Below, piece after piece: positions 1 to 64,000 of a stretch of DNA of 64,000 bases. The stretch's first letter is position 1. Each line of letters starts with the position of its first letter. Position numbers and translations under genes: made by a program. The notes under the pieces are model-generated. The model was not told where the DNA came from. It ran no database searches and saw only the letters and a program-made list of their open reading frames with translations. Source of the stretch: Nitrospira sp. (GTDB lineage Bacteria; Nitrospirota; Nitrospiria; Nitrospirales; Nitrospiraceae); assembly GCA_029194725.1 (NCBI GenBank), contig JARFXQ010000011.1:62001-126000 (forward strand). Direction: 5' to 3'.

Positions 1-2
1 CG

Positions 3-1397
3 GCGAAGAAAGAGCAAGAGCTGGCGCAGGCCAAACGCCGCGTTGGGGAATTCGAACAACAGTTGGCCGCGATGGGAAAAGGACAGGACCTGACCCAGGC
101 CAAACGTCGCGCTGCCGAAGTCGATCAGCAGATGGCGGGGAAAGAGCAAGAGCTGGTACAGGCCAAGCGTCGCGTCACCGACGCGGAGCAGCAGATAGCG
201 GGGAAAGAACTAGAACTGGCCCAGGCCAAGCGCCGTGTCACTGAAGCCGAACTGCAGATGGCAGAGAGAGAGCAAGAACTGGCGCAGGCCAAGCGCCGAG
301 CTGCCGAAGTCGACCAGCAGATGGCGGGGAAAGAGCAGGAACTGGCGCAGGCCAAGCGCCGTGTCACCGAGGTCGAACAACAGACGGCGGGGAGAGAGCA
401 GGAACTGGCGCAGGCCAAGCGCCGTGTCACCGAGGTCGAACAACAGACGGCGGGGAGAGAGCAAGAACTGACACAGGTCAAACGTCGTGTCACCGACGCG
501 GAACAGCAGATCGCGGGGAAAGAACTAGAACTGACCCAGGCCAAGCGCCGCACCGCCGAAGCGGAACAACAGACGGCGAAGAAAGAGCAAGAACTGGCGC
601 AGGTCAAGGAGGACCTCAAACAAGCCACGCAAAAGCTGGCGGATCTCACTCCCCAACTCACGACAAAAGACGCGGAACTTGTGCGCACGAAGCAATTGCT
701 GGCGGAGTTTGAGCTCAATTCGTCCAAACAGGCCGCGTCGGCTTCCGCTCAGGAAGAACCTCCCTCGCTTGCGCTGCTAACTATCGATCACAATCTCTCT
801 TTGACCAACCTGCTCGGGCCAGACTCTGAGGTCGCAGATGATGGAGAAGCATTACTATCGAATAGCGAGCTCGGCAAAGTAAGCGAAAGCCTTGCGAATC
901 TATTACAGCCCGAACTCAGGAAGGGTAGTGCCGCCTTGAAGCAGCGCGGAAATAAATTGACCCTCGCATTGGCAGCCGGAGAGTTATTTCCCCCAGGTGA
1001 CGCGACACTCACCATCGGAGGCGCCTCGCTCCTCGAGCGGGTCGGGGTCGTCTTGCATGGATTCCGTTACCAGAACATCGAGGTAGCCGGACATACCGAC
1101 AACCAGCCGCTCCGGAACGACTCTCGGAAGGGCTTTCGGGATAATGTCGAACTCTCTCGAACACGGGCCGACCATGCCGTTCAGGTACTGGTCAGCGGGG
1201 GACTAGGAGCCGACCGAGTCAAAGCAGTGGGCTACGCAGATAGCAAGCCTATCGCGACGAATGATACTGAAAATGGCCGGATGAAGAACCGACGAATGGA
1301 AATCGTGATTACACAATGGCCGGAATCGGGCGGCAATGCGACCGACGGAAAGGCGCAAGCCGGCAAGAAACCCCAGGATACCCCCCCCAAACGGTGA
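3..1397 (+). CDS. OmpA-domain protein with long coiled-coil repeats (5' end outside window)
   Basis: Cell-envelope protein whose C-terminal OmpA/MotB-like domain should bind peptidoglycan. The frame is open to the left edge, so the N-terminus is missing. From about 12 to 650 the product is a run of near-identical 21-residue units of the type EQELAQAKRRVTEVEQQ followed by TAGR, a heptad-rich, highly charged coiled coil. The last ~110 residues carry the OmpA signature: GHTDNQPL, then LSRTRADHAVQVL, then RMKNRRMEIVI. By family knowledge the coiled coil spans the periplasm while the OmpA domain anchors to the wall. The exact partner is unknown. An upstream signal peptide or membrane segment is expected but cannot be seen. 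Confidence 0.85.
   Translation, partial: AKKEQELAQAKRRVGEFEQQLAAMGKGQDLTQAKRRAAEVDQQMAGKEQELVQAKRRVTDAEQQIAGKELELAQAKRRVTEAELQMAEREQELAQAKRRAAEVDQQMAGKEQELAQAKRRVTEVEQQTAGREQELAQAKRRVTEVEQQTAGREQELTQVKRRVTDAEQQIAGKELELTQAKRRTAEAEQQTAKKEQELAQVKEDLKQATQKLADLTPQLTTKDAELVRTKQLLAEFELNSSKQAASASAQEEPPSLALLTIDHNLSLTNLLGPDSEVADDGEALLSNSELGKVSESLANLLQPELRKGSAALKQRGNKLTLALAAGELFPPGDATLTIGGASLLERVGVVLHGFRYQNIEVAGHTDNQPLRNDSRKGFRDNVELSRTRADHAVQVLVSGGLGADRVKAVGYADSKPIATNDTENGRMKNRRMEIVITQWPESGGNATDGKAQAGKKPQDTPPKR
81..584 (+). repeat. Tandem 63-bp in-frame coding repeat
   Basis: Eight consecutive 63-bp units, each coding 21 residues, start at 81, 144, 207, 270, 333, 396, 459 and 522. The two units at 333 and 396 are almost identical at DNA level, which points to recent duplication. 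Partial, more diverged units flank the array (from 12 and from 585). Unit length is a multiple of seven residues, so the copy number can change without disturbing the coiled-coil register. Confidence 0.9.
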
Positions 1398-1521
1398 CTA
1401 TCGTTGGCAGTTACGGAATTGCCGATGGCGAGGACCAAGGTATCCGCCCCTCTTTTCCCTTTGACGAAGAGGTGCTGGTTCATCCGGAACATTCCAAGGT
1501 CTCAGGAAATCGCCAGGAGTA

Positions 1522-2670
1522 TTAGGCTGATATGAACCGCCTCCGAAGAGACGGCAGGTCGCAAACATAGCGCGCGAGCGCCAAGGCGGCGGAGAGTCCC
1601 GGTGATTCAATGCCGATCAGATTAATCAACAGGGGATCTTCCCTGTCGACCGAGATGATGAAGTCGCTCTTGGACCGGCTCTTCGTCACGACACGTGGCC
1701 TGATTCCGGAATAGGCCCAACGAAGGTCACGTTCATCCAGGGATGGAAGGAATTTCTGCAAGGCTTCAATGAACAATCCCGGCGGCGTCTTGCGCGAGGT
1801 ATAGTCCGCTTTGTCTGTGATGAGCATTTCGTTCGGCCCGAGATACAACCGTCCGTTCGGGCGGGGGCTGAAATGAATTCCCTTGCCGGTCGATTGACCT
1901 GGTAACGCAGGATACACCGGACGCCCGATCAGGCTTCGCTTCTCCGGGGTGACCAGTTCGTAATACTCACCCCGTACGGGGCTGATGACATATTTCCTAT
2001 GGGACATGCCCAATGCGGCAATCTCGTCGGCATAGAGTCCAGCCGCATTGATCAGGCAGGCAGTTCGGATCCGTTGGCGGTCGGTGGAAACGAGATACGA
2101 GCCGGCGGCCTCCTCGACGCCGATGACCCGATTGTTGAAGGCAAACTCTGCGCCGGTCAGTTCCGAGTCGGTCTTGAGTGATTGCACGAAGGCTTGAGAA
2201 TCAATGACGGAGACGCTCGGAATAGCGATGCCGCAGCAGGCGTGAAGAGAGGGTTCGCAAGTCCGTATGGCAGAAGGCGTCATAAACCGCACCCTCGTTT
2301 TTGTCCTCCAAGCGTTGAACCACAAGCGCCGCAACATCGATATGTCGCGCCACAGACCCCGACGGACATCCTCCATCGAGATAGCGATGATCATGCCGGC
2401 TCTGAGCATGGGGACGTTATGCTCCAGCGCGTATGTTGTCGCCAACTGACACCCTTCTCGGGCGAGCCTCTCCTTTAGTGAGAAGGGAGGTTCATGGATA
2501 CCGCTGTGGAGGACGCCACTGTTGCGCCCGCTGGTTTCTTCCCCGGGGCGCTCGTGCTGTTCCAGGATGAGAATACGGGTCGGCGCGACTCGGCGCCGGC
2601 ACAATAATTCCCTGGCAATCGCGCATCCGACGATACCGGCACCGACGATGGAGACATCGTACGTGTTCAT
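1522..2670 (-). CDS. lhgO: L-2-hydroxyglutarate oxidase-like FAD-dependent oxidoreductase
   Basis: Predicted flavoprotein of the DAO family that oxidises L-2-hydroxyglutarate to 2-oxoglutarate, probably passing electrons to the quinone pool. The N-terminus has the dinucleotide-binding motif VSIVGAGIVGCAIAREL followed by a Glu that would hold the ADP ribose (LILEQ). The stretch ETSGRNSGVLHSGIHE near residue 50 is typical of LhgO proteins, and the C-terminus has the SGIRPR and GIESPGLSAALALA motifs of the FAD domain. Length (382 aa) is close to the ~400 aa of the family. It faces the OmpA gene tail to tail and stands alone. The substrate is inferred from family resemblance only. Confidence 0.75.
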   Translation of the reverse strand: MNTYDVSIVGAGIVGCAIARELLCRRRVAPTRILILEQHERPGEETSGRNSGVLHSGIHEPPFSLKERLAREGCQLATTYALEHNVPMLRAGMIIAISMEDVRRGLWRDISMLRRLWFNAWRTKTRVRFMTPSAIRTCEPSLHACCGIAIPSVSVIDSQAFVQSLKTDSELTGAEFAFNNRVIGVEEAAGSYLVSTDRQRIRTACLINAAGLYADEIAALGMSHRKYVISPVRGEYYELVTPEKRSLIGRPVYPALPGQSTGKGIHFSPRPNGRLYLGPNEMLITDKADYTSRKTPPGLFIEALQKFLPSLDERDLRWAYSGIRPRVVTKSRSKSDFIISVDREDPLLINLIGIESPGLSAALALARYVCDLPSLRRRFISA

Positions 2671-3099
2671 GGGATTTCATCCTGTCCGCCTTCACTCGAA
2701 CCGGAAGAATATTTTGGAGGTCCGCCCCCCCCATAGCACTACCTTAAATCTCATGCGCAAGCGCGACGCGCCCGGTGCGAGACATAATTGGTGCTCACAT
2801 CAGTGGAGCTGCCATTCATACTTGATTGCTTCCAGAAGGGTTTTCATCTCACTTGGCGACCTCAGACGCTTTTGAACCACCGCATTGACAGGGGCACTTA
2901 TGAAGGTGCAACATGCGTATCCTATTGAGCTATTGGAAACGTGCATCAGACAGCTTAACCGCCATATTCGTTTCGCTTTCGATGATATCGTCATGAGCGC
3001 ACTTCCACAATGAGATCTCTTGAGGGTGCTCTGCGGGAAGTAGGATAAAGAGGACCTGCGGCTCTCTGTTCAATCTTAGAAAATAAGGAGGCCAAAATC
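2671..3099. other. Intergenic region, no convincing gene
   Basis: This gap separates the divergent oxidase and ferredoxin genes and must hold both promoters. It contains a short open frame from about 2900 (37 codons) without a ribosome site, which I do not call. A motif CACTACCTTAA at about 2737-2747 recurs at about 4527 (see the repeat entry). Nothing else is recognisable. Confidence 0.5.
2729..2750 (+). repeat. Dispersed short repeat, copy 1 (CACTACCTTAA core)
   Basis: The stretch CCCATAGCACTACCTTAAAT matches CCCATGGCACTACCTTAAGT at about 4518-4540 with two differences. Both lie in gene-free DNA in the same orientation. They resemble solo ends of an insertion sequence, but no transposase lies between them. 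Confidence 0.35.
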
Positions 3100-3447
3100 A
3101 TGGCACTGCTGATTACCGAAGAATGTATCAACTGTGGCGCTTGCCTGCCGGAATGTCCGAACGAGGCCATCTTCGAAACTCGCAGCGATGCGGAATCGAA
3201 GGGAAATCATGTGGGCGACGGCCAGGGAGTGGGGGACAACATTTACGTGATCACTCATGATCGGTGCACCGAGTGTGTCGGTCATTTTGACGAACCTCAA
3301 TGTGCGGCAGTCTGTCCGGTCGATAATTGTTGCATTTCTGATCCGGCTTATCCGGAGGGGACCGATGTTCTGCTGGAAAAGGCGAAGGTCCTGAATCCTG
3401 ACAAGCCCATCGATCCGGCAAAAGTTTGGAGCGGCGTGCGGAACTGA
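3100..3447 (+). CDS. 2[4Fe-4S] ferredoxin, YfhL type
   Basis: Small electron carrier. Two cluster-binding motifs are visible: CINCGACLPECP (residues ~10-21) and a second one starting CTEC at ~57 with an insertion before CAAVCPVDNC. A second motif interrupted by a few residues is usual in the YfhL/Alvin-type ferredoxins, which have very low potential clusters. A strong ribosome site, AAGGAGG, lies about 9 bases before the ATG. In an organism with 2-oxoacid:ferredoxin oxidoreductases (one is encoded at 29.5-33.4 kb) it is a plausible partner, but that pairing is inferred. Confidence 0.9.
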   Translation: MALLITEECINCGACLPECPNEAIFETRSDAESKGNHVGDGQGVGDNIYVITHDRCTECVGHFDEPQCAAVCPVDNCCISDPAYPEGTDVLLEKAKVLNPDKPIDPAKVWSGVRN

Positions 3448-3540
3448 TCGGTTCCACTTCGAGGTTCTGTGCCACTCTAACAGGCTGAGAACGTCGCGGG
3501 TACAGTCATGTGTGACTTGGCCTAACCGAAACGATGAGTC

Positions 3541-3843
3541 ATGGCTGATAAAGTCCCAAGGTTTATGACAAATGCAACCGTCATCAAGGTGTTAGCGAAA
3601 GTATTTGCTTTCCAAGCTATCGAGATCAACCTCTTGCGGTCCCATGCTGGAATATCCGATGCTGATTGGAAAACCCTTAAGACGGAAGCCTTTAAGAAAA
3701 CATATGCGAAGCAACGCGCTTTTTATGAAGATCGCTTGACGGGCGCATTCGCGCTGGAGCACATTTCCCAGTCTGAACGCGAAACAAGACTTCTTGAGCT
3801 CTGGCTCAAACAGAGCGAGGAGTCCCCCAAAGACGAACCATAA
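3541..3843 (+). CDS. Hypothetical protein, ~100 aa
   Basis: I do not recognise this family. The product is a predicted soluble, mostly helical protein with no signal peptide, no cysteines and a charged C-terminus (SEESPKDEP). It starts 93 bases after the ferredoxin on the same strand and may be cotranscribed with it. The frame is clean and the composition looks coding, but no clear ribosome site precedes the ATG. Confidence 0.55.
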   Translation: MADKVPRFMTNATVIKVLAKVFAFQAIEINLLRSHAGISDADWKTLKTEAFKKTYAKQRAFYEDRLTGAFALEHISQSERETRLLELWLKQSEESPKDEP

Positions 3844-4071
3844 ACCAAACTTCCTGTACCATAGGGTAGGTTTTATTCTGTGTCATCTACAAGTCTCCAC
3901 AGAAACAGTCACGCCGAAAAGGAATTTCTTATCAATCTCCTCAACGGTCCTTGCGACGTGCGAGACATTGAGAGTAACTGTTTGAATAATTAAAGAACAA
4001 TCTAGCCCGCCGTAAACGAGCACTCGTGGTGGTTTCGTATGGTGGACAAGTCTGACCACTGGAGAATAGAC

Positions 4072-4491
4072 ATGAACACGAATCGCTTTCCATGGGTGCA
4101 GGCTGGGCTGGTGCTCCTTGTTGGAGCTACCCTCTGCACACTACTGGTCGTCACAGAGGAATCTGTACTGGCTCATGGTGAAGACCCGTTCGAGACGAGT
4201 CCATCACAATCGAGCCCGTCCAGCCCATCAACCCAATCCAGCCCCAAGGCAGCCGGGCTGCAAGCAGCCTGCTGGGCTCTCACCATTCCCTATGGTGCCG
4301 TGAAAATGGCCTATGCGATCGGCGGAGGCATTGTGGGCGGCCTCACTTGGACGCTGACGGGAGGGAACATGAAGGCGGCAAAGTCCATCTGGATTCCCTC
4401 GATGACAGGCGACTACATCGTCCAGCCGCAGCATCTCACCAGAGAGAAGCAGCTCTACTTCGTGGGCGTGTCGTCAGAAGACCCCCTGTAA
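4072..4491 (+). CDS. Exported or membrane-anchored hypothetical protein
   Basis: Function unknown. The N-terminus is a typical signal sequence (VQAGLVLLVGATLCTLLVV) followed by a Ser/Pro/Gln-rich linker, then a hydrophobic Gly-rich stretch (AYAIGGGIVGGLTWTLTGG) that could be a second membrane or amphipathic segment. The C-terminus is polar. I chose the ATG at 4072 over the one at 4039 because GGAGAA lies just before it and because it puts the signal peptide at the very N-terminus. The Gly-rich segment recalls small envelope proteins, without a firm family match. Confidence 0.6.
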   Translation: MNTNRFPWVQAGLVLLVGATLCTLLVVTEESVLAHGEDPFETSPSQSSPSSPSTQSSPKAAGLQAACWALTIPYGAVKMAYAIGGGIVGGLTWTLTGGNMKAAKSIWIPSMTGDYIVQPQHLTREKQLYFVGVSSEDPL

Positions 4492-4918
4492 TAACATCGA
4501 AGAAACGGGGTCCGAGTCCCATGGCACTACCTTAAGTCGCAAGACCTCAGGCGTGCGAGAAAAGGAGGTTGGCTGAGCGCCTCATGTTGTGACAATGGTG
4601 TAATCATCCAAGGATCAGGCTTTGATACCTTAACGATCTTGGCCACCTGCTCGACAGTTCTCTGTATCGAGGGCACTCGCTCGACACGATCCGCGACAGT
4701 AACAGGCTTATCGTGGTGACATCCCGCCAGGAGCAGAACGGGCTCAAACCTCTAAAACAGTGACTCCCAAAACATGACCCTACCGGCGAGTCGGCAACGC
4801 AGCTGGTTGGAGGACAGCGCGGAGGGAACCGCGGCAACAACGACGCACTCGGCCTGCATGGGATAAAGCACTGCGTCGTTGCCGACATGGGCCTGGTTTT
4901 GGATGGAGATGATCAACA
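4492..4918. other. Gene-poor region with a short repeat and an inverted repeat
   Basis: No convincing gene is visible. The segment holds the second copy of the CACTACCTTAA motif at about 4527-4537, and a 10-bp perfect inverted repeat, CAACGACGCA at 4838-4847 with its complement at 4872-4881 (24-base loop), lying about 40 bases beyond the yggS stop codon. There is no T-run on either side, so it is not a classical intrinsic terminator. Confidence 0.45.
4518..4540 (+). repeat. Dispersed short repeat, copy 2 (CACTACCTTAA core)
   Basis: Second copy of the repeat described at 2729-2750, same orientation, two mismatches over about 20 bases. Confidence 0.35.
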
Positions 4919-5689
4919 TCAGCCGGCTCCAGCCGCGCCCGGCCAATAGTGAGAATCAGGCAGAGGCCGGGGACCGAAGACGGCCTGCCCAACGCGCACG
5001 ATAGTAGCGCCTTCCTCGATCGCCCATTCATAGTCGCCTGACATGCCCATCGACAAGTCGGCGAGCATCGCACCCTGCGGTGCATCGTTCAGCGCGCGAT
5101 CGCGGATCCCGCGCAACAGGCGAAAGCAACGACGCACCTCGGCCTCGTCCGGGGTGAACGTGGCGAGCGTCATGAACCCCTTGGGACGCAGCGAGTCGAA
5201 CGCCCACAATTCCTTAAGAAAGGCGGGTACCGCTTCGAGAGCCAGGCCGTATTTGCTGGCCTCGCCCGACGTGTTGACCTGCACGAGCACATTGAGGCCG
5301 TGCCCAAGATGCTGAAGCCGCCTTTCGAGCGCGGTCGCCAGCGACAGGCGGTCCAACGACTGCACCTCCGAAGCAAAGCGCAGCACGTCTTTGACCTTGT
5401 TACTTTGGAGATGCCCGATCATCGACCAACGGACAGGCTCGTTGGAAAGCGCTCTGGCCTTTCCAAGCCCTTCCTGCACCTTGTTCTCGCCAAGGTCGGT
5501 CGCACCCGCACGCACCGCCTCCAACACTCGCTCTGGCGCAACGGTCTTGGTCACGAGCACGAAGCGAACAGCCTCGGGGGACCGGCCGGACCGCAGCGCA
5601 GCGCCAGCAACCTTACCCATGATAGCAGACAGCTTTACCGCAACATCAGACAACGCCTGCTCCTTCGAAGTGAAGGGGAATCGTAGCAT
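4919..5689 (-). CDS. YggS/PROSC family PLP-binding protein
   Basis: Predicted pyridoxal-phosphate homeostasis protein of the alanine-racemase N-terminal fold; members hold PLP but have no strong catalytic activity of their own. The PLP lysine is expected in FVLVTKTVAPE (residues ~43-53). Family motifs GENKVQE, WSMIGHLQSNK, VLVQVNTSGEASKYG, and near the end LSMGMSGDYEWAI with VRVGQAVFG are all present. Length (256 aa) is slightly above the usual ~230 because of an N-terminal extension. The start overlaps the last bases of the decayed oxidoreductase next door (5690-6091), suggesting that the deletion there brought the two together. Confidence 0.88.
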   Translation of the reverse strand: MLRFPFTSKEQALSDVAVKLSAIMGKVAGAALRSGRSPEAVRFVLVTKTVAPERVLEAVRAGATDLGENKVQEGLGKARALSNEPVRWSMIGHLQSNKVKDVLRFASEVQSLDRLSLATALERRLQHLGHGLNVLVQVNTSGEASKYGLALEAVPAFLKELWAFDSLRPKGFMTLATFTPDEAEVRRCFRLLRGIRDRALNDAPQGAMLADLSMGMSGDYEWAIEEGATIVRVGQAVFGPRPLPDSHYWPGAAGAG

Positions 5690-6091
5690 AAGCCCTCTGG
5701 GCGACCAACCCCAAAGGTATAGAATTCATTGGCGTCCGCCATACCCGGTGTGGCGGCAAAGTCGTAGTCGGCTCCAAGCGGGATGACCAGGAAATCCGCC
5801 TCATGGGTCCCATGGTCGGTCGTGACGCGCTTCGCGATGGGATTGATTGATGTGATCGTTTCCTGGAGGTAGCGCATGACGGGCTTCACGAATTTCTTTA
5901 TAGGGCAGACGCACCGCGTCGGGCGTCGTGCGCCAACAAAACAGCCCATCGAGCTTCGAGAAACCGAAATAGAAGGCATCGCTCTTGTCAATCAGCGTCC
6001 CTTCGATGCCGTCGCCAAAGGCCTCCGGAAGCATGGTGCTGAGTTCGAGTCCGCCGAAGCCCACTCCAAGAACGAGATTCCGCTTTTTCAT
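5690..6091 (-). pseudogene. Truncated, frameshifted FAD/NAD(P) oxidoreductase (sulfide:quinone reductase-like)
   Basis: Two minus-strand frames join into one N-terminal half of a pyridine-nucleotide-disulfide oxidoreductase. The first, from 6091, begins KKRNLVLGVGFGGLELSTML, a dinucleotide-binding motif with the first glycine of GxGxxG altered to GVGFGG; it reads well to LPYKEI. Near 5890-5901 the homology moves to another frame (KFVKPVMRYLQETI, then DFLVIPLGADYDFAATPG), and it stops at about 5713 just before yggS. The C-terminal half is absent. The pattern GADYD.AATPG and the layout suggest the sulfide:quinone or flavocytochrome c sulfide dehydrogenase group. It should be non-functional. Confidence 0.7.
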
Positions 6092-6199
6092 AGGGTTGCA
6101 TTCGACAGCTATTGAGTGATTCTTTCCTGCGACGAACGCAGCGCCGCTGCCTAATCAGACCGCGTGCTTGCTCATGAAGGCCCTCGTTGCTTCCACGTA

Positions 6200-7033
6200 G
6201 ACCTCCGGAGATGTGTGGCCTTTGCCAACGAATCGGTGCTCCGCGAGGCCGAGACACGAGATCAGCCGTATCTCACCAAGTTGCGCGTCACAAAGAATGT
6301 GACGGCCCTCATCCAGACGCTCTTTCGCTCCACCGCGTGGGAAGATGCCGGCCACGGTTGGGAAGGGATCGAAGAGACGTTGCGGCTGTCAGGGTGGAGT
6401 CGAGCGCGCCGCGTGGTCGTGTTGCGCCGCCCCCTCACAGGCGAGCTGCTCAGGACCGGGACGGATGCCGATCAAGAGCGGTTCGACTTCATAGAGAGCG
6501 ATGTGCCCACAAAACGCTATGAGTACGCGGTGCTGGTCACCTCAACCGCGTACGAGATTCTCGCTCTCGCCCAGCTCTATCGCGATCGGGCCGATGCCGA
6601 AAACACCTTCGACGAGTTGAAGAATCAATGGGGGTGGGGCGACTTCACCACGCAGGATTTGGCGCGCTGTCGGCTCATGGCACGAATGGTGGCGTTGGTC
6701 TACAACTGGTGGACGCTGTTCGTGCGGCTCGCCCAGCCCCACAAGCACTTCGAGGCGATCTCGAGTCGACCGCTCTTGGTGCATGATGTCGCCACGCAAA
6801 CCCACCACGCCGGCCAAACCCGCCTCACCATCACCAGCCTGCATGCCAAGCACTCCGCCATCCAAGCGGTGCTCACCAGCTTGGCGGGCTTTCTGCAGAC
6901 CCTCAAAGCCACTGCGGAGCAGTGGACTGAGGCCGATCGCCTGCGGGCAATTCTTGCCCGCGCGTTCGCCAGTTTTCTGCTCCCACCTGCAGACCCGCTG
7001 GCCTTGCCGATCTCAGAAACTGCGCCAACCTGA
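6200..7033 (+). mobile_element. IS1380-type transposase remnant, 5'-truncated
   Basis: The open frame (possible start 6164) encodes the C-terminal ~270 residues of a DDE transposase of the IS1380 group. Diagnostic stretches are REAETRDQPYLTKLRVTKNV, then YRDRADAENTFDELKNQWGW (the region with the catalytic Glu) and CRLMARMVALVYNWW. Full-length proteins are about 430-500 aa, so the N-terminal third including the first catalytic Asp residues is missing, and the residues before about 6220 do not resemble the family. I could not identify terminal inverted repeats. The element is probably immobile. It lies next to the decayed flavoprotein, which it may have helped to break. Confidence 0.75.
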
Positions 7034-7081
7034 CACGTGGACTGCCGTTTTTAGGTTAACGGGTCCGATAAATTCCTGCTC

Positions 7082-7801
7082 TTATTCCTTCGGCGGCGTG
7101 CAGTTGGATCCGCCTCGTTCCTGGCACAACCGATACCGCAGCTGCTCCGCCCAGAATGCTAAGGTCTGATGCACGTCGTCCCAAGAATCGAAGGACTTCG
7201 AATCGAGATGGCGTTTGCCGACTCGCCGGTCGGCGGAAGCGCCAAGTACTTCTCCCGTTTGCGCATCCGAAATCTTCCCTTCGATGCTGGCTTCCCCAAC
7301 AAAGAGCGGCTTGCCGGTCCCGAGATCCTTAAGGAACGAGGCAAGAGCAAGATAATTCATCGGAGCGGGGATCGTGGAGACGGCGCGCAACACGACATAG
7401 GAGTGATCCGCTCGCGTGATGGCCGCTTGAATGCGCAGGGTATTCGGGCCTGGCGTCGACACCATTTCATAATCTTTCGAGAGACTCTGGTACATCAGAC
7501 TGTACATCATGTCGGCGACACTCTGAAGTTCCTTCTGGGGAGCGGTATTCTGCTCGGCAGCCGGTGGGCCCCACAGGGTAACCGGTTCCAATAGCATCTT
7601 CTTGTAGGTCCCGCGTGGGATGAGGGCGACGCGCGGGCTCTTGTACACCAGGAGCGCCTCTCCCTCCTTGCCTTTTTGCATCAGCGGGGCTAAATCTCCA
7701 AGGAAACCCACTTGTTCCATCGATCGCGCTTGCTTGGTCGATTTGCAGCCAACCAGCAAAGCTATCATGGCGAGCAAGACGATCTGCGGTAACGACCTCA
7801 T
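7082..7801 (-). CDS. DUF3313-like lipoprotein
   Basis: Probable outer-membrane lipoprotein of unknown function. The start at 7801 is preceded by AAGGAGGTG, and the product begins with a signal peptide ending in a lipobox, ALLVGC, near residue 19. An earlier in-frame start at 7987 would give an unlikely Arg-rich extension overlapping the permease gene. The body has the pattern of the DUF3313 family (VYKSPRVALIPRGTYKKMLL near the N-terminus and GEASIEGKISDAQTGEVLGA in the C-terminal half). It lies 100 bases after the RND permease, so it is likely the last gene of the efflux operon. Confidence 0.75.
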   Translation of the reverse strand: MRSLPQIVLLAMIALLVGCKSTKQARSMEQVGFLGDLAPLMQKGKEGEALLVYKSPRVALIPRGTYKKMLLEPVTLWGPPAAEQNTAPQKELQSVADMMYSLMYQSLSKDYEMVSTPGPNTLRIQAAITRADHSYVVLRAVSTIPAPMNYLALASFLKDLGTGKPLFVGEASIEGKISDAQTGEVLGASADRRVGKRHLDSKSFDSWDDVHQTLAFWAEQLRYRLCQERGGSNCTPPKE

Positions 7802-7901
7802 TGAACACCTCCTTGTTAAAGGCATTACAGACAAGAACAGCCCGCCTTTCTCCTCTCTCTTCCTTGAAGGGCGAGCAGGTAAAATCATTGTGGAGCTATA
7901 C

Positions 7902-10900
7902 TTAAACCAGCCGTGGGACTGCCGGCACGGCGGTGGTTGGTAACACCGGCGCGCCGTCGCCGCTGCCTCCATCATGTGAACTGTCATCCATATCCGCCGG
8001 TCGCTTCTCTTCCCACTTCAAGATCTTTAGGTCCTGAACGAAAATCGCATAGAGCACGGGGACCAGAATCTTGGTGATAATGGTCGCCAGCAACAGCCCG
8101 CCGATCTGTGTGTAGCACATCGGCTCCCACAGAGGCCCTCCACGATAGGCCAAGGGAAACAGAGCGATCACCGTGGCCCCCACGGTAATCAGCACCGGTC
8201 GCAGACGCAGAATGCCCGAATCCAGCATCGCCTCGCGAAACGGCTGGCCCAACGCGTGCCGTTCTTCGATAAACTCGAACAGTACGATGATGTGGCTGAC
8301 GATGACTCCGACCAGGCTCGCCACGCCCATGAAGGCCATGAATCCAAACGGCGTCTGCATGACATACAGAGCCGCGAGCGCGCCGACCATGCCGTAAGGA
8401 ATTGCCGCAAACACGAGAAACGGTTTGATTGCGTTCTTGAACTGAAAGACCAGCGCCAGAAAAATAGCGACGATGGAGATGGCCATGACGATGCCGAGAT
8501 TCCTGAATCCATCGATCTGCGACTCCTCTTCGCCTCCAATTTGCATTTGATAGCCTGGTGGCAAGGTTTTTTTGAACTCGGCCAAGTGCGGGCGGATGGC
8601 GTGCATAGCCTCGGAAGACAAGACGCCGGGAACGGGATAGGCCTCGGCGGTGATCATCCTGAAGTGCTCGCGGCGGCGAAGTTTCTGCGCTTCCATCTGG
8701 TACGACATGCTCGAGACCTGTCCCAACGGCACCTTGGCCGTGCTCTGTGACGAGAAGACGTAGAGATTCTGTAGGTCAGCCAATTGCGCGCGCTCGTCCA
8801 TTCGGAGTCGCAGCATCACCGGAATCTGCCGATGACCTTCACGCATGGTCGTGACCTCATAGCCGCTGATGCCGGCGGCTGCTGAGGCTGCGACATCAAG
8901 GTTGGAGACGCCGGCTAAGTTTGCCCGATCGGGATCGATCTCAAAGCGAACGGTGAAGGCCTCTTCTCCCCAGTCGTCTCTGATGCGGGTCAGGGTGGGC
9001 GTCGACCGAAAGATGGTTTTCAGTGCCTCCACCGCCCGTTTGAGAACGGCGGTATCTTCTCCCGATACGCGGACCGCCACCGGCGTCCCGACAGGCTTGG
9101 CGCTCTCCAATTGGAGCGCCTCCACCCGCGCGCCCGCGATGCCGGCGGACAAGAGCGGCTGCAGATATTCGATGAACGGCGTGGTGTCATGCTTATCCGT
9201 CGTCTCCATGATGATCTGCGCGTAGTTGGATTGCTGCTGCTCAGGCGCCAGCGTGTACCAGAACCTGGGCGCGCCTCCCCCGATGAAGGACGTCAAGGAT
9301 TTCAGGACCTGCCGCGACGGAGTTTCTTTGCTTGCATGCGTCTTGGCATAGTCGTCCGCGGCTCGGAGAATCAACGCCTCGGTCTGCCGAACGGTCTCAG
9401 AGGTGGCGGAGATGGGCGCATCGGCGGGAAGCCAGACGTTGACATAGGATAGATAGGCCAGATCCTTGGGGAAAAATTGTGTCTTGAGATGGCTTAAAAA
9501 GATCAGACCGAGCGCGAGGAAGCCCAGCGATCCGGCAAAGACGGCCCAGCGATGATCCAACGCGAGCCCGCCGAGCTTGTAGTACAGCCGGACGAATCCG
9601 CGATTCTTCCGTTCCTCCAAAGATTGCTCGCGTACCGGACGCAACAAGTAATAGCCCAAAAACGGAATAAAGGTCATCGATACCAGCCGGGACGCCACCA
9701 ATGAACAGGTGATGACGACGGGCAGACTATAGAGAAACTGTCCGGTCTTCCCGGTCAGCAGGAGGAAGGGGAGATACGCCACGATGTTGGTGATGGTGGC
9801 ATAGAGAATCACAGTCGCCAATTTAGTCGGTCCCAGCCACGATGCCACGGCCGGACGATGTCCGGCCGCAAGATCCCGCTTGATCGCGTCACCAGCGACT
9901 ACCGGATCGTCCACCAGCAGTCCCAAGGCGATGATAAGTGAGGCGATCGAGACCTGCTGAATATCGATGCCCAGCAGGTTCATCATCCCGAAAGTGATCG
10001 TCAGGGTGATCGGGATCGCCAAGGCCATCAGCAGTGCGGAACGCCATTCCCAAAAGCCAATCCAGGACACGAGAATCACGAGGATCACCGCGTCCATCAG
10101 CACGTCCATAAAGAGGTGGACGTTTTCTTCGACCTGGCGAGGCTGGTCCGACGTCCGCGCGAGGACCAGATCCTCTGGGAGCCGCTGCCTCAAGCCATCA
10201 AGCGCGGCGTCCACGGCCTCGCCGAACCGTCCGATCTGTTCTCCCGGCCGCATCTGCACCGCCAAGGTAATGGCCCTCGTCCGCTCCCACTCACCATGCG
10301 CATTGCGCTGGTTGTATGTATTCAACAGTTTCGGGGGAGTCTCATACCCGCGATAGATGTCCACCAAGTCCCGCAGGTACAGGGGCGTCCCGCCCGCTGA
10401 CGCGTTGAGTAGTACCCCACCGATCTCCTGCTCGCTGTGGAATTCTCCGCTGGGGGCGATGGCGAGATTTTTCCCGCGAATCTCAAACAGGCCCCCAGGC
10501 TGCGTGATGTTCCGGGCACGTAGAATATCGGACAGTCCGGTGATGGCAATGCCGTAAGAGGCCAGCCGCTCCTGTGAATAGGTCAAGAAAATATTTTCCT
10601 GCAACACTCCCGTTCGGGTGACCTTGGAGACCTGTGGTACGCCGTGGAGCGTGCGCTGAATGAGGTCGGTGAAATCATCGAGCTCGCGATAGGTGTATTT
10701 GTCGCCGGCGACCCGCAGGAGCACGGCCTCGGCGTCCTTGGGATCTCGAATGATTACGGGCATCCAGGCGTCCGGATGAATTTCGGTCCCCCGCAGTCGT
10801 TCCTGCACGAATCGGTCCAGATGCGCCTGGATTGCCGCGTCATCCACCGGCCCTTCACCGTCCACTCCCACAAATCCCGCGCCATCGATAGAGCGAAGGT

Positions 10901-11597
10901 CGCGCGCCACGCCCTGTTCGAGGGTAAAGCGGGTAAAGAGCTGCCGCGCCAGGAGAATCAGCCGCTGGTTGGCGGACAGAGGAAAGTTGTAGACGATCGT
11001 AAACCGGGTTCCCGAGGCCGGTGCCGTAGAGCGGACCCGGGCGATGGCTTCTCCGATCGATCGAGCCCGCAACGCGACCGCCACGACATCGGCCTTCGGA
11101 CTGGCCACCGTGAGCATCAGCGCCGCGGTGTCGCCGAAGTCACTCTTGAACTGCACCGGGCCGGCGCCGTCGGGAAGGTTGGCATTTAGGTCCTTGAGTT
11201 TGAGATTGATGTCGTTGAACTCCTTTTTCGTGTCGGTGAGGGAATCTTCCAGGTTCACCCACACGAACGAGCGTCCGGACAAGGTCATCGATTTGATGCC
11301 GTAGTACCCAGCCGTCGCGCGATGGACGTTCGGATTCTCCGCGATCTTTTCTTCGACCTGCCTGGTGACCAGTTGCTCGACCTTTTCAGCAGTAATGCCC
11401 GGCCAGGGAGTGACGGCTAGGGCCTCGGTCGAAGGGATGTTCGGGTCTTTGCGTTGCGGCATCGACATAAAACCATGGATGCCCCATAGGCAAGCGGCAA
11501 TGAGGAGCACCCAGGAGATCACGCGATTTTCGACACAATACCGCGCGAGATTGTGGTGGGTCTGGATCAGTTCGCTGTCAGATCTGTGCTCTGACAT
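7902..11597 (-). CDS. RND efflux permease
   Basis: Inner-membrane proton-driven pump subunit of the AcrB/HAE1-type RND superfamily. The first membrane helix (VISWVLLIAACLWGIHGF) is followed by periplasmic porter segments, the central helix bundle (including ITLTITFGMMNLLGIDIQQVS and ALGLLVDDPVVAGDAI with the conserved LVDDPVV proton-relay region), a second periplasmic half and a final helix bundle (ending AFMGVASLVGVIVSHIIVLFEF). At 1231 aa it is longer than the usual 1020-1080; most of the excess is a stretch of about 120 residues in the first porter domain (residues ~167-290). The adaptor gene ends at 11600, two bases upstream. The substrate cannot be told from sequence. Confidence 0.92.
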   Translation of the reverse strand: MSEHRSDSELIQTHHNLARYCVENRVISWVLLIAACLWGIHGFMSMPQRKDPNIPSTEALAVTPWPGITAEKVEQLVTRQVEEKIAENPNVHRATAGYYGIKSMTLSGRSFVWVNLEDSLTDTKKEFNDINLKLKDLNANLPDGAGPVQFKSDFGDTAALMLTVASPKADVVAVALRARSIGEAIARVRSTAPASGTRFTIVYNFPLSANQRLILLARQLFTRFTLEQGVARDLRSIDGAGFVGVDGEGPVDDAAIQAHLDRFVQERLRGTEIHPDAWMPVIIRDPKDAEAVLLRVAGDKYTYRELDDFTDLIQRTLHGVPQVSKVTRTGVLQENIFLTYSQERLASYGIAITGLSDILRARNITQPGGLFEIRGKNLAIAPSGEFHSEQEIGGVLLNASAGGTPLYLRDLVDIYRGYETPPKLLNTYNQRNAHGEWERTRAITLAVQMRPGEQIGRFGEAVDAALDGLRQRLPEDLVLARTSDQPRQVEENVHLFMDVLMDAVILVILVSWIGFWEWRSALLMALAIPITLTITFGMMNLLGIDIQQVSIASLIIALGLLVDDPVVAGDAIKRDLAAGHRPAVASWLGPTKLATVILYATITNIVAYLPFLLLTGKTGQFLYSLPVVITCSLVASRLVSMTFIPFLGYYLLRPVREQSLEERKNRGFVRLYYKLGGLALDHRWAVFAGSLGFLALGLIFLSHLKTQFFPKDLAYLSYVNVWLPADAPISATSETVRQTEALILRAADDYAKTHASKETPSRQVLKSLTSFIGGGAPRFWYTLAPEQQQSNYAQIIMETTDKHDTTPFIEYLQPLLSAGIAGARVEALQLESAKPVGTPVAVRVSGEDTAVLKRAVEALKTIFRSTPTLTRIRDDWGEEAFTVRFEIDPDRANLAGVSNLDVAASAAAGISGYEVTTMREGHRQIPVMLRLRMDERAQLADLQNLYVFSSQSTAKVPLGQVSSMSYQMEAQKLRRREHFRMITAEAYPVPGVLSSEAMHAIRPHLAEFKKTLPPGYQMQIGGEEESQIDGFRNLGIVMAISIVAIFLALVFQFKNAIKPFLVFAAIPYGMVGALAALYVMQTPFGFMAFMGVASLVGVIVSHIIVLFEFIEERHALGQPFREAMLDSGILRLRPVLITVGATVIALFPLAYRGGPLWEPMCYTQIGGLLLATIITKILVPVLYAIFVQDLKILKWEEKRPADMDDSSHDGGSGDGAPVLPTTAVPAVPRLV

Positions 11598-11599
11598 GC

Positions 11600-12730
11600 C
11601 TATCCCGTCTCGGAAAGAACGCGGATCTGCTCGCCATCAACGATCTGAGTCGTCCCTTTCACGACAACGGCTTCGCCCCGCGTCACTCCCTCAGTCACCA
11701 CCACGCGGCTCCCCAACACGGAGCCCAGCTTCACGAAGCGGCGACGAGCAAGGGTTCGGCCTTCCTGCTTCTCCACGACGTACACCGTATACTCCGCCGT
11801 ACCGGGCGGACGCACGACGGCAGACAACGGCACGGTCAGGCGAGGCGTCGAATCACCAGCGCCGGGCAAGCCCACCACGGCGATCATGCCTGGTCTCAGC
11901 CTGTTGTCGGAATTAGGAACTTTGATCTCGACCTGAAACATCCGGCTGGTCGCGTCGGCGGAAGGCTCAATCTTCGTGACCTGGCCGTGAAACTGGGCTC
12001 CCGGCATCGCTTCCGTCGTAATCGTGAGCTGTTGCCCCAGCTTCAGATGCTCGATGGTGATGTCCGGAACGCCGAAGACCGCCTTCACGACGGACGTATC
12101 GGCCAGGACAAAGGCCACCGTTCCGGCGGTGACCAGCGTGCCGACTTCGATGTTGCGTTTCAGAATGACGCAGTCCAGCGGAGATTTCAGCATGCTGTCC
12201 TGCACTGAGATGTCCGCTTCCTTTCGACTCTCCGTCGCACTCCGCAGTTTCGCCTGCGCGGACTCGTATCGAGCGCGAGCGGCGTCATAGTCGGATTTCG
12301 TGAGACTCTGAGCGGTATACAGATTCTGCGCCCGCTCGAAGTCCTGCTTGGCCTGGACGTAGTTGGCCTTCGCATCCGCCTCGTTGGAGGCGGCCTGATT
12401 CAGTTTGACGGTGTAGTCGGACTCGCGGAGCCGGGCGAGGACGGCGCCTTGCCGGACGTGATCGCCGGCTTGAAGGATGCGTGTTCGGCCATCCGGTCCT
12501 GGCATGTGACTGATGTCCTTGACGTAGCCTGCGACTTTAAATGCAAGGTCCACCTGGGTGGCGGGCGAGAAGCTGACCGAATACCGGGTTCCATTGGGCA
12601 GGGAGACCTGCTCGATGGTTTGAACCGTGACCGGCGTCAGCGGCTTTTCGAAGGCGGGGTCCTGTCCGCAGGCCGTCAGAGCAGCCAACCCAGCGCCCAA
12701 CCCGATCACCAGCCGAGGATATGCGCGCAT
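11600..12730 (-). CDS. RND periplasmic adaptor (membrane fusion) lipoprotein
   Basis: Links the inner-membrane permease to the TolC channel. The N-terminal signal ends in a lipobox, ALTAC, at residue ~22. It is followed by the split barrel-sandwich hybrid (ATQVDLAFKVAGYVKDI and later LKSPLDCVILKRNIEVGTLV), a coiled-coil hairpin (residues ~110-170, rich in Ala/Gln/Arg) and beta-barrel and membrane-proximal domains. Length 376 aa is typical. The ATG overlaps the stop codon of the tolC-like gene by one base (TGATG), which indicates translational coupling. Confidence 0.92.
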   Translation of the reverse strand: MRAYPRLVIGLGAGLAALTACGQDPAFEKPLTPVTVQTIEQVSLPNGTRYSVSFSPATQVDLAFKVAGYVKDISHMPGPDGRTRILQAGDHVRQGAVLARLRESDYTVKLNQAASNEADAKANYVQAKQDFERAQNLYTAQSLTKSDYDAARARYESAQAKLRSATESRKEADISVQDSMLKSPLDCVILKRNIEVGTLVTAGTVAFVLADTSVVKAVFGVPDITIEHLKLGQQLTITTEAMPGAQFHGQVTKIEPSADATSRMFQVEIKVPNSDNRLRPGMIAVVGLPGAGDSTPRLTVPLSAVVRPPGTAEYTVYVVEKQEGRTLARRRFVKLGSVLGSRVVVTEGVTRGEAVVVKGTTQIVDGEQIRVLSETG

Positions 12731-14070
12731 CAGTCTTCCCCGGTCGCTTTGTCGAAGTCAGCCTTGGCGCTCCAGTACCCGCTCAGGGCTTGGCTGTATT
12801 GAGCATCGGCATCCACGAGGTCGGATTGCGCCTGCAGCACGTCTTTCAGCAGGGCGGCCTTCTGAACATATCGGTTCTTGGTGATGCGCAGTCGTTCCTG
12901 AGCCGTCTCTTTCGCCAGTCGCTTGGCCGGCAGGAGCACCTTGGCCTGCAACAGCGTCCGGTGTCGGTTACGCACATCGACCTGCGCCTGGGCCTCTGCT
13001 TCAAGGGCGCCGTTACGAGCTTGCATCAGGGCCTGGCGTTTTCCAGCCAACTCGTGTTGCTTGCGGCCCCAATCAAAGGGTTCCCAGGTCAGCCAGATGC
13101 CGGCGGTGACGATCTGATGGGGAAGCACTTGGCCCACGTTCTGAAGCGAAATGTAGTTGAATGCCAAGTCGACAGCAGGCAAGTATTCCAACTTCTTAAT
13201 CGCTTTGTCGTGCTCGGCCTGCCGCACTTGCAGATGCGCCTGCCTGACATCGGGCCGCTGTTGAAGCGCCCGGTCCAAAACGGGGTCGGCGGGATCATCG
13301 GTTTCAGTCGGTTCCGGCTCGCCGGTCACGCTGAACTCAGTCTGGACTTCTCGTCCCAGCAATTCATTTAACTGCTCCCTCTGTGCTGCTAGACTGTTCC
13401 GCAGGACCAACGCATTGTATTCGGCTTCGGCGAGCTTGGCTTTCATATCCAGATGGTCGGCTTCGAGCGCCTTCTGCTGCCGGACCTGGTCTTTGACCAA
13501 CCGTTCGAGCTCCCGATACAGCCGAATCGCCTCCTCGGCGGCTTCGAGCGAGTGTTGCGTCTGGATCAGGCCGAAATAGGTGCGTTTGATGTTCGCCACC
13601 ACCGTCTGACGCTGGTTCCGCAGCTGCTCCGTGGCCACCTCCTTGCCGAGCTCTCCCAGCTCGATGTTCTTGTGGATGCTGAACTGTTCCAACAATGGCT
13701 GCGAGATGGTCGCGTACAGAACGCCGATCATTCGCTGGGAGGTCTCGAGCTTGGTGTCCAGAGCAGGGATCGGTCCTGTCGCCGGAAACGTCCCGAAGGC
13801 CCCCTGGGCAAAGCTGAACTGGATCGGCGCCAAGAGCTGGTTCGCTTGGGCTCTGAACGACAATGCCGGCAACCGGCGCGTCTTGGTCGCCTGGACCTGC
13901 GCGACGGCCTTGTCGACATCGAGGGATGAGTTCTTGACCAGACGATTGTTCTGACCGGCCAGCGCTATGGCCTGTTCCAAAGTCAGGATTTCCGCTGCCT
14001 GTGCTGGGTACCCTGTCCAGATCGATTCAAAGAGTGTAAGGATGGTGAGTCCTGCCACGATCCATTTCAT
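12730..14070 (-). CDS. TolC family outer-membrane efflux protein
   Basis: Outer-membrane channel of the tripartite pump, first gene of the operon. The N-terminal signal peptide ends at about AQAAEIL. The rest is alpha-helical barrel with the two-fold internal repeat of OEP domains; LTLEQAIALAGQNN at the N-terminus and VLDRALQQRPDVRQAHLQVR at mid-protein are standard family landmarks. Length (446 aa) fits. The ribosome site GAAAGGAGGG precedes the ATG. The 185 bases upstream should hold the operon promoter; no regulator gene lies next to it. Confidence 0.92.
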   Translation of the reverse strand: MKWIVAGLTILTLFESIWTGYPAQAAEILTLEQAIALAGQNNRLVKNSSLDVDKAVAQVQATKTRRLPALSFRAQANQLLAPIQFSFAQGAFGTFPATGPIPALDTKLETSQRMIGVLYATISQPLLEQFSIHKNIELGELGKEVATEQLRNQRQTVVANIKRTYFGLIQTQHSLEAAEEAIRLYRELERLVKDQVRQQKALEADHLDMKAKLAEAEYNALVLRNSLAAQREQLNELLGREVQTEFSVTGEPEPTETDDPADPVLDRALQQRPDVRQAHLQVRQAEHDKAIKKLEYLPAVDLAFNYISLQNVGQVLPHQIVTAGIWLTWEPFDWGRKQHELAGKRQALMQARNGALEAEAQAQVDVRNRHRTLLQAKVLLPAKRLAKETAQERLRITKNRYVQKAALLKDVLQAQSDLVDADAQYSQALSGYWSAKADFDKATGED

Positions 14071-14254
14071 GGCCCCCTCCTTTCTGTCGTGCTGGTGACA
14101 CCGTGGAGTAAGGTATGGTCCTGGTTGCGCTTGGATCTCAAGGCATGGACCTTAGCACGGCCCGCTGCTTTAGGTCAGTGCCTTTTTGCGGAGTCGAGAG
14201 CCAGTAAAAAGCCAGCAAAAACTCGTTGAAGTGGCCTTCCCTCGGGCGTAGGAT

Positions 14255-14991
14255 GTGCCGCTGCGAAACGGGATGACGATCGTCAATCGTCTTTACAGCA
14301 CGGCTGAGCACTGGCATGGACGTTCACCGACTTTGGAGGCGCAAGCGCTCAATCCACTGCACAAACCGGTCCGCATGGGCATGCCGTCCTACGAAGCGGA
14401 AGTTCAAAAGCTCAACGCAATATCCGGCTGTAGGAAACTGTTCCAGCAGCATTCGGAACCGACGTCACACTGGACGGCCTTGCCAAAGCCGTCGCGGCCT
14501 TCGAACGAACCATCCTTTCCGGGAACAGCCCCGCCGATCGCTTCGATATGGGCGGAGAAGAACATGCCATTTCGGAGTCCGCCCAACGTGGTCTGACGCT
14601 CTTTCAAACCAAAGAGCGCTGTACCCGTTGCCATTCCGGCCTCAACTTCACGGACGGGTTGTTTCACAACTTGGGCATCGATTGGGACACTGATCAGGTG
14701 GATGTCGGCCGCTACAAGGTCTCGAATGATCCGGATGACATCGGCGCCTTGAAGACACCGACCCTGCGCGAGATTTCCCGCACCGCCCCATACATGCATG
14801 ACGGCCGCTTCGTCACATCGGAGGAAGTCATCGACTTCTACGACAGGGGCGGTATTCAGAACCACCACCTGTCCAATTTAATGATCCCGCCGAATCTCAC
14901 GATCCAGGAGAAAGCGGATTTGGTCGAGTATATGCGATCGCTGAACGGGGAAGGGTGGGAGGTCACGCCACCGGTCGCGTTTCCTCAGTGA
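14255..14991 (+). pseudogene. Di-heme cytochrome c peroxidase (MauG/CcpA-type) remnant, frameshifted
   Basis: Reading frame 2 from 14255 gives family sequence NRLYSTAEHWHGRSPTLEAQ (the NR.Y...WDGR..SLE.QA motif) and EVQKLNAISGCRKLFQ. At about 14446-14450 it must shift to frame 1, where GTDVTLDGLAKAVAAFERTI continues without a break into the heme motif CTRCH (from ~14617), then LKTPTLREISRTAPYMHDGR and VEYMRSLNG. The N-terminal domain with the first heme site is missing, and a stop codon lies just upstream in frame. A 148-aa product from ATG 14548 could still be made with one c-type heme, but no signal peptide would precede it. Confidence 0.8.
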
Positions 14992-15010
14992 TGTCAAAGG
15001 AGAAAAGAAA

Positions 15011-15355
15011 ATGAATCATTTGTGGCGTCGGGGAATACCTCTTCCAGCGATAACGGGGCCATTGACGGCCATTGTTCTTGGTTGGATCGCACTCTCACCG
15101 GTCTTGGCCGCCGACTCGGCCACGCCGCCCTCAGGGCAGGTTCACGCCCCCTCGGCAACGCCGTCTGAGGACCCGTCGGAGCATCATGAGGTCACGCCGA
15201 GTTGCCGCGCCGAGGTGGAGCAGCTTTGTCGCGGCATCCTCCCGGGTGGCGGTCGGATCAAAAAGTGTATCGAAGCCAATGAGAGCAACCTCTCACCTTC
15301 GTGTCGGGCGGCTGTCCAGGAACGTCTGGAGCAAAAAGATTCAAAAAGGAAATAG
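15011..15355 (+). CDS. Exported cysteine-rich repeat protein
   Basis: Secreted or periplasmic small protein of unknown function. An N-terminal signal peptide (about 35 residues, ending near PVLAADS) is followed by a low-complexity Ser/Pro/His linker and one Cys-rich repeat unit of the GLG1/FGFR type: C-RAEVEQLCRGILPGGGRIKKC, then SPSCRAAVQERL, giving four Cys. Ribosome site AAAGGAGAAAAG precedes the ATG. It follows the decayed peroxidase by 19 bases and may once have been in an operon with it. Confidence 0.75.
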   Translation: MNHLWRRGIPLPAITGPLTAIVLGWIALSPVLAADSATPPSGQVHAPSATPSEDPSEHHEVTPSCRAEVEQLCRGILPGGGRIKKCIEANESNLSPSCRAAVQERLEQKDSKRK

Positions 15356-15452
15356 CCCTCTCCAGATCAGCCAGCACTAGCGCATACCAGCGGGCAGTTC
15401 ATGGTTTTCGTATGAAGCTGACCTCTCATGGTGCGCTCATGCTTCTTGGAGT

Positions 15453-17291
15453 TCAGCCCTGGCCGAACATGTCCCGAAACAGTTCTGCATTGGCTGGAAA
15501 GCCGCCGATGGATCGGTCGTTGACCACGTTCCAGCAGGAGAGGTGCGCGAGCAAATTCACTTGTCGTGGTTCCAGGTGGAGTTGGAGAAACGTGTCGTAG
15601 TTGGGAAATGTCCCATAGAGGTTCGGCTCGAACTCCATTCCGAGTCGAACCGTGGGGTCCAATTGGTTGGTCCAAGCCGTCACTGGATTGGTGTAAACCC
15701 AGAGCACATCCACCTGTCCGACACCCTGAATGCCGAATCGTAGGTTATCGTGCACGGTGAGCTTGGTTTGTTTACAGATGGCCGAGCCGCCTGCCTGATG
15801 CGCCTGCCAGAGTTGATCGATCAAACTATAGAAGGCTTGCTGATCAAATACTTGATTGTATCGATAGGGTTGGGCGGACGGCGAGACCGGCGCCGGTGGA
15901 CTCGGATAGGGCTGATAGGGCTGCCCCGCCACCTTGGGTTGCAAGCCGAAGAGCGGCGGCAGTTGGCTGTCTACGACGACCTGTTTAGCGACCGAGTCCC
16001 AGGACAACGGCGTCGCCGCATGGACGAAGGCGATGATTCGCGTCATCTTGCGGCGCAGCAAGCCCATGATGCCGGTGTTTTCCAGATTCCCTCCATCACC
16101 GATGAAATATTGTTGCGCGGGAGTTTGATCGGTCTGCATCACCGGCCAGTACGAGTACAGCGGGTCGATTTCTTCCATCCAGGGGTATTGGGTGTAGAAG
16201 TACTGGATCAACGGGCCGACGAAGGCCGAGCTGCTGGTTCCTGCGATGTCCGACAACGAAAACCGCTGCGGCGGGGTCGGGACCTGCACGCGATTCTGAG
16301 CCGGCGGAGCGGACGGCGCTTGCCCGCCGAATGCAAACGGATCGATGGTTCCCCCGCCGAGCCCTCCCTGCAAGGGAAAGGGAACTCCTGCTCCCGTGGC
16401 GGAGGCCTCAAACGGGTATGGCTCAAGTGGTGGACTACCGGGCGCCGGGTGCCGTAGATGGACACCGGGCGGGGAGAAGATTGTGGAGTTCGTGATGAGA
16501 TATGGCCTCCCAGATTTTTGGACCAGATTGAAGTCCGAGGCGCTCAGAGTGGGATTGCGCCCGTCGCCGAGGATTGTGTTTTTCAGCCACTGTAGGGTCG
16601 AGCTGTAATAGGTCGCCGGAAATCCCTGTCGCGTGATAGCCCCAAGCCCGAAGGGATCAAGAATCAGCGCTCCCACTGCCCGGCACCAGAGCACATGCGG
16701 GGAATCGTGATAGGTGACCTGCAGCTTGGCGACCTCAGCCATGAACTCGACCAGACCGATGCGCGTACAGAGACTGCCAAGTGCCTGATCCGATAAGAAG
16801 TCCAACGCCTGAGCCGGGTTTTCGCCCGAATGATGTATCCAGGTCAGGTCGCCGGGATTCGGAACCACGCCGCCCAGAAATTCATCATCGGAAATGTCAG
16901 ACGGCAAATAGGTGAACGTGACACCGGCCCAGGCGCCGCCCGACACGGTTGAGAGCGCTGAGACACGATCGAGAAGGCCGAGAGATCGGAGGCCGCGCAA
17001 CTCACCCATCGAAGCGGATGCCGCGCGCGAGCCGCCTCCGGAGAGACAGACGCCGACGCCGGACGTGATCGGTGCCGGCGGAAACGGATAGAGCTGTGCG
17101 TTCAACGATGCGGAAGGAGCCGACGCTGTCGCGGCGTTTCGATTTCGCTCGATCTGGTCGAGACGGTTGAAGATATCAGGATCCTTGGTCTTGGTGGTGA
17201 CGGGTGTAGAGGGCGCCTGCTGGGACGAGCATCCGTAGAATGTGGAACCACCAAGCAGAGCCATGTACTGAAGAAATGTCCGTCTATTCAT
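15453..17291 (-). CDS. Patatin/cPLA2-like lipoprotein, probable Tat substrate
   Basis: Predicted lipid acyl hydrolase at the cell envelope. The N-terminus MNRRTFLQYMALLGGSTFYGC combines a twin-arginine motif (RRTFLQ) with a lipobox-like Cys at residue 21. The hydrolase core begins with the oxyanion loop GVCLSGGGSRAAS (~residue 79) and the nucleophile elbow STVSGG in place of the classical GxSxG, as in cPLA2-type enzymes. A possible catalytic Asp is in FIGDGGNLENTG, equivalent to the DGG motif of patatins. Long Pro/Gly-rich insertions bring it to 612 aa. Ribosome site AAGGAGGCC precedes the ATG. Substrate unknown. Confidence 0.7.
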   Translation of the reverse strand: MNRRTFLQYMALLGGSTFYGCSSQQAPSTPVTTKTKDPDIFNRLDQIERNRNAATASAPSASLNAQLYPFPPAPITSGVGVCLSGGGSRAASASMGELRGLRSLGLLDRVSALSTVSGGAWAGVTFTYLPSDISDDEFLGGVVPNPGDLTWIHHSGENPAQALDFLSDQALGSLCTRIGLVEFMAEVAKLQVTYHDSPHVLWCRAVGALILDPFGLGAITRQGFPATYYSSTLQWLKNTILGDGRNPTLSASDFNLVQKSGRPYLITNSTIFSPPGVHLRHPAPGSPPLEPYPFEASATGAGVPFPLQGGLGGGTIDPFAFGGQAPSAPPAQNRVQVPTPPQRFSLSDIAGTSSSAFVGPLIQYFYTQYPWMEEIDPLYSYWPVMQTDQTPAQQYFIGDGGNLENTGIMGLLRRKMTRIIAFVHAATPLSWDSVAKQVVVDSQLPPLFGLQPKVAGQPYQPYPSPPAPVSPSAQPYRYNQVFDQQAFYSLIDQLWQAHQAGGSAICKQTKLTVHDNLRFGIQGVGQVDVLWVYTNPVTAWTNQLDPTVRLGMEFEPNLYGTFPNYDTFLQLHLEPRQVNLLAHLSCWNVVNDRSIGGFPANAELFRDMFGQG

Positions 17292-17724
17292 AATCGGCCT
17301 CCTTCTGATGACCCGTGGTGATCCATCCAGAAACAGATTTCTTCGGGCAAACGTGAATTGATCAGATGTTCCCTAGAAAGGCTCTTTCGTTTGTTGTTCA
17401 CTACAAAAACTGCAGCGTTGATAAACGCTTTGTCAAACCGATTGGCCATGGTCCTGTCTGTAAACATGATACCGCCTACTCCATCGCGGGATATTTTCTG
17501 CCGATGGGGCAGTTTGAATCTATAGTGAGACTGTTTGATAATACCGAATACGTAGTGACGATGTAGAAAATATTCAGCGCGGTTGTAGATGGCCCATCGT
17601 CTGTCCGCCTGTTGTCGCACGGGATTTGTGTGGTTTCGAGCCCTACGACTCGCCTTGACACACCATTTCGACCGACGATATCCTCGCCTCGGCTTGCTCG
17701 ATCGTTTAACTCTTACTACGAACT
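17292..17724. other. Intergenic region between divergent genes
   Basis: AT-richer DNA between the patatin-like gene (minus) and the HD gene (plus). A 110-codon minus-strand frame (17288-17620) exists but has poor coding character, no ribosome site and no recognisable motif, so I do not call it. Promoters for both flanking genes must lie here; no clear operator is seen. Confidence 0.5.
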
Positions 17725-18606
17725 ATGGTTGTCTCTGCATCCCGTCGATTGGAACCTCTAGAAGTCTCCCGTTCTCTCGGGAAAGCCCTCATGAAACTCT
17801 ATGATTATCCGCATCCCCGTCGACCCGGACGAACAATCCGCGGCTATGATCGACCACATGCCATGCGAACGGCGAAGATGTGCGTGACCGTCGCCGATCG
17901 ATTAGGCCATCCGCGCAACCGGATACGGCGCTATCACGTTGCCTGCCTTTTGCACGACCTGGGCCGTGCCGGCCTCGATCGACAACTCTTTGGAAGGATT
18001 TGGTCTTGGGCCAGGCAACGGGGCATTCCGACGAGGCCTCGCGAGTGGCGCGCCATTCACCCGAGAACGACGTATGGCAGGGAAACAGAAGCCTTCGTTT
18101 CGTTGTATCGCCGGGATCTGATCGCCTCCGGCGTACCGATGGACAGGTGGGCTGTCGAGCAGATCGAAATGCGACTGGGCTACGCTCGGCGCCTGGCAAG
18201 ACGATTGCGTGAGGTGAAGCCAAGGTTGAAGACACTCGGCGTCGAGTGGGAACCGTGGATGCAGCAAGTGATGCTGTATTACTATTACCCGGAGCAGCTG
18301 GCTAAGGCAAATGCCTGGGTGCGGCAACTGGCGGAGATCCTCGTCGCCTGCGAACAGTTTGAGGCCTACAGCAATCAGCGCCGGGGACGCGATTATTATG
18401 CCCGGAAGAAAGAGAGCCTGGCGGAGGCGTTTGCCTATCTCGACAAGCTTGGCCAAGAAGGCATTCTGAGCGGTCAAGTCTTGCGCGCAGTGAGGGCGCT
18501 GACAGCAGAAGGGGTGTTCGATTCCATTTTGGAAGAGGCGCGAGGCGAGTCGCTGACCCGAAGCGACCGCCGCTACCTTCGCAGCCTCGAGGATCGGAGA
18601 CTATGA
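17725..18606 (+). CDS. HD-domain phosphohydrolase-like protein
   Basis: Cytoplasmic protein with the metal-binding HD signature: His45 in YDRPHAMRTA and His77-Asp78 in HVACLLHDLGRAG. A later conserved Asp of HD domains is not obvious, so activity is uncertain. The C-terminal half is helical, with LVACEQFEAYSNQRRGRDYY recalling HD-GYP-like proteins where the domain continues with DxF/Yxx(T/S)xR-type sequence. The true start may be ATG 17791 (MKLYDYPHPR); neither has a strong ribosome site. Its stop overlaps the yjbQ start by four bases (ATGA), so it heads a transcription unit running into the proteasome genes. Confidence 0.75.
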   Translation: MVVSASRRLEPLEVSRSLGKALMKLYDYPHPRRPGRTIRGYDRPHAMRTAKMCVTVADRLGHPRNRIRRYHVACLLHDLGRAGLDRQLFGRIWSWARQRGIPTRPREWRAIHPRTTYGRETEAFVSLYRRDLIASGVPMDRWAVEQIEMRLGYARRLARRLREVKPRLKTLGVEWEPWMQQVMLYYYYPEQLAKANAWVRQLAEILVACEQFEAYSNQRRGRDYYARKKESLAEAFAYLDKLGQEGILSGQVLRAVRALTAEGVFDSILEEARGESLTRSDRRYLRSLEDRRL

Positions 18607-19028
18607 TGGCTGTCCACACCGTTTCCCTGACGATCCGTATGGAAGGCGACACACGGGTCGAAAACATCACGAAATCCGTTGCCGATGCCTTGGCTGGTTC
18701 CAATCTTACAGCTGGAATTACGACGGTCTTTGTCAGGCACACCACCGCCTCCGTCATGATCATTGAGGATGAACCAGGGATTCGCGCAGACACGAAAGCG
18801 TTTTGGGACCGGCTCATTCCTCCTGACCCCCGCTGGCGGCACAACACGGTCAATCCCGGCGAAGACAACGGCCACAGCCATCTTCGAGGGCAACTTCAAG
18901 GGCCTTCCATCACTATTCCATTTGCAGCCGGCAGACTGCTGCTCGGCACCTGGCAACAAATCGTGGTGGTGGATTTCGATACCCGCGCCAGAACCCGTGA
19001 ACTCGTCGTGCAGGTTCTTGGTGAATAG
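18603..19028 (+). CDS. YjbQ/UPF0047 family protein
   Basis: Member of the secondary thiamine-phosphate-synthase-enzyme family (YjbQ), whose physiological role is still unclear. Conserved family features are present: TTVFVRHTTASVMIIEDEPG and NGHSHLRGQLQGPSITIPF with the metal-ligand histidines, and GTWQQIVVVDFD near the C-terminus. Length (141 aa) fits. It overlaps the HD gene by four bases and the protease gene by eight, so three genes are tightly coupled. Confidence 0.88.
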   Translation: MMAVHTVSLTIRMEGDTRVENITKSVADALAGSNLTAGITTVFVRHTTASVMIIEDEPGIRADTKAFWDRLIPPDPRWRHNTVNPGEDNGHSHLRGQLQGPSITIPFAAGRLLLGTWQQIVVVDFDTRARTRELVVQVLGE

Positions 19029-20139
19029 CCACGCCAAATCCCTGACGCTACTTCTGGTGACGTTGATGCTTGGCTCACCGATTCATGCGGCGGAATGGGG
19101 CAAGCCGCTTGGTGCCGTCTATGACGGGCCTGAAGGGAAGCCCCGCCCGGTGACGCCCTCTCCGGTTGAACTCAGCGCCGATGAACGATCGACGATCGCG
19201 GTGTTTGAACGTGCGACCAAATCCGTCGTGTTCATTGCCAACACGGCAATACAACAGGACATCTGGTCGCTCAACGTCATGGAAGTACCCCAAGGGTCAG
19301 GGTCCGGTTTCGTGTGGAGCAAGCAAGGCCACATCGTCACCAACTTTCATGTGATCTACGGCGCCGATGCGATCAAGGTTACGTTGGCAGATCGGAGCGA
19401 GCACGAAGCGAAGCTGGTCGGCGCCGACCCCGATCACGATCTGGCGGTACTGCAAATTCAGGTACCGGACGGTCACCTGGAGCCGATGGCGATCGGTGCC
19501 TCACATGACTTGCGTGTGGGACAGAAGGTACTTGCGATCGGGAATCCATTCGGGCTCGATCATACCTTGACGACCGGAGTCGTGAGTGCGTTGGGGCGAA
19601 CCATCAAATCCCTGTCGAATCGGACGATTGAAGGTGTGATCCAGACCGATGCGGCGATCAATCCCGGTAATTCTGGCGGTCCGCTTCTCGATGGGGCTGG
19701 GCGATTGATCGGCGTCAACACGCAAATCATGAGTCCGAGCGGAGCCTACGCCGGAATTGGTTTCGCCGTTCCTGTCGACATGGTGAATCGGATCGTTCCG
19801 GAACTCATCAAGCACGGCAAGCTCATCCGCCCGGGGTTGGGCGTCTCTCTTGTGCCGGACGCAATGGCGAAGCGATGGGGGATCAACGGAGTCATCATCG
19901 GCAAGGTGACACGCGGCGGTGCCGCCGATCGTGCTGGGCTCAAGGGGGCTCGTGAAACCAGGATCGGGCGGATCCGACTCGGCGACGTTATCGTCTCGAT
20001 TGCTGGAAAGACGGTGACCACCATTGATGACCTGATGGATGTGATGGAGGCGCACAAAGTCGGTGAAGAAGTGAGCGTGGAAATTGTGCGGGAAAATCGG
20101 CGTGAAAGAGTGTCGGTGACCCTTCAGGCGGTCAATTAG
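19021..20139 (+). CDS. HtrA/DegP-like periplasmic serine protease
   Basis: Trypsin-like S1C protease with one PDZ domain, expected in the periplasm. The GTG at 19021 gives a good signal peptide (SLTLLLVTLMLGSPIHAAEW); longer in-frame starts would run back through yjbQ. Catalytic triad residues are His110 (HIVTNFHV), Asp140 (DPDHDLAVLQI) and Ser218 (INPGNSGGPL). The PDZ domain covers roughly residues 275-370 (ending VEIVRENRRERVSVTLQ). Length 372 aa suits a single-PDZ DegS/HhoB-type enzyme. It lies 65 bases upstream of mpa on the same strand, so a second protein-quality-control protease may be expressed with the proteasome. Confidence 0.88.
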   Translation: MNSHAKSLTLLLVTLMLGSPIHAAEWGKPLGAVYDGPEGKPRPVTPSPVELSADERSTIAVFERATKSVVFIANTAIQQDIWSLNVMEVPQGSGSGFVWSKQGHIVTNFHVIYGADAIKVTLADRSEHEAKLVGADPDHDLAVLQIQVPDGHLEPMAIGASHDLRVGQKVLAIGNPFGLDHTLTTGVVSALGRTIKSLSNRTIEGVIQTDAAINPGNSGGPLLDGAGRLIGVNTQIMSPSGAYAGIGFAVPVDMVNRIVPELIKHGKLIRPGLGVSLVPDAMAKRWGINGVIIGKVTRGGAADRAGLKGARETRIGRIRLGDVIVSIAGKTVTTIDDLMDVMEAHKVGEEVSVEIVRENRRERVSVTLQAVN

Positions 20140-20204
20140 TGTGAAGGTATTGCAGGACACCTCTGTGTTAGGATCACTTGGGCAAGCGTTGTGAAGAACC
20201 ACGT

Positions 20205-21941
20205 ATGAGTGATCGAAGACCTCCTGATCAAGATGAATCCAAGAATCGGAGCGATGAGCCATCGCCGAGGCTCGGCACCGATCCAATTGAATTGATTGAG
20301 CAATGTCTGGTCACATTTCCGGAGGGGGATCCTCGGCAGAAGTTGCTATACAAGTTGCGTCATGCGGTGACGCTGTCTCACGCCGCCCATCAACAACGCG
20401 AGCTGGAATTCAAGAAAGTGAGCGAGGTCGTCGCCAAACTGACGGCACCGGCCAATCGTATCGGCACCTTACTTGATGTTCCAGATGAGGGACTCGCCCG
20501 CATCGTCGTCGGTGGGGCCGAGTATTATGCCAACGTGGACCCCCGGGTCCCCGGTACGGATCTTAAAATCGGAACGCAGGTTCTAGTCAACGAAGCCTAC
20601 GCAGTGATCAGGACGCTCGGGTACGATCGGAATGGCCCTATCTTGAAACTGGCCGAAGCTATGCCTGATGGGCGATTGCGATTCGACCAGGAGATGGGCC
20701 GGCAGTCGTTGATCTTGCAGAGATCGACGGATCTCGGCGACGTGGAGCTCAAGGCGGGCGATGAAATCCGCGTCGATCCCGGCTATCGAGTGGCAATCGA
20801 GAAGCTCACCGATCGCAAGCCACGTCGTCATGTCCTTGATGCTCCACCCAAGGTCACGTGGGAACAGATCGGCGGACAGAACGAGGCGATCACGGCAATC
20901 AGAAAAGCGATTGAATATCCGTTGTTGCATGGGGAGACCTTCGAACGGTTCAAGTTTTCCCAACCGAAGGGCTTTCTTCTCTATGGCCCACCGGGATGTG
21001 GGAAGACGCTCATCGGCCAAGCGGCAGCCAGTAGTTTGGCCAAACTGGTCGGCGAATCCGAACAAGAGCACCGGCTCGATCGAGACCGGCATCCGCATGT
21101 GACAAGCGGAGCATTCCTGCACGTGAAAGGGCCTGAAATCCTCAACATGTGGCTGGGGGAATCGGAGCGGATGGTTCGCGATCTCTTTGAACAGGCTCGG
21201 ACGAGACGCAAGGACGGCGCCTTGCCGTTTATTTTCATTGACGAGGCGGAGTCGATTTTGGGGACAAGGCGTGCCATGCGTTCCTTCAATATCTCGAATA
21301 CGCTCGTGCCGATGTTTTGCAGCGAAATGGATGGAATCGAATCGCTCCGTGACGTCGTCATTATTTTAGCTTCCAACCGCCCTGATTTGATCGATCCGGC
21401 GGTGCTGCGCCCAGGCCGGATCGATCGGAAGATCAAAGTGAGTCGCCCGAACAAGGAGGCTGCAGCCGAGATCCTGAAGGTATATTTGACCGCGGATCTG
21501 CCGGTGGACCCAACGCTGGTGAAGGAGCGAGGTGGCGGGCAATCTCAGGCGGTGGCCTCACTCGTCGAAGACATCATTGAGTCGATCTTCCGTCGAACGG
21601 AAGATAATCGGCTTCTGTCGATTCGATTCAGGAACGGGCAAAACAAGGTGCTGTACCGCGGCGATTTGGTGAGCGGAGCTATCTTGGCCTCGATCGTGCA
21701 ACGTGCCAAGGAAAAGGCGATCGATCGTACCGTTCAGTCGGGGCAACAGTCAGGACTGCAAGCCAAAGACCTCTTGGATTCAGTCTCAGAGGAATTTCGA
21801 GAGGGTGACATGTTGCCGCCTGACGATGCTGCGGAGGAGTGGCTGAAGCTGCTGGATCATCACCCGGAACAAGTGATCGGAGTTTCCTCGTTCCGGCGGG
21901 GGCGTCAGACGGAAGAACGACCCGTGAATCAGATCATCTGA
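20205..21941 (+). CDS. mpa: Proteasomal AAA+ unfoldase (Mpa/ARC)
   Basis: Ring ATPase that recognises tagged proteins, unfolds them and feeds them to the 20S proteasome. The order of domains is N-terminal coiled coil (residues ~45-80, the tag-binding region), double OB-fold interdomain (~85-200), then an AAA+ module with Walker A GPPGCGKT at 261-268, Walker B FIFIDEAE at 342-349 and the Arg-finger region NRPDLIDPAVLRPGRID. I chose ATG 20205 over the TTG at 20178. The product ends in PVNQII, not in the GQYL tail by which mycobacterial Mpa docks onto the proteasome. It is the first of six proteasome genes in a row. Confidence 0.93.
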   Translation: MSDRRPPDQDESKNRSDEPSPRLGTDPIELIEQCLVTFPEGDPRQKLLYKLRHAVTLSHAAHQQRELEFKKVSEVVAKLTAPANRIGTLLDVPDEGLARIVVGGAEYYANVDPRVPGTDLKIGTQVLVNEAYAVIRTLGYDRNGPILKLAEAMPDGRLRFDQEMGRQSLILQRSTDLGDVELKAGDEIRVDPGYRVAIEKLTDRKPRRHVLDAPPKVTWEQIGGQNEAITAIRKAIEYPLLHGETFERFKFSQPKGFLLYGPPGCGKTLIGQAAASSLAKLVGESEQEHRLDRDRHPHVTSGAFLHVKGPEILNMWLGESERMVRDLFEQARTRRKDGALPFIFIDEAESILGTRRAMRSFNISNTLVPMFCSEMDGIESLRDVVIILASNRPDLIDPAVLRPGRIDRKIKVSRPNKEAAAEILKVYLTADLPVDPTLVKERGGGQSQAVASLVEDIIESIFRRTEDNRLLSIRFRNGQNKVLYRGDLVSGAILASIVQRAKEKAIDRTVQSGQQSGLQAKDLLDSVSEEFREGDMLPPDDAAEEWLKLLDHHPEQVIGVSSFRRGRQTEERPVNQII

Positions 21942-22027
21942 AGACGCCACATACGAGAGGTAAAGGTGAACGGTTGATGGCCCGAATGGTGGCTGGTTCA
22001 TGCATTACCGTTCACCTCTAACGAACC

Positions 22028-23554
22028 ATGCGTCTTTTTGGCATTGAAACCGAGTACGGAATCACGAGGGATGACGTACCGGAGATGGATCCGGTCGTGG
22101 AGTCGATGGAATTGGTGCGAGCCTATCTGGAAGGTTCCTTTGAACGGCGATGGGATTATGCCGGCGAAGATCCGCACGAAGATGCTCGTGGCTTTCGTGT
22201 CTCCGGTCTCCAGCAAGATAAGGAAGAAGATGAGTTTGCGAAGGTGGATGCTCACCGCCCCTTTTCGTTCCATGAAATGAAGAGCGATTTAGTGTTGCCG
22301 AACGGGGCGCGATTCTACAACGACCATACCCATCCGGAGTATTCGACTCCTGAATGCCGGACCCTGAGAGACCTGCTGGCTCAGGATCGTGCGGGGGAAC
22401 GTATCGTTCTACGCGCTGCCCAGCGGCGTAATCAGGTGCTCGGAGGAGGTCACGTCCGACTGTATAAGAACAACACGGATTTCCATGGTCACAGTTACGG
22501 ATGTCACGATAACTATCTTGTCTCGCGGGCTGTTCCCTTTCCGGCTCTCGTTGCCGGGTTGGTGCCGTTCCTGGTAAGTCGACAAGTGACCGCTGGCGCG
22601 GGAAAGGTCGGGACTGAAGCGCAAGAGTCTGGTTATGTTCCAGGGAAGTATCAGCTCTCGCAGCGCGCCGACTTTATGGAGGCGGAGTTGGGCGTCGACA
22701 CGATGCATAACCGGCCGATTCTCAACACCCGAGACGAACCCCATGCCGATCGGAGGAAATACCGACGGCTTCACCTCATCATCGGCGATGCCAACATGTG
22801 CGAGTATGCGACAGCGCTGAAGGTGGGCACGACCAGACTCGTACTCGACCTCATTGAGCGAGGGGCTATGCCTGACATCGAGCTGGATCATCCGGTGGCA
22901 GCAGTGAAACAGTTGTCGCGGGATCCGGACCTGAAAGCCGTGGTTCGTCTCAAAAGCGGACGGAGGCTTTCCGCTTTAGAGCTTCAAGAGAGTTACTGCG
23001 AGGCGGCAGGTCGCGAGTTGGCCGGATCCGACGAGGAGTCTGATTGGCTGTTGGCGCAATGGGGTGAGACTTTACGCTTGTTGGCGCAAGACCGCTCGCA
23101 GTTGGTGGGGAAGCTGGACTGGGTCACGAAACAGTGGTTGCTCGAGACCTTCATGCAGGAAGAGCATCTTGGCTGGGACGATCCCTGGTTGGCCAGTCTG
23201 GACTTGGAGTATCACAATGTGGATCCGAAACAGGGCCTCTATTTGGGATTGGAAGCGGAAGGGAAAGCTTGGCGGATGACGACCGACGATGCCATCGAGG
23301 AGGCGCTTCGGAGCGGGCCAGAAGATACTCGTGGCGGGCTCCGCGGACTGTGCGTGCAGCGGTTTCCGAATCAGATTAAGTCGATGCAATGGGAAGGGAT
23401 TCAATTCGCGGGCGGGCTTCGCACCCATCATTTGGACATGGGGGACCTTTTCAATCCTCAAGAAGTCCGACGGTGTATGGGCATCTTCCAGCATGCCCGT
23501 TCACCGGCTGATGCGCTGGCAGCGTGGAGCCGCGGAAAGGATATGGAAACATGA
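22028..23554 (+). CDS. dop: Depupylase/deamidase-type enzyme Dop
   Basis: Member of the glutamine-synthetase-like PafA/Dop family; Dop removes the modifier from substrates and, where the modifier ends in Gln, deamidates it. The N-terminal GIETEYGI motif, the stretch RRWDYAGEDPHEDARGF, which is typical of Dop and absent from PafA, and the catalytic Asp99 in RFYNDHTHPEYS support Dop. After DARGF comes a charged loop (residues ~57-88) longer than in mycobacterial Dop. Later family motifs include YKNNTDFHGHSYGCHDNYL, INTRDEPHAD-type NTRDEPHADRRKYRRLH and GDANMCEYATALKVGT. It overlaps pup by four bases (ATGA). Confidence 0.9.
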   Translation: MRLFGIETEYGITRDDVPEMDPVVESMELVRAYLEGSFERRWDYAGEDPHEDARGFRVSGLQQDKEEDEFAKVDAHRPFSFHEMKSDLVLPNGARFYNDHTHPEYSTPECRTLRDLLAQDRAGERIVLRAAQRRNQVLGGGHVRLYKNNTDFHGHSYGCHDNYLVSRAVPFPALVAGLVPFLVSRQVTAGAGKVGTEAQESGYVPGKYQLSQRADFMEAELGVDTMHNRPILNTRDEPHADRRKYRRLHLIIGDANMCEYATALKVGTTRLVLDLIERGAMPDIELDHPVAAVKQLSRDPDLKAVVRLKSGRRLSALELQESYCEAAGRELAGSDEESDWLLAQWGETLRLLAQDRSQLVGKLDWVTKQWLLETFMQEEHLGWDDPWLASLDLEYHNVDPKQGLYLGLEAEGKAWRMTTDDAIEEALRSGPEDTRGGLRGLCVQRFPNQIKSMQWEGIQFAGGLRTHHLDMGDLFNPQEVRRCMGIFQHARSPADALAAWSRGKDMET

Positions 23555-23742
23555 AACACAGCATGATGCCGGAGCGGCGCGAGGGGCCAGTCGATCCCAT
23601 GCCAAAATCTCCCAGTCCGGAAGATGGAAGTGGGCCACGCCGCCCAGATACGGGATCACCGGACAAGGATTATCTGATGAAGCGGATGCGCAAAGTTGAT
23701 CCCAAACAAGCGGAGCGGTATCGGCAGAGGACGGGTGAATAG
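23551..23742 (+). CDS. pup: Ubiquitin-like protein modifier UBact/Pup
   Basis: Small disordered modifier that would be joined through its C-terminal Glu to substrate lysines. The 63 residues are rich in Pro, Asp, Arg and Gly, with a helical C-terminal half (DKDYLMKRMRKVDPKQAERY) that should bind the Mpa coiled coil, and end in RQRTGE. The terminal Glu means no deamidation step is needed, unlike the Gln-ended mycobacterial Pup. This sequence type is described as UBact in Nitrospirae and other Gram-negative phyla. Position between dop and prcB, with ATGA overlap to dop, confirms the identity. Confidence 0.93.
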   Translation: MKHSMMPERREGPVDPMPKSPSPEDGSGPRRPDTGSPDKDYLMKRMRKVDPKQAERYRQRTGE

Positions 23743-23748
23743 TGAAGC

Positions 23749-23807
23749 AGTGCTGAGTGCCGAGCGGGCAGACTCAGAGTGATACTGTTTCAGTCTGACT
23801 CAGCACT
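23749..23807 (+). promoter_or_regulatory. Large hairpin between pup and prcB
   Basis: Perfect arms AGTGCTGAGT (23749-23758) and ACTCAGCACT (23798-23807) plus a second pair CAGACT (23769-23774) and AGTCTG (23792-23797) form a 16-bp stem with a 10-base bulge on one side and a 17-base loop. There is no U-run after it, so it is not a standard terminator. It occupies nearly the whole 80-base gap between the modifier and the first 20S gene, a natural place for an mRNA-processing or attenuation element. Confidence 0.6.
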
Positions 23808-23822
23808 GGGAGACCGGTAGCT

Positions 23823-24590
23823 ATGCAAAGCGATTTCTATCAGCTCTTGAAAGCACAAGGCTACATCCTCGGAGTATCGGGACAGGCGGGAGCAAGGCAG
23901 GAACTGACGACCGCCACAACCATCCTTGCGTTCAAGTACCGCGACGGCGTTCTAGTTGCCGGGGATCGGCGGGCGACAGCCGGAAATATGGTGATGTACG
24001 ACCGCACGGACAAGGTATTGGAGATCGATCGGTCTAGTGTCATGGCGATCGCCGGAGTGCCTGCGACTGCGTATGAAATGGCTCGGATCCTCGAACATTC
24101 TTTCAAGTATTACCGGCGGACACAGCTTCAAGAGCTCAGCTTTGAGGGAAAGCTCCGCGCTCTATCTAAATTGCTGAAGGAGAATGTCGCTGCGGCCTTA
24201 GCAGGGACCGGAGCTGTGGCACCGATCTTTGCCGGTTACGATGCCGGACAAGAAGCAGCGAAAATCTACTTTTACGATATCCTCGGCGCCGAGTTCGAGG
24301 GAGTGGAATATGCGGTCTCCGGGTCCGGCTCATCGACGATCCGAGGAATCTTGCACTACTTGAATACATGGGGAGAACAACCGCTGAGTGCGATGCCGGA
24401 AGAGCAGGCAACTGTTCAGGCGTTGCGACTGTTGACGAGTGCCGCAGAATTCGACAGCGCGACCGGCGGAGTCAACCGCGAGGCCGGCCTCTATCCGGTC
24501 ATTAAGTTCATTACGGCCGGTGGTGTCAGGGTGATGCCGGATCTTCAGCTCCGATCGCTGTTTGAATCAAGAGTTGCTCGAAGTGTGTAG
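23823..24590 (+). CDS. prcB: 20S proteasome beta subunit
   Basis: Catalytic subunit of the core particle, an N-terminal threonine hydrolase. A propeptide of about 31 residues precedes the sequence TTILAFKYRDGVLVAGDRRA; Thr32 is the expected active-site residue after self-processing. Lys equivalent to Lys33 lies in DRTDKVLEID, and Asp in the GDRRAT stretch matches the Asp17 position. The residue before the cleavage site is Ala, where mycobacterial PrcB has Gly. Length 255 aa fits. It is followed after 11 bases by prcA. Confidence 0.93.
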   Translation: MQSDFYQLLKAQGYILGVSGQAGARQELTTATTILAFKYRDGVLVAGDRRATAGNMVMYDRTDKVLEIDRSSVMAIAGVPATAYEMARILEHSFKYYRRTQLQELSFEGKLRALSKLLKENVAAALAGTGAVAPIFAGYDAGQEAAKIYFYDILGAEFEGVEYAVSGSGSSTIRGILHYLNTWGEQPLSAMPEEQATVQALRLLTSAAEFDSATGGVNREAGLYPVIKFITAGGVRVMPDLQLRSLFESRVARSV

Positions 24591-24601
24591 GGGCATTAGT
24601 T

Positions 24602-25411
24602 ATGTATGAAGAGCCATATCGATGGGTGGAAGCGGTCGGAAATCGTCGGCAATATCTCGACGATCAGCTTAAGGAGGGGACACCAGTCGTCGGGGTCACG
24701 TACGAGCGCGGCATTCTGCTCATGACGATGAGCAAAGGTACTCCCAAGCTATATGAGATTTACGATCGCTTAGCTCTGGGAGGTATGGGACACCCGGCCG
24801 ACCTGGAGAAGCTGCGTTTCAATCTGTTGGAAATGGCTCATGTCGAAGGATTCAATCGTTCCGCTTCCGATGTGACCGGGAGTCGCCTGGTAAAGTATGG
24901 CATCGCGCCCGTCATCAAACAAGCATTCGAAGAGGTGTTCAAAGCCCCCTTCATCGTGAAAATGTTGCTGGCAGAGTTGGGCCAAAAATCAGGGAAAGAC
25001 GGTTTCTTGACGATCAACTATGACGGGACTTTTGAGGAAAGGAGCCAGTCTGCGGTGCTTGCCGCTACGTCGGTCGTCGAGCAGAAGATGATCGAGTATG
25101 TCCGACGGCAGTCCATTGTGTCTTTGAAAGACGCTGTGGATGTGTCAATTCGTACGTGGGCAGTCGGTGATCGAGCGCAACGATCAGCACTGGAGGATGG
25201 CGAAGGCCGTGACGAGGCAAAGCCCGATTCTGATCAGGAAATGATTGGTGCGGAGACACTCTACGCGCATGTACGTCGGTGCATTCCCGAAAAGACGATC
25301 GAATGCGTTCTGCTTGATCGACAGGTGCAAGGACCATCCAAGTATCGAGCACTCGAGGCGGACGAGTTGGAAGCAGTGCTCCCGACGGATCTGAACCCAT
25401 CACTCTCGTGA
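24602..25411 (+). CDS. prcA: 20S proteasome alpha subunit
   Basis: Forms the outer heptameric rings that gate the core and receive the unfoldase. The product is clearly of the bacterial alpha-type: YEEPYRWVEAVGNRRQYLDDQ at the N-terminus, then VVGVTYERGILLMTMS and KLYEIYDRLALGGMGHPADL. It lacks the catalytic Thr. The C-terminal part after residue ~200 is acidic and contains an insert (ALEDGEGRDEAKPDSDQ) that looks disordered. Length 269 aa is typical. It sits four bases before pafA. Confidence 0.9.
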   Translation: MYEEPYRWVEAVGNRRQYLDDQLKEGTPVVGVTYERGILLMTMSKGTPKLYEIYDRLALGGMGHPADLEKLRFNLLEMAHVEGFNRSASDVTGSRLVKYGIAPVIKQAFEEVFKAPFIVKMLLAELGQKSGKDGFLTINYDGTFEERSQSAVLAATSVVEQKMIEYVRRQSIVSLKDAVDVSIRTWAVGDRAQRSALEDGEGRDEAKPDSDQEMIGAETLYAHVRRCIPEKTIECVLLDRQVQGPSKYRALEADELEAVLPTDLNPSLS

Positions 25412-25415
25412 GCTC

Positions 25416-26903
25416 ATGTTAAACCGTATCTTCGGCTTGGAGACTGAATACGGGCTCTTGATTCACGAGGATCACCCTGATCATTCACCGACCTGGTTTG
25501 CCCGTAAGATCCGTGACCAGCTGTTCCATGTGCAGCGAAGAGGCGTCCTCGACCTCCACCATCGTGGGCATGACGAGCCTCCCGGCAATGGAGGATTTCT
25601 CGCCAACGCCGGGCGAATCTATTTGGATATGGGGCATTTGGAGTATGCCTCGCCGGAATGTCATTCTCTCACCGATGTCGTGGCGTCTGATCGTGCCGGA
25701 GATCTCCTGCTGCAGCAAGCTCTCGAAGAGCTCGGCTTCTCAGAGCAAGTGTCCTTGATCAAGAACAACATCGACCATGAAACCGACGCGACATTCGGCT
25801 CGCATGAGAACTACCTGGTCTCTCGGCGGTTTCCTTTTTCGAGGCGCGGGTTGGCTCCGCTCGTGACTTTTCTTGTGACCCGGCAGATTTTTACCGGCTC
25901 TGGGCGTGTTGGTTCCGCCGCTCCACAAGATGCCTGGATTCAGACGGATCGGTTGATCGTTCCACGCTCGGCTCTTGGTGCGCACCAGGTATCGGATCTA
26001 TCCTTTCAAATTTCCCAACGGGCCGACTACATCGTGAACGATTTCTTCGAATGGGTGCAACATAATCGGGCGATTGTGAACACGAGAGACGAGCCGTTGG
26101 CTGATCCCAATCAATACCGAAGGATTCATTTACTGCTGGGTGATTCCAACATGGCCGAATATGCGACAGCATTGAAGCTCGGAACCACGGGGCTGGTGCT
26201 GCAGCTCATTGAGGAAGGGCATGCACCTCAGGATTTGGAGATCGACGAGCCAGTGGAAGCGCTCCAAGAGATTTCCCAGGATCAAGAGCGGCGCTGGTTG
26301 GTCCAGTTGCGGTCTCAAAAGACAATGTCGGCTGTGGATATTCAAGCACGGTTCCTTGACTGTGCAGCCCGGCATTGCAAGGGGCAGGATGAAGAAACCG
26401 ATTGGGTGCTTGCCCAATGGGCATCGGTGCTCCATGACCTGGGCGACGATTATCAAAAGCTCGTCGGCCGTGTCGACTGGGCCTCCAAACTGTGGCTATT
26501 GGAATGCTTTCGAGAAGCGGAACATGTCGACTGGGTCGATCCCATGATGAAAAGTTTGGATTTGGAATATCATAATCTGAATCGCCAGAAGGGGTTGTAC
26601 CATGGATTACTGGAAGAGGGGCGTGCGCCTCGTTTGACAACAGACCGCCTCATCCATCTGGCGATGGAAACGGCGCCGAAAAACACGCGTGCCTATGGTC
26701 GTAGTGAGTTGATCAGACATCTCCTGAATGACCCGCCACCCTCAGCGTTGGACCAGCTTCCAGCGCCTGATGGATTGTTCCCTCCCTATGTCATCAACTG
26801 GTCGATTTTCCAAGTGCGCGGTCGTGCACCGTTTCCCATGCCAGATCCGTTCAGGACATATCTGGAGGATGTGCGGACCCACCTGCAAAGCGTGATTGTC
26901 TAG
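25416..26903 (+). CDS. pafA: Modifier (Pup/UBact) ligase PafA
   Basis: Glutamine-synthetase-like ligase that activates the C-terminal Glu of the modifier with ATP and joins it to substrate lysines. Motifs are GLETEYGL at the N-terminus, catalytic Asp71 in RIYLDMGHLEYASPEC, LIKNNIDHETDATFGSHENY, VNTRDEPLADPNQYRRIH and GDSNMAEYATALKLGT. The C-terminus reads MPDPFRTYLEDVRTHLQ, matching the PafA ending around DPFRAVDERV, and the Dop-specific WDY motif is absent; this is why I call it PafA and the gene at 22028 Dop. An insertion of about 17 residues (HHRGHDEPPGNGG region) precedes the active-site strand. Confidence 0.9.
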   Translation: MLNRIFGLETEYGLLIHEDHPDHSPTWFARKIRDQLFHVQRRGVLDLHHRGHDEPPGNGGFLANAGRIYLDMGHLEYASPECHSLTDVVASDRAGDLLLQQALEELGFSEQVSLIKNNIDHETDATFGSHENYLVSRRFPFSRRGLAPLVTFLVTRQIFTGSGRVGSAAPQDAWIQTDRLIVPRSALGAHQVSDLSFQISQRADYIVNDFFEWVQHNRAIVNTRDEPLADPNQYRRIHLLLGDSNMAEYATALKLGTTGLVLQLIEEGHAPQDLEIDEPVEALQEISQDQERRWLVQLRSQKTMSAVDIQARFLDCAARHCKGQDEETDWVLAQWASVLHDLGDDYQKLVGRVDWASKLWLLECFREAEHVDWVDPMMKSLDLEYHNLNRQKGLYHGLLEEGRAPRLTTDRLIHLAMETAPKNTRAYGRSELIRHLLNDPPPSALDQLPAPDGLFPPYVINWSIFQVRGRAPFPMPDPFRTYLEDVRTHLQSVIV

Positions 26904-26947
26904 TCACCCACTTTGTCAGGCATGAGACTGGCCTGAGACAGGGTCTG

Positions 26948-27949
26948 TCATAGCCGCCCCAGTAAAAAGTCCACGATTCGGTTCTCCGCCCAGTACGGAT
27001 CTTCTCCGTTTTGGCCTCGGTGAAAAAACCCGCAATGACCGCCGTAGCGAGGGGCGACCACACGAATGTGACTATGCCGCTGAATCGTCGGTGTGGTGAA
27101 CATCGAGTATGGAATGAACGGATCGTCCTGTGCCGTAATAATGAGTGTGGGAACTGCGATGGCATCGAGCACATGGCGTGCGCCCGCCCGATCGTAGTAA
27201 TCGGCGCCGTTTTGATAGCCTCCATCGAGAGCAGTGTAGCGATCATCGAATTCGCTGATCGTGGCGATCCGATCGAGTTGCGAAAGGTCCCACTTCCCAG
27301 GTAACAGAGCCGCTTTTCTCCGCAGTCTCGATTTCAACCGCGTCAGAAAGTGACGATGGTAAATGAAATTACGAGGCTCCTCCAAGGCACGAGCACACAC
27401 GGTCGGGTTGATGTTCGGACATACCGCAGCGATTCCCGCTAGCGCGGGCTCGGTCCGGCCAAACTCACCGCCCGTTTTCAAGGTCAGATTTCCGCCCATG
27501 GAATATCCGACCAACCATACGTGGTCGAGTCCGTCTCGGTGAGCGAGTTCATTGAGAATCGCGCGGTAATCTCCGCTCAATCCGCTGTTATAAAGCGTCG
27601 TGGAGAGATGTTCCGTGCCGCCACACGTACGCTGATTCATGCGAATGACGTTAAATCCTGTACGATAGGCCTTTGCGGCAATGCCGCGCATGTATCGAGA
27701 TTCACTGCAGCCCTCAAGGCCGTGAACCAGCACCACTGTAGGAGACGCCTTGCGATCGTCTTGCCAATGGCAGAATCCCAGAAGCTGTGCATGTGGCTCG
27801 ACGAGAAAACAACGCGACTCCTGAGGCAATCCTGCCAAGGACGTGTCCCGCGGCACGTAGCGAGGAACGAGGGTCATGAGATGAGCGTTCCGGAGAGGTA
27901 ACGACGGCCGGAACGACGAAGCGATATCGGCGATCATGTCATCGTTCAT
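26948..27949 (-). CDS. YheT-family alpha/beta hydrolase
   Basis: Soluble esterase or lipase-like enzyme. The N-terminus SFRPSLPLRNAHLMTLVP is typical of the YheT family. Catalytic residues are visible: nucleophile Ser in LVGYSMGGNLTL, Asp in TAQDDPFIPY and His in RYGGHCGFF. VVLVHGLEGCSESRYMRG supplies the oxyanion region. I chose ATG 27949 (NDDMIADIASSF) over 28000. It faces pafA tail to tail and is not part of the proteasome operon. Substrate unknown. Confidence 0.85.
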   Translation of the reverse strand: MNDDMIADIASSFRPSLPLRNAHLMTLVPRYVPRDTSLAGLPQESRCFLVEPHAQLLGFCHWQDDRKASPTVVLVHGLEGCSESRYMRGIAAKAYRTGFNVIRMNQRTCGGTEHLSTTLYNSGLSGDYRAILNELAHRDGLDHVWLVGYSMGGNLTLKTGGEFGRTEPALAGIAAVCPNINPTVCARALEEPRNFIYHRHFLTRLKSRLRRKAALLPGKWDLSQLDRIATISEFDDRYTALDGGYQNGADYYDRAGARHVLDAIAVPTLIITAQDDPFIPYSMFTTPTIQRHSHIRVVAPRYGGHCGFFHRGQNGEDPYWAENRIVDFLLGRL

Positions 27950-28064
27950 GGTGTACAATGTGCCCTTCTGTGATGAGGCCCTTTGAAGCTGGCTCCCCAC
28001 GTCGGCTCAAGACGCCAACGACGAAACCATATCAAAGCGATTCTGTATTTTAAATGGAGGAATC

Positions 28065-28712
28065 ATGCTGACGGCCATCGGGGATGTCATGAGACGTTGT
28101 TATGAGCTAGGTTGGATCACGACGAGAGACGGCAATATCAGTATGAGGAAGCGGGAAGGGAAATATCTGTACATCACTCCATCCGGTTGGCGCAAGACGA
28201 TCGTTCACCCTGAGCATGTCGTCAGGCTGGAGATCATCACTGATCCGCTGACCGGTCGGCTGGTCCCCAACATAAGAGATGGACAAAAACCATCCGGAGA
28301 ACTCTGGATGCACTGGAATCTGCAACGTGACTCCAAGCGGACACGTACCGTCGTTCATGTCCATGCGACACACGTTGTGGCAGCCGTCTATGCGGGGATC
28401 GACTTGCAGGCAATCAGCTCGGAGTTTCCGGAAATCGCTCGCTACACCAGAGTAGGGCCCACAGTCCCAGCGCTGCCGGCGTTGTCTCGTGATCTGGCCG
28501 ATGCAACGTCGGACTGCTTAGGTCTTGGAAAAGATGGCACGCTCGAGTTCGATATTGTGGGACAGGCAAATCACGGAGTCTGTTCGGTCGCCATGGATCC
28601 CTGGGCGGCTTACGAGCATATTGAACGACTGGATCATGTATGTGAGATCGTGCTGAAGAGCGGAGTGGGCGCTCGGACGATCAATAATCGGTTGGTTTCA
28701 GTGACAGCATAG
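28065..28712 (+). CDS. Class II aldolase/adducin family protein
   Basis: Zn-dependent sugar-phosphate aldolase or dehydratase-like protein. The family motif DGNISMR near residue 22, ITPSGW at ~36, the metal ligands in VVHVHATHVVAAVYAG and a third His near NHGVCSV are present. Ribosome site GGAGGA precedes the ATG. 215 aa fits fuculose-phosphate-aldolase-like proteins, but the catalytic specificity (aldolase, epimerase, or methylthioribulose-phosphate dehydratase) cannot be settled. It diverges from the hydrolase gene. Confidence 0.75.
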   Translation: MLTAIGDVMRRCYELGWITTRDGNISMRKREGKYLYITPSGWRKTIVHPEHVVRLEIITDPLTGRLVPNIRDGQKPSGELWMHWNLQRDSKRTRTVVHVHATHVVAAVYAGIDLQAISSEFPEIARYTRVGPTVPALPALSRDLADATSDCLGLGKDGTLEFDIVGQANHGVCSVAMDPWAAYEHIERLDHVCEIVLKSGVGARTINNRLVSVTA

Positions 28713-29037
28713 GAGGTGGTCTAGAATGAGGAGGCTGGGACACTAGCGACGACTCTCGATGGAATCATATACGAATCTGACTATTCGTTCTGATGGCGGT
28801 CAAGTCGGTCCTTCCCCTCTTGGCTGTGTTGAGAGTGTGTGTAGAGCGAACCCCTTCCTTTTCACAGCTAGAGGGGAGGGCTTCCTCGAAATCAAGCCAC
28901 CTAGGGAAATTGTTGCGAGCGAGATCAGACCGGGCTTCGGTATCCGAACGCTTGAAGCGGCTGCGGAACCACGTCAAGCTCAGCCGTGAACAGCTTGATA
29001 AGGATACGAAATGGAGAGCTGTATAGGAGAAAGGTAG
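28713..29037. other. Gene-poor region with one doubtful small frame
   Basis: A 77-codon frame at 28793-29026 (basic, helical, with SERLKRLRNHVKLSREQL) could be a small protein, but it has no clear ribosome site and no recognisable family. Otherwise nothing is visible between the aldolase-family gene and the tRNA. Confidence 0.35.
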
Positions 29038-29113
29038 TGGCTCCCCGGGCAGGACTCGAACCTGCGACCAGCCGGTTAACAGCCGGCTGCTCTACCAACT
29101 GAGCTACCGGGGA
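29038..29113 (-). tRNA. tRNA-Asn (GTT)
   Basis: On the minus strand the cloverleaf starts TCCCCGG at 29113, has a D arm GCTCAGTTGGTAGAGC, an anticodon stem GCCGG/CCGGC enclosing CTGTTAA (anticodon GTT), T arm CGCAGGTTCGAGTCCTGC, and closes with CCGGGGA plus G and an encoded CCA (29038-29040). Confidence 0.96.
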
Positions 29114-29176
29114 ACAAGGATTTCTGTAAAAGAGGGAGGCATTCTAGCAAAACTCTTCGACGAATAGGGAGATTTT

Positions 29177-29446
29177 TTAGACGTCGAAATCTTCGGTTTC
29201 GTCTTCGTCGGAGGAGGCGTCGGTGTTGCCTTCCGCTAAGGCGGCGTAATGTTTGGCCCACGTTAGGTAGAGGTTGCCACTATCGCGCATGGTGTCGGCG
29301 GCCTTGACGAGCTTCTCGACGAGCTCGGGATCTTTACCCGTGGCCTGGATGACCGCTGCCCGTTGCTCAAGAGCCTTTGGGTATTCGCCGATCAGGGCGG
29401 CGATTTCTCGGAGCAGTTCCTCGATGACGTTGTCTTCATTCTCCAT
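29177..29446 (-). CDS. Small acidic hypothetical protein
   Basis: Function unknown. The start at 29446 follows GAGGACCTT, a good ribosome site; the longer frame to 29470 runs into the terminator hairpin. The 89 residues form a helical body (IEELLREIAALIGEYPKALE and ELVEKLVKAADTMRDS) with a very acidic tail (SSDEDETEDFDV). No membrane segment. It lies just beyond the terminator of the oxidoreductase operon and so needs read-through or its own promoter. Confidence 0.6.
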   Translation of the reverse strand: MENEDNVIEELLREIAALIGEYPKALEQRAAVIQATGKDPELVEKLVKAADTMRDSGNLYLTWAKHYAALAEGNTDASSDEDETEDFDV

Positions 29447-29466
29447 AAGGTCCTCGTTGACTGCCA

Positions 29467-29499
29467 ACAAAAAACCCCATAGCGTTGGCGCTATGGGGT
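29467..29499 (-). terminator. Rho-independent terminator of the oxidoreductase operon
   Basis: On the minus strand CCCCATAGCG (29498-29489), loop CCAA, CGCTATGGGG (29484-29475) and then T(6) form a perfect 10-bp hairpin followed by a T-run. It lies 24 bases after the last subunit gene. Confidence 0.95.
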
Positions 29500-29522
29500 C
29501 TTGTCATTCAAACCGAATCCGG

Positions 29523-29801
29523 TCAACCTTGATAGGCTTGCCCCAAAGCAGCGGATTCTCCCTTTTTCGACATGAGCTGACCGCTTGCGCTGACAGCTTG
29601 CATCACGATCGCTTCATGTTTGGCGGCGTTGCAGACGACCACACATAGTTCGCAGCCTTTGCAACGGTCGATGAACACTTCAGCCACCATCTTGGTCGTG
29701 TTCAAGTCCAAACAATTAGCCTCCGGACAGTACATGATGCACAGCCGACAACCTTTCTTGGCCGTACATTTCTCATCGATGACTTGTGCGACATTATACA
29801 T
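29523..29801 (-). CDS. 2-oxoacid:ferredoxin oxidoreductase, delta (ferredoxin-like) subunit
   Basis: Carries two [4Fe-4S] clusters that take electrons from the TPP site to ferredoxin. Cys motifs are CTAKKGCRLCIMYCPEANC and CKGCELCVVVC, both complete apart from small spacing differences in the first. I place the start at 29801 (YNVAQVIDEKC); an extension to 29876 would overlap the gamma gene. It is the last gene of a five-gene operon. Confidence 0.85.
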   Translation of the reverse strand: MYNVAQVIDEKCTAKKGCRLCIMYCPEANCLDLNTTKMVAEVFIDRCKGCELCVVVCNAAKHEAIVMQAVSASGQLMSKKGESAALGQAYQG

Positions 29802-29818
29802 GTAAGGTGATCCTTCTC

Positions 29819-30526
29819 TTACGCAGCGACGGCCGGATTGCCGACCCGCAATTCGATCTTGTTCTTTTCCGCCCACTCGCTGGCGATATCATAAGCACGT
29901 TTGACGGTTGCCAAATTCTTTGCCAGAAGCATTTCCTTCTTCGCGAACTTTTTCTTGATAGCTTCGTCCAGAGAGGCGGTACCGCCCGAGGCGACGAACT
30001 TCTTCCCGAATCGTTCCTGGAGCGCGCCATCTAAGGCTTCCATCGATACGCATTTGGTGATACCGGCGACGGAACCGATCATGGTCATGTTCGTCGACAG
30101 CTCCGTTCCGGCTATTTCAATCGCGATCTGTGTACCTGGAATATAGAATACGGCAACGTTCAAGTCTTCAAGCCGTTGGATATCCTCTTCGGAAAGCAGT
30201 GGAACATCGGAGTTGATGATGACCACGCCGCCGTCCTTGATGCCTGAATAGAACGGCATGGTGTAACTTTTACCCATTGTAATGACCTGTGGATGGAAAA
30301 CCTGGATCACATCCGGAAACACAAGCTCTCCTCGATCATAGATCCGTTCAATGCCGATACGGCAATAGCTCTCTGCCGGAGCCATGCGTTTCTCAGCACC
30401 AAAAAATGGGTTCGAAATGGAAAACTTTCCATCCCGATTGGCGGCCATGGCCATGACGTGAGCAGCAGTGACGGCACCTTGTCCACCTAACCCTGACATC
30501 CGGATGTTAAGTCGCTTCTTGATCAT
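29819..30526 (-). CDS. 2-oxoacid:ferredoxin oxidoreductase, gamma subunit
   Basis: Gamma domain of the enzyme that makes or breaks pyruvate or 2-oxoglutarate with CoA and ferredoxin. The N-terminus RLNIRMSGLGGQGAVTAAHV is the classic GxGGQG motif of gamma subunits, and FFGAEKRMAPAESYCRI matches the conserved following segment. Start at 30526 is preceded by GGGAGGCC. The C-terminal ~60 residues form a charged helical extension typical of the five-subunit enzymes. Confidence 0.88.
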   Translation of the reverse strand: MIKKRLNIRMSGLGGQGAVTAAHVMAMAANRDGKFSISNPFFGAEKRMAPAESYCRIGIERIYDRGELVFPDVIQVFHPQVITMGKSYTMPFYSGIKDGGVVIINSDVPLLSEEDIQRLEDLNVAVFYIPGTQIAIEIAGTELSTNMTMIGSVAGITKCVSMEALDGALQERFGKKFVASGGTASLDEAIKKKFAKKEMLLAKNLATVKRAYDIASEWAEKNKIELRVGNPAVAA

Positions 30527-30541
30527 GAATGGCCTCCCGGT

Positions 30542-31453
30542 CTAATTGGCTTGTGCCTGTGCGGCCAACTGCTTAGCGGCTGCCTTCCGTTCCTTGTCCT
30601 TGGCAGCTAGTTCAGCCAACAGCTGCTTCGCTGGATCGCTGATGTATTCCTTGTACGCGAACCGCTCAGTCGGCTTTTCAGAATCACGCATTTCTTGTAG
30701 GCCTTCCATGCTGTTCTTGCCGATTTCGAGAATACATGGAGTGTAGAGCTGGAGATAGGTCGGGCCGATTTCTCGAGCAATATGTACGGCGTTGCGGATA
30801 ACCTTCTCGACCAGTGACGGTTTGCTGACCGTGCAGTTCACTACATAGTGACAACCGGACTCACGGGCTATCTCCGGCAAGCGCACCTTATCGAACAACT
30901 TCCCGACCGGCGCCATTTTAGCGACGAAGCCTTTCTGCATGAGCCCGCTCTCCTGCCCCCCGGTGTTGGCATAGAGTTCGTTGTCGAAGCAGATGGTGGT
31001 GAATTTCTCCTGTCGGAACCAAGCCTGCAACGTCATATCCAGACCGATGTCGACGGTCGCACCATCACCGGCGAGGACGACGACGTCTTTTACACGGCCG
31101 GGGAATCGGACGCTGAGGGCACGTTTAAGACCCGATGCGATCGCGTTTTGGTTTCCAAACAACGAGTGAATGTTGTGGACGGCAACCATTGGAAACACCA
31201 GACTGGTACAGCCGGTCGAGCCGACCATGACCGTATCCTCTGGATTGGGGAGGGAGGCCAATATATAGCGGAAGGCCATGGACTCGGGGCAACCCGCGCA
31301 GAGCGAATGCTGTTCAATCAGTTCCTTAGATGTCCCGATGTCTTTCCACCCTCGGTCATCCTTGCCGTAGGTAGCACTTTTCACGAGGTCCTGATAATCA
31401 GACGGCATGATGTCGTATAGGGCTTCGGATATTTGAATGCGTTCCTTGCTCAT
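30542..31453 (-). CDS. 2-oxoacid:ferredoxin oxidoreductase, beta (TPP-binding) subunit
   Basis: Holds thiamine pyrophosphate and one [4Fe-4S] cluster. The TPP motif runs AGDGATVDIGLDMTLQAW to CFDNELYANTGGQ; cysteine ligands include CAGCPES near residue 53. It begins after GAGGAGGCC and is 303 aa, within the usual range. In the reductive TCA cycle this subunit does the carboxylation chemistry. Whether the substrate is pyruvate or 2-oxoglutarate cannot be read from the sequence by eye. Confidence 0.9.
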   Translation of the reverse strand: MSKERIQISEALYDIMPSDYQDLVKSATYGKDDRGWKDIGTSKELIEQHSLCAGCPESMAFRYILASLPNPEDTVMVGSTGCTSLVFPMVAVHNIHSLFGNQNAIASGLKRALSVRFPGRVKDVVVLAGDGATVDIGLDMTLQAWFRQEKFTTICFDNELYANTGGQESGLMQKGFVAKMAPVGKLFDKVRLPEIARESGCHYVVNCTVSKPSLVEKVIRNAVHIAREIGPTYLQLYTPCILEIGKNSMEGLQEMRDSEKPTERFAYKEYISDPAKQLLAELAAKDKERKAAAKQLAAQAQAN

Positions 31454-31509
31454 ATATAGGCCTCCTCGGTGTCGCTCGTCATAGTGGATAGATTCGCAGT
31501 CAATGTGAT

Positions 31510-32721
31510 TCAGCTTCCACGACCAGCCAGGGAGAAGGTCTTCATCCCAAGGGCTGTTTTAATTTCAGATACGATGATCTCCGGTGGCATCGTCATACCT
31601 CCGCAAACATGTGGACCAGCATGTACGCGGTGGTGGTTTGGGACCGTAGCCCTGATTTCCTTGGCCAGCCAGCCGGTCACGTTGAATTCCGGCACAAAAA
31701 TGTGCTTTGCGTTCTTCGTGGCCTCACGAATCTCTTCCTCCGGCCAGGGGCGGATGGTTTTTACCTTCACAAGACCGCAGCGGACGCCTTCGTCTTCCAA
31801 CATTCGGATCGCCTCCCGACCCTGGGAGACGGCTGTGCCTGATGCTACGATCATGATGTCTGCGTCAGTATTTTCAGTGTCGATGAGGCCGTTCAACCAG
31901 TGAATTGAGTGCTTACGGGAGCGTTCGACAGCGGCCCAAATCTCTTGTTGCCAGCTGGCGTGAGTTGCGTAGCTGATATAGTTGCTCTTCATGACAAATG
32001 GGTCACGCATCATGCGAACGGGCGGGCACTCCATATCCATACAAGGCACGGGAGACCGGTAGGGATCGTAAGGTGGCAGGCACATATCGGCAGGCGTCAG
32101 ATTCACCACGTCTTTCGTGTGAGTAACAAAGAACCCATCGCAACACAGTGCGAGCGGAAGGTGCACCTCCGGCTCTTCTGACACCATGTACCCTTTCAGA
32201 ATCCAATCAAAGAAGTCTTGAGCGGTCTCTGCATGCCACACCAACATGCCGGTGTTCAGCAGATAAGCAATCTCGAGTGTATCGGGCTGAATCGAGAGCG
32301 GTGAGTTGATGCCTCGACAGGTGACAATCATCTGAATCGGCAACCTGGCGCCAGCCCACATGGGAAAGTTCTCCATGGCGCGCATCGTGCCCGGTCCGGC
32401 GGTCGTCGTGAACACACGTGCCCCGCCGAAGGCAGCGCCGGCGCATTGCGACATGACGGCGAACTCACTCTCGCCACGGAAGTAGTCGCCGACATAGCCT
32501 TCTGCGAACAATTCACCGATGAGCGCGGCAGCTTCGCTTTGGGGGGTAATCGGGTATGCGATCATGACGTCACAGGTAGCACGTCGGATGGCTTCTTTGA
32601 TGACCTCGGAGCCTGTAAAAAAGGACGGGGTCCTCGGAGCTTCATTCAACAACTTCCATGGATCGGTATATGTTTGGCCCTTCTTATTCTGTGTGCCAAG
32701 GACGGATTTTATTTCTGCCAT
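31510..32721 (-). CDS. 2-oxoacid:ferredoxin oxidoreductase, alpha subunit
   Basis: Forms the core heterodimer with the beta subunit and contributes to TPP and CoA binding. Conserved features are YPITPQSEAA near residue 56, GESEFAVMSQCAGAAFGGAR, and TTTAGPGTMRAMENF. The C-terminal transketolase-like domain follows (DADIMIVASGTAVSQGREA). Start at 32721 follows GAAAGGAGGC. It is the second gene of the operon, 49 bases after the epsilon-type subunit. Confidence 0.9.
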   Translation of the reverse strand: MAEIKSVLGTQNKKGQTYTDPWKLLNEAPRTPSFFTGSEVIKEAIRRATCDVMIAYPITPQSEAAALIGELFAEGYVGDYFRGESEFAVMSQCAGAAFGGARVFTTTAGPGTMRAMENFPMWAGARLPIQMIVTCRGINSPLSIQPDTLEIAYLLNTGMLVWHAETAQDFFDWILKGYMVSEEPEVHLPLALCCDGFFVTHTKDVVNLTPADMCLPPYDPYRSPVPCMDMECPPVRMMRDPFVMKSNYISYATHASWQQEIWAAVERSRKHSIHWLNGLIDTENTDADIMIVASGTAVSQGREAIRMLEDEGVRCGLVKVKTIRPWPEEEIREATKNAKHIFVPEFNVTGWLAKEIRATVPNHHRVHAGPHVCGGMTMPPEIIVSEIKTALGMKTFSLAGRGS

Positions 32722-32770
32722 CGACCCAGCCTCCTTTCAGATCAGACACATGCGAGTTCAATGCAAAGGA

Positions 32771-33406
32771 TCAACTTGAGACGCCATTCTTAGCTGATGC
32801 TAGGCGTGGTTGGACTGTCCCTTTTAATCGTTTGATGGTATCGGCCAACAGCATGATTTTTTCGACGGATGCATCACGGAATGAAAGCATCGCGTCTTCG
32901 TGGCCGGCCTGCGCGCACATGGCGATAGTATAGCAGGATGTTCCGCCACGAATAATTTTCAGTGACAGATTAGCCTGGTGACAATGGACGCCTATAAATA
33001 CGCAGCAGTCGATTTTGTTGTGCCAGATCGTCAAATTTGGATGATTCGGGTTGATCTCGATTTCGGGGTTGATCTTTGGATACTTGGGGCGGTAGTCGGG
33101 CATTGGAATCAACATCGGCTTTTGGTTCGGCTGAACCGATTCCTTGAGCGTGTTAAAAAGATGTCGAATCGCCGTTGCTTTCTTTGCGGCTTTTTCGTTC
33201 CATGCCCAAAGCACCAAGGGCCCGGGGAAGATGGTCGGTACTTTTGCCATTAAGAACTGGCGCGCCGCCTCTTCGTAGGCCTTTTCTTCCGAGGTGATCA
33301 CGCCATTGATATGGGCTTCTCCTGGATTCGGCAGTCGAATCCCCATGCTTGCAGCAGCTGGAGGGAGAAAGTGTTCCGGTCCTGGGAGCACACGATAGTC
33401 ACTCAT
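32771..33406 (-). CDS. 2-oxoacid:ferredoxin oxidoreductase, epsilon-type subunit
   Basis: First gene of the operon. Its product matches the extra subunit found in five-subunit 2-oxoacid oxidoreductases of Hydrogenobacter and Nitrospira (sometimes labelled CO dehydrogenase beta-like in databases). Visible traits are the Pro-rich N-terminus (SDYRVLPGPEHFLPPAAASM), IFPGPLVLWAWNEKAAKKA and CVFIGVHCHQANLSLKIIRG. No cluster motif is complete. The ATG at 33406 is preferred to GTG 33409. Its exact role in the complex is unknown to me. Confidence 0.75.
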   Translation of the reverse strand: MSDYRVLPGPEHFLPPAAASMGIRLPNPGEAHINGVITSEEKAYEEAARQFLMAKVPTIFPGPLVLWAWNEKAAKKATAIRHLFNTLKESVQPNQKPMLIPMPDYRPKYPKINPEIEINPNHPNLTIWHNKIDCCVFIGVHCHQANLSLKIIRGGTSCYTIAMCAQAGHEDAMLSFRDASVEKIMLLADTIKRLKGTVQPRLASAKNGVSS

Positions 33407-33409
33407 CAC

Positions 33410-33760
33410 AACCTACACTCCGGGGGAAATTTGGTTGATAAAAGAACGGTGGCTTTTCACTTACTTGATCCTCTGAGCCACTCTAAGCCGTTACCCTGCT
33501 CTTGTTCAAGATCACAGAAGGCCTACGCCAAGGAGCTTTCGGGCCATTATTAACGATGCGCTTAGGACCTTTGTCCTCACCCTGCGTCTCGGCGGCAGAT
33601 GGTCAAACTCGACTGGAAAGCCCGGTCGATTATAATTGTCGATCGTTTTGATTGTCAATTGAGTGATGCGGTCAATGATACGTGATCCAGCAGAAGTTGA
33701 GCAGCATGAGGCGTGAGGAACTCAGCCGAAATCAACGGGCGAGCGTGGTGAGAGATGTTG
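33410..33760. other. Promoter-bearing intergenic region
   Basis: Gap before the five-subunit operon (both neighbours run minus). It includes an AT-rich patch around 33625-33660 with repeated GATTATAATTGTC-like and GATTGTCAATTG sequences that could hold the operon promoter. No ORF or clear operator stands out. Confidence 0.45.
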
Positions 33761-35023
33761 CTACGGAAGTTGTTCGCAGGCAGGTGTTGCTCCCAGCATG
33801 CACGCACGTTCGAGGTCATCCTTTGCGGAGCGTCCTTGCAGATTTTCCTGGTAAAGCGAGGCTCTCGCGAGCAAGGCCTGTCTATCAGTGGGATCGGCCC
33901 GTAGGATCACGCTAAGGTCATCGATCGCTTGGGTCGGCTGGCTCAACTTCTTGTAGATATCGCTCCTAAGCAAATAGGCCGCTTTTTGATCTGGGATCCA
34001 ACTATCAGGAATGTTCGGGGACAAGCACTTTTCTAAGATGCGAAGAGCAGATGACCATTGCCTCAGGGAAACCAATTTGCGAGCCTCGGTGGTACACAGA
34101 TTGATGAGGCGATAACGTGCCAAATCAAAAAAAGGATCCAATTCAAGTACCTGTTCGAATGCGTGAACTGCCTCGACGGGCCGATGTAGCCACGTGTTGA
34201 CGTCTCCTTGGCCAAGAAGGGCCCAGGTACTCTTTGGATCGATTAGAATGGCTCGATCGAAATCCATTCGAGCATTGTCGATATATTTGGAATATTCACT
34301 CGGTCTGGACTTGTTGGAGTAAGCAGCGGATGCGAGCCGCAAATAAGTTTGCCCACGCACAATCAGAGGCTCCACGGACTGGGGGTCCAGAGCAGCTGCC
34401 TGTGAGGCCAAATCGAGCTTCTGAGGAAGGTGTTGAGAAAGAATCGCTTTCTCGATCAACATACGGGCCTGCTCGCGATCTTCCGTATGGCCAAGCGGCC
34501 CAATGGTGAGTATTTGCACACCGGCAGGAGCTCTTAGCTGACGGAGCTGAGCCTTGAGTTCTGCATTCTCGCTCTGAAGCCGACGGGAAAGTTCCGCAAA
34601 TCGCTCCTCGGATTGCCATCGTCGAACTGCGGCTTGAAGATTGTCGAGGTCGACGGCTGCACGGATACGGATATAGAAGGTCGGTCGATCATTGTCGAAG
34701 GAACGCCATGATTTGAGGATTTCGGTTTTTGTGATCGCGGCAGCAATAGTCCGGATCTCCAATGAACTGGACTGGAAGCTCTTGCCGGGGGAGGCTTTCT
34801 CTATGTCTTGAAATGCGGACTCGATATACAGTCCGGCTTCTTCAATCGCTCTGCGCTGAGCCAGCCGAAGGACTCGTTCCTCAGCTGTTGCGAGAGTGTC
34901 GTTGTCTCCCATCACATAACGTCCCTCGGTCATCACGGTAGTTTCCGAAGCCCGTGCAGGCTGATACATGACAAGGAATGAGGCGAAGACGAAAACGATC
35001 CGTGGTGCGCGTCGAAAATTCAT
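33761..35023 (-). CDS. Exported TPR-repeat protein
   Basis: Periplasmic or surface protein with tetratricopeptide repeats in the C-terminal half (from about residue 190). The start at 35023 gives a good signal peptide (IVFVFASFLVMYQPARASE). The N-terminal domain (TVMTEGRYVMGDNDTLATAE, then LRLAQRRAIEEAGLYIES) resembles the FlgT/DUF4384-like N-domain seen in some envelope proteins, followed by a coiled-coil segment (SRRLQSENAELKAQLRQL). TPR units carry typical A-L-G-x-A patterns. No partner is evident from neighbours. Confidence 0.7.
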   Translation of the reverse strand: MNFRRAPRIVFVFASFLVMYQPARASETTVMTEGRYVMGDNDTLATAEERVLRLAQRRAIEEAGLYIESAFQDIEKASPGKSFQSSSLEIRTIAAAITKTEILKSWRSFDNDRPTFYIRIRAAVDLDNLQAAVRRWQSEERFAELSRRLQSENAELKAQLRQLRAPAGVQILTIGPLGHTEDREQARMLIEKAILSQHLPQKLDLASQAAALDPQSVEPLIVRGQTYLRLASAAYSNKSRPSEYSKYIDNARMDFDRAILIDPKSTWALLGQGDVNTWLHRPVEAVHAFEQVLELDPFFDLARYRLINLCTTEARKLVSLRQWSSALRILEKCLSPNIPDSWIPDQKAAYLLRSDIYKKLSQPTQAIDDLSVILRADPTDRQALLARASLYQENLQGRSAKDDLERACMLGATPACEQLP

Positions 35024-35104
35024 AGGAGAACTATACCCGCTTGGGTTAGCGTGGGACAATGCTTCCAAAGAGGAGGTCAAATCTTGGAAATGAGGGAATG
35101 GACC

Positions 35105-35386
35105 TTACGAGGGCGATTTGGGGAAAACCTGAAGAAACGGGTGAATTTCAACTCGTTCGAAGACACCATAAACCGTATAGGGGTCGTGGTTGACGAAGTT
35201 TTCAGCCTCCTCCTTCGTCTCAAACTCTAGTACCAGCAGGCTTCCGGCTTTATCCGTGAGAGGGCCGGCGAGGACGACTCGCCCTTGCCTATCCAGCGGT
35301 TCGAGGTTCGCTAAGTGGGCGGCCCGATGGATTTTCCGTTTGGCTTCCCCCTGTGGGCTGTCGTAGCCGATGATGACGAACTTCAT
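35105..35386 (-). CDS. YciI-like protein
   Basis: Small ferredoxin-fold protein of the YciI family, of uncertain biochemical role. Residues expected in the putative active site, His in the N-terminal helix (KIHRAAHLANLEPL) and Asp in NHDPYTVYGVF, are there, along with GRVVLAGPLTD. Length 93 aa fits. It follows the DUF2203 gene by 54 bases on the same strand. Confidence 0.88.
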   Translation of the reverse strand: MKFVIIGYDSPQGEAKRKIHRAAHLANLEPLDRQGRVVLAGPLTDKAGSLLVLEFETKEEAENFVNHDPYTVYGVFERVEIHPFLQVFPKSPS

Positions 35387-35440
35387 ACCTTAATGTCCTG
35401 CGCGCTCCGGTGCTGTTTTCTCGTCCTTGTTGAGGAAGAC

Positions 35441-35857
35441 TTAGGCGGGATCTTCTTCGATGGGACAACGATCGTTGTATCCGGATGTGACTTCGTGCCA
35501 CCAGCGAACTTCTTGCTCGCCAAGTTTCCAGCATAAGTAGACGACTCGACCATCACGGATATGAGGGAAGTCGCATAACCCAAGATCGATGTCCTTTACG
35601 ACAACTCCCAACTCATGGATGGCATGCAGGTTGACGCTGATGTTCTGGAGGCTATTCACATAGGATACGCCCACCGGCGTCCCACCTCCGAAACATGCAT
35701 TGGCCGATGCTTTGCCCACCTCCTTGCGGGTTCGCACAAGGACGGCTTTGCCTTCTCGGACGGTTGAGAGATGCAACTGGAGCTGAGGGATGAGCTGATT
35801 AGCTTCAAGGAGTGAAAACACGCGGCCCGGGCTGGTTTCGTTTTCGTCACGTGCCAT
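35441..35857 (-). CDS. DUF2203 family protein
   Basis: Uncharacterised family. Diagnostic sequence is RVFSLLEANQLIPQLQLHL near the N-terminus and VKDIDLGLCDFPHIRDGR followed by VYLCWKLGEQEVRWWHE near the C-terminus. I chose ATG 35857 (ARDENETSPGRVF) over the longer frame starting 35914, whose extra residues do not fit the family. It probably shares a transcript with the YciI gene. Confidence 0.85.
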   Translation of the reverse strand: MARDENETSPGRVFSLLEANQLIPQLQLHLSTVREGKAVLVRTRKEVGKASANACFGGGTPVGVSYVNSLQNISVNLHAIHELGVVVKDIDLGLCDFPHIRDGRVVYLCWKLGEQEVRWWHEVTSGYNDRCPIEEDPA

Positions 35858-36339
35858 ATCATAGCTCGCCGTATTGTTGATACTTGTGTAACACACTTTA
35901 AATTCATGGAACAACCCGTGAATACGATAAATTATTTCTACGGGCAGGAGGAACTAAATTATAGCTGCTAGTTGACAACAGAACACCGCATGAGTATTAT
36001 CACTCCAGTATTCGGATAATTGCTTCTCTCCAGCGAACAATTTCAACTCCGGAACCTGTCTCGAATCAAGTCTAGCAGCATGCGAGCCAAGTGATCAGAA
36101 TGCCGACCAAAGATCTCGCGTGGGCAGTGAACATCGAGGGATAAAAAACAACACTATTTCCCTACACAAACATCAGGCAAAAACTTCCACAAGCTATCCC
36201 AACCCAACAGGCCAAAACCTAAGGCTCGTCGTCAAGATTAAAGACACGTTTCGCATGACCAATCAGTTTGAGTGTATTTCAGAGAGTATCAATACCATGG
36301 CTCGAGAGGAGTCGTATGTCAGTAGCTAGGGGGGAAGTG
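35858..36339. other. Long AT-rich leader region upstream of rho
   Basis: About 480 bases between the divergent DUF2203 and rho genes. The half next to rho (36120-36300) is AT- and C-rich and free of good ORFs. In many bacteria rho is autoregulated through a long untranslated leader; such a role here is inference. No hairpin followed by a T-run is seen. Confidence 0.45.
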
Positions 36340-37587
36340 ATGCATCTTGCAGAATTGAAACAGAAGTCAATCGCGGATCTTAACGATGTAGCCCGTGAGC
36401 TGAAGATCGAAGGGGCCGCCAATTTGAGGAAGCAGGAGTTGATCTTCGCGATTCTCCAGGCTCAGACCGAAAAAAACGGCGTGGTTTTTGGAGAGGGAGT
36501 CCTGGAAACCCTGCCAGACGGATTCGGCTTCTTGCGGGCGCCAGATTCCAATTACCTGCCGGGTCCCGACGACATTTACATTTCACCCTCGCAGATTCGT
36601 CGATTCAACCTCCGCACGGGTGACATCGTATCGGGCCAGATCCGTCCGCCGAAAGAGAGCGAACGGTATTTCGCTCTTCTGAAAGTTGAGAAGGTCAACT
36701 ACGAGGATCCCGAGGTCGCTCGCGACAAGATTCTTTTCGATAACCTGACTCCACTCTACCCTGAAGAACGGATCCAATTGGAATTTGACCGAGAAGAGTA
36801 CTGTACCAGGGTTATGGATCTGATTACACCGATTGGTAAAGGTCAACGTGGATTGATTGTCGCTGCTCCACGAACTGGTAAAACGATGCTCCTTCAGGCG
36901 ATCGCCCGAGCCATTCTCAAGAGCCACAGCGAAGTCACACTCATCGTTCTGTTGATTGACGAACGACCGGAAGAAGTCACCGACTGGCAGCGACAGGTGA
37001 AGGCGGAGGTCATCAGTTCCACGTTTGATGAACCGGCGCAGCGACACGCTCAAGTGGCGGAAATGGTGCTGGAGAAAGCGAAGCGGCTTGTCGAACACAA
37101 GAAGGACGTCGTCATCCTACTGGACAGTATCACGCGGCTCGCACGGGCCTATAACACCATTGCGCCGCCCAGCGGTAAGGTGCTCTCCGGCGGTCTGGAT
37201 TCCAACGCGCTACAGCGGCCCAAGCGCTTCTTTGGAGCCGCTCGCAATATCGAGAACGGCGGAAGCCTCACCATCATGGCAACTGCGCTTGTGGACACCG
37301 GCAGCCGCATGGACGATGTCATTTTTGAAGAATTCAAAGGAACCGGCAACATGGAGGTGCACTTGGATCGTCGTCTGGCTGACAAGCGCCTCTTCCCGGC
37401 GATCGATATCAGTCAGTCCGGGACGAGAAAAGAAGAATTGTTGGTGGACAAGGATCGGCTTAACAAGATGTGGATTCTGCGCAAGGTGCTCAGTCCCTTG
37501 GGTACCATGGAAGCAATGGAATTCCTTATGGATAAGATCGGTGGTACCAAGAACAATCAGGAGTTCCTGCAATCGATGAATCGATAA
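36340..37587 (+). CDS. rho: Transcription termination factor Rho
   Basis: Hexameric RNA helicase that ends transcription. N-terminal domain begins [20 protein letters not shown]; the RNA-binding cold-shock domain includes [13 protein letters not shown]. Walker A is APRTGKT (ending residue 182), Walker [14 protein letters not shown] region and Q/R-loop sequence [15 protein letters not shown] follow. I prefer ATG 36340, which follows AGGGGGGAAG, over 36316. Length 415 aa is standard. It is followed by rpmE, as in many bacteria. Confidence 0.96.
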
Positions 37588-37682
37588 TGTGCTGCTTGTT
37601 TCTTATGCTCCCTTCAGATAAAGTGCTGCCCTCGGGAATGGGCCAGAGGCGGTTGTAATTCTTCAGTAAGGAGTTGTAGGTC

Positions 37683-37889
37683 ATGCAGAAGGGCATTCAT
37701 CCACTCTATCGTGAGGCGACCGTTCACTGCGCCTGCGGGAATTCGTTCAAGACGCGTTCGACCGTCGGTGACATCAGCGTCGATATCTGTTCCAACTGCC
37801 ACCCGTTCTTTACCGGCACCCAGAAGATTGTGGACACTGAAGGACGCGTTGAGCGGTTCAAAAAGAAGTACGCGAAGAAAGGTAAGTAG
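37683..37889 (+). CDS. rpmE: Ribosomal protein L31
   Basis: Large-subunit ribosomal protein of the zinc-binding (C+) type. It contains CACG near residue 16 and [10 protein letters not shown] near 37, giving the four-Cys-type zinc site. Length 68 aa fits. Ribosome site AAGGAG precedes the ATG. The next feature is a strong terminator. Confidence 0.95.
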
Positions 37890-37910
37890 CGCATCACCCG
37901 AGCAAGAAAG

Positions 37911-37948
37911 AGACCCTGCTTCGTGTTTGAAGCAGGGTCTCTTTTTTT
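37911..37948 (+). terminator. Rho-independent terminator after rpmE
   Basis: GAGACCCTGCT (37911-37921) and AGCAGGGTCTC (37931-37941) form an 11-bp perfect stem with a 9-base loop, followed by T(7). It separates rho-rpmE from the prfA-his transcription unit. Confidence 0.95.
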
Positions 37949-37987
37949 GTTGCAGTGGTGTCACTATGAAGGTCTAGGTACGAAACG

Positions 37988-39067
37988 ATGGAGACAGCGT
38001 TACGCAAGAAATGGGAGAGTCTCGCATCACGGTTTCAGGAGTTGACCGATCGACTGATGGATCCGTCCGTTGCGACCCAACCGAGCTTGTTGCGCAAACT
38101 GAGTAAGGAGCGGACCGATCTGGAACCAGCAGCCAGGCTCTTTGGAGCCTACCATGAATACGAGAAGCAGCTGGAAGATGCGATGGGGATTCTCGCCGAC
38201 CCATCGGCCGGCAGTGAGTTGCATAAGCTAGCGGTGGAGGAGAAGGTTGAGTTGGAGCGGCAAAAGGCGGAAATTGAGGAGCAAGTCTGGCAATTCTTGA
38301 TTCCAAGGGATCCGCGGGACGACAAAAGTCTGGTGCTAGAAATTCGAGCTGGGACTGGAGGGGACGAGGCGGGCTTATTTGCCGGAGAGCTCTTTCGCTT
38401 GTACGTCAAGTATGCAGAAAAAAAAGGATTTAAGGTCGACACGGTCGAAGCGTCAGAAACCGGTATTGGGGGCTATAAGAACATTGTTGCACTAATCGAG
38501 GGTAAGGGGGCCTACGGTCATTTTAAGTATGAAGCCGGCGTTCATCGTGTACAGCGGGTCCCGGTTACCGAAGCGAGTGGTCGTATTCATACATCTACCG
38601 TGACGGTGGCGGTCATGCCGGAAGTCGACGAAGTGGATGTGGAGATTGATCAGAAGGATTTGCGAATCGACACGTTTTGCTCGTCCGGAGCCGGTGGACA
38701 GAGTGTGAATACCACCTATTCGGCTGTTCGGATCACGCATCTGCCTACGGGTGTGGTCGTGACCTGCCAAGATGAGCGATCTCAGTTGAAAAATCGGACC
38801 AAAGCCATGCGGACGTTGCGTGCCCGAATTGTCGAAGCTGAACGGGAAAAGCAAGAAGCGGAGATCGCTCAAAACAGAAAGTCTCAGGTGGGGACCGGAG
38901 AACGAAGCGAGAAAATTCGAACCTACAATTTTCCCCAGAATCGTGTCACGGATCACCGAGTCGGCGTGACGCTTCACAAGCTGGAGTTGGTGATGGAAGG
39001 TGATCTCGACGAGATCATTCAAGCGCTGAAGGCACAACAGCAGCAGGCCGAAACCGCCAAAGTGTAA
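37988..39067 (+). CDS. prfA: Peptide chain release factor 1
   Basis: Reads UAA and UAG stop codons and triggers peptide release. The catalytic GGQ motif is in CSSGAGGQSVNTTYSAVR; the preceding domain contains ETGIGGYKNIVALIEGKGAY. Length 359 aa is standard. The anticodon-like region VHRVQRVPVTEASGRIHTS contains the expected PxT-type sequence (PVT) of RF1. It is followed after two bases by prmC, its own modifying enzyme. Confidence 0.96.
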   Translation: METALRKKWESLASRFQELTDRLMDPSVATQPSLLRKLSKERTDLEPAARLFGAYHEYEKQLEDAMGILADPSAGSELHKLAVEEKVELERQKAEIEEQVWQFLIPRDPRDDKSLVLEIRAGTGGDEAGLFAGELFRLYVKYAEKKGFKVDTVEASETGIGGYKNIVALIEGKGAYGHFKYEAGVHRVQRVPVTEASGRIHTSTVTVAVMPEVDEVDVEIDQKDLRIDTFCSSGAGGQSVNTTYSAVRITHLPTGVVVTCQDERSQLKNRTKAMRTLRARIVEAEREKQEAEIAQNRKSQVGTGERSEKIRTYNFPQNRVTDHRVGVTLHKLELVMEGDLDEIIQALKAQQQQAETAKV

Positions 39068-39069
39068 CG

Positions 39070-39960
39070 ATGCCCGCCCCCATTACCGCAGATCCGAAGA
39101 CGATTGGCATGCTGATCACGTGGGCCCAACGCGCTTTGGATACAGCTGGATCCACAAATGCGTCTCAAGAAGCGCTCTGGTTATTGGCCTACGCGTTGGG
39201 AAAGGCACATCACGAGTTGGTCAGTCGGAGAGATCAACCGGTGTCGGGCGAAGATCTGGCTCGTGCCGAATCAGTAATATCGAGGCGAATGGCGCGCGAA
39301 CCGCTACAGTATATCTTGGGAGCGCAGGAATTCTGTGGTCTCGACTTTCATGTGAATCCAGCGGTGTTGATTCCTCGGCCTGAGACCGAACTCCTTGTCC
39401 AAGCGGTTGTCAGAGAAGGAGGGTTTGTGGAAGGTGCCGTGCTGGTCGATGTGGGAACAGGTTCCGGTTGTGTGGCTGTGACCTTGGCGACCATCCTGAG
39501 TAGCATGCGGATTTTTGCTCTGGACTGCTCCGGAGACGCGTTGACTGTTGCAAGGGGCAACGCGGAGAGACACGGGGTCGGCGGCAACATTACTTGGAAG
39601 GAAGGGGATCTCTTATCTGCCTTGCGCGAATGTAATTTGACAGGTGCGGTGGATGTGGTCGTATCCAACCCTCCGTACATCGCTGAAACGGCCTGGGGCG
39701 ATTTACAGCCAGAGGTCCGGGACTTTGAGCCACGGTTGGCATTGGTGGCTGGGCAGAGGGGAACGGAGTTCCATGAGCGACTACTCGACGATGCGCGACC
39801 ATTCCTTGTGCTAGGTGGTTTGCTTGTCATGGAACTTGGTCAAGGCCAAGCTCCGCTTGTTCGACAGGCCGCGGAACGAGCAGGGGGCTACACAGGGCTT
39901 CAAACAGTCAAAGACGAAGCCGGCATCGAACGGGTCATGATCGCACGGCGGGCTGGCTAG
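39070..39960 (+). CDS. prmC: Release-factor glutamine N5-methyltransferase
   Basis: Methylates the Gln of the GGQ motif of release factors. The SAM-binding motif is LVDVGTGSGCVAVTLA and the catalytic NPPY motif is in VVSNPPYIAET. The N-terminal helical domain (residues 1-85) fits the family, with ISRRMAREPLQYILGAQEF just before the catalytic domain. Gene pair prfA-prmC is widely conserved. Confidence 0.94.
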   Translation: MPAPITADPKTIGMLITWAQRALDTAGSTNASQEALWLLAYALGKAHHELVSRRDQPVSGEDLARAESVISRRMAREPLQYILGAQEFCGLDFHVNPAVLIPRPETELLVQAVVREGGFVEGAVLVDVGTGSGCVAVTLATILSSMRIFALDCSGDALTVARGNAERHGVGGNITWKEGDLLSALRECNLTGAVDVVVSNPPYIAETAWGDLQPEVRDFEPRLALVAGQRGTEFHERLLDDARPFLVLGGLLVMELGQGQAPLVRQAAERAGGYTGLQTVKDEAGIERVMIARRAG

Positions 39961-39969
39961 GACCACGGT

Positions 39970-41238
39970 ATGGATGAAATCCTCATCAACGGCGGCAATA
40001 GGTTAGCCGGGGAAGTCCGCATTAGTGGTGCAAAAAACTCCGCGCTTCCGATCTTGGCTTCGACCATTCTGGGAGGCGGGGAATGTGTCATCACGAATGT
40101 TCCGAGGGTCGTGGATGTCCTGACGATGGGGAAGCTCCTGGGGATTCTCGGGGTAAAGGTGTTGCACGAGGGTAACCGAGCCGTTGTTCAAGCCGGTGTG
40201 ATTGCATCAACAGAAGCTCCGTACGATCTCGTCAAGACCATGCGTGCGTCGGTTCTGGTGCTGGGGCCGCTGGTTGCCCGTTGGGGGGAGGCCAAGGTCT
40301 CTCTTCCTGGAGGCTGTGCGATCGGTTCGAGACCGGTGAATCTTCATTTGGCGGGATTGGAAAAACTAGGGGCTCATATTTCCATCGAACATGGCTATAT
40401 CACGGCCAAGGCGAAACGATTGAAAGGTGCGCACATTTACTGTGATACCCCGACGGTGACCGGCACTGAAAACCTCATGATGGCGGCGTCACTTGCTGAA
40501 GGGGTCACCATGTTGGAAAATGCGGCCAAGGAGCCGGAGATCGTGGATCTGGCCGACTTTCTCGCCAAGCGTGGCGCACGAATTCACGGAGCGGGAACCG
40601 ACGTGATCACGATAGAGGGGGTGCACGAACTGCATGGTGGAGATCACGAAGTGATTCCAGATCGTATTGAGGCGGGTACGTACCTGGCAGCGGGGGCCAT
40701 GACTCATGGGGACGTGACCGCGACGCACTGCCGTCCAAATCACCTTGAGGCAGTCCTGATGAAGTTGCGTGAGGCGGGGGCCGATGTGCAGGAAGGAAAA
40801 GACTCGGTTTGTCTGACGATGCCCGATAAACTAAGAGGAACCGACATAAGGACGTTGCCTTTCCCAGGGTTTCCCACCGATATGCAGGCGCAGATGGTTG
40901 CTTTGATGAGCCTAGCCGAAGGTACGAGTGTTATCACCGAGACTGTGTTCGAGAGTCGGTTTATGCACGTAGAAGAATTGCGACGTATGGGAGCGGACAT
41001 TCGCGTGGAAGGCAATCGATTGGTGGTGAGTGGAGGGAAGAAGCTTACCGGAGCTCCAGTCATGGCATCCGACCTCCGTGCGAGTGCCAGCCTGATTGTC
41101 GCAGGTTTGGCTGCAGAGGGAATCACTCAGGTCCAACGTGTCTATCATCTTGATCGGGGATATGAGCAAATTGAAGAGAAATTAGGAGCCTTAGGAGCCG
41201 ATATACGTCGCCGCCAGACCACGATGACGATTCACTAA
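39970..41238 (+). CDS. murA: UDP-N-acetylglucosamine 1-carboxyvinyltransferase
   Basis: First committed step of peptidoglycan synthesis: transfers enolpyruvate from PEP to UDP-GlcNAc. The active-site Cys is in [16 protein letters not shown]; the N-terminal Lys-Asn motif [11 protein letters not shown] and [17 protein letters not shown] near the end are typical. Cys at this position makes fosfomycin a potential inhibitor, by family knowledge. Length 422 aa. It starts 9 bases after prmC. Confidence 0.95.
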
Positions 41239-41247
41239 GGGCCTCCC

Positions 41248-41946
41248 ATGCTGACGATCGCGTTGTCAAAAGGAAAACTCATCGAGTCCGCGCTGGATCT
41301 CTTCCGACGAGCCGGCTACAAGATTGTCGGATTGTCGGTGGACAGTCGCCGACTGATATTTGTCAGTCCCGAGAACGACATGACCTTCCTCATCGTTCGC
41401 CCCAGCGATGTGCCGACTTATGTGGAGTATGGCGGGGCGGATGCCGGAATCGTCGGGAAAGACGTCCTGATGGAGCAAGAAAGTGACGTATATGAGCCAT
41501 TGGATTTGGGTTTTGGAGCGTGTAGAATCTCCGTCGCCGCGCTCCGGGGAGATGGACCGAATGATCGTCTGACGTCCAAGGTTCGCATCGCAACGAAATA
41601 CCCCAGGATTACAGGGAGTTATTTCAATGCGCGCGGGATTCCGGTCGAGATCGTCAAGTTGTACGGCTCCATTGAGTTGGCTCCGGTAGTAGGATTAGCG
41701 GATCGGATCGTGGATTTGGTCGAAACCGGCGGCACCCTCAAGGCGCATGATCTTGTTGAGCTCGAAGTCATTGCCCAATCGACGGCTCGTTTCATCGTCA
41801 ACCGAGCGAGTCTTCGACTCAAACAGGAACCGCTGATGGAGTTGATTCGTAAGCTCAGGGCGGCGGTACAGAATCAGAGTGCTCCATCCAGCAATGGTCG
41901 CCCGTCGGTTGCGGGCATGCGCAAGAAAAAGTTGGTTCGCCCATGA
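41248..41946 (+). CDS. hisG: ATP phosphoribosyltransferase, short form
   Basis: First step of histidine synthesis: joins ATP and PRPP. It begins LTIALSKGKLIESALDLFRRAG and contains GADAGIVGKDVL and VVGLADRIVDLVETGGTLKA. At 232 aa it lacks the C-terminal regulatory ACT-like domain of the long form, so by family knowledge it should need HisZ; no hisZ is in this window. Stop overlaps hisD by four bases (ATGA). Confidence 0.93.
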   Translation: MLTIALSKGKLIESALDLFRRAGYKIVGLSVDSRRLIFVSPENDMTFLIVRPSDVPTYVEYGGADAGIVGKDVLMEQESDVYEPLDLGFGACRISVAALRGDGPNDRLTSKVRIATKYPRITGSYFNARGIPVEIVKLYGSIELAPVVGLADRIVDLVETGGTLKAHDLVELEVIAQSTARFIVNRASLRLKQEPLMELIRKLRAAVQNQSAPSSNGRPSVAGMRKKKLVRP

Positions 41947-43226
41947 AGATTGTCACGCAGGCAGATCGCAGCTTTCTTCCATCCTTAAAGAAAGCTGCGC
42001 TTCGAGGGCGGGTGGCCGGCGCAGCCGTTGAAAAAACCGTGCGCACAATCTTGCAAGCCGTGGAACGAGGCGGCGACAAAGCCATCCTCCGCTATACCGC
42101 GCAATTCGATAAGGTGGTACTGAAGACCGACGCGTTACGTGTCACTTCGGAGGAGATCAAGAACGCCTACTTCCATATCAGGAAGGACGAAGGCGATGCG
42201 CTGCGGTTGGCAGCTCAGCGGGTGACGTCGTTTCATGAGCGGCAGCAGACCAAAACGTGGATGTATCAGGACGGGGATACCACGTTGGGGCAGGTTGTCG
42301 CACCAGTCGACGCTGTTGGAGTGTATGTGCCTGGAGGGAAAGCTGTTTATCCGTCGTCTGTACTGATGTGTGCCATTCCTGCCAAAGTGGCCGGAGTCCC
42401 ACGAATTGTGATGGTCACACCGCCTCAGAGGGACGGGATTAATCCCTATTTGCTGGTCGCCGCTGATATCGCCGGGGTCACCGAGATTTATCGCGTTGGC
42501 GGTGTTCAGGCAGTAGCGGCGCTTGCCTATGGGACGAAAACCATCGGCCGGGTCGACAAGATTGTCGGCCCCGGAAATATTTACGTGGCCACCGCGAAAC
42601 GATTGCTCTACGGAACAGTTGGAATCGACATGGTCGCCGGCCCCAGTGAGTTGCTGGTGGTAGCGGATGACGAGGCAAAACCGGCGCATGTGGCTGCAGA
42701 TCTGCTCTGTGAAGCAGAGCATGACGAGGATGCGCAGGTGTTTCTCGTCACGACATCAGAGCGATTGGCCAAGGATGTGTCTAAGTCGATCGAGGATCAA
42801 CTCAGAGGGCTCCAGCGAGGAAAGATCGCGTCAAAGTCAATTGCGCGCCATTCGGTGGCGTTCGTCGTATCCACCATGGACGAGGCCATCGCGGTCGCCA
42901 ACGAGCTCGCAGCCGAGCATCTGACCCTCTCGGTGGATAATCCGTTCGACTATTTGGAGAAGATCCGTCATGCAGGAGCGTTGTTCTTGGGGCGCTATAC
43001 GCCACCGTCGGTCGCCGATTATGTCGCGGGTCCGAATCATGTCTTGCCGACAGGAGGCACTGCACGGTTCTTTTCCCCGCTTTCAGTCAATGACTATGTG
43101 AAAGTCAGCAACATCGTGTACTACACCAAACAAGAATTGGCCAAGATCAAGGATCCGTTGATTCGACTGGCGCAGATTGAAGGGTTTGATGCCCATGTCA
43201 AATCGGCGCAGAGCAGGTTTTCATGA
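41943..43226 (+). CDS. hisD: Histidinol dehydrogenase
   Basis: Zn enzyme oxidising histidinol to histidine in two NAD-dependent steps. Landmarks are VPGGKAVYPSSVLMCAIPA, RVGGVQAVAALAYGT, IVGPGNIYVATAKRLLYG, DMVAGPSELLVVAD and the metal-binding histidines in LLCEAEHDEDAQ and NHVLPTGGTARF. Length 427 aa is standard. ATGA overlaps at both ends tie it to hisG and hisB. Confidence 0.96.
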   Translation: MKIVTQADRSFLPSLKKAALRGRVAGAAVEKTVRTILQAVERGGDKAILRYTAQFDKVVLKTDALRVTSEEIKNAYFHIRKDEGDALRLAAQRVTSFHERQQTKTWMYQDGDTTLGQVVAPVDAVGVYVPGGKAVYPSSVLMCAIPAKVAGVPRIVMVTPPQRDGINPYLLVAADIAGVTEIYRVGGVQAVAALAYGTKTIGRVDKIVGPGNIYVATAKRLLYGTVGIDMVAGPSELLVVADDEAKPAHVAADLLCEAEHDEDAQVFLVTTSERLAKDVSKSIEDQLRGLQRGKIASKSIARHSVAFVVSTMDEAIAVANELAAEHLTLSVDNPFDYLEKIRHAGALFLGRYTPPSVADYVAGPNHVLPTGGTARFFSPLSVNDYVKVSNIVYYTKQELAKIKDPLIRLAQIEGFDAHVKSAQSRFS

Positions 43227-43831
43227 AGAAGAACGGTTCTGCTCCACGACAGGCGAATGTCCCACGAACAACCAAAGAAACCGATATCCGTGTCGAGTGG
43301 ACCTTGGATGGGAGCGGGCAGGGAAAGATCGACACCGGTATCCGCTTTTTCGACCATATGCTGGAGCTGCTCGCCAAACATGGGTTTTTTGATTTGACCG
43401 TCCAGGCGAAAGGCGATCTCGACATCGACGAACATCACACGGTGGAGGATGTCGGGATCGTCATGGGCAAGGCTCTGCACGAGGCATTGGGAGAAAAAGT
43501 CGGCATCAAGCGATTCGGGTTTGCCTCCGTGCCGCTCGATGAAACATTGGCCCAGGTCACCATCGATCTCAGTGGCCGCCCCTTCCTCGTTTATAACGTA
43601 AGTCTGCCAGATCGGAAGATAAAAGCGTTCGATCTCGGCCTGTTCGAGGATTTCTTCCAAGCTTTTGTCACCCACGGCGGCCTAAACCTGCATGTGAATC
43701 TCCTCTACGGCCGTAATCCCCACCACATCATGGAAGCCATCTTCAAGGCATTCGCCAAGGCACTCGATCAAGCGACGATGCTGGAAGATCGGCTGGCCGG
43801 GAAAGTACTTTCGACAAAGGGGATGCTGTAG
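43223..43831 (+). CDS. hisB: Imidazoleglycerol-phosphate dehydratase
   Basis: Mn-dependent dehydratase of histidine synthesis, monofunctional type (no phosphatase domain). Metal-binding sequences are FDHMLELLAKHGFFD, DIDEHHTVEDVGIVMG and RNPHHIMEAIFKAFAKAL, all intact. 202 aa with a short N-terminal extension. It overlaps hisD and is the last gene before the interruption in the his cluster. Confidence 0.95.
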   Translation: MKKNGSAPRQANVPRTTKETDIRVEWTLDGSGQGKIDTGIRFFDHMLELLAKHGFFDLTVQAKGDLDIDEHHTVEDVGIVMGKALHEALGEKVGIKRFGFASVPLDETLAQVTIDLSGRPFLVYNVSLPDRKIKAFDLGLFEDFFQAFVTHGGLNLHVNLLYGRNPHHIMEAIFKAFAKALDQATMLEDRLAGKVLSTKGML

Positions 43832-43932
43832 AGGCGGCAGGTTCTCACTCGATCCAATCGAACCAAGCGCCTTCGTCTAGCTGAGCTCAAGCGGAGGATG
43901 CATGGGAGGTGCTGACCCCAACGATTTTTTGA
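43832..43932. other. Short gap before the DUF4160 remnant
   Basis: No gene; the DUF4160 frame appears to have been cut or frame-changed here, because a TGA lies directly before the homologous part at 43930. Confidence 0.5.
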
Positions 43933-44166
43933 TCCAGAGAGTTTCGTTTCTTCTTTTCCCGTGAGGAATCCCGTATCCATATCCATGTGCATTGCGAGCG
44001 CGGTGAAGGAAGTTCTGATTGGAACCGGGTATCGAATTGGCAAAAATTCAGGTCTGTATGCCAGGAAGGCCGAGTCATGCCCAGATTGATCGAGGAGCAT
44101 GAAGATGAAATCCGCCGCGCTTGGCAAACGAACTTGGGACGTCGAGGTTTCGAACAGTCGAAGTAG
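43933..44166 (+). pseudogene. DUF4160 protein remnant
   Basis: In one open frame without a start codon, the sequence reads FRFFFFSREESRIHIHVHCE near the start and MPRLIEEHEDEIRRAW near the end, the beginning and end of DUF4160 proteins (usual pattern R..FFSREE..PHIHV). The N-terminus is missing and a stop codon sits just before. The frame ends at TAG 44164. DUF4160 genes commonly sit next to DUF2442 genes and the pair is often listed as toxin-antitoxin-like, though function is unproven. This copy is probably dead. Confidence 0.65.
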
Positions 44167-44175
44167 GGGTTTTGA

Positions 44176-44379
44176 CTGCTCCTGGGCAATGAAGAGATCA
44201 TCGTTCTTTTCAAAGATTTTCCTTGGTTCAAAGAGGCGTCAGCAGCGGAAGTTTTAAAGGTTGAGTGGCCGGGACCAAGTCACTTCTATTGGCTTGTGGA
44301 TCTTGCTGTGGAGTCCATCAAGCATCCAGAGAATTTTCCGCTGATCTTCAGACTGGCTCGCCAATGCAGACGTCGGTAA
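44176..44379 (+). pseudogene. DUF2442 protein remnant
   Basis: Frame in the same register as the DUF4160 piece, separated from it by two stop codons. It reads IIVLFKDFPWFKEASAAEVL and LVDLAVESIKHPENFPLIF, the core of a DUF2442 protein (FPWF..A, and the L.VDL.VESI.HPE.FPL signature). There is no start codon in frame and the N-terminus is lost. Together with the previous entry it marks a decayed two-gene module. Confidence 0.65.
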
Positions 44380-44422
44380 GCCGCGTCGAATGCTTCGTTC
44401 GGTCTGGTGAGAGAGGTATGCG

Positions 44423-45520
44423 ATGACCACACGTATAGCCAGTATTGAAAGTTTCCGGGTGCTTGCCATCTTCGCAGTGATCCTTTGGCATACCGGCTTT
44501 GTCTCGGGTCTCTCTCGGCTGGCGGGTGAAAGCCTTCCCGTTGTTCTCACTGGCTATCTGGTTTGGTGGGTGGGGGTGCCGTACTTCTTTATCACGGCAG
44601 GATATTTTTTTCATCGATCTGTACTGGCACATGGAAATCCCATTGCTCAATTTCGTCGGCATGTTTTTCCCCTGGCATGGGTATTCCTCGGGTGGATGTG
44701 TATCTACATTATGGTCCCGCCAGGTTGGTCCGCCGAGGTCCTTCGAAGCGGCTTATGGCAGCCGTTTTACTCGACGGCTCTGAAAAACGTACACCTACTG
44801 GCGACCCAACATATCAGCCTCTTCCTTAAGGGGCATGCTCCCGTTTTTCATCTGTGGTTTCTCCCTGCGCTGATGTTCAGCCTTGCTGTTCTGGCTTTTG
44901 TGGCGATCTGCCGGTTGCAGAGATATTTAATCCCCTTAATTGTATGTCTATGTGTATTGGCTTTTGTTGAAAAAACGGTTGGTGGATTGTTCTCCAACAC
45001 CGATCTTCGCCTTGGAATGTGGTCAATAGCGCTTCTCCTCACAGCCATGGGGTGGTTGGTTGCAGAACGTGAACAGCCCTCGGCGACTGTGGCCTGGAGT
45101 TTGATTGTTAGTGGGTATGCCTTCGCTTTAATGGAGGGGGTAGTCATGAATGTCGTTTTTCACATTTCACTCCAGGACCTCAGGTGGCACTATTTCCTGG
45201 GAGGGATTATCCTAGGCCTGGGGATTTTTCTGCTCGCACTTGCGAAGCCGACACTTGGCCAATCAACTCCCTTCCCCTTCCTAGCCCAATTCACTCTGGG
45301 TGTCTATGTATCCCATATTCTCGTGCTCTATACGCTTAGTCCACTGAGCTGGAGGGTACAAGGCCATGTTCCATTGTGGGGAGCTTTTATGGCCATCATT
45401 GTGTATGGCTTTTCCGTGCTATTAACGATCATCCTTAGGCGAGTACCCTTGGCGAGATATTTAGTAATTAAGCCTGTCTGGAAAAGGTATCAGCTGAAAA
45501 CTGCTGGGACGAACAACTGA
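44423..45520 (+). CDS. Membrane acyltransferase (acyltransferase-3 family)
   Basis: Predicted inner-membrane O-acyltransferase with about ten hydrophobic helices. The N-terminus has the family pattern SIESFRVLAIFAVILWHTGF, with the probable catalytic His in the first helix (R-x(10)-H type), and GVPYFFITAGYFFH follows. Such proteins add acetyl or other acyl groups to polysaccharides or lipids; the substrate is unknown. It sits alone between hisB and hisH, with base composition a little lower in GC than its neighbours, as expected for an acquired gene. Confidence 0.82.
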   Translation: MTTRIASIESFRVLAIFAVILWHTGFVSGLSRLAGESLPVVLTGYLVWWVGVPYFFITAGYFFHRSVLAHGNPIAQFRRHVFPLAWVFLGWMCIYIMVPPGWSAEVLRSGLWQPFYSTALKNVHLLATQHISLFLKGHAPVFHLWFLPALMFSLAVLAFVAICRLQRYLIPLIVCLCVLAFVEKTVGGLFSNTDLRLGMWSIALLLTAMGWLVAEREQPSATVAWSLIVSGYAFALMEGVVMNVVFHISLQDLRWHYFLGGIILGLGIFLLALAKPTLGQSTPFPFLAQFTLGVYVSHILVLYTLSPLSWRVQGHVPLWGAFMAIIVYGFSVLLTIILRRVPLARYLVIKPVWKRYQLKTAGTNN

Positions 45521-45758
45521 TCAACCTCCGGAGTCAAATCACTCGCACTACACAGTCCCAGCTTCTCTTCTTGCTCCAGGCTGGAAGAGCTTCATTAGCC
45601 GTATATTTCACGCGTTTGATATGTTTTCCTTGTCGCCGGTTGGTACATTGAGATTAGATCCGTAAGGTTACTCTGCGGACATGGTCTGAAGGAAGCAGAT
45701 TGGCAGTGGCAGGAAGCTTCACATTTGCGGTATTGTTACAACCTCTTAGGTGGCTAGC
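45521..45758. other. Intergenic region before hisH
   Basis: About 240 bases without a gene. A promoter for hisH and the following genes is expected here, since the acyltransferase and the remnants separate them from hisGDB. TAGGTGG just before 45759 is the ribosome site for hisH. No operator is seen. Confidence 0.45.
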
Positions 45759-46367
45759 ATGATTGCTATTATCGACTACGGGATGGGCAACCTCCGTAGT
45801 GTCTCCAAAGCTTTCGAGGCGGTGGGACACCCGGCGATCGTTACGCGAGACGCAGCCTCAATTCAGAATGCGAGTCATGTGGTCTTGCCCGGAGTCGGAG
45901 CGTTCGGCGACTGCATGTCGAACTTGAGGCAGTATGGGTTGATCGAGCCAATCAAAACCGCGATCCAATCGGGAAAACCGTTCTTGGGAATTTGCCTGGG
46001 CTTCCAACTGCTGTTTAGCGAAAGCGAAGAGTTCGGCAAGCATGAAGGGCTCGATATCTTTCCTGGGAAAGTGCGCGCTTTCTCAAAGGATCAACCGTTG
46101 AAGGTTCCGCATATGGGATGGAACCAGGTCTACATTCAACGGCCTTGCCTGCTGTTCGAGGGTATCGCCGATGGAGCCCATTGGTATTTCGTTCATTCTT
46201 TTTTTGTGGATCCAGGTGACAAGCAGGTGACGGCCACGACGACGACGTATGGCATTCCCTTCGCGTCGAGCATCTGGAAAGACAATGTGGTGGCGTGCCA
46301 GTTTCATCCTGAAAAAAGCCAGAGCTCTGGTTTGCGATTGATGAAGAATTTCGGGAATTGGAAATGA
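45759..46367 (+). CDS. hisH: Imidazole glycerol phosphate synthase, glutaminase subunit
   Basis: Makes ammonia from glutamine for HisF. The catalytic Cys is in FLGICLGFQLLFSESEE; the catalytic His and Glu are in VVACQFHPEKSQSSG. The N-terminus IAIIDYGMGNLRSVSKAFEA is typical. ATG 45759 is preferred over GTG 45750. Length 202 aa. Confidence 0.95.
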   Translation: MIAIIDYGMGNLRSVSKAFEAVGHPAIVTRDAASIQNASHVVLPGVGAFGDCMSNLRQYGLIEPIKTAIQSGKPFLGICLGFQLLFSESEEFGKHEGLDIFPGKVRAFSKDQPLKVPHMGWNQVYIQRPCLLFEGIADGAHWYFVHSFFVDPGDKQVTATTTTYGIPFASSIWKDNVVACQFHPEKSQSSGLRLMKNFGNWK

Positions 46368-47116
46368 TCAAGACCTCGAAGCTCTATTATTACGGACGTG
46401 TTCCTTTGGTCACCTCGATCATTGCGCTTATCGTTTTGCAGGGGTGCAGCGGCCCCAAGGTGTCGACGAAGACATCGGCCCAGCTCGATCGGTATGCGAT
46501 CTCTTCGCTCGTGGTGCTTCCTTTTACCGCAATTGAGTCGCCACAGCTCATTGAGTCGTCCGATCCATACATGGGAGTACCTGAAGGGGCTAAGAGGTCG
46601 GATATCTCGCCGGAGGGCATCCCCCCTCCGCGGGGACGATTGATGCAAACCATCTCCTCCATTTCCCCTCACGTCCCGGAGCGGATCACCGAATTGGTTT
46701 GGAATCGCCTGCGCAACAAACAGGGCATCAGGGTCATCGCTCCTCGTGAATCGATGAAAACCGCCGAAGCCTCGCCGGGCGAAAGCGAAACGATGACGGA
46801 GGAAACCGCTGCGTCGCGCACGGCGAAAAGGCTGGCCGTCGATGCTGCGCTGATCGGCAAGGTGCTGGTGTATCAAGAGCGAGTCGGAGGTCCTTTCGGC
46901 GCGAGCCCACCTGCCGCGGTTGGATTTGAAGTGAAAGTCATCTCTACCGATGGGTCTGTCCTCTGGGAAGGTGGTTATTATGAACGGCAGAGACCAATGA
47001 ATGAAGATTTCGCTGGCGGCATACATCGGCATGGACGCTATGTCACCGCCGATGAGCTGGCTCAATTTGGCGCCGAAGAGCTCGTCAGAGCGATGCCGTT
47101 TGGGACGAGCCGGTAA
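46364..47116 (+). CDS. Hypothetical lipoprotein inside the his cluster
   Basis: Probable envelope lipoprotein: signal TSIIALIVLQGC with the lipid-bearing Cys near residue 29. The ATG overlaps the hisH stop (ATGA), so it is translated with the his genes. The rest resembles lipoproteins that combine an N-terminal beta region (ISSLVVLPFTAIESP) with a C-terminal GNA1162-like or CsgG-like core (AKRLAVDAALIGKVLVYQERVGG and LWEGGYYERQRPMNEDF). I do not recognise a defined function, and none links it to histidine. Confidence 0.7.
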   Translation: MIKTSKLYYYGRVPLVTSIIALIVLQGCSGPKVSTKTSAQLDRYAISSLVVLPFTAIESPQLIESSDPYMGVPEGAKRSDISPEGIPPPRGRLMQTISSISPHVPERITELVWNRLRNKQGIRVIAPRESMKTAEASPGESETMTEETAASRTAKRLAVDAALIGKVLVYQERVGGPFGASPPAAVGFEVKVISTDGSVLWEGGYYERQRPMNEDFAGGIHRHGRYVTADELAQFGAEELVRAMPFGTSR

Positions 47117-47145
47117 GTCGACAGGCCGCGGGAACCCCAGAGCCC

Positions 47146-47871
47146 ATGATCATCATTCCGGCAATCGATCTGAAAGATGGGCGCTGCGTTCGGTTGCGCC
47201 AAGGCGATATGGCGGCAGAGACAGTCTATTCGTCTGATGTTGCCGAGGTTGCCCGTAAGTGGCAACAGAGTGGAGCCAGTCTGATCCATGTGGTCGATCT
47301 GAACGGAGCGGTCGACGGCGAACCTAAGAATTTACGCCAGATCCAGTCCATCATGAAATCGGTCACTGCGCTTGTTCAGGTCGGTGGCGGCATCAGAACG
47401 CTGGAGACGGTTCGGCAGTATCTGCATGCCGGTGTCTCGCGCGTGGTGCTCGGCACTGCCGCATTCACCAATCGGATGCTACTCGATCAGGCTTGCCGGG
47501 AATTTCCGCAGCGGATCGTCCTCGGCCTCGATGCGCGTGACGGACGAGTTGCGGTCAAGGGTTGGACCGCGGTATCGGATATCAAAGCGATAGATCTGTT
47601 GAAAGAACTATCGGGCTGTCCGATTGCTTCCGTCATCTATACGGATATCGCACGTGATGGGATGCTGAACGGCCCAAACCTTTCGGCACTGAGCGAAATC
47701 GTTGAATTCTCTTCGTTCCCGGTGATTGCATCGGGAGGGATCACGTCTCTAGAGGACTTGCGAGCTATTCAGTCAATCGGTCCCAAGATCGAAGGAGCAA
47801 TTGTGGGCAAAGCGCTCTACGATGGCAAGCTTGATCTCGAGACCACGGTTGCGGCCCTTCGTAAAGAGTAG
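47146..47871 (+). CDS. hisA: Phosphoribosylformimino-AICAR ribotide isomerase
   Basis: TIM-barrel isomerase of histidine synthesis. Catalytic Asp is in [16 protein letters not shown] and the second Asp in [16 protein letters not shown]; phosphate-binding GGGI and [11 protein letters not shown] are intact. Length 241 aa. Confidence 0.95.
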
Positions 47872-47943
47872 GGGATGAAAGTGAATCTGTGGGGCTCGGG
47901 AGTGAAATCGTTTTGTCTCTCACATTTCACGTCTCACGCGTCG

Positions 47944-48725
<782 letters not shown>

Positions 48726-48729
48726 TACG

Positions 48730-49398
48730 ATGGGACAGGGAATGGCAGATCAGGTCAAGTTCGACAGCGAGGATCTTCTCCCGGCCGTCATTCAGGATTG
48801 GCTCGACGGGACGGTGCTGATGCTGGGATACATGAACCAAGAGGCTCTCGCGAAGACGGTCGCGACCAGGAGGGTGCACTTTTGGAGTCGATCTCGAAAC
48901 AAGCTCTGGGAAAAAGGCGAAACATCCGGTCATACGCTACACGTGAAGGACCTCTTTATTGACTGCGATTGCGATACTATTTTGGTGAAGGCGCAACCAG
49001 TTGGGCCGACTTGTCATACAGGCGAGCGAGCTTGCTTCTTTTCTAGAATAGACGAACAAGGCCACGTCGTTCATCGAAATGTGCAAGACGCGCAGGGTGG
49101 AATTCTTGAAAGTGTTCTGCGGACGATACGGGAGCGTCGCTTCAGCCCTCAGACCGGTTCCTATACCTCAAAGCTATTCGAGGGAGGGCATGACAAGATT
49201 CTGAAAAAGGTGGCGGAGGAGGCGGGCGAGGTGCTGCTGGCCTCGAAAGGCGGCAAGAAAGAAGAGGTCGTCTACGAGGTGGCGGATCTGTTTTTCCACA
49301 TCCTGATGGTACTGGGGTATCATGATCTGACGCTCTCCGATATCTATCAAGAGTTTAGCAAACGATTCGGCAAGTCCGGGTTGAGGACGGATAAGTGA
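48730..49398 (+). CDS. hisI: Bifunctional phosphoribosyl-AMP cyclohydrolase / phosphoribosyl-ATP pyrophosphatase
   Basis: HisI-HisE fusion for steps 2 and 3 of histidine synthesis. The HisI part has MLGYMNQEALAKT, the substrate loop RRVHFWSRSRNKLWEKGETS and the metal-binding DCDCDTILVKAQ and CHTGERACFF. The HisE part (from residue ~125) has YTSKLFEGGHDKILKKVAEEAGEV with the acidic EEAGE metal site. ATG 48730 lies five bases after hisF. Confidence 0.93.
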   Translation: MGQGMADQVKFDSEDLLPAVIQDWLDGTVLMLGYMNQEALAKTVATRRVHFWSRSRNKLWEKGETSGHTLHVKDLFIDCDCDTILVKAQPVGPTCHTGERACFFSRIDEQGHVVHRNVQDAQGGILESVLRTIRERRFSPQTGSYTSKLFEGGHDKILKKVAEEAGEVLLASKGGKKEEVVYEVADLFFHILMVLGYHDLTLSDIYQEFSKRFGKSGLRTDK

Positions 49399-49408
49399 GG
49401 AACCGGCT

Positions 49409-49753
49409 ATGAGCGACTGTTTGTTCTGCAGGGTTGTGGCGAAGACTGTTCCGGCCAAGGTTGTTCACGAGGACGACCAGACGCTGGCCTTTGACGACAT
49501 CCATCCCCAGGCACCGGTGCATACCCTGGTGATTCCCAAACGACATGTGGCTGCTATTCATGACCTGGGTGAGTCAGATCAGGCGCTGCTGGCACAGTTG
49601 CTGCTGACCTGTACGAAAGTCGCGAAAGACAAAGGGCTATCCGATTCAGGATTCCGCCTCGTGGCGAACACTGGACGAAATGGAGGTCAAACCGTCTTCC
49701 ATCTGCATTTCCATGTCATGGGCGGCCGTCATATGGCCTGGCCTCCAGGGTGA
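49409..49753 (+). CDS. HIT family nucleotide-binding hydrolase
   Basis: Histidine-triad protein of the HinT type that cleaves nucleoside phosphoramidates. The N-terminus CLFCRVVAKTVPAKVVHED and the triad HLHFHVMGG are intact; length 114 aa fits. It follows hisIE by 10 bases and is a common companion of hisIE in bacterial gene order. Confidence 0.92.
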   Translation: MSDCLFCRVVAKTVPAKVVHEDDQTLAFDDIHPQAPVHTLVIPKRHVAAIHDLGESDQALLAQLLLTCTKVAKDKGLSDSGFRLVANTGRNGGQTVFHLHFHVMGGRHMAWPPG

Positions 49754-49842
49754 CGGAATTCTCCGAATTGACAGATTTTCAACCTGTCTGTTAATCTGAC
49801 CGGTCAATTATTTCTATTACTTATCAACCGACTCGTCCGGTC

Positions 49843-51699
49843 GTGCGCGACGGGAACGTAGGAGCTGCGACTCTGGTGGGCCGAGGCTTGATTCCCGACG
49901 ATATCAAGAATCGAATAAGAGATCGGGTAGATATCGCGGATGTCGTCGGGCGCCATGTCTCGCTGAGGAGGGCAGGTCAGAACCTTGTGGGGTTGTGCCC
50001 GTTTCATCAGGAAAAGAGCCCCTCTTTCTCCGTCAGTCCATCCAAACAAATGTTTTACTGTTTCGGCTGTAAGGCTGGGGGAGATGTCTTCGCCTTTTTG
50101 ACCAAGATTACCGGGGTAACGTTTCAGGAGGCGCTGCGGGAGCTTGGGGACAAGGTGGGTATTGCGGTGGAAGAGTCGCCTGCGGAACGAATGCGACGCG
50201 GGCAGACCCATCGCATTGAAGAAATGAACCGGGCCTCCATGACGTGGTTTCACGCCAATCTGCGCGATTCGCAAATCGGTGCCACGGCTCGTGAATATCT
50301 CAACAGACGAGGCATCCTTCCATCGACAGTGGAGTCATTCCAAATTGGAACGTCGTCCTCAGAATGGGATGGGTTGTGTAAGTTCCTTACCCGAAAAGGA
50401 TTCACTCACAGCGAGATCACGACGGCCGGGCTCGGAAGCCCGAGATCGAACGGTAACGGGCACTACGATAAGTTCCATGGACGGCTCATGTTCACGATCA
50501 CCGATCTACGCAAGCGCGTGGTGGGATTCGGCGGACGTGTGTTGGACGACCGCACGCCCAAGTACCTCAATTCGCCGGATACGCCGTTGTTTAAAAAGGG
50601 CCAGACCCTCTTCGCCCTCGATCAGGCGCGCGAGGCGATCGTGCGGACCAAGACGGTGATCGTCGTCGAAGGCTATTTCGACGCGATCGCGCTCCACCAG
50701 GCGGGGCTTACCCATACCGTCGCTACATTGGGGACTGCCTTGACGGCTGAGCATATTCAGGCCCTACGGCGGTTTGCCGACAGGGTCGTATTGCTCTTTG
50801 ACCCAGATGCAGCCGGTGTGCGAGCCGCCTTGAGAGGATTGGATCTTTTCGTCAACAGCGGATTGGGCGTCAAAGTCGTCACCCTTCCTGTTGGTGAGGA
50901 CCCTGATACGTTTATGCAGAAGGAAGGCGCCGGGGCGTTTGCCCAGCTGGAGGCGGCAGCTCCGAGTCTCTTGGACTATGCGTTGAATCACATGGTTCAG
51001 CAGGCCGACGACGGCTCGCTGGAAAGCCGTATCCGAAGCGTCGATGAGGTGCTGCGAATTCTGCAGAAGGGCGAGCATCCGATCGAGCGGCAGGAGCGCA
51101 TCAAGATCGTGTCGGAACGGCTGAGAATCAGCGAGGCTCGGCTGATCGAACGCTATCCGGCGCTTCTGGCTCAGTCCAAACGAGGCGCGGAAGCGCCGCG
51201 CCCGCAGCCCACAGAGAGAACTCCGCTCAATGCCCTGTTCAAAGGGCTCCCTGAAGAGCGGGATCTACTCGTACTGCTGCTGCACGGAAAATTGGCGCCT
51301 GCCGATGTCCGCCGCCTGCGGCCGGAGTCCTTTACCGTCGCGCCCTGCCGCAAGCTCGTCGAGATTGCGCTCGCCCATGTGGATCGCGAGGGGCGCGTTC
51401 AGGTTCAGCCTGTAGTGGATGAGTCGGTGGCCGATCTCGATTGTAGTGCTCTGGCGGTGGAATTGTCGATGCGCGAAGATCATTTCGACGATGTGCAGGC
51501 GCACATTGCGGCCTGTTTCGACCGTCTGGACCGAAAGCGATCGGAGCGACTCATGGGTGAGCTCATTGCCAGGCTGAAAACGGCTGAACGCGAAGGCCGC
51601 ATTGACGATGCGCGTCTACTGAATATGCAGATCAATGAAGTACGGATGCGGAAAGCCGGCACGCCGACCGCCGGTGTGGTTTCATTGGTGAAGGAGTAG
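49843..51699 (+). CDS. dnaG: DNA primase
   Basis: Makes RNA primers for replication. Zinc finger Cys52-x2-His55 and Cys73-x2-Cys76 ([12 protein letters not shown] and MFYCFGC), followed by the RNA-polymerase core with [14 protein letters not shown] and [15 protein letters not shown] (TOPRIM Glu) and [15 protein letters not shown] (TOPRIM Asp pair). The C-terminal DnaB-binding domain ends near 618 aa. Start GTG 49843 has no good ribosome site; the conserved part begins at [11 protein letters not shown], so TTG 49888 is an alternative. It lies three bases before rpoD, the standard macromolecular-synthesis arrangement. Confidence 0.94.
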
Positions 51700-51701
51700 T
51701 C

Positions 51702-53516
<1,815 letters not shown>

Positions 53517-53672
53517 ATTTCAGAGTTCAAGACGGCGCGATTTGACTCTGCTGGGAGCAGCGGCCTAGAATCCGTCTCAGACAGAGGTTCGGGTTAAGGA
53601 TGAAGCGTGAAGAAAGCCGGGGAGCCGGTTCCTAATGGTCGACCTTAGCCTGAGTTTTGACCTTTCTGAGGA

Positions 53673-53749
53673 GGGCCCATAGCTCAGGTGGTTAGAGCGG
53701 CTGACTCATAATCAGCTGGTCCTAGGTTCAAGTCCTAGTGGGCCCACCA
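53673..53749 (+). tRNA. tRNA-Ile2 (CAT, lysidine-dependent)
   Basis: Cloverleaf starts GGGCCCA and ends TGGGCCC plus A and CCA (encoded). The anticodon stem GCTGA/TCAGC holds loop CTCATAA, anticodon CAT. C4-G69 and C5-G68 pairs in the acceptor match known TilS recognition elements, and the variable region resembles E. coli tRNA-Ile2, so I favour Ile2 rather than elongator Met; there is no initiator-type GGG/CCC in the anticodon stem. Confidence 0.8.
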
Positions 53750-53803
53750 GTCTGAACGGGTGCCTGACCCATTCAGCGCCCCGGCATCGATGGGAAGGAT
53801 ACG

Positions 53804-54577
53804 TTGAACCAAAAACTTTCCCCGCTCATTGAACTGCAAAAGCTCGATCTCCGAATCATGGAGATCGATGAAATCCGCCGAAAAATCCCCGAACGTCTCC
53901 ATGCTGCCGAGGCTCCCCTTCGAGAGGCAAGTCGGATCCTCAACGACACAAAGGTCGCCGTTGAGACTGCCGTTAAGGAGCGTCGCTCGCACGAGAAGGA
54001 CCTGGAAACGCATGAGGCGCACACGGACAAGATGAAATCGCACGCGGCAAGCCTGAAGACCAACAAGGAGTATCAGGCGCACTTGTTCGAGTTGGAGTTG
54101 GCGAGTAAGAAGCGAGGAGATTTTGAAGAAAAGATTCTGTTGAAGATGGAGAAGATCGACGAGTTGCAGAAGACCCTCAAGGAGCTTCAGGAGAAAAGCA
54201 CCACGCTCGAGAGGGTGTTTACACAGGAGAAGCAGAGACTAGACGCACAGGACAAGGAGCTTGCGACGGAACTGGCTCAACTCCAACTTCGCCATCGAGA
54301 GGCTTCAGTGCTGGTTGAGAAAGCTCTGCTCGATCGGTACAACCAGGTCAAGGCTTCGCGGAAAGACCACCCTCTTGCGGCCGTGCGCAACGGCATATGT
54401 ACGGGCTGTCGCTTGCAAATCCCGCCGCAGCTTATCGCGCAAGTCAAACGGTCGGAAGACCTGCATCTCTGCCCCTATTGCCGCCGGATCTTGTATTGGG
54501 AAGGGGAACCGATCACGGAAGGCGCTTCCGCACTAGAAAGCAAGCCCTCGGACCTCGAAGTGGGAGAATCGGCCTAG
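53804..54577 (+). CDS. Coiled-coil protein with C4 zinc ribbon
   Basis: Cytoplasmic protein of the zf-RING_7 family (CdsZ-like). A long coiled coil (residues ~5-190) is followed by a zinc ribbon with Cys pairs in NGICTGCRLQIPPQ and HLCPYCRRILYW. The TTG start at 53804 follows GGAAGGA at proper distance. It is often found near primase and sigma factor genes; function not established here. Confidence 0.85.
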   Translation: MNQKLSPLIELQKLDLRIMEIDEIRRKIPERLHAAEAPLREASRILNDTKVAVETAVKERRSHEKDLETHEAHTDKMKSHAASLKTNKEYQAHLFELELASKKRGDFEEKILLKMEKIDELQKTLKELQEKSTTLERVFTQEKQRLDAQDKELATELAQLQLRHREASVLVEKALLDRYNQVKASRKDHPLAAVRNGICTGCRLQIPPQLIAQVKRSEDLHLCPYCRRILYWEGEPITEGASALESKPSDLEVGESA

Positions 54578-54992
54578 GTCAGTCGCTCCTGGTCTCACCA
54601 TTTGCGAACGTTCAGAAGGTGCTGGATCAGAACAGAGAGGTCTTAATGAGCTGGGTGCATCTAAGTCCACGAGGCAATCGCATGATTGCAGATGTCCTGG
54701 CCGAGGAGATCGCGCAATTAGTCGGCCACCACACTGTGCGCCAACCAGAGTCCAGAACTCAGCCGCTCGGGTCGTGATGGCCATGATGATCTTTTGTGTT
54801 TCCGTGTCATCAGAGGCTTATTGCGCTAGCGGTTGACTCCGTCAGCGACCCCGCCATCACTTTCCATGACGAACCGTCATGCAGCAGGTCAACTCAAGAT
54901 ACAATTTATTTGCGACAATCCCTTTGTTATTGCTTGACATGAGATCCTCTCCCGCTAGGGGAATTTGGAATTCGTGGCGTCTCAGACCGATT
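54578..54992. other. Gene-poor region holding an SGNH hydrolase scrap
   Basis: Apart from the remnant annotated at 54600-54777, nothing is recognisable between the zinc-ribbon gene and the end of the FAD oxidoreductase. The part from 54778 to 54992 has no ORF worth calling. Confidence 0.5.
54600..54777 (+). pseudogene. C-terminal fragment of an SGNH/GDSL-type hydrolase
   Basis: In frame 1 the sequence reads VQKVLDQNREVLMSWVHLSPRGNRMIADVLAEE. The W/D-VHLSPRGN-x-IADVL pattern is the His-containing end (block V) of SGNH hydrolases. All earlier blocks, including the catalytic Ser, are absent, and the frame upstream runs through the zinc-ribbon gene. This is a remnant. Confidence 0.5.
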
Positions 54993-56225
54993 TCATCGAT
55001 TGGAGCGCGCAAAAAGTGTGGAGGGCTGACACGTAGGGTGACTGATCGCGCGTGTTTTTCCAGAAAGAGTGGCCCCGAGCTTCAGAAGCCAAGGAAGGTG
55101 TTCACAGAGAAGCCCTCCCCACAGGTTGCTCGCGCTCATGGCGATTGTGGCGAACAGCGATCCGCTGCGGATTCGTGGCCCAATCTCCTTTCTCCAATGC
55201 TTGGCATACAGGTGCCCAATGGCTTCAAGGTTTTGGTCGCTTCTTCCAGATGGCGCCGACCCAACAAGACAATGACACAAGATCCACGCAGATTGGATGG
55301 CCATATTAATACCGTCTGCGATGATAGGATGTGCTTCGCCGGCGGCATTGCCCACGAAAAAGATCCCTTGGCCCCCGCAGCTCCGAACTCCTGGGCGAAG
55401 AGGTCCGGTGGAGTACCATTGCCCGTCGAGGGAGGCCTGCGCACAGACCTGGCTCACCGCCGCGCTCGACTGTTGAATATAAACGAAAGCTGCCTCCGCG
55501 GCTTTCCGATTTGGCGAACGATGCCGACATTGCTCCAGCGTATCCCGCCGTATACAAAAGGAGAAGCTGGTCCGGTTTTGATCGGCATACACCATTCCGC
55601 CATACCCCCCTGGGAACATCACCAAGGGCATCAACTCCGGCGAAAGGTCACAGTTTCGGAAGCGGGCCTTAAAGGCAAAAAGGTCGGTGGGGCGAGACGC
55701 CGGCACCCCAAGCTGAAATGGTGAACGCTGGCCCCAAGATCCCTGAGCAGCGATTACGAGTCGGCTGGAGAGCTGAGTGACCTCGTTCGACTCTTTTGAG
55801 CGGATGGTGCAACAAAAGCCATTGCTCTTCTTCACAACCTCGTCGACGCTCCAAGGTTGCCAGATTTCTGCGCCTGCCTCGCCGACCTCCCTGAGGAGAA
55901 CCTGATCTAGACGTTCACGTGGAACCGCTCTTCCCCACCGATAGCCAGAGACTTGCACCTGGGGCATCTCGGTCACAACCCTCTTTGCGCCGACGAAGAG
56001 GCCAAGGTCTCGGATCTCCGGCCCGGCGGATTGAACCAGCGATTCGTCAAAGCCTAACTCGCGCAGTACCTGCAGGCTGGGCGCCGAAATAAATTCGCCG
56101 CACACTTTTGGTCTCGGGAAGCGTTGTTTCTCGACGAGAGCAACGGACCAGCCGGCGCGCGCGAGCAGGAGGCCGGCTGTGGAGCCGGCTGGGCCTCCCC
56201 CAATGATGATGGCATCATAGATCAT
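54993..56225 (-). CDS. FAD-dependent oxidoreductase (geranylgeranyl reductase/hydroxylase-like)
   Basis: Flavoprotein of the p-hydroxybenzoate-hydroxylase fold. It begins IYDAIIIGGGPAGSTAGLLL and has PRPKVCGEFISAPSLQVL (the CGE motif of the geranylgeranyl-reductase group) plus GIFFVGNAAGEAHPIIADGI (second FAD motif). ATG 56225 overlaps the methyltransferase gene by 11 bases. In a cluster with a type III polyketide synthase it may oxidise or reduce the product. It could equally be a ring hydroxylase, as in other type III PKS operons. Confidence 0.8.
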   Translation of the reverse strand: MIYDAIIIGGGPAGSTAGLLLARAGWSVALVEKQRFPRPKVCGEFISAPSLQVLRELGFDESLVQSAGPEIRDLGLFVGAKRVVTEMPQVQVSGYRWGRAVPRERLDQVLLREVGEAGAEIWQPWSVDEVVKKSNGFCCTIRSKESNEVTQLSSRLVIAAQGSWGQRSPFQLGVPASRPTDLFAFKARFRNCDLSPELMPLVMFPGGYGGMVYADQNRTSFSFCIRRDTLEQCRHRSPNRKAAEAAFVYIQQSSAAVSQVCAQASLDGQWYSTGPLRPGVRSCGGQGIFFVGNAAGEAHPIIADGINMAIQSAWILCHCLVGSAPSGRSDQNLEAIGHLYAKHWRKEIGPRIRSGSLFATIAMSASNLWGGLLCEHLPWLLKLGATLSGKTRAISHPTCQPSTLFARSNR

Positions 56226-56919
56226 CGATAGACGAGCGGTATTGGGCCAGAAAGCAGTGAGTGAAGAGCCCTGCCGCATACTCCTGCAGGCTGCAGTTGC
56301 TACCGGATGGCCAAAGTTGACTCAATTCCATTCCCATGAACCCTGCCCGAACGCTTGTCCATGCATCATGCAGCGAGACCCTATTGCACCCGATCAACCA
56401 GAGCAGCCGTGCTCCCACAACCGCTCGATGGGCTCGCCTCGGCTCGCATGCCACAAAGACTCTGGCCCGTTTCGCAATGCCCTGCAAGCATGCCGCAAGT
56501 TCGTCATCCTTGAAATGATGGAGCACCAAATTGGCGATCATGACATCGGTTCGGTCGCTTGATGGTCGCGCGAGCCAGTCGCGAATATCCGCGACGACCG
56601 TTTCCACGCTCCAATTCAAGGTTGCGAACGTCTCACGAGTCTCGTGAGTGATCAGATCCTGACGATCGACGATCGTGAGCCGTACGTGACGCCAATCGAG
56701 GTCGCGCGCGAGGCGGAGCATCAGCCGTCCATCCCCGCCTCCTAAATCAATCACGGTGAACGAAGGTTTCGGGCGGATGATACGGCTGAGAATGCGGCTG
56801 AGAATTTGCGGATGCAGCATCCAGGCATTCACACGTTGGAGGTCACGCCGGGAACGCTGGGCGCTGGGATCATCAGCCGGCAGAATATCGAGCCATTCTG
56901 GTTCTACAGAACGAAGCAT
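56215..56919 (-). CDS. SAM-dependent methyltransferase
   Basis: Class I methyltransferase. The SAM-binding motif is FTVIDLGGGDGRLMLRLARD, motif II VVADIRDW and post-motif DVMIANLVLHHFKDDELA. 234 aa. Four bases after the polyketide synthase gene, so both are very likely one transcript. By context its substrate is a polyketide phenol or quinone; the sequence alone does not prove it. Confidence 0.82.
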   Translation of the reverse strand: MLRSVEPEWLDILPADDPSAQRSRRDLQRVNAWMLHPQILSRILSRIIRPKPSFTVIDLGGGDGRLMLRLARDLDWRHVRLTIVDRQDLITHETRETFATLNWSVETVVADIRDWLARPSSDRTDVMIANLVLHHFKDDELAACLQGIAKRARVFVACEPRRAHRAVVGARLLWLIGCNRVSLHDAWTSVRAGFMGMELSQLWPSGSNCSLQEYAAGLFTHCFLAQYRSSIDDL

Positions 56920-56923
56920 GACC

Positions 56924-58021
56924 TCACCACTCTAGATTAATTGTTTCTCGCTGGTTTCCGCTCACACGAAGCAACGCGCCATGACAGCTAAACCCTGCGC
57001 CAAAGGATGAAACCCACCACCAGCCGTCTGGTGCCTTCCCCTTCATGGCCGCCTGCAAAACAAAAAACACGGAGGCACTGCTCAGGTTTCCGAATTCACG
57101 CAGTACCCATCGGCTCCAATGGAGATCCGCTGGGTCAAGTCTGAGTCGTTTCTCTAAGGCGCTCAAGACCTTACGACCCCCCGGATGCAGAATCCATGCT
57201 GCAATCTCGTCAGATGAAACGCCGCTCGCGGCAAGGACTTTATGGAGCACTTGATCCGCATAATCGCCGACGCAGTCCGGCACCTGACGTGACAGCACAT
57301 TGCGGAGTAGGCCACCCCGCTGTTCAAAGCGGAGCAGATCGCGATCTTCGGGGCAGGTGACTGATTCGGAGGCCTTCCATTCGATCACGGGACCTCGATC
57401 ATTCGGTTGATCGCTCAGCACCAGAGCCCCGGCGCCATCGCCGAACAGGCAGGCGCTGATAAGCACCCCTGGATCATTATCCAGGTACATCGCAGCACTG
57501 CAGACTTCAACGCAGATCGCCAGAAGGTGCCGACAGTGTTTGGACGTGATGAGAGCTTCGGCCACACGCCAATTCGGGATCGCCGCGCCACAACCCAGCC
57601 CAACCAAATCCAGAGCTACGACATCGGAACGCAAATCCAGACGTTCCGCGACATAACTTGTCAGGCCGGGGCAGAGGTACCCGGTGCAGGTGGAAATGAC
57701 CACCCCATCGATTGCATCCGGCCGCAAACCGGCGTCCGCGAGGGCTCGTTCGGCTGCTTCACTAGCGAGGAAGGGAGCGTGACGGAGAAATCGGCTGTGC
57801 AGAGCATCAGGGCTTATATCGAACGCTTCATCCAGGGATTTGAGGGCAAAATGCCGATTCTCGATCCCGTCCTTGCTACAGAGCACCTTCTCCAGGATTC
57901 TGCGTGAACGATCCGTGAGTTCAGGGAATTGCTGGGCCGCTTGCATCGCCGCCCAACAGTCACGTTGACTGTACCGGTAGGGCGGGACGGCTGTACCTAG
58001 CCCGGTGATAAACATGGGCAT
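56924..58021 (-). CDS. Type III polyketide synthase
   Basis: Chalcone-synthase-like homodimeric enzyme that extends an acyl-CoA starter with malonyl-CoA. The catalytic triad is visible as Cys144 (DLVGLGCGAAIPN), His279 (AAWILHPGGRKVL) and Asn312 (REFGNLSSASVFF). GFG-type C-terminal loop SSFGAGFSCHGALL closes the cavity. Length 365 aa is normal. It lies between a cupredoxin-like gene (5 bases upstream) and the methyltransferase. Starter and product are unknown; bacterial relatives make alkylresorcinols, pyrones or pyrrole-like phenols. Confidence 0.92.
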   Translation of the reverse strand: MPMFITGLGTAVPPYRYSQRDCWAAMQAAQQFPELTDRSRRILEKVLCSKDGIENRHFALKSLDEAFDISPDALHSRFLRHAPFLASEAAERALADAGLRPDAIDGVVISTCTGYLCPGLTSYVAERLDLRSDVVALDLVGLGCGAAIPNWRVAEALITSKHCRHLLAICVEVCSAAMYLDNDPGVLISACLFGDGAGALVLSDQPNDRGPVIEWKASESVTCPEDRDLLRFEQRGGLLRNVLSRQVPDCVGDYADQVLHKVLAASGVSSDEIAAWILHPGGRKVLSALEKRLRLDPADLHWSRWVLREFGNLSSASVFFVLQAAMKGKAPDGWWWVSSFGAGFSCHGALLRVSGNQRETINLEW

Positions 58022-58026
58022 TCCTC

Positions 58027-58500
58027 CTATTGGATGTCGATTCGGCCTTCCATTCCCCGGTGACGATGGCTCTTGAAGAAGAGCAGCTGCTTATCGCAGT
58101 AGAATGCGCCGGAACCGGATCGAGTGGGGGTAAATCGAAGGATCGTCCTGTCGCCTCCTGCGACATCTGCCTCTAAACGCAAGTCAGCGTCAGCGTCCTT
58201 CAGGATGAAATTGTGCGGTACAAGCCAACTCTTGTTCTCCAGTACTAACTCAACCGGGTTGCCCACATGGAGCACCAGATGATCCGGGACGTAGGAATAA
58301 CTCTCCATCACGATCGTCGCCCGTTGCACTCCGTCGGCGCTGGGTTCCACCGCAACGGTTGCCGCAGAAGAAGGCAACGAGTCAGCCACAAGAGCGTGAA
58401 GGAGCCAAAGCCCCCCAAAAACCGCCATCGCGATGTTTCGAGCGGCCGCTCTGTGCGCAGCAAATGCTTCTCTTGTATGGTTTCGCCGATGGATTCTCAT
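58027..58500 (-). CDS. Exported cupredoxin-like protein
   Basis: Predicted periplasmic or membrane-anchored copper protein. The signal anchor (ARNIAMAVFGGLWLLHALVA) is preceded by an Arg-rich N-terminus. Copper-ligand-like residues are His96 (LVPHNFIL), Cys135 (AFYCDKQLLF), His145/His147 and Met150 (SHRHRGMEG); the loop between Cys and His is longer than in plastocyanin. ATG 58500 follows GGGGGAA. It is the first gene of the polyketide cluster and could act as its electron carrier or as an oxidant of the phenolic product (inference). Confidence 0.75.
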   Translation of the reverse strand: MRIHRRNHTREAFAAHRAAARNIAMAVFGGLWLLHALVADSLPSSAATVAVEPSADGVQRATIVMESYSYVPDHLVLHVGNPVELVLENKSWLVPHNFILKDADADLRLEADVAGGDRTILRFTPTRSGSGAFYCDKQLLFFKSHRHRGMEGRIDIQ

Positions 58501-58730
58501 GGCTATTCCCCCAAGAAGTTGATGAGGAGACGGGCACTGTCTCGCGTTTCGTTCCAGCTGGGCTCCTGTGTGTGATCGCCTCGACGACATGTTGCATTCT
58601 AGGGGGCGCACGGTTTCTGTTCTTTGCGGGGCGTCTGGCTTTCTTGATGTTGATTTGTTAAGTGTAACTATGCTTGATTCAGCGTCCGGCGCAGTTTACT
58701 GAAAGTCGTTCTCCGCGCTGTGGTGCCCAC
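58501..58730. promoter_or_regulatory. Divergent promoter region of the polyketide cluster
   Basis: 230 bases between the cupredoxin gene (minus) and the AraC gene (plus). The regulator most likely binds here to control the cluster and itself. A clear repeat or operator could not be picked by eye. Confidence 0.45.
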
Positions 58731-59750
58731 ATGGAAGCCCTCTCCGAAGTCCTGAAAGCTGTGAAGCTCGACGGAGCCGTGTTCTACAACGCGGAGTTTT
58801 CCGCACCCTGGGCCGCCCATTCGATTGACGCGCGCACGGTAGCCTCGTACCTGTCGCCGAACTCACAACATGTGGTCATCTTTCACCTGCTGACCGAGGG
58901 GCGCGGCTATGCACATGTCGAGGGTGACGATCGGCCGATTCCACTGAACGCAGGTGACATCATCGTTGTTCCGCACGGCGATGCACACATTTTGGGGAAC
59001 GGTCAGTCGGTCACGCCGGTGGACCGTGCTCGAGTGTTGGAACAAGTTCTATCCCATGGGCTCAGAGTTTCCCGGATGGGCGGAGGGGGCGAGGTCACCA
59101 AATTCGTTTGTGGCTACATGTCCTGCGATCCGCAGCTGGGCGAGGTTTTTCTTGGCGGGCTGCCCCCAATGTTCAAGGTGAGCATTCGCGACGACGCGTC
59201 AGGTCAGTGGTTGGAAAACTCGCTCCGCTATTCGGTGGATACTGTCGACGCATCGAAACCGGGGGGTGAGGCCGTGCTTGCCAAATTGTCCGAGGTCTTG
59301 TTCGTCGAAACGCTGCGACGCTACATCGCACTGCTCCCGCCGGAACAAACGGGGTGGCTGGGCGGTGTCCGCGACCCGGAAGTCGGGAAGGCCTTGGCCC
59401 TGCTGCATCGCACACCGGCCCATCCTTGGACAATAGCCACGCTCGCCGATGAGGTCGGCATTTCTCGTTCGGTGCTGGCAGAGCGGTTCCGACGCTATCT
59501 CTCGGAAACCCCAATGGCCTACCTCACGCGCTGGCGGCTCCAGCTCGGTGCGCAACTGCTCTCTTCCACGAATAGAAGCGTGGTGGATATCGCGGGCGAC
59601 GTGGGCTATCAGGCGGAAGCATCCTTTAACCGTGCCTTCAAACTCGAGTTCGGCCTTCCCCCGGCACGATTCCGCAGCCAATCCAGGTCTGCCAGCAGCA
59701 AAGCCTCCCGCCAAACATCGATGGAGCGTCCGCGCAGCGCGAAGCGATGA
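58731..59750 (+). CDS. AraC-family regulator with cupin domain
   Basis: Transcription factor. The N-terminal cupin (GRGYAHVEGDDRPIPLNAGD and IIVVPHGDAHIL) would bind an unknown effector; the C-terminal helix-turn-helix pair includes WTIATLADEVGISRSVLAER, then MAYLTRWRLQLGAQLL and GYQAEASFNRAFKLEFGLPP. I start at ATG 58731 rather than TTG 58674, as AraC/cupin relatives begin near ALSEVLKAVKLDGA. Its divergent position suggests it controls the polyketide cluster. Confidence 0.85.
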   Translation: MEALSEVLKAVKLDGAVFYNAEFSAPWAAHSIDARTVASYLSPNSQHVVIFHLLTEGRGYAHVEGDDRPIPLNAGDIIVVPHGDAHILGNGQSVTPVDRARVLEQVLSHGLRVSRMGGGGEVTKFVCGYMSCDPQLGEVFLGGLPPMFKVSIRDDASGQWLENSLRYSVDTVDASKPGGEAVLAKLSEVLFVETLRRYIALLPPEQTGWLGGVRDPEVGKALALLHRTPAHPWTIATLADEVGISRSVLAERFRRYLSETPMAYLTRWRLQLGAQLLSSTNRSVVDIAGDVGYQAEASFNRAFKLEFGLPPARFRSQSRSASSKASRQTSMERPRSAKR

Positions 59751-59898
59751 GCAATGGGGTGTCACATAGGGAGGGCATGAGAGACCTCAACGGCATGAAT
59801 ATGATCGACACGGTGCGTGTGACGAACGTACCTTGCATCCTCTTACGCAATGTGCGGACTGTGGTAAGCAGGTTGCACGAACTGAGGGTGAGAGTAGT
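59751..59898. other. Short intergenic region
   Basis: Between the convergent AraC and RNase HIII genes. No gene or terminator hairpin with T-run is seen. Confidence 0.5.
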
Positions 59899-60573
59899 CT
59901 AGGAGAATCCTGTCAGCACCGCTTGGGTGGTCTTGAAGTGCAGCTTGGCGACCGACTCCAGTCGATCACGTCCGTGTTTCTTGATGATCATCTTGGCGGC
60001 GAGTTCGACGACTGGTGAGGCGCCTTTTGGTAGGGTGGTGCCCACTTCGCCGGAAAGTCGTTTCAGCCGTAACAAAAATTCCGCTCGTGCAAGCACGGAT
60101 GCAGCGGCGACCGCTAAGTCCGATTCGGCTTTAGGCCGTTGTTCCAACACGATCTTCCGTCCCTTTTCTTGCAAGGCATTGAGAATCAGTCTCTCATCAC
60201 CGAACTGATCGGAAATCGCCCGCTCACAGGTCACGCCTCGCTCCAGTAGATTCTCCAGCGCCTTGGCATGGCCCCAGGCGAGCAGCCGGTTCAAATTCTT
60301 GATCTTCGCGTACAGCTCATTATATTTCTGTGGACCAATGGCAATCACGCTGTGGGGACAAATCGTCTTGATGTCGGGAGCCATTTCCAGGATTCGGCCG
60401 TCGGAAATTTTCTTGCTGTCGCGGACCTCCATCAACTTCAGTTCACCTTGCGTCGTAGCATCCACGAACACGGCGGCGATGACGAGGGGGCCGAAGTAGT
60501 CTCCCTTGCCGGATTCGTCGATGCCGATGCGCTCGATCCTGGCGCGAGGCTGTGACGCCGTCATCATGTTCAT
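59899..60573 (-). CDS. rnhC: Ribonuclease HIII
   Basis: Removes RNA from RNA-DNA hybrids. The catalytic core motif GIDESGKGDYFGPLVIAAV (GxDESGKGDxFGPLV) is that of HIII rather than HII; further acidic catalytic residues fall in DSKKISD and AISDQFGDE. At 224 aa it lacks the N-terminal ~80-residue TBP-like domain of Bacillus HIII. No partner gene nearby. A double start (MNMM) leaves the exact first codon open. Confidence 0.9.
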   Translation of the reverse strand: MNMMTASQPRARIERIGIDESGKGDYFGPLVIAAVFVDATTQGELKLMEVRDSKKISDGRILEMAPDIKTICPHSVIAIGPQKYNELYAKIKNLNRLLAWGHAKALENLLERGVTCERAISDQFGDERLILNALQEKGRKIVLEQRPKAESDLAVAAASVLARAEFLLRLKRLSGEVGTTLPKGASPVVELAAKMIIKKHGRDRLESVAKLHFKTTQAVLTGFS

Positions 60574-60678
60574 GTTCTATCTAGAAATCCCATTGAGGCG
60601 ACGGTAATCTATCAACCGATTCTAGAGTGGTCAATCGTGGAAGGATTTGTCGACCGAGACTTTGGCTGGAGGTTGTGG

Positions 60679-61548
60679 ATGAGGATGTGTGATCAGAAGT
60701 CCATGCGCAGGACGACGATCTTCTGTCTCCTGATGATGGAAATCGGCCTCGCAGGCTGTGAAACCAACCCCTATACCGGCCGGTCACAACTAGTGATGAC
60801 GTCGGTCAGCCAAGAAATGCAAATGGGGGCTCAGGCGTACAATCAGGTTAAGAGTGATCCGAAAATGAGACCTTCTCAAGATCCACGAGAGATTGAACCG
60901 GTGAAGCGAGTGGCGGCTCGAATCGTCGAGGCTGCGAAACGATCCAAGTACGCGGAGATGGCTCAACAGTTTCAGTGGGAAGTCACGGTCATCAAGGATG
61001 ATGAAACGGCGAACGCTTTTGCGCTGCCCGGTGGAAAAATGGCGGTCTACACAGGTATTTTCCCCATGGCCAAAACGGAAGCCGGCTTGGCGGCGGTGAT
61101 GGGGCATGAAGTGGTGCATGCCTTGGCTCGCCATGGCGCGGAACGCATGAGTCAAGGGCAAGTCGCGAAGATCGGGCTTCAGGTCGTCGGTGGGGCAGTC
61201 GGAATGTACAGTAAGAATCCCGCCCTGAGCCAGGCGACGATGGCAGCGTTGGGTGCAGGAACGCAGGTCGGCGTGCTGCTCCCTTTCAGCCGAAAACATG
61301 AATCGGAGGCAGATTACGTGGGAATTCTTTTGGCCGCGGATGCGGGGTATGATCCACGTGAATCGGTTGCACTCTGGGAACGGATGGCGCAGGTATCAGA
61401 AGGTGGAGGTCCGGCAGAATTCTTGTCGACCCATCCGAGCCACGACACTCGAATCGAGCAATTGAAAAAGTGGATGCCTGAGGCTATGGCCATCTATCAG
61501 AAAAGAAAACCGGTTCCTGTGGCTCTGTTACCGGAGGTTGGGAGGTAA
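60679..61548 (+). CDS. M48-family metalloprotease lipoprotein
   Basis: Zn-dependent protease of the Oma1/BepA/LoiP type, held in the envelope. Lipobox LAGC follows a hydrophobic segment (IFCLLMMEIGLAGC). The metal-binding HEVVH lies in MGHEVVHALARHGAER; the third ligand Glu is in SRKHESEADYVGILLAA. The C-terminus PAEFLSTHPSHDTRIEQLKK is the classic M48 SxHPxxxxRI motif. ATG 60679, following GGAGG, is chosen; 60703 is possible. Confidence 0.88.
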   Translation: MRMCDQKSMRRTTIFCLLMMEIGLAGCETNPYTGRSQLVMTSVSQEMQMGAQAYNQVKSDPKMRPSQDPREIEPVKRVAARIVEAAKRSKYAEMAQQFQWEVTVIKDDETANAFALPGGKMAVYTGIFPMAKTEAGLAAVMGHEVVHALARHGAERMSQGQVAKIGLQVVGGAVGMYSKNPALSQATMAALGAGTQVGVLLPFSRKHESEADYVGILLAADAGYDPRESVALWERMAQVSEGGGPAEFLSTHPSHDTRIEQLKKWMPEAMAIYQKRKPVPVALLPEVGR

Positions 61549-61633
61549 CCGATTTCTAAACTTCGCGGAGCGACCGCGAATGGGACCGATGGGTCTTCTT
61601 GTCACGACCTGCGGCATTGCTTATACTGCTCTG

Positions 61634-62076
61634 GCGTGGGTGGAAGACCGGATGGTCGCTCGGTGTCTCTAGACATCGAGAGGAAAGTCCGGACTCCATG
61701 GGCAGGGCGCTGGATAACGTCCAGGCGGAGCAATCCGACACCAGCACCACAGAAATCAAACCGCCGATGGCCATGGCGATGGGATCTCATCTGGTCGCTA
61801 CGGCTCAGGTAAGGGTGAAACGGTGGGGTAAGAGCCCACCGCGGTGGTGGTGACATCACCGGCAGGGTAAGCGTCGCCCGGAGCAAGGCCAAATAGGAAG
61901 ACATGCGCAGGCTCTACGCTTTGCAGGGGGCCTGTGCGCCGACTGGCCCGGTCGAGGTCTTCGGGTAGGTCGCTTGAGGTTCGAGGCAACTTGAATCCCA
62001 GAGAAATGATCACCCAAGCAAAAGAGGGAAACTTCTTTGCGGGACAGAATCCGGCTTATAGGTCTTCCGTCCACGC
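61634..62076 (+). ncRNA. rnpB: RNase P RNA (class A)
   Basis: The ribozyme that trims tRNA 5' ends. P1 is GCGTGG...GGAAGACC at 61634-61650 paired with GGTCTTCC...CCACGC at 62061-62076. Universal segments are present: GAGGAAAGTCCGGACTCC near 61680, GGTAAGGGTGAAACGGTGGG near 61806 and ACAGAATCCGGCTTATAGG near 62044. Length about 443 nt is on the long side for bacteria. Confidence 0.94.
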
Positions 62077-62301
62077 TCTTCACCCAGTGAAGCTCCTTGT
62101 TTGAGGCCCTCATCTTTTATCTCAGAGGCCCACTGGGAGAGAGGTTATATTGACGGTCCTTTGTGAGGCTGCTAGGATGAGAAATCTCACCCCTTGATTC
62201 CAAACACATTTCTGCACGATGATGCGTGCTTCACAAGGGGTGCCGTCTTACAGTCTCACTATCGACAGTAGACCTTATGCTTGCGGTTGGAGGGAGTTGT
62301 C
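62077..62301. other. Leader region of ilvB
   Basis: 225 bases between rnpB and ilvB. CACCCCTTG (62188-62196) and CAAGGGGTG (62234-62242) form a 9-bp inverted repeat 37 bases apart; it might be an operator or hairpin but no T-run follows. No Leu/Val/Ile-rich leader peptide is apparent. Confidence 0.4.
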
Positions 62302-64000
62302 ATGAAACTCACCGGTGCTGAAATCTTCATCGAGTGCCTGAAGCGAGAAGGGGTGAAGACGGTCTTTGCGCTTCCGGGCGGAGTCGTGTTGAAGATTTTC
62401 GATATGCTTCATCAGCAGAAAGATATTGAAGTGATCTTGACGCGCCATGAACAGGGTGCGGGGCATATGGCGGAAGGATACGCGAAGGCGACTGGGAAGG
62501 CCGGCGTATGTCTGGTCACCTCCGGCCCCGGCATGACCAACGTCATTACGGCATTGGCCGATGCTTATATGGATTCTGTTCCGGTGGTCTGTTTCAGCGG
62601 CCAAGTTCCGACCAATTTGATCGGGAACGATGCTTTTCAGGAAGCCGACAACGTGGGTTTGAGCCGACCCTGCACGAAGTACAATTTTCTGGTCAAAGAC
62701 GTGAACGACTTGGCGGCAACGATCAAAGAGGCGTTCTATATCGCGACGACCGGCCGTCCGGGGCCGGTCTTGGTGGATATCCCGAAAGACGTGTCGATGG
62801 CCAAAGCCGAGTTCACCTATCCGAATTCCGTCTCGATTCGCGGGTACAATCCGACTTACGAGGGGAATAAATGGCAGATCAAACAGGCAGCCGAAGCGAT
62901 CATGAAGGCCAAGAAGCCGATTCTCTATGTCGGTGGTGGGGTGATCTTCTCCGGAGCCTCGCAAGAACTGCTCGAACTGGCCGAGATGACACAGGTCCCG
63001 GTGGATATGACGTTGATGGGCCTTGGCGCGTTTCCGGGAGAGCATTCTCTGTCCCTGGGTATGCTCGGGATGCACGGGACGTATCAAGCCAACATGGCCA
63101 TGCATTATTCCGATCTGGTGATCGCCATCGGCGCACGGTTTGACGACCGGGTCACGGGGAAGGTGTCGGAGTTCTGTCCCTATGCGAAAGTGATCCATGT
63201 CGATATTGATCCGACCTCCATTCGGAAAAACATCCACGTCGACATTCCCATTGTGGGCGACTGTAAGAACGTTCTCCGTGAGTTGAATCAGATCTTGCGC
63301 GCGACGGTCAATGGAGAGCAGAAAGACCTCCGGAAGCCCTGGTGGGATCAGATCCGAGAATGGCAAGCGGCTCATCCCTTGACGTTTCACCAAGAGAAAG
63401 AGGGGCCGATCAAGCCGCAACAGGTGGTCAAGCGACTATATGAATTGACCAAGGATCGAGATCCAATCGTCTCGACGGATGTCGGACAACACCAAATGTG
63501 GGCTGCACAGTATTTCAAGTTGGCGAAGCCGAATCGATGGTTGACATCAGGCGGACTTGGCACCATGGGGTTTGGATTTCCCGCAGCGATGGGCGCACAG
63601 GCTGCCTTTCGGGACCGACTGGTCCTCTGTATCGCAGGAGACGGCAGCGTGCAGATGAACATGCAAGAAATGGCCACGGCGGTAGTGAACAAGCTGCCGG
63701 TAAAGATCGTCATCTTGAACAACGGATTTCACGGCATGGTGCGACAATGGCAGGATCTGTTCTACGAAGGCCGCTACGCGTCGAGCTATCTGGACACCAC
63801 ACCGGATTTTGTCAAATTGGCGGATGCGTATGGAGCGGTCGGCTTGCGAGTCAAGAAGGTCGGCGACCTTGATGCCATCTTGAAAGAAGCCTTGGCGACG
63901 GATAAACCCGTCATAGTGGATGTGCCGACATATCCCTATGAGAATTGCTATCCGATGATCCCGGCCGGTGGCTGTAACCATGAGATGCTCCTGGAGGATC
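62302..64000 (+). CDS. ilvB: Acetolactate synthase large subunit (3' end outside window)
   Basis: TPP- and FAD-dependent enzyme that makes acetolactate or acetohydroxybutyrate for Val, Leu and Ile. It starts after GGAGGGAGTT with KLTGAEIFIECLKREGVKTV. The TPP glutamate is in LTRHEQGAGHMAEGYAKATG; FAD-region GLGAFPGEHSLSLGMLGMHG; the TPP-binding GDGSVQMNMQEMATA and the following NNGFHGMVRQWQ are intact. The frame is open to the window end at about residue 566, near the usual C-terminus of ~570-590. It follows rnpB on the same strand. Confidence 0.95.
   Translation, partial: MKLTGAEIFIECLKREGVKTVFALPGGVVLKIFDMLHQQKDIEVILTRHEQGAGHMAEGYAKATGKAGVCLVTSGPGMTNVITALADAYMDSVPVVCFSGQVPTNLIGNDAFQEADNVGLSRPCTKYNFLVKDVNDLAATIKEAFYIATTGRPGPVLVDIPKDVSMAKAEFTYPNSVSIRGYNPTYEGNKWQIKQAAEAIMKAKKPILYVGGGVIFSGASQELLELAEMTQVPVDMTLMGLGAFPGEHSLSLGMLGMHGTYQANMAMHYSDLVIAIGARFDDRVTGKVSEFCPYAKVIHVDIDPTSIRKNIHVDIPIVGDCKNVLRELNQILRATVNGEQKDLRKPWWDQIREWQAAHPLTFHQEKEGPIKPQQVVKRLYELTKDRDPIVSTDVGQHQMWAAQYFKLAKPNRWLTSGGLGTMGFGFPAAMGAQAAFRDRLVLCIAGDGSVQMNMQEMATAVVNKLPVKIVILNNGFHGMVRQWQDLFYEGRYASSYLDTTPDFVKLADAYGAVGLRVKKVGDLDAILKEALATDKPVIVDVPTYPYENCYPMIPAGGCNHEMLLED

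Follow-up and report, generated by a model that had tools for sequence, protein, structure and literature searches.

Six consecutive genes on one strand of a Nitrospira contig raise two questions: do they encode a complete system for tagging proteins with the ubiquitin-like modifier UBact and degrading them in a proteasome, and how would such a system work in a cell that also contains Pup? The UBact family is known from Leptospirillum and the Nitrospirae as a Pup system resembling that of actinobacteria (PMC2588565, PMC3511204). Here we show that UBact and Pup systems coexist in Nitrospirota and that their components differ in sequence; that the two are also physically insulated from each other is what we infer from these differences.

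Materials and methods

The window is a 64-kb stretch of the contig, and all positions refer to it. A genome-collection scan retained 80 loci, labelled Nitrospira or Nitrospirae with the exception of two labelled Nitrosospira. The Pup-type comparison set consisted of 20 loci (L173-L192). Active-site and loop positions of Dop were taken from PMC8599861, and positions diagnostic of PafA versus Dop from Table 1 of PMC7947786.

Results

Composition of the UBact operon

The original prediction placed mpa, dop, a 63-aa modifier, prcB, prcA and pafA in a consecutive run with small gaps and one ATGA overlap, and this arrangement was recovered exactly (Table 1). The six genes lie on a single strand between 20205 and 26903, spaced by 86, -4, 80, 11 and 4 bases, the overlap being that of dop with the UBact gene. 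An identical order was found in 56 of 60 related loci (rows that share kinship, such that these and later counts are not counts of independent events), and an order this constant is not a product of chance; of the remaining four loci, three are broken at contig ends and one (L065) carries a prcB-prcA deletion. Spacing and order both suggest possible co-expression of the six genes. No outstanding promoter-like site was found in the operon. The hairpin between the UBact gene and prcB, matched in stability by 3 of 200 shuffles and without a T run, is a possible attenuator or processing site, and two intergenic inverted repeats have no dispersed copies within the window.

Table 1. Genes, intergenic hairpin and docking-related codons of the UBact operon.
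Feature	Position	Strand	Remarks
mpa	20205-21941	+	578 aa ORF
Mpa tail Asn-Gln-Ile-Ile	21927-21938	+	replaces GQYL/HbYX docking motif
dop	22028-23554	+	508 aa ORF
UBact modifier	23551-23742	+	63 aa, ends ...RYRQRTGE; ATGA overlap with dop
UBact-prcB hairpin	23743-23822	+	-32.2 kcal/mol, z -2.45
prcB	23823-24590	+	255 aa ORF
prcA	24602-25411	+	269 aa ORF
PrcA Lys49 (Mtb Lys52)	24746-24748	+	kept in 59/60 UBact-type and 20/20 Pup-type rows
PrcA Ile118 (Mtb Glu119)	24953-24955	+	I/V/L in 59/60 UBact-type rows; E in 20/20 Pup-type rows
pafA	25416-26903	+	495 aa ORF; candidate ligase

Model searches bear out the assignment of the modifier to UBact: it scored 76.6 bits against NCBIfam NF033388 (cut-off 35) and 71.1 bits against Pfam PF20513 (cut-off 27.8), and it did not match the Pup models PF05639 and TIGR03687 at E values up to 1. 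It possesses the RTG[EQ] C-terminus adjoining dop and proteasome genes, and its C-terminal half is basic, terminating in ...RQRTGE. Across 60 relatives the last residue of UBact is Glu in 49 and Gln in 11, with at least eight switches between the two when counted on the Dop tree. A candidate second UBact in one genome (G141, locus L041) was rejected, as it scored weakly, had no partner genes nearby, and belonged to a low-complexity ORF extending past the motif.

The five other proteins all matched their expected Pfam families, while five of the six operon proteins missed NCBIfam equivalog cut-offs. Mpa contains the OB N/C and AAA domains (a double OB domain, a short coiled coil and a W-L-G pore loop), scored 439 bits against TIGR03689 (cut-off 505), and aligns with M. 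tuberculosis (Mtb) Mpa (5kwa) across 82-569. The prcB product (PF00227, 88 bits) has a 31-residue propeptide ahead of Thr1, and Thr1, Asp17 and Lys33 are intact in 59 of 59 UBact-type PrcB. The prcA product is divergent (PF00227, 24.0 bits against a cut-off of 22.4); its predicted fold, from a model of modest quality (pLDDT 64), resembles the alpha subunits of Mtb and Rhodococcus (Foldseek E 5e-8, probability 1.00). With six families matched, the prediction that all parts for tagging and degradation are present stands, and alignment revealed no loss at any catalytic residue tested. Judged from its sequence, the operon is a complete UBact tagging and proteasome system, of a type already described and ordinary for this lineage. 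It shares modifier sequence, GE/GQ end, gene order and all six components with the known UBact family cluster (NF033388, PF20513), from which nothing in the window operon itself is distinctive.

Dop and the candidate ligase

Dop scored 557 bits against PF03136 and 470.5 bits against TIGR03688, the latter below the cut-off of 492.3. In the window protein all tested catalytic residues and the Dop-loop residue W47 are intact; Asp94, Arg227, His241 and Trp47 occur in 60 of 60 UBact-type Dop sequences, window included, and the catalytic residues and loop Trp are invariant in these relatives whether UBact ends in Glu or Gln.

The pafA product belongs to the pup-ligase fold family (PF03136, 433 bits) and scored 319.9 bits against TIGR03686 (cut-off 551.3) and 327 bits against TIGR03688, both under cut-off. 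Since PafA and Dop models fit it equally well, its role as candidate UBact ligase is assigned by the missing Dop-loop and by elimination. Among UBact-type PafA sequences the catalytic residues are present in 59 of 59 and the Dop-loop region is missing in 59 of 59, and the diagnostic positions are a mixture of PafA-like (F84, A101), Dop-like and unique residues.

In the tree, UBact-type Dop and PafA group apart from the Pup-type pair (SH-aLRT 97), and an AU test of all PafA as a single clade gave p 0.056. Over 425 shared columns, Dop and PafA of the UBact side exceed their Pup-type counterparts in acidity by 11 to 13 charges; the column test is weak (18 vs 7, p 0.04), and the charge contrast is not strict, given that Acidothermus Dop stands at -10 despite its acidic Pup substrate.

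A second, Pup-type system in the same genomes

Among 395 Nitrospirota genomes, UBact was found in 133 and Pup in 183, with canonical Pup also present in 123 of the 133 UBact-bearing genomes; 116 of these 123 carry four ligase-family genes, and some relatives carry one system only. Both clusters together with pup occur in the complete genomes NZ_CP011801 (N. moscoviensis) and FP929003 (Ca. N. defluvii), as well as in the two genomes whose UBact is closest to that of the window. The window's own genome has a separate pup gene (G000:C12:123633) that matches Pup models, and the Pup-type cluster is absent from its 78%-complete assembly. The position of pup varies: basal members have it within the cluster, whereas in Nitrospira tens to hundreds of kb separate the two; the notion of a Nitrospira Pup-type cluster lacking Pup was rejected once pup was located elsewhere in the genome. 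The original prediction did not mention this second system.

The Pup-type cluster (L173-L192) consists of homologous parts in identical gene order, but it has a canonical Pup (...EEFVKNYVQKGGE), an Mpa ending in GHYL or GHYF, and a PrcB scoring near 300 bits against TIGR03690. Net charge over the last 35 residues is +4 to +7 for UBact and -2 to -9 for Pup in the examples computed. Compared with the actinobacterial Pup-proteasome system (Pup, PafA, Dop, Mpa/ARC and PrcAB), the chemistry, catalytic residues, components and order of the UBact system are alike, whereas its tag is oppositely charged and unmatched by Pup models, its proteins fall under equivalog cut-offs, the window Mpa lacks GQYL, and the PrcA pocket lacks Glu119 and the conserved Arg26. 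A Bpa-like activator was not found in a search that had no positive control.

Mpa tail and PrcA docking pocket

Opening of the M. tuberculosis core requires the GQYL end of the ATPase (PMC12288473); in the Mtb pocket, Lys52 can bind the C-terminal carboxylate of the ATPase and Glu119 contacts the penultimate Tyr (PMC9599533). Penultimate Tyr occurs in 20 of 20 Pup-type Mpa, which end in HYL or HYF, and in none of the 58 UBact-type Mpa, in which this residue is Ile (51), Val (6) or Lys (1). The UBact-type tail is nevertheless conserved, as I/V-I/V or I/V-E. On the core side, the lysine is kept and the glutamate is replaced by an aliphatic residue (Table 1), the position of Mtb Arg26 is basic in 20 of 20 Pup-type PrcA and mixed in the UBact type, and Asp144 is retained in both.

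The sole UBact-type row without the pocket lysine is L065 (G131), in which prcB and prcA have collapsed by deletion. Its Mpa ends in PKN, the only loss of the hydrophobic end among the 58, an anecdote from one draft genome. No clear charge reversal was seen between the Mpa coiled coils of the two types, and the charge of whole Mpa and PrcB hardly differs between them. In the open literature searched, which did not extend to the original UBact paper, we found no description of an I/V-X ATPase tail with an altered pocket or of regular coexistence with Pup.

Discussion

Homology and intact residues allow the steps of tagging and degradation to be proposed. In the tagging step, PafA would use ATP to phosphorylate the Glu at the end of UBact and then attach the modifier to lysines of target proteins. 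Dop would take UBact off again, and a Gln end, were one present, could be deamidated by it. Tagged proteins would be captured and unfolded by an Mpa-like hexamer and fed from there into a barrel of PrcB14-PrcA14, in which the N-terminal threonines of PrcB would cut them. In most relatives, this system would operate beside a second, complete Pup-proteasome system. Insulation could be achieved in two ways, through oppositely charged tags served by more acidic UBact-side Dop and PafA, and through a rewired dock between ATPase and core, in which an Mpa ending in an I/V pair or I/V-Glu would meet an alpha pocket that has lost its tyrosine-contact residues and kept its carboxylate-binding lysine. 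That the operon is a working UBact-proteasome of known kind, with a Pup system kept apart from it in most relatives, we consider probable. The fuller proposal, that Nitrospira has two mutually insulated channels, whose tags are of opposite charge and which each have their own ligase, deligase, unfoldase and core, and that the UBact core is opened by an ATPase tail that lacks the tyrosine and matches an altered alpha pocket, we hold to be evenly balanced between true and false.

The two systems might instead share enzymes, ATPases or cores, with UBact and Pup tags feeding a common pool. The enzymes are all members of a single family and have the same active site, Lys52 and Asp144 are common to both pockets, and single-system relatives exist; yet tag charge, ATPase tail and pocket differ consistently, and each system retains its full gene set, which makes such sharing somewhat unlikely in our estimation. 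It is also conceivable that the UBact-type tail docks weakly or not at all, UBact being mainly a reversible modifier or using another adaptor and the core being used otherwise. The docking-motif tyrosine, part of the GQYL end that the M. tuberculosis core needs, is missing throughout the 58 UBact-type Mpa, and some actinobacteria pupylate without a proteasome in the locus (PMC3511204). Against this, the tail is itself conserved, the pocket lysine is kept and the PrcB active site is intact in all 59 sequences, and we regard weak docking as quite improbable.

Two further alternatives concern the enzymes. The original prediction held that a modifier ending in Glu makes deamidation unnecessary and that Dop would act as a depupylase only. 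The former part agrees with C. glutamicum, whose Pup ends in Glu, needs no deamidation, and is accompanied by a retained dop nonetheless (PMC3511204); the GE end of the window modifier, shared by 49 of 60 loci, fits it as well. The latter part goes too far, for the active site is unchanged across the Glu/Gln switches, no matching loss within Dop is seen, and deamidation and depupylation share one active site and one mechanism (PMC7947786), such that both activities are expected to be kept. A Dop confined to depupylation thus appears unlikely. An independent split into ligase and hydrolase, with the dop/pafA pair arising twice, once per tag, would account for the grouping of each pair and is in keeping with the AU test. 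However, the order mpa-dop-(tag)-prcB-prcA-pafA is common to both clusters, the Dop-loop with W47 occurs in both Dop sets and in neither PafA set, and common adaptation to one tag can draw a pair together; we find a double origin very doubtful. Our preferred reading remains that of two parallel, insulated systems.

The original prediction anticipated a GE-derived remnant on lysine; trypsin would rather leave Thr-Gly-Glu. Modified lysines should carry +287.11 Da for UBact and +243.09 Da (GGE) for Pup, and because these remnants differ, one proteomics run with a Nitrospira culture could map the targets of both systems.

Conclusions

The regular coexistence of UBact and Pup, with tags of opposite charge and different docking ends, suggests two parallel degradation channels per cell. 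If the proposal is true, two bacterial ubiquitin-like systems, both complete, would share the cytoplasm of Nitrospira and provide a natural test of how cross-talk is avoided, and the UBact-type ATPase would be a natural exception to the penultimate-tyrosine rule for proteasome activators. Mapped targets could tell what the UBact and Pup systems each serve.

Gene content and conservation of the UBact operon

The six genes that the original prediction had assigned to a UBact (small ubiquitin-like modifier) operon lie at the predicted positions on the + strand of the window, within a 3.6 Mb draft genome (57 contigs, 78% completeness). The modifier scored 76.6 bits with NF033388 (cut-off 35) and 71.1 with PF20513 (cut-off 27.8), and the mpa, dop, prcB, prcA, and pafA products each matched the expected Pfam family; none of these five proteins reached its NCBI equivalog cut-off, PrcA (65 vs 139) and PafA (320 vs 551) being the clearest cases. 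The closest UBact sequences among named genomes belong to Nitrospira (97 and 95% identity), and the operon is a fresh example of an already known UBact kind.

Features of the UBact operon region (positions in the window)
Feature	Position	Strand	Description
HD-domain-like, UPF0047, and protease-like frames	17725-20139	+	In this order; UPF0047 protein at 18603-19028; HtrA/DegP-type serine protease-like frame ends at 20139, 65 bases before mpa
mpa	20205-21941	+
mpa/dop gap	21942-22027		Inverted repeat GGTGAACGGT/ACCGTTCACC; fold not more stable than expected by chance (z -1.29)
dop	22028-23554	+
UBact	23551-23742	+	63 residues; C-terminal end RQRTGE; ATGA overlap with dop
UBact/prcB gap	23743-23822		Stable hairpin (z -2.45), matching arms CAGTGCTGAGT/ACTCAGCACTG, without T run
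prcB	23823-24590	+
prcA	24602-25411	+
pafA	25416-26903	+
2-oxoacid:ferredoxin oxidoreductase subunit-like genes and small ferredoxin-like gene	29523-31453	-

UBact has the same neighbouring genes in 60 relatives, window included, which marks a conserved cluster and excludes a chance neighbourhood. The full order mpa-dop-UBact-prcB-prcA-pafA is present in 56 of the 60 loci, counting one (L069) in which a long open frame had put prcB first in the scripted listing. Contig ends truncate three loci, and in L065 (genome G131, contig C37, 4764-10426) a deletion joins the beginning of prcB to the terminal part of prcA, leaving a fusion with one 180-codon open frame in a genome that retains its Pup-type core.

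Active sites and the C-terminal residue of UBact

When UBact-type Dop and PafA were aligned to Acidothermus Dop and checked for the residues described for Dop catalysis (PMC8599861), Glu8, Glu10, Arg90, Tyr92, Asp94, Glu99, His155, Arg227, His241, and Trp453 were kept in every row, one Dop row being gapped at the Glu10 column. The Dop-loop Trp47 is present in 60/60 UBact-type Dop sequences, the Dop-loop is missing from 59/59 UBact-type PafA sequences, and Thr1, Asp17, and Lys33 are present in 59/59 UBact-type PrcB sequences. The loss of catalytic residues, named beforehand as counting against the system, was not found; the alignments show them intact in Dop, PafA, and PrcB. The best solved matches of the predicted PrcA model (modest, pLDDT 64) are bacterial proteasome alpha subunits. 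Given the intact catalytic residues and this resemblance, all parts of the operon look functional at the sequence level. The pafA product scores equally on Dop and PafA family models and carries a mixture of the residues diagnostic for PafA vs Dop (Table 1 of PMC7947786); we infer a ligase role for this last gene.

UBact ends in Glu at 49 of the 60 loci and in Gln at 11, and at least eight Glu/Gln switches map to the Dop tree. Across these loci, none of the catalytic residues of Dop tracks the switch. In C. glutamicum, where the tag has a Glu end and needs no deamidation, dop is kept for tag removal (PMC3511204). That deamidation is unneeded for the Glu-ending UBact of the window stands; that Dop is solely a depupylase is not supported, since a Glu end is no proof of a lost deamidase reaction and the residues are unchanged across switches.

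Coexistence with a Pup-type system

Among 395 Nitrospirota genomes, UBact was found in 133, canonical Pup in 183, and both in 123, with four Pup-ligase-family genes, the most scored per genome in the phylum search, in 116 of these 123. This regular pairing of UBact with a full Pup system is not described in the open papers searched and may be described elsewhere. All 20 second loci fetched (L173-L192) are arranged as mpa-dop-prcB-prcA-pafA, the order of the UBact operon. A classical pup (...EEFVKNYVQKGGE) lies between dop and prcB in five of them, from more distant families (L183-L186, L190); in Nitrospira (L173-L182, L198-L211) pup is relocated tens to hundreds of kb from the Pup-type cluster, as in the complete genomes of N. 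moscoviensis (NZ_CP011801; L116, G408; ~50 kb) and Ca. N. defluvii (FP929003; L169, G409; ~213 kb), which carry both systems. Two Pup matches each were seen in G407 (the genome of locus L094; C73:9335 and C79:8249), G069, and G106, and may represent a second gene copy or a duplication in the assembly.

The window's genome (G000) has a canonical pup separate from the UBact operon (C12:123633-123821; L197:9098-9322; 65 aa, ending VQKGGE); no Pup-type cluster was found in its assembly, nor any second Mpa or second ligase pair. Synteny between contig C12 and genome G204 stops at 164273, short of the Pup-type cluster, and searches of the assembly with the G204 cluster flanks, one of them run without a positive control, returned short repeat-like matches only. 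This genome may possibly have truly lost the cluster; a gap in the assembly would explain the result most simply, because four ligases and Pup occur in both genomes whose UBact is closest to that of the window. In another genome (G290), a contig ends within the Pup-type cluster.

Differences between the two systems

Neither tag matches the family models of the other. The net charge of the last 35 residues is +4 to +7 in UBact (60 loci) and -2 to -9 in Pup (ten sequences, same phylum), with +5 and -4, respectively, in the window's genome. Over 425 shared columns, mean charge is -14.5 in UBact-type vs -3.0 in Pup-type Dop and -19.2 vs -6.1 in PafA, the acidic excess of both enzymes being clearest over positions 361-430 (Acidothermus numbering); whole Mpa and PrcB are nearly equal in charge between the systems, and the Mpa coiled coil shows no clear charge reversal. 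More acidic enzymes as the counterpart of tag charge, and positions 361-430 as a possible tag groove, are suggestive only, since Acidothermus Dop itself is at -10.

The C terminus of Pup-type Mpa is GHYL or GHYF (20/20); in UBact-type Mpa the penultimate residue is Ile or Val (57/58), followed by Ile, Val, or Glu (NQII in the window). The only UBact-type tail without a hydrophobic end (PKN) is that of L065, the locus with the deleted UBact core. In Mtb, the penultimate Tyr of Mpa touches alpha-subunit residue Arg26 or Glu119, and Lys52 is a possible binding partner of the C-terminal carboxylate (PMC9599533). At the Lys52 position, Lys is present in 20/20 Pup-type and 59/60 UBact-type rows; the Glu119 position holds Glu in 20/20 Pup-type rows and Ile, Val, or Leu in 59/60 UBact-type rows, the single UBact-type row that deviates at these two positions being the fused L065 protein; and the Arg26 position is basic in 20/20 Pup-type rows and mixed in UBact-type rows. 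These tail and pocket changes fit a putative tyrosine-free dock that would have a hydrophobic residue in place of the tyrosine and would retain the carboxylate-lysine contact. No description of such a dock was found in the open papers searched, and it may be described elsewhere.

Evolution and proposed function

In unrooted trees, UBact-type Dop and PafA group against the Pup-type pair (SH-aLRT 97), but a topology that unites all PafA is also compatible with the data (p 0.056). The common gene order and the Dop-loop speak for a single dop/pafA duplication predating the split of the two systems. In the proposed UBact pathway, PafA would attach UBact to lysines, Dop would reverse this attachment, and Mpa would feed the PrcAB barrel; we infer that the UBact and Pup systems are physically separate.
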